A stretch of DNA of 7,849 bases from assembly GCA_014730235.1 (NCBI GenBank), contig WJIO01000297.1, positions 1-7,849 on the forward strand, in the 5' to 3' direction. This DNA is from Candidatus Poribacteria bacterium. GTDB lineage: Bacteria; Poribacteria; DTPJ01; WJIO01. How positions within the stretch are numbered: the stretch's first letter is position 1; every line of letters starts with the position of its first letter. The translations under genes were made by a program, and so were the position numbers. Shown in pieces: positions 1 to 7,849 of this stretch. The notes beneath the pieces are model-generated. The model ran no database searches and had not been told where the DNA came from. It worked only from the letters and a program-made list of their open reading frames with translations.

Positions 1-553
1 TCTTGTTCAATACAGTTTCCTGGTTGTATAAATCTCGTCTGAGTTCGGACAATTCATCATTCAAGAGTTTCACTACATGAAAATGGTCAAATACTATTTG
101 TGCCCGCGGAAGATTGTTTATGACGGCTGAAATATAAGCCGGGGACATATCGATGGATACTGCCTCAATATCAACGTTGTTACGCCTCACTCTTTTCCAA
201 AATGGCTTCAAAGCATCAGCCCCCTTGCCATCACCAACAAAAAGGATAATACCCGTATCAAGGTCTAAGACCACTGTCATGTATTTATGTCCCTTCCTGA
301 CAGCAAATTCATCGATAGCAATATGCCTTACTCCCTTTAAATCAGGAGAAGAGTAATGCTTTTTCAGGTAGGTTTTCTGCACTTCCTTAATCAGATCCCA
401 ACTAACCTTAGGATGGTCTGATACGTCTTTGATTGTAGCAATTCTTGATAGCTCCAGAATATACCGCTTTAGGCTTCTGGTATAGCTCTTCTTTTTTTCA
501 GCAAAAGTCAGGTGTTCCGTATCGGTTCTACCAAGTACACTATCAGATGAGAT
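1..553 (-). pseudogene. ISL3-family transposase, truncated fragment
   Basis: About 184 codons are open on the minus strand, from a stop at 554-556 down to the window edge. The reading contains hallmarks of the ISL3 DDE transposase: a helical segment KKKSYTRSLKRYILELSR, then HIAIDEFAVRKGHKYMTVV (first catalytic Asp in IDEFA), DLDTGIILFVGDGKG, the second Asp in VSIDMSPAY, and the FDHFHVVKLLNDELSELRR signature. The third acidic residue would lie beyond the window edge. There is no start codon between the stop and the conserved region. The usual N-terminal zinc-binding part (about 60-90 residues in the family) is missing, so the gene is 5'-truncated; whether its 3' end is intact cannot be seen. 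No terminal inverted repeat was found near the break. Family assignment is confident; loss of function is inferred from the missing N-terminus. Confidence 0.88.
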
Positions 554-594
554 TCAGGAGTACTTCTGTAGGTCCATATTGAATAATCGACAAG

Positions 595-732
595 ATGGAA
601 GAGAATATTTACACTTATGATAGCATAGAAATGAGAGAAAGTTATTCAAATGTTTATGGCCCTTATACAAGAGAAAAATATGAAAATATGACAATGTGGC
701 TAGATCTACCTAAAGAGCTCATTTTAAATTAA
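595..732 (+). CDS. Unidentified 45-residue ORF, possibly a gene fragment
   Basis: An ATG at 595 opens 45 codons ending at TAA 730-732. The protein is rich in Tyr, Glu and Met, with a segment NVYGPYTREKYENMTMWLDL followed by PKELILN. It reads like the C-terminal tail of a larger protein rather than a complete domain. The frame stays open upstream only to a TGA at 580-582, so any larger parent gene has been cut off. No ribosome binding site is obvious. It sits between the broken end of the ISL3 transposase and the terminator of the following minus-strand operon, where a displaced fragment would be plausible. I do not recognise the family. It could also be a chance ORF. Confidence 0.25.
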   Translation: MEENIYTYDSIEMRESYSNVYGPYTREKYENMTMWLDLPKELILN

Positions 733-796
733 GTATGATTTGAGTTGATACTGTTCGGTGGTACTTAAATTGGGTAATCACATATCCCTGGAAACG

Positions 797-822
797 AAAG
801 CCTCGGAATGCTCCGGGGCTTT
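797..822. terminator. Hairpin terminator behind the DUF2283 operon
   Basis: A 10-bp stem (AAAGCCTCGG at 797-806 with CCGGGGCTTT at 813-822, one G-U wobble) closes a 6-nt loop. It lies just past the stop codon of the minus-strand DUF2283 gene. The T run is short on both strands, so it could work in either direction. A close relative lies at 4612-4637 behind the second operon. Confidence 0.7.
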
Positions 823-823
823 T

Positions 824-1039
824 CTATACCGTTTTATTTTCTACCTGGTTAAAAGAGAAGCTTTGAATCTCTGTCTGTTGTTGTGCATGTTCAATGGTCA
901 TGCTGACTACGTTACCGTTTTTATCCAGTTCCACCAGAACGTTTTCATTCAGATCTCTGGTATGGGCAATTTCATTGTTGTTGAAATTAACCAGCAGCGT
1001 ATCAGTATCTTTGAAGTAAGTAATATTCATATCAGTCAT
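824..1039 (-). CDS. DUF2283-family small protein (putative antitoxin-like partner)
   Basis: This is a 71-residue protein with the DUF2283 pattern. A YFKDTDTLLVNF strand segment (residues 5-16) is followed by TRDLNENVLVELDKNGNVV and then SMTIEHA, which corresponds to the family's ENVxVDLDENGNVVGIEI core. The remaining tail is Gln- and Phe-rich. I chose the ATG at 1039. It overlaps the end of the upstream gene by 8 bp, with AGGG about 10 bases ahead, and leaves the family core intact. A second ATG at 1030 is also possible. The reading frame continues upstream as far as 1198, but that stretch overlaps the neighbouring gene and has no DUF2283 character. DUF2283 genes often sit next to a small partner gene and are suspected addiction-module members; no activity can be read from the sequence. 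It is the last gene of a three-gene operon. Confidence 0.82.
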   Translation of the reverse strand: MTDMNITYFKDTDTLLVNFNNNEIAHTRDLNENVLVELDKNGNVVSMTIEHAQQQTEIQSFSFNQVENKTV

Positions 1040-1277
1040 TTTTGTAATCCCTGTCAAAGAAAGCGTTGTGTATCGTTTGATGGTCTTCCAATACCACGAC
1101 GCGTAAATACTTGTCAGCTTCTTTAATGTACTCCCACATTCTTTTTCTTCCGTCGGTCTGAATTTCCTGATGTTCGGGGAACCGGTACACCTGTTCAATC
1201 CATTCCATCTTAATATCCTTTCTGTCGGGCCGTTGCCTGGTATGCAGGAAGTAATTTGAAAACTTCAAATTCTGCAT
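1032..1277 (-). CDS. Small HNAFFDR-motif protein (putative toxin-like partner of DUF2283)
   Basis: This 81-residue protein has a recognisable plan: NYFLHTRQRPDRKDIKMEWI at the N-terminus, IQTDGRKRMWEYIKEADKYL in the middle, then RVVVLEDHQTIHNAFFDRDY. Small proteins with the same RPDR, EWIE, DGRxRxW, YLRVV and HNAFFDR landmarks are widespread, and as I recall they are often encoded next to DUF2283. They may fall near DUF4258, but I cannot confirm the family name. The start at 1277 is favoured over Met24 because the family landmarks begin well upstream of Met24. The gene begins 6 nt after the regulator stop and overlaps the DUF2283 start, so the three are probably co-transcribed and translationally coupled. 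A toxin-like role is inferred from gene order, small size and coupling, not shown by catalytic residues. Confidence 0.75.
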   Translation of the reverse strand: MQNLKFSNYFLHTRQRPDRKDIKMEWIEQVYRFPEHQEIQTDGRKRMWEYIKEADKYLRVVVLEDHQTIHNAFFDRDYKND

Positions 1278-1283
1278 GGGCTA

Positions 1284-1619
1284 TCAGGCCGAATATGCCT
1301 GTCTAGTTTTAGCATCACGGATATATGTATCCATCAAATCAAAGAGAGTCTTTTTTTTCTCTTCTTCGAGCAGTTCCAGATCCTGTATCCTCTGTAATAT
1401 TTTTTTATCAAAATGGGCATTGATACCTTCTCCCACCAGGTAATCCAGAGACACACCGAACGTATCTGCAATTTTTTTTGCCGCTTCGATAGAAGGGACG
1501 GCTTCGTTTCGTTCGTATTTACCGACCATCTCGCGGGATACTCCACATTGCTTTGAGAGATCGGTCTGAGACCATCCTTTCTCTCTTCTTAGCTTGGTAA
1601 TAATGTTGCCTGTGTTCAT
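1284..1619 (-). CDS. XRE/Cro-type helix-turn-helix regulator of the DUF2283 operon
   Basis: This is a 111-residue protein. Residues about 5-60 form an XRE domain: IITKLRREKGWSQTDLSKQC, then VSREMVGKYERNEAVPSIEA and AKKIADTFGVSLDYLVG. The C-terminal 45 residues are helical and charged (LLEEEKKK) and end with IRDAKTRQAYSA. It is a clear paralogue of the regulator at 5188-5526: both share YER.E..PSIE.A.KIA, VSLDYL and the IRDAK.R.AY tail. It heads the operon, 6 nt ahead of the next gene. Directly upstream lie a -7 box and a perfect inverted repeat (1633-1680), which suggests autoregulation, the usual role of such proteins in addiction operons. No toxin activity is expected from this gene itself. 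Confidence 0.93.
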   Translation of the reverse strand: MNTGNIITKLRREKGWSQTDLSKQCGVSREMVGKYERNEAVPSIEAAKKIADTFGVSLDYLVGEGINAHFDKKILQRIQDLELLEEEKKKTLFDLMDTYIRDAKTRQAYSA

Positions 1620-1632
1620 TTTTTGCCTGAAA

Positions 1633-1680
1633 ATGTCTGATAGTTCAACGATAATACAAATTTACGGAAATATCAGACAT
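1633..1680. promoter_or_regulatory. Perfect 10-bp inverted repeat flanking the promoter, probable operator
   Basis: ATGTCTGATA (1633-1642) and TATCAGACAT (1671-1680) are exact reverse complements separated by 28 bp. The half-sites bracket the -7 box, one in the -33/-7 spacer and one just downstream of the predicted start. The 38-bp centre-to-centre spacing is roughly 3.6 helical turns. This arrangement fits binding by the adjacent XRE regulator to shut off its own operon. Binding is inferred. Confidence 0.65.
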
Positions 1681-1687
1681 AAATAAA
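1657..1687 (-). promoter_or_regulatory. Bacteroidota-type promoter of the first regulator operon
   Basis: On the minus strand, TAAATTTG (1664-1657) matches the -7 consensus TAnnTTTG. TTTA (1687-1684) sits 19 nt upstream, where the TTTG-like -33 element belongs. Transcription would start near 1650 and reach the regulator ATG at 1619 after a leader of about 30 nt. Confidence 0.6.
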
Positions 1688-1698
1688 GGTGATATTAC

Positions 1699-1729
1699 TT
1701 GACAGATTTGGAAATATAATATAGTTTTG
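1699..1729 (+). promoter_or_regulatory. Candidate plus-strand promoter
   Basis: TAGTTTTG (1722-1729) matches TAnnTTTG, and TTG (1699-1701) lies 20 nt upstream. It points at the interrupted ORF starting at 1769. The AT-rich context makes a chance match possible. Confidence 0.35.
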
Positions 1730-1768
1730 TGTCTAATAGTTCTCATCTATTTTTTTTTACTTTTTTCA

Positions 1769-1873
1769 ATGGAGCTAACAGAGATCAAACAACTCCTTCC
1801 GATCTGTAGATTTCAATTTAAAAGTACCCAGGTCTTTCAGTTGAAAAGTGCTCAGTTATATTCAAAATTATAA
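1769..1873 (+). pseudogene. Interrupted gene start (12 native codons) running into an IS21-like end
   Basis: ATG at 1769 opens MELTEIKQLLPI. From codon 13 (TGT at 1805) the frame reads through the terminal repeats of an IS21-like end and stops at 1871-1873. The first 12 residues resemble the beginning of a transposase or similar protein, but that is too little for a family call. A promoter-like sequence lies 40 nt upstream. The simplest reading is a plus-strand gene cut by insertion of the element beginning at 1805. The rest of the gene is not visible beyond 3077. Confidence 0.3.
1809..1848 (+). repeat. Left terminal inverted repeat with two internal direct repeats
   Basis: The units TTTCAATTTAAAAGTACCCA at 1811 and TTTCAGTTGAAAAGTGCTCA at 1835 are 24 bp apart; over 21 bp (1811-1831 and 1835-1855) they match at 17 positions. 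The 40-bp block is the reverse complement, with 8 mismatches, of 3034-3073. Confidence 0.7.
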
Positions 1874-1888
1874 TTAATATTTGGATAA

Positions 1889-2125
1889 CTGATTTTCACT
1901 TTTTTCATACTTGGTGGGGCTCTTTTTGCTATTTTCATTTTCCTTTATTTTTTATTATTCCACTGCTTTGTTTCCTTTGCTCTGTATGACTTTCCGTTCA
2001 TATTCAACATCCGGCAGGTACAGTACATGGAAGGGAACGAAAGCATACGAAGCACGGAAAACTACAGGCAACAGGACCTGACAGGCCTTACCCGGCAGCT
2101 GGAGCTGTTCCATCCGCTGAAATAA
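1889..2125 (+). pseudogene. Unassigned ORF remnant without a start
   Basis: The frame is open between stops at 1886-1888 and 2123-2125, 78 codons with no ATG until 2027. The first 40 residues are very hydrophobic because the DNA is T-rich, so a membrane segment may be an artefact. The last 35 look like real coding sequence: DFPFIFNIRQVQYMEGNESI, then RQQDLTGLTRQLELFHPLK. I do not recognise the family. It is most likely the C-terminal tail of a lost gene left in front of the antitoxin-toxin pair. Confidence 0.3.
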
Positions 2126-2147
2126 TAACATTACAGGTTGTGATCTC

Positions 2148-2172
2148 AAGGAAATATAATTCCTTAAATTTG
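2148..2172 (+). promoter_or_regulatory. Promoter box with overlapping palindrome ahead of the first antitoxin
   Basis: AAGGAA (2148-2153) and TTCCTT (2160-2165) form a perfect inverted repeat around ATATAA. Its last base is the first base of TAAATTTG (2165-2172), a match to the -7 consensus. The only TTG nearby (2138-2140) is 24 nt upstream, longer than usual. A bound repressor here would block the promoter, as expected for antitoxin autoregulation. A strong AAGGAG ribosome site (2176-2181) precedes the ATG by 6 nt. Confidence 0.5.
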
Positions 2173-2187
2173 TAAAAGGAGTCAAAC

Positions 2188-2418
2188 ATGAAAATCATGA
2201 ATATACAGGCAGAAAAGCTCGAGCTGATCAGGATGGTGCTTAATACCAAGAAGCCATCTGTGCTTACAAGCATCCGGAAGATCTTTGAAAAAGAAGAAAA
2301 CATTGACTTTTGGAACACACTCTCCAAGGAAGAAAAGGAAGATATCCATCAAGGCATTGAGGAACTTAACAATGGTGAGAAATATCCTTACGACGAGATA
2401 ATGGCAAAGCACAGGTAA
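2188..2418 (+). CDS. Type II antitoxin of a RelE/ParE pair
   Basis: This is a 76-residue acidic and helical protein. It is homologous to the antitoxin at 4925-5176: both share the core NID(F/W)W.T.S..EK..I..G...L.NGE, here NIDFWNTLSKEEKEDIHQGI at about residues 38-57. The N-terminal half has helices that would provide dimerisation or DNA contacts; the C-terminal half of such antitoxins wraps the toxin. The start at 2188 is fixed by AAGGAG 6 nt upstream and by the Bacteroidota promoter. The stop (TAA 2416-2418) overlaps the first codon of the toxin frame by one base (TAATA), a layout that is TAATG in intact coupled pairs. Unlike the second pair, it has no dedicated XRE regulator gene in front. 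Confidence 0.85.
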   Translation: MKIMNIQAEKLELIRMVLNTKKPSVLTSIRKIFEKEENIDFWNTLSKEEKEDIHQGIEELNNGEKYPYDEIMAKHR

Positions 2419-2714
2419 TAGCCAAAACAGTAGTATTTTCAAAACGATCCAGGAACAGACTGGAGAAACTGCTGGCCTACCTGGAAAATGAATGGTCTCT
2501 GAAGGTAAAAAGTGAATTTATTGAAAAGCTTGACCGGTGTGTTCTCCAGATATCCAAACATCCTGAAAGCTGTCCTGTATCGGAAGAGTTCCCGGGCTTG
2601 TATAAATTTGTTGTAACAAAGCAAACTACCCTGTATTACAGGATCGAAGAAAAAGAAATCCAGGTCATTACCTTTTTTGACAACAGGCAGGATCCAAAAA
2701 AACTGAAACCATAG
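2418..2714 (+). CDS. RelE/ParE-family toxin whose frame begins with ATA
   Basis: The 98-codon frame is uninterrupted and homologous to the toxin at 4638-4928. It starts (ATA)AKTVVFSKRSRNRLEKLL, has a helical middle, then EEFPGLYKFVV, TLYYRIEEKEIQVITFFDNR and QDPKKL. The FFDNRxDP ending is typical of RelE/ParE toxins, which either cleave mRNA at the ribosome or inhibit gyrase; the sequence does not decide which. No ATG, GTG or TTG lies in frame between the upstream stop (TGA 2376-2378) and the conserved region. The codon in the expected start position, overlapping the antitoxin stop, is ATA (2418-2420), one transition from ATG. Either expression is silenced or strongly reduced, or ATA is used as a rare start. 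The remainder shows no frameshift or stop. Confidence 0.75.
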   Translation: MAKTVVFSKRSRNRLEKLLAYLENEWSLKVKSEFIEKLDRCVLQISKHPESCPVSEEFPGLYKFVVTKQTTLYYRIEEKEIQVITFFDNRQDPKKLKP

Positions 2715-2766
2715 TTATCAACCTATCTCCCCACGCAGCCAAAATCTTTCCTTCCCTGCATACCTT

Positions 2767-2783
2767 CAGCCAAATTTTGGCTG
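2767..2783. repeat. Short hairpin downstream of the toxin
   Basis: CAGCCAA ATT TTGGCTG forms a 7-bp stem with a 3-nt loop, 53 bp past the toxin stop. No T tract follows, so a terminator role is doubtful. Confidence 0.35.
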
Positions 2784-2804
2784 CTCCCCCTGGCCCCTGC
2801 CGGC

Positions 2805-2906
2805 CCAAAGCTATCTTAACAAAATGCGGCATTATACGAGCAGCCCCTCAGGGTGGCCTGCCCAAAACCAAAGCTGTCCTATAATGTGGCACTATGTTAA
2901 ATAGCC
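2805..2906. repeat. Two diverged direct repeats of about 40 bp
   Basis: Copies start at 2805 (CCAAAGCTATCTT) and 2868 (CCAAAGCTGTCCT), 63 bp apart. Both continue with an AATGYGGCA core and end in AGCAGCC or ATAGCC. The second copy is itself nearly palindromic around GTGGCAC. The stretch from 2715 to 3345 has no gene I can support. Confidence 0.4.
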
Positions 2907-2982
2907 GCAAGAAGCGCCAGCACTCCAAATGTTCCTCTCCGTAATCCGGGGATACTGGTCCCTTCGAAAATCGACTTACCTG

Positions 2983-3012
2983 GCCGGCTTAAATATTGCG
3001 GCTTAAGCCGGC
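2983..3012. repeat. 10-bp perfect stem-loop
   Basis: GCCGGCTTAA (2983-2992) and TTAAGCCGGC (3003-3012) pair perfectly around a 10-nt loop. It lies 21 bp inside the right inverted repeat of the IS21-like segment. Confidence 0.55.
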
Positions 3013-3033
3013 AGGATCTGTATCCGGTTTTTC

Positions 3034-3073
3034 TTTTTCATCTGAAATACCCGGGCACCTTTCAATTGAAATA
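3034..3073 (-). repeat. Right terminal inverted repeat with two internal direct repeats
   Basis: Read on the minus strand, units beginning TTTCAATTGAAAGG (3071 downward) and TTTCAGATGAAAAA (3047 downward) are again 24 bp apart. This matches the layout of the left end in inverted orientation. Confidence 0.65.
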
Positions 3074-3105
3074 AAGAAATGGTGGGTCAGGTTTGTGGGG
3101 CTATT

Positions 3106-3227
3106 TAACATAATAACCCCTTATTGGACCCGCCTGACGGTGCTGCAGAAGTCTTGAATGGATCTGGTCAGTAACCCATCGTAAAGCCAGTCTTTGCCTG
3201 CGGGCTACAATAAGGATTATTATGTTA
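3106..3227. repeat. Large imperfect hairpin, possible structured RNA or folded DNA site
   Basis: TAACATAATAA (3106-3116) pairs with 3217-3227. The match continues through CC/GG, TTATTG with CAATAA (3208-3213), and CCCGC (3129-3133) with GCGGG (3200-3204), broken only by small bulges. The stem totals about 24 bp and the apical part is 66 nt. No gene overlaps it. Function unknown. Confidence 0.5.
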
Positions 3228-3249
3228 CTTAGCTTGGGTGAGAGCGTAA

Positions 3250-3290
3250 GTGGCAGCCAGCAGAAGGAGCGCAGCAGGGCTGGCTGACAC
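3250..3290. repeat. 12-bp stem-loop next to the large hairpin
   Basis: GTGGCAGCCAGC (3250-3261) pairs with GCTGGCTGACAC (3279-3290), with a single mismatch and a 17-nt loop. Standing 22 bp after the large hairpin, it adds to a run of foldable elements with no coding role. Confidence 0.5.
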
Positions 3291-3350
3291 GGGGTAAATG
3301 TCCATCGGAAACCTCACTTTTCTTTTTCAATTGAGCCTAAAAATCAGTAA

Positions 3351-3377
3351 AAATCTACCTTCTGAGAAGGTAGATTT
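3351..3377 (-). terminator. Perfect 12-bp hairpin downstream of tnpA
   Basis: AAATCTACCTTC (3351-3362) and GAAGGTAGATTT (3366-3377) pair around TGA. Read on the minus strand, the hairpin is followed by TTTACTGATTTTT, so it can terminate tnpA. It is probably also the subterminal hairpin used by the transposase. A second small hairpin, GCCCCC-ATA-GGGGGC (3383-3397), sits between it and the stop codon. Confidence 0.7.
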
Positions 3378-3398
3378 GATATGCCCCCATAGGGGGCT

Positions 3399-3839
3399 CT
3401 AGAAATCAAAACTATGTTGTTGCTCTTCTATACGCTTTTCCTCTTCTTCCTGGTACTTCACGTACCTTTTTATTACATCTTCGTCGATTCCAACCGTACT
3501 GACAAAATAGCCTCTGGCCCAGAAATGATTTCCCCAGTAGGGTTTCTGCTTCATCTTCGGGTAGCTCTTGAAAAGCTTTATCGCCAGTTTACCTTTCAAT
3601 ACACCCATCAGCGCCGATATAGACAACTTCGGTGGAATCGACAAGACAAGATGAATGTGATCACTTTGTACACTCATCTCCTGAATCTCGCATTTCTTCC
3701 ATTCGCACAGCATTTTTATATCTTCCTCAACAAGCTTCTTGACTTCTCCCGTCAGGATGCGAAAACGGTAATTCGGAACCCAGACAATGTGATATTCACA
3801 CTTATAGACAACATGAGAAAGCTTCTTGTACTTGCCCAT
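3399..3839 (-). CDS. tnpA: IS200/IS605-family Y1 transposase TnpA
   Basis: This is a 146-residue protein close to the usual length of about 140-155. It begins YKKLSHVVYKCEYHIVWVPN as family members do. The HUH metal-binding motif is H61-I-H63 in VQSDHIHLVLSIPP, and the catalytic tyrosine is most likely Y126 in IKRYVKYQ. The family makes single-strand cuts, forming a 5'-phosphotyrosine intermediate, and moves circular single-stranded DNA during replication. All expected landmarks (LMGVLKGK, WGNHFWARGYFVSTVG) are present without a frameshift, so the transposase may be active. No tnpB accessory gene is present, consistent with the IS200 rather than the IS605 layout. The start at 3839 fits the family N-terminus. 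Confidence 0.96.
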   Translation of the reverse strand: MGKYKKLSHVVYKCEYHIVWVPNYRFRILTGEVKKLVEEDIKMLCEWKKCEIQEMSVQSDHIHLVLSIPPKLSISALMGVLKGKLAIKLFKSYPKMKQKPYWGNHFWARGYFVSTVGIDEDVIKRYVKYQEEEEKRIEEQQHSFDF

Positions 3840-3870
3840 AAAACAAATATAGGCATAGCCGCAAGAACAT

Positions 3871-3890
3871 TACCACCCCCAAAGGAGGTA
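3871..3890. repeat. Subterminal hairpin at the tnpA-proximal end of the IS200 element
   Basis: TACCACC (3871-3877) and GGAGGTA (3884-3890) pair with one A-A mismatch around CCCAAA. It lies 32 nt upstream of the tnpA start, where IS200 elements carry their left-end recognition hairpin. Confidence 0.5.
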
Positions 3891-3901
3891 GGTTTCTAAG
3901 A

Positions 3902-4276
3902 TTAACTAAATATATAACAGAACTGAGAGTAACTATAGTAATCAATGTGTTCTTCCTTGTATCTGTGCCAGAGATGTTGGCGGGTACAGCCCGGTTTCTT
4001 TAACTCGTTCACAAACCCAGGAAAAAGATCATGCAAACGAGCATATATGTCCTTGTCCAATGCTTCCTGAGAAGGAAACAATTCCTGCAGATCTTTTTCC
4101 TCCCAGGTCAGCAGTTCCTCTAAACTATAACCACTGGATCCAAGCTTTTGCACATATTCATTTACCGTATTCCGGTCAATACCAATCTCAACGGCAATTT
4201 TCCTGTTTGATAACTTCTTGCTCTTAAGTAAGATTAACTGTCTGATTTTCATAATGTCTATTTGTAATGCTGCCAT
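3902..4276 (-). pseudogene. istA: IS21-family transposase IstA, N-terminal fragment
   Basis: This is a 124-residue reading; intact IstA is about 400-530. It begins MAALQIDIMKIRQLILLKSK, followed by a helix-turn-helix (KLSNRKIAVEIGIDRNTVNEYVQK, about residues 20-45). It ends with the conserved TRQHLWHRYKEEHIDYYSYS and QFCY, after which the IS21 consensus is lost and a stop follows within a few codons. The DDE catalytic core is therefore entirely missing. The break coincides with the edge of the IS200 element, so IS200 insertion is the likely cause. However, the rest of istA does not resume on the far side (below 3345), so a deletion also occurred. IS21-type end repeats lie upstream (4342-4498), confirming this as the left part of an IS21 element. 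Confidence 0.88.
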
Positions 4277-4277
4277 T

Positions 4278-4310
4278 AATTCTCTGATTGGTTAAACAAA
4301 CCAGAGAATT
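4278..4310 (-). promoter_or_regulatory. Hairpin directly ahead of the istA start
   Basis: AATTCTCTG (4278-4286) and CAGAGAATT (4302-4310) are exact reverse complements. An inner TGGTT/AACCA pairing is an alternative. Placed one base before the istA ATG in the leader, it could limit translation of the transposase, but that is inference. Confidence 0.4.
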
Positions 4311-4341
4311 GCAAATAGAAATCGAATCTGAAAAATAAAAC

Positions 4342-4498
4342 TGGCAGTGTTTACTTCGGAACGAAGATGTGCCGGCCGGCTGCCCCCTCCTCATTTTGGC
4401 AGGGTTTGAATCGGAATAAAACCCTTCAAACAGTGGCAGGGTATGCCGGAATCAGTGGCCTAATATCATCGGAATAGGTGGCAGGGTTTGCGCCGGAA
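4342..4498. repeat. Five IS21-type end repeats upstream of istA
   Basis: Five copies of a TGGC(AG.GTTT...)CGGAA unit start at 4342, 4397, 4434, 4456 and 4479. The clearest are TGGCAGGGTTTGAATCGGAA (4397-4416) and TGGCAGGGTTTGCGCCGGAA (4479-4498). The 4434 copy is shortened to 18 bp, and the 4456 copy keeps only TGGC and CGGAA. Repeated transposase-binding units are the norm at IS21 termini. The partner end is not in the window. Confidence 0.72.
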
Positions 4499-4505
4499 TA
4501 TCTAG

Positions 4506-4586
4506 AAGATTAAGAAGGGTGATTTGTTATCTGTGCCAGGATTAACCGATAAATCAGATGTTTCTTATTGGCGAAGTTTTAAATAA
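4506..4586 (+). pseudogene. Short C-terminal remnant of an unidentified gene
   Basis: Starting just past the outermost IS21-type repeat, an open frame reads KIKKGDLLSVPGLTDKSDVS and YWRSFK, then stops at 4584-4586. The upstream frame is closed at 4503-4505. It looks like the tail of a plus-strand gene cut by the IS21 insertion, but it is short and unrecognised. Confidence 0.2.
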
Positions 4587-4611
4587 AGAGGATTAAAGCT
4601 TTTAACAACAA

Positions 4612-4637
4612 AATCCTCGGTAGCCTCCGGGGCTTTT
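4612..4637. terminator. Hairpin terminator behind the second regulator-antitoxin-toxin operon
   Basis: CCTCGG (4615-4620) and CCGGGG (4627-4632) pair with one wobble around TAGCCT. A T5 run follows on the plus strand and ATTTTG on the minus strand, so it can act in both directions. It directly abuts the toxin stop. CTCCGGGGCTTTT and a following ATACCG are shared with the terminator at 797-822. Confidence 0.7.
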
Positions 4638-4928
4638 TCAATACCGATGGTCGCTTCTATTATCGAAGAATGCCACGAGTTCAATGACGTCGTTTTCAAT
4701 TTGATAGATCAGGGAGGTCTGGGGAGTGATCACACAACATCTCAAACCGTTTTTTTTACCGGAAGGCGGGCAAAGGTATTTTTGGGTTTTTAATTTCTCT
4801 ATGAGGCTATCAACCTTTGCTTCAAAATCTTCCGCTTCTTTGATGGTCCACTTCTCCAGGATCTGGGTAAGGGTATTCAGGTAAGACTCTTCAGCTAACG
4901 GGGACCAGAAGATCTGGTATTGCTTCAT
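4638..4928 (-). CDS. RelE/ParE-family toxin
   Basis: This is a 96-residue protein starting MKQYQIFWSPLAEESYLNTL. An amphipathic helix pair follows (ILEKWTIKEAEDFEAKVDSL), then CCVITPQTSLIYQIENDVIE and LVAFFDNRSDH, the FFDNRxDP-like ending of RelE/ParE toxins. It is homologous to the plus-strand toxin at 2418-2714 but has a normal ATG that overlaps the antitoxin stop by 4 nt (ATGA), so translation is coupled to the antitoxin. The family acts as an mRNA interferase or a gyrase poison; the target here is unknown. No broken motif is seen, so it should be functional. It is the last gene of the operon, directly followed by a hairpin terminator. Confidence 0.9.
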   Translation of the reverse strand: MKQYQIFWSPLAEESYLNTLTQILEKWTIKEAEDFEAKVDSLIEKLKTQKYLCPPSGKKNGLRCCVITPQTSLIYQIENDVIELVAFFDNRSDHRY

Positions 4929-5176
4929 TTCCTACCCAGGATTTTGTCAGCTTTTTTCTTGACTTCCTCATGCGATATCCCTTCGCCGTTCTCCAGCTGT
5001 CTCAGTCCGATGTTGATGGCATCCTTTTCATGATCGGATATGGTATCCCACCAATCGATGTTTTTGCCTTTTAAGGTATTGAAATAAGCCTGCACTTTGC
5101 TGAGTATGGTTTCATCGTCGGTCTCAACAATGAGCTTATGTAAATAGTTTTTTATTTCTGCTGTATTTGCGTCCAT
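4925..5176 (-). CDS. Type II antitoxin paired with the RelE/ParE toxin
   Basis: This 83-residue protein is mostly helical. Residues about 1-33 probably form the dimerising part (EIKNYLHKLIVETDDETILS). The conserved NIDWWDTISDHEKDAINIGL block follows, with LENGEGISHEE and a basic C-terminus KKKADKILGRK. It is homologous to the antitoxin at 2188-2418, sharing the NID.W.T.S..EK..I..G...L.NGE pattern. It lies 11 nt after the regulator and overlaps the toxin by 4 nt, the standard order with antitoxin before toxin. The antitoxin protects the cell by binding the toxin. DNA binding may be shared with, or left to, the XRE regulator upstream, as in the three-component paaR-paaA-parE type of operon. Confidence 0.88.
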   Translation of the reverse strand: MDANTAEIKNYLHKLIVETDDETILSKVQAYFNTLKGKNIDWWDTISDHEKDAINIGLRQLENGEGISHEEVKKKADKILGRK

Positions 5177-5187
5177 AAGAATGATAT

Positions 5188-5526
5188 TTAAACCCCGTAG
5201 GCGCTTCTTGCCTTTGCATCCCTTATCAATGCGTCCAGGGTAATTAGAATATGTTCCCTGTCTTTATCCTCCAGCTTTGTGATTGAGTTAAACCGTTCTA
5301 AAAGGGTTTTGTTTTTGAGAGGATTCACAGCGGAGTTTTCCGTTAGATAATCCAAAGACACGCTCAGCACCTTCGCGATTTTGGCAGCAACCTCAATAGA
5401 TGGTTTTACCTCATCTCTCTCATACCGTCCTATTGTGGTAGGTGTAGCTTTAAGGGCCTTAGCCAGTGCTTCCTGCGACATGCCTTTTTCTTTTCTGGCC
5501 TCGATTATTTTGCTTCCAAAGCTCAT
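5188..5526 (-). CDS. XRE/Cro-type regulator of the three-gene toxin-antitoxin operon
   Basis: This is a 112-residue protein with an XRE helix-turn-helix at about residues 5-62 (KIIEARKEKGMSQEALAKAL, then TTIGRYERDEVKPSIEVAAK and IAKVLSVSLDYL). A C-terminal helical tail ends IRDAKARSAYGV. It is a paralogue of the regulator at 1284-1619, matching in both the DNA-binding domain and the unusual C-terminal IRDAK.R.AY end. It is first in an operon with an antitoxin (11 nt gap) and a toxin. A -7 promoter box lies about 50 nt upstream. A role as autorepressor of the addiction operon is inferred from position. Confidence 0.93.
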   Translation of the reverse strand: MSFGSKIIEARKEKGMSQEALAKALKATPTTIGRYERDEVKPSIEVAAKIAKVLSVSLDYLTENSAVNPLKNKTLLERFNSITKLEDKDREHILITLDALIRDAKARSAYGV

Positions 5527-5783
5527 AAATGTGCAGAATAATTAGTTAAACCTCAGATATCGCTAATAATACCCTACAAATATATGAATAAAAAAACTGA
5601 TATGATTTGTCAAATTTGAACCAGATATGTTATACTTGGCACATATTTGAGTTAAGGCACATTTTTGTAAACTTTTTATGCTGTAAACGGAAATTATAAG
5701 TGCAGAGTTTTCGGAAAATAAGATTGTAGAGAAAATGGTAACAATTGTACACAACTCTTATTGGTTTAAACTTAGTAAAAATC
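5527..5783. other. AT-rich intergenic stretch
   Basis: Apart from the promoter box at 5577-5584, I see no gene here. A 63-codon minus-strand frame (5563-5754) has low complexity and no recognisable features. Confidence 0.5.
5577..5584 (-). promoter_or_regulatory. -7 promoter box of the second regulator operon
   Basis: TATATTTG on the minus strand (5584-5577) matches TAnnTTTG. No good -33 element sits at the right spacing (the nearest TTTG is 26 nt away). CAGATAT or CTGATAT motifs flank it at about 5554, 5597 and 5622 but do not form a perfect operator. Confidence 0.4.
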
Positions 5784-5885
5784 TCATTGGTTAACAATCG
5801 TTTTTCTATTCTTCATTAGGTATCCCATTCCCGATAGATTTATCACTTCACATCTGTACAGCAGCCTGTCAAGCAACGCAGATTT
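5784..5885 (-). pseudogene. istB: IS21-family helper IstB, C-terminal fragment
   Basis: The last 33 codons of an IstB-like protein read SALLDRLLYRCEVINLSGMG and then YLMKNRKTIVNQ before TGA (5786-5784). This matches the way IS21 ATPase helpers end (LDRL..RC.V..L.G..YR...R). The frame is closed at 5888-5886, where sequence belonging to a plus-strand recombinase begins, so the remainder of istB is gone. It cannot belong to the istA remnant at 3902-4276 in its present arrangement, since istB should follow istA downstream on the minus strand, whereas this piece is on the other side. It is therefore from another IS21 copy or a rearranged one. Confidence 0.65.
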
Positions 5886-5889
5886 TTAA

Positions 5890-6142
5890 CGAGGACCAAA
5901 ATACCTGACAAAGTTCTTCACGGAATACCTTGTCGGAGAAAGGGGGGGCCAGCTCCCATACAATAAGATCGTATAGAGATACTTTTACCCTTGTGCTTAC
6001 TTATATGGACAAAGTCAGACATATAGCAGCTGATAGGTTGACTCTCACCCATTTTTACCGGGAAACCATTCTGGACTTCCTTGACTGGCTCCAGAAAGAC
6101 CGGAGATGTACAAATTCTACCAGAAACCAGCGCCTGGCCGCC
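5890..6142 (+). pseudogene. Tyrosine recombinase, N-terminal core-binding fragment with frameshift
   Basis: This is the SAM-like core-binding domain of a tyrosine recombinase. It reads YLTKFFTEYLVGERG in one frame, then ASSHTIRSYRDTFTLVLTYM, ILDFLDWLQKDRR and NSTRNQRLAA in the next. The two frames meet in a run of seven G (just after 5940); six would restore a single frame. The same pattern (FFT..L...RGAS.HTI.SYRDTF...RN.RLAA) begins many XerC/D-like and RIT-type recombinases. The catalytic domain with the R-H-R-Y residues is absent because after RLAA the frame passes directly into ParB-like sequence. No ATG precedes the first frame, so the 5' end is damaged too. An in-frame TTG at 5930 opens the second frame. 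Confidence 0.75.
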
Positions 6143-6463
6143 GCCGAGGTGCTTGTTATGGACACCCTTGAATGCCGTTTACTGGAAGTAGATGAGTCCC
6201 AGGCCAAGGTTATGCTGTTGAGTTATAACCGCACGAACCAGTCCATGGAGGTGTGGGAAGAGGCAATGATATTACAGTCTCTTTTGGAGGGTGGTGATCT
6301 GGACCAGCGCAGGTTGGCAAAGATCGTTGGCCATAGTCCTTCGTGGGTAAGCCGGCGCCTGTCTCTGATCAGCAAGGTCGATGAAGAGATTTGCTCTGAT
6401 ATCAGGATGGGAGTTCTGAGCAGCAGTCATGCACGGGCCCTTATGCGGTTGCCGCGCGGCAAT
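6131..6463 (+). pseudogene. ParB/Spo0J-like protein, internal fragment
   Basis: About 110 residues are fused in frame to the recombinase piece. They read AAEVLVMDTLECRLLEVDES, AKVMLLSYNRTNQSMEVWEE, a helix-turn-helix GGDLDQRRLAKIVGHSPSWV and SRRLSLISKVDEE, then SSHARALMRLPRGN. This is the end of the ParB nuclease-like domain followed by the DNA-binding region; similar ParB-like genes occur in mobile elements. The N-terminal part and everything after LPRGN are missing. The junction with the recombinase lies at a shared RLAA (6131-6142), as expected for recombination at short homology. The plus frame continues to 6676 through antisense sequence, so the apparent 248-residue ORF is not a real protein. 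Confidence 0.7.
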
Positions 6464-6621
6464 CGATCCTTCTCAATCTTCTTTACAGCCTGCTCAAAAG
6501 GAATGATCTCATCGTCCCGGGCTTTGGCTGCATCATATGCCACGATATCATCGATCTCTTCCAGTTGTTCCAGCATCTTGTTATACTGGTCAATGGACAG
6601 CAGAACGGCTATCCTGTGGCT
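6427..6621 (-). pseudogene. Phd/YefM-like antitoxin, truncated at its N-terminus
   Basis: The minus strand reads RIAVLLSIDQYNKMLEQLEE, IDDIVAYDAAKARDDEIIPF and EQAVKKIEKDR, a close fit to Phd/YefM-type antitoxins (K.AVLLSIDEY..LLE.LED...YDEAKA...PF..A..EIE). In this family the first 15-20 residues carry a strand pair that precedes RIAVL. Here that part is absent and the frame is closed by TAA at 6624-6622, with no ATG. After KDR the frame continues into the inverse of the ParB fragment (LPRGN...) and stops at 6429-6427, so the true C-terminus is probably at about 6463. No cognate toxin is next to it. It looks like a relic moved into the ParB gene piece. Confidence 0.6.
6449..6462. repeat. 14-bp perfect palindrome at a gene-fragment junction
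   Basis: TTGCCGCGCGGCAA (6449-6462) is its own reverse complement. It is the last conserved part (LPRGN) of the ParB fragment on the plus strand and abuts the C-terminus of the antitoxin fragment on the minus strand. Confidence 0.6.
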
Positions 6622-6754
6622 TTACTGCTCCCATCACTGCCTGGCTGTCATGATTGCACCGAAGCAATGTACTTAATAAGTTGAGAATGCTTTTCTGATC
6701 AGACTGAGACATCCTCAGTTCTTTGTGCAGCGCTGCTGCTTTCTTACTGATTAG
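6590..6754 (-). pseudogene. Unidentified open frame upstream of the antitoxin relic
   Basis: A 54-codon frame reads LISKKAAALHKELRMSQSDQ, then SILNLLSTLLRCNHDSQAVM, ending at 6592-6590 after overlapping the antitoxin relic in another frame. The helical composition suggests genuine former coding sequence, possibly a C-terminal piece of a DNA-binding or ParB-like protein, but I cannot identify it. Confidence 0.22.
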
Positions 6755-6767
6755 CTATAAATATATA

Positions 6768-6775
6768 TAACTTTG
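6768..6775 (+). promoter_or_regulatory. -7 promoter box of the TPR/PD40 gene
   Basis: TAACTTTG matches TAnnTTTG. It would start transcription near 6782, about 30 nt before the ATG. The -33 region is not convincing. Confidence 0.5.
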
Positions 6776-6810
6776 TCAGGCATTGGTATGATTTATGCCC
6801 TCCCTCCAGC

Positions 6811-7849
6811 ATGAGATTGGTTTTGTTCTGTCTGCTTTTTCTCATTCAGCCTGGCCTCGTGGCCCAGGAAGAGCTGAGCACAGACAACAAACGGGCCATC
6901 GGTCACTATGAAGCGGGCAGGCGGCAGTACTTGCTGCGCAACTACGGAAAGGCCGTGGCCGAATTGAAAAAGGCCATTGAGTATGCACCTGCCTTCATTG
7001 AAGCCTACCTCATGGTGGGGCAGACTTATGCGGATGCCGGACAAACGGAAGCTTCACTGGATGCATACCAGCATGCCGTGGATATCGATCCCGAATTTTT
7101 CCCGAATGCCTTTTTTTTCATGGCCGGCCATGCCCATCAGCTCGGCCGGTATGAAGAGGCGGCAGACTACTACGAAACATTCCTCGAGACCGGCCCTGTA
7201 AATCCCCGTTTGAGAGAGGCATCTGAAAAGGGACTGGTCAATGCACGCTTTGCGGAGACGGCCGAAAAGAACCCGGTGGAATTTGAACCGGTCAATCTGG
7301 GTCCCAATATCAACACCCCCTATGATGAATACTGGCCCAGCCTGTCAGCAGATGAGGAGATGCTGGTATTCACCACCCTGCTGCCCATTGACAGGATCAA
7401 TCCCCACCTCAGATCTCGAAAACAGGAGGACCTTTATTTCAGCCGGTTTCAGAACGGGCAATGGACACAGGCCCGCAATGTGGGGGCACCCCTCAACACC
7501 CCGGACAATGAGGGTGCGCAATCCATTTCCGGAGACGGGAATTTCATGGTTTTTACCGGTTGCGGACGTGCGGAGGGGTATGGGCTATGCGATCTTTACC
7601 TGTCCGAGAACCGGAAAGGTGTATGGAGCATCCCGAGGAACATGGGACCGGTGATCAATACACGTCACAGTGAAAAGCAACCCTCACTTTCCTCCGACGG
7701 CCGGATACTTTACTTCGCAAGCGACCGTCCGGGCGGGAAGGGGAAATACGATATATGGGTGACTGAGCGGAAGCCCGGAGGAGGCTGGACCACCCCTGAG
7801 AATCTGGGGGACAGCATCAACACCAGTGATCTGGATCAGTCACCTTTCA
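6811..7849 (+). CDS. Secreted TPR and PD40 beta-propeller protein (PorE/OmpA-type), partial
   Basis: 346 residues are visible and the frame runs off the window. A signal peptide (MRLVLFCLLFLIQPGLVAQ) with a likely cut after VAQ is followed by about three TPR units (residues 28-129), for example KAVAELKKAIEYAP and YEEAADYYETFLE. From about 160, PD40-type propeller repeats follow: PSLSADEEMLVFTT, QSISGDGNFMVFTG, PSLSSDGRILYFASDRPGG with YDIWVTER. The spacer N-(L/V/M)-G-x-x-(I/L)-N-T recurs four times (162, 223, 277, 331). Full-length relatives add a peptidase-like regulatory domain and a C-terminal OmpA domain that binds peptidoglycan; PorE of the type IX secretion system has this plan, but many paralogues exist. 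It is probably periplasmic or outer-membrane associated. The start at 6811 gives the signal peptide; nearby ATGs at 6789 and 6796 are in closed or different frames. Its GC-richer composition marks the end of the mobile region. Confidence 0.88.
   Translation, partial: MRLVLFCLLFLIQPGLVAQEELSTDNKRAIGHYEAGRRQYLLRNYGKAVAELKKAIEYAPAFIEAYLMVGQTYADAGQTEASLDAYQHAVDIDPEFFPNAFFFMAGHAHQLGRYEEAADYYETFLETGPVNPRLREASEKGLVNARFAETAEKNPVEFEPVNLGPNINTPYDEYWPSLSADEEMLVFTTLLPIDRINPHLRSRKQEDLYFSRFQNGQWTQARNVGAPLNTPDNEGAQSISGDGNFMVFTGCGRAEGYGLCDLYLSENRKGVWSIPRNMGPVINTRHSEKQPSLSSDGRILYFASDRPGGKGKYDIWVTERKPGGGWTTPENLGDSINTSDLDQSPF

Follow-up and report, generated by a model that had tools for sequence, protein, structure and literature searches.

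Layout of the locus

The window analysed here is the entire 7,849-nucleotide contig C236 of a 451-contig metagenome-assembled genome (MAG). Within it, a small intact gene overlaps a second frame by one base, and the following features bear on this pair:

2165..2172 (+), promoter-like element TAAATTTG before the antitoxin gene, conserved in the closest relative (L005)
2176..2181 (+), Shine-Dalgarno-like AAGGAG, separated by 6 nt from the antitoxin ATG
2188..2418 (+), intact antitoxin gene of 76 aa, with homology to the ORF upstream of the toxin in most loci of the family
2418..2420 (+), ATA where the toxin start is expected; the closest relative and all 25 intact homologues have ATG here
2418..2714 (+), predicted ParE/RelE-fold toxin frame, 98 sense codons plus stop, complete save for its start codon
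2598..2600 (+), TTG (codon 61), the earliest common start codon of the toxin frame, inside the predicted fold

The antitoxin stop codon TAA (2416-2418) overlaps the toxin-frame codon ATA (2418-2420), and the junction (2416-2420) thus reads TAATA. The original prediction held that TAATG was to be expected here, that the toxin frame is otherwise complete, and that no ATG, GTG or TTG lies in frame ahead of its conserved part. All three statements were borne out: TAATG is present in L005 and in 8 of the 25 intact homologues, the frame runs through 98 sense codons to a stop at 2712-2714 and ends in FFDNRQDPKKLKP, and its first common start codon is the TTG of codon 61. Upstream, the frame is closed by a TGA at 2376-2378, and the codons from there to the ATA (GAA ATA TCC TTA CGA CGA GAT AAT GGC AAA GCA CAG GTA) include no ATG, GTG or TTG. 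Codon 61 lies past beta-1 and both helices of the predicted toxin fold; initiation there cannot rescue the toxin because these elements would be lost. With no ATG, GTG or TTG before that codon, an alternative in-frame start was rejected, and the pair lacks the usable toxin start codon of a working module.

The expression signals of the antitoxin gene appear intact. The AAGGAG has a computed duplex energy of -8.4 kcal/mol with an assumed anti-Shine-Dalgarno sequence (a 16S pattern search for the genome's own gave no match), and TAAATTTG is what we take to be a Bacteroidota-type -7 promoter-like element (consensus TAnnTTTG). A second in-frame ATG occurs at codon 4 (2188-2198), where most of the homologous antitoxins, of 73 aa, begin; Shine-Dalgarno spacing favours the first. 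The toxin ATA has no usable Shine-Dalgarno, the sole candidate being an AGG at 2413-2415 that ends 2 nt before it.

A predicted toxin of the ParE/RelE superfamily

The toxin frame matches PF05016 (ParE_toxin) over residues 5-92 (E 1.5e-8, 35.6 bits vs a cutoff of 23), covering positions 1-88 of the 89-position profile; because the match exceeds the gathering score, the frame is no chance ORF. An AlphaFold2 model built from 27 sequences (mean pLDDT 91) places strands and helices in the ParE/RelE order (E4-7, H9-26, H28-47, E62-65, E70-76, E80-88), that is, beta-1, a helical hairpin and an antiparallel sheet. The top Foldseek match of this model is ParE2 of PaaA2-ParE2 (TM-score 0.86, rmsd 1.5). 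Moreover, the four residues invariant in the toxin alignment, F34, Y74, D88 and R90, are all kept in the window. By profile and model, then, the frame encodes a ParE/RelE-fold protein, a predicted toxin. A search of a defence library gave no match, and the antitoxin matched no Pfam family. An upstream partner ORF is nonetheless present at the junction in every one of the 25 intact homologues, and most of these ORFs can be recognised as homologues of the window antitoxin; the pair of toxin and small, overlapping upstream gene is conserved.

The ATA is a derived change

Among 84,980 species genomes, the best match to the pair was L005 (DAOUVF010000339.1), from a MAG labelled Bacteroides sp. CSMAG_842. 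It shares 81% DNA identity with the window from 2144 to 2580 (437 bp), a stretch that spans the junction, and there it reads TAATG. Further loci were gathered from genomes related to that of L005, giving 34 homologues in total, including L005 and an own-genome paralogue (L003). The toxin frame is intact in 25 of the 34 and starts with ATG in every one of these 25; most of the junctions other than TAATG are other short overlaps or gaps. ATA stands at the toxin start in none of the 34. The ATA of the window is therefore a derived change, L005 and all intact homologues having ATG, with direct bearing on its polarity coming from one close relative only and the other, intact ones being 28-63% identical in protein. 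No homologue was found outside the window's own genome among 193 relatives and 84 phylum members of the bin, nor was the module found in viral contigs, phages or plasmids; one viral contig (L039) that matched a degenerate junction pattern was rejected as unrelated lysine-rich coding sequence.

The alignment with closest relatives that the original prediction had called for thus returns ATG elsewhere and no conservation of ATA. That prediction had offered two readings. The first, a recent loss of the start by a single G-to-A change, is supported by ATG in the relatives and by constraint on the frame (below). The second, a deliberate AUA start, fails as a conserved trait: no relative carries ATA, no Shine-Dalgarno compensates for it, and a conserved AUA start was rejected on the first of these grounds.

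Over codons 2-53 of the toxin, 14 synonymous and 6 non-synonymous changes separate the window from L005 (dN/dS 0.089); the corresponding dN/dS for the antitoxin is 0.077. Taking the antitoxin's constraint as the baseline, a non-synonymous count as low as 6 is improbable (P about 0.05) if 10% of the path is neutral, so that at most about 10% of the path joining the two loci was neutral, as a rough Poisson bound with no codon-model fit. Since constraint on the toxin is close to that on the antitoxin, the loss of the start would be recent. More exactly, the constraint on codons 2-53 implies either that the window ATA and the L005 truncation are both recent relative to the divergence of the two loci, or that the window toxin is still under selection; it fits equally a toxin still made from AUA.

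Toxins are often broken in this family

The toxin is broken in 9 of the 34 homologues:

Single nonsense change, rest of the toxin frame intact: L011, L016, L017, L026, L033
Frameshift: L027
Truncation: L005
Remnant: L018
Deletion: L022

The L005 toxin is cut after about 54 codons, where its similarity to the window ends. A full-length ORF in the antitoxin position persists upstream in six of the nine broken loci (L005, L011, L016, L026, L027 and L033); of the other three, L017 and L022 have it shortened or interrupted, and L018 yielded no antitoxin. Neither of the window's two closest relatives, L005 and L018, has an intact toxin, and their lesions are unlike that of the window. L016 and L033 share the site of their stop, a conserved Gln of the TKQ motif. 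On these comparisons, the window most likely adds to the cases in which the toxin of a known kind of module decays and the antitoxin is retained.

Source and surroundings of the contig

The window module is surrounded by gene fragments, and other features on the contig include the following:

2-553 (-), presumably part of an ISL3-like transposase, cut off by the contig end
824-1619 (-), HTH gene similar to that at 5188-5526, with the same C-terminal RDAKxRxAY motif, then an 81-aa ORF and one with DUF2283; together perhaps another toxin-antitoxin-like module
1979-2125 (+), XerC-like tyrosine recombinase, C-terminal remnant only (SIRSTENYRQQDLTGLTRQLELFHPLK), a short way upstream of the antitoxin gene
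2812-2908 and 3100-3233, imperfect palindromes
3399-3839 (-), intact IS200-like Y1 transposase (PF01797)
4638-5526 (-), three-gene operon: HTH regulator 5188-5526, antitoxin 4925-5176, ParE/RelE-like toxin 4638-4928 with an ATG start
5930-6676 (+), N-terminal part of a tyrosine integrase fused with a ParB-type HTH segment, apparently through a deletion
6811-7848, TPR-PD40 gene

The gene order of the operon at 4638-5526 resembles paaR2-paaA2-parE2. The palindromes, of about 100-140 nt, recur in L003 (1011-1147 and 1226-1357), and so adjoin toxin-antitoxin pairs on two contigs; their arms are like GCTATTTAACATAAT...ATTATGTTAAATAGC, and the ends of their cores, RYYYAAC / GTTRRRY, are reminiscent of integron attC sites. 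An exact-pattern search for the arms matched only two arms on C170, the contig of L003. The paralogous pair on C170 also has the same XerC-like neighbour (L003 2070-2300, -).

No strong relative of the TPR-PD40 gene turned up in the other 83 genomes of the bin's phylum; the gene does occur in 76 of the 99 genomes examined that are related to that of L005, the best match (56% identity) being in L005's nearest. This comparison makes it probable that the contig is Bacteroidota DNA placed in the wrong bin and that it stems from a relative of the L005 host. For that reason, proof would be needed before the C170 paralogue is counted as another copy within one cell.

Loss of the toxin start and the alternatives

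We favour the reading, at a probability of roughly 0.7, that the pair is a type II module of the ParE/RelE superfamily whose toxin was recently silenced by an ATG-to-ATA change, with the antitoxin and its signals left intact. The evidence is the sequence itself, the derived ATA, a frame that is otherwise intact, constraint on toxin and antitoxin genes alike and the frequency with which the toxin alone is broken in the family. In the normal state, a ribosome ending the antitoxin at its TAA would re-initiate at the overlapping toxin ATG. With ATA and no Shine-Dalgarno, toxin initiation would fall to a trace or to none, and this loss may have been neutral or favoured because the antitoxin remained. 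If so, the toxin is seen at the onset of its loss, when a single base has changed and both the frame and the antitoxin are still constrained.

A second reading, which we regard as unlikely, is that a little toxin is still produced, ribosomes re-initiating at the AUA once they have ended the antitoxin, and that the module works with a lowered toxin:antitoxin ratio. The complete and constrained frame agrees with it, and NCBI table 11 includes ATA among possible starts. Bacterial AUA starts have indeed been documented: in S. aureus, AUA and AUU starts give about 10% of AUG expression, the ccpN AUA reaching up to 30% in rich medium, and the AUA starts of ccpN and citZ lie at about 10-30% of AUG (PMC13009471). 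However, ATA is found in none of the homologues, and the AGG 2 nt from the ATA leaves the codon without a spaced Shine-Dalgarno. In addition, the switches reported from 61,358 reconstructed ancestral AUG starts were to GUG, UUG, CUG (2) and AUU (1), with AUA not among them, a count biased by annotation habits (PMC5622118). A literature search for AUA starts in toxin genes found none. Somewhat more doubtful is the specific form in which the locus moved to AUA recently and keeps an active toxin through stop-coupled re-initiation with no Shine-Dalgarno; were it true, it would be a natural tuning of the toxin:antitoxin ratio by one start-codon base.

We give only a small chance to the A at 2420 being an error of assembly or base calling, or having entered the metagenome-assembled contig from a minority strain, with the true or dominant gene starting at ATG. 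The 7.8 kb contig does come from a 451-contig MAG in which it looks mis-binned, and L005 carries ATG. Isolated consensus substitution errors are rare, however, and one would have to hit exactly this codon; moreover, the nearby small genes (the antitoxin at 2188-2418, the HTH genes and the second toxin-antitoxin pair) are intact, and single-change losses of the toxin are common in the family.

Translation of the toxin by another route, whether by a -1 shift from the antitoxin into the toxin frame or from a non-AUG codon within the latter, is very improbable: the toxin frame is open from 2379 and both frames are open from 2379 to 2415, which makes a fusion possible in principle, but inspection by eye revealed no slippery heptamer in the antitoxin frame of the overlap (on which ground a programmed -1 frameshift was rejected), a start beyond about codon 4 would remove beta-1 (residues 4-7), and, as the homologues use ATG at this point, no such route was needed ancestrally.

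Comparison with known systems

By fold, the nearest known system is PaaA2-ParE2 (PDB 5czf, 5cw7). The window toxin shares with ParE2 the PF05016 domain and the fold noted above, and its antitoxin gene likewise lies upstream with a short overlap. It differs in its ATA start, in a sequence identity of about 22% and in an antitoxin without a Pfam family.

The likeness to naturally AUA- or AUU-initiated genes of S. aureus, infC, ccpN and citZ, in which such starts limit expression, lies in an AUA that opens a complete frame (PMC13009471). For infC, cvfC1 and ccpN the authors invoke an extended Shine-Dalgarno, whereas the window toxin, judged against the standard anti-Shine-Dalgarno, has no strong and properly spaced one. 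The start codons of cvfC1 and ccpN are described as conserved, and the citZ AUA is conserved in S. aureus strains of the NCTC 8325 lineage (PMC13009471); in contrast, the non-canonical start of the window is conserved among none of its relatives.

If the toxin is silenced, as we favour, the locus introduces no new kind of system or mechanism and would be ordinary toxin-antitoxin decay. The window and those relatives in which one nonsense or frameshift change has broken the toxin beside an intact antitoxin would then form a small comparative set for how toxins die first. Decay by deletion and nonsense mutation is a course already known for such modules (PMC7167474). A parallel is the decaying chromosomal module ccdO157 of E. 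coli (Mine et al. 2009, cited in PMC7167474): there too, by that review, the toxin was inactivated by a point change and the antitoxin kept while the module is slowly lost. The lesion in the window differs from those described there in falling in the start codon, rather than being a nonsense change or a deletion.
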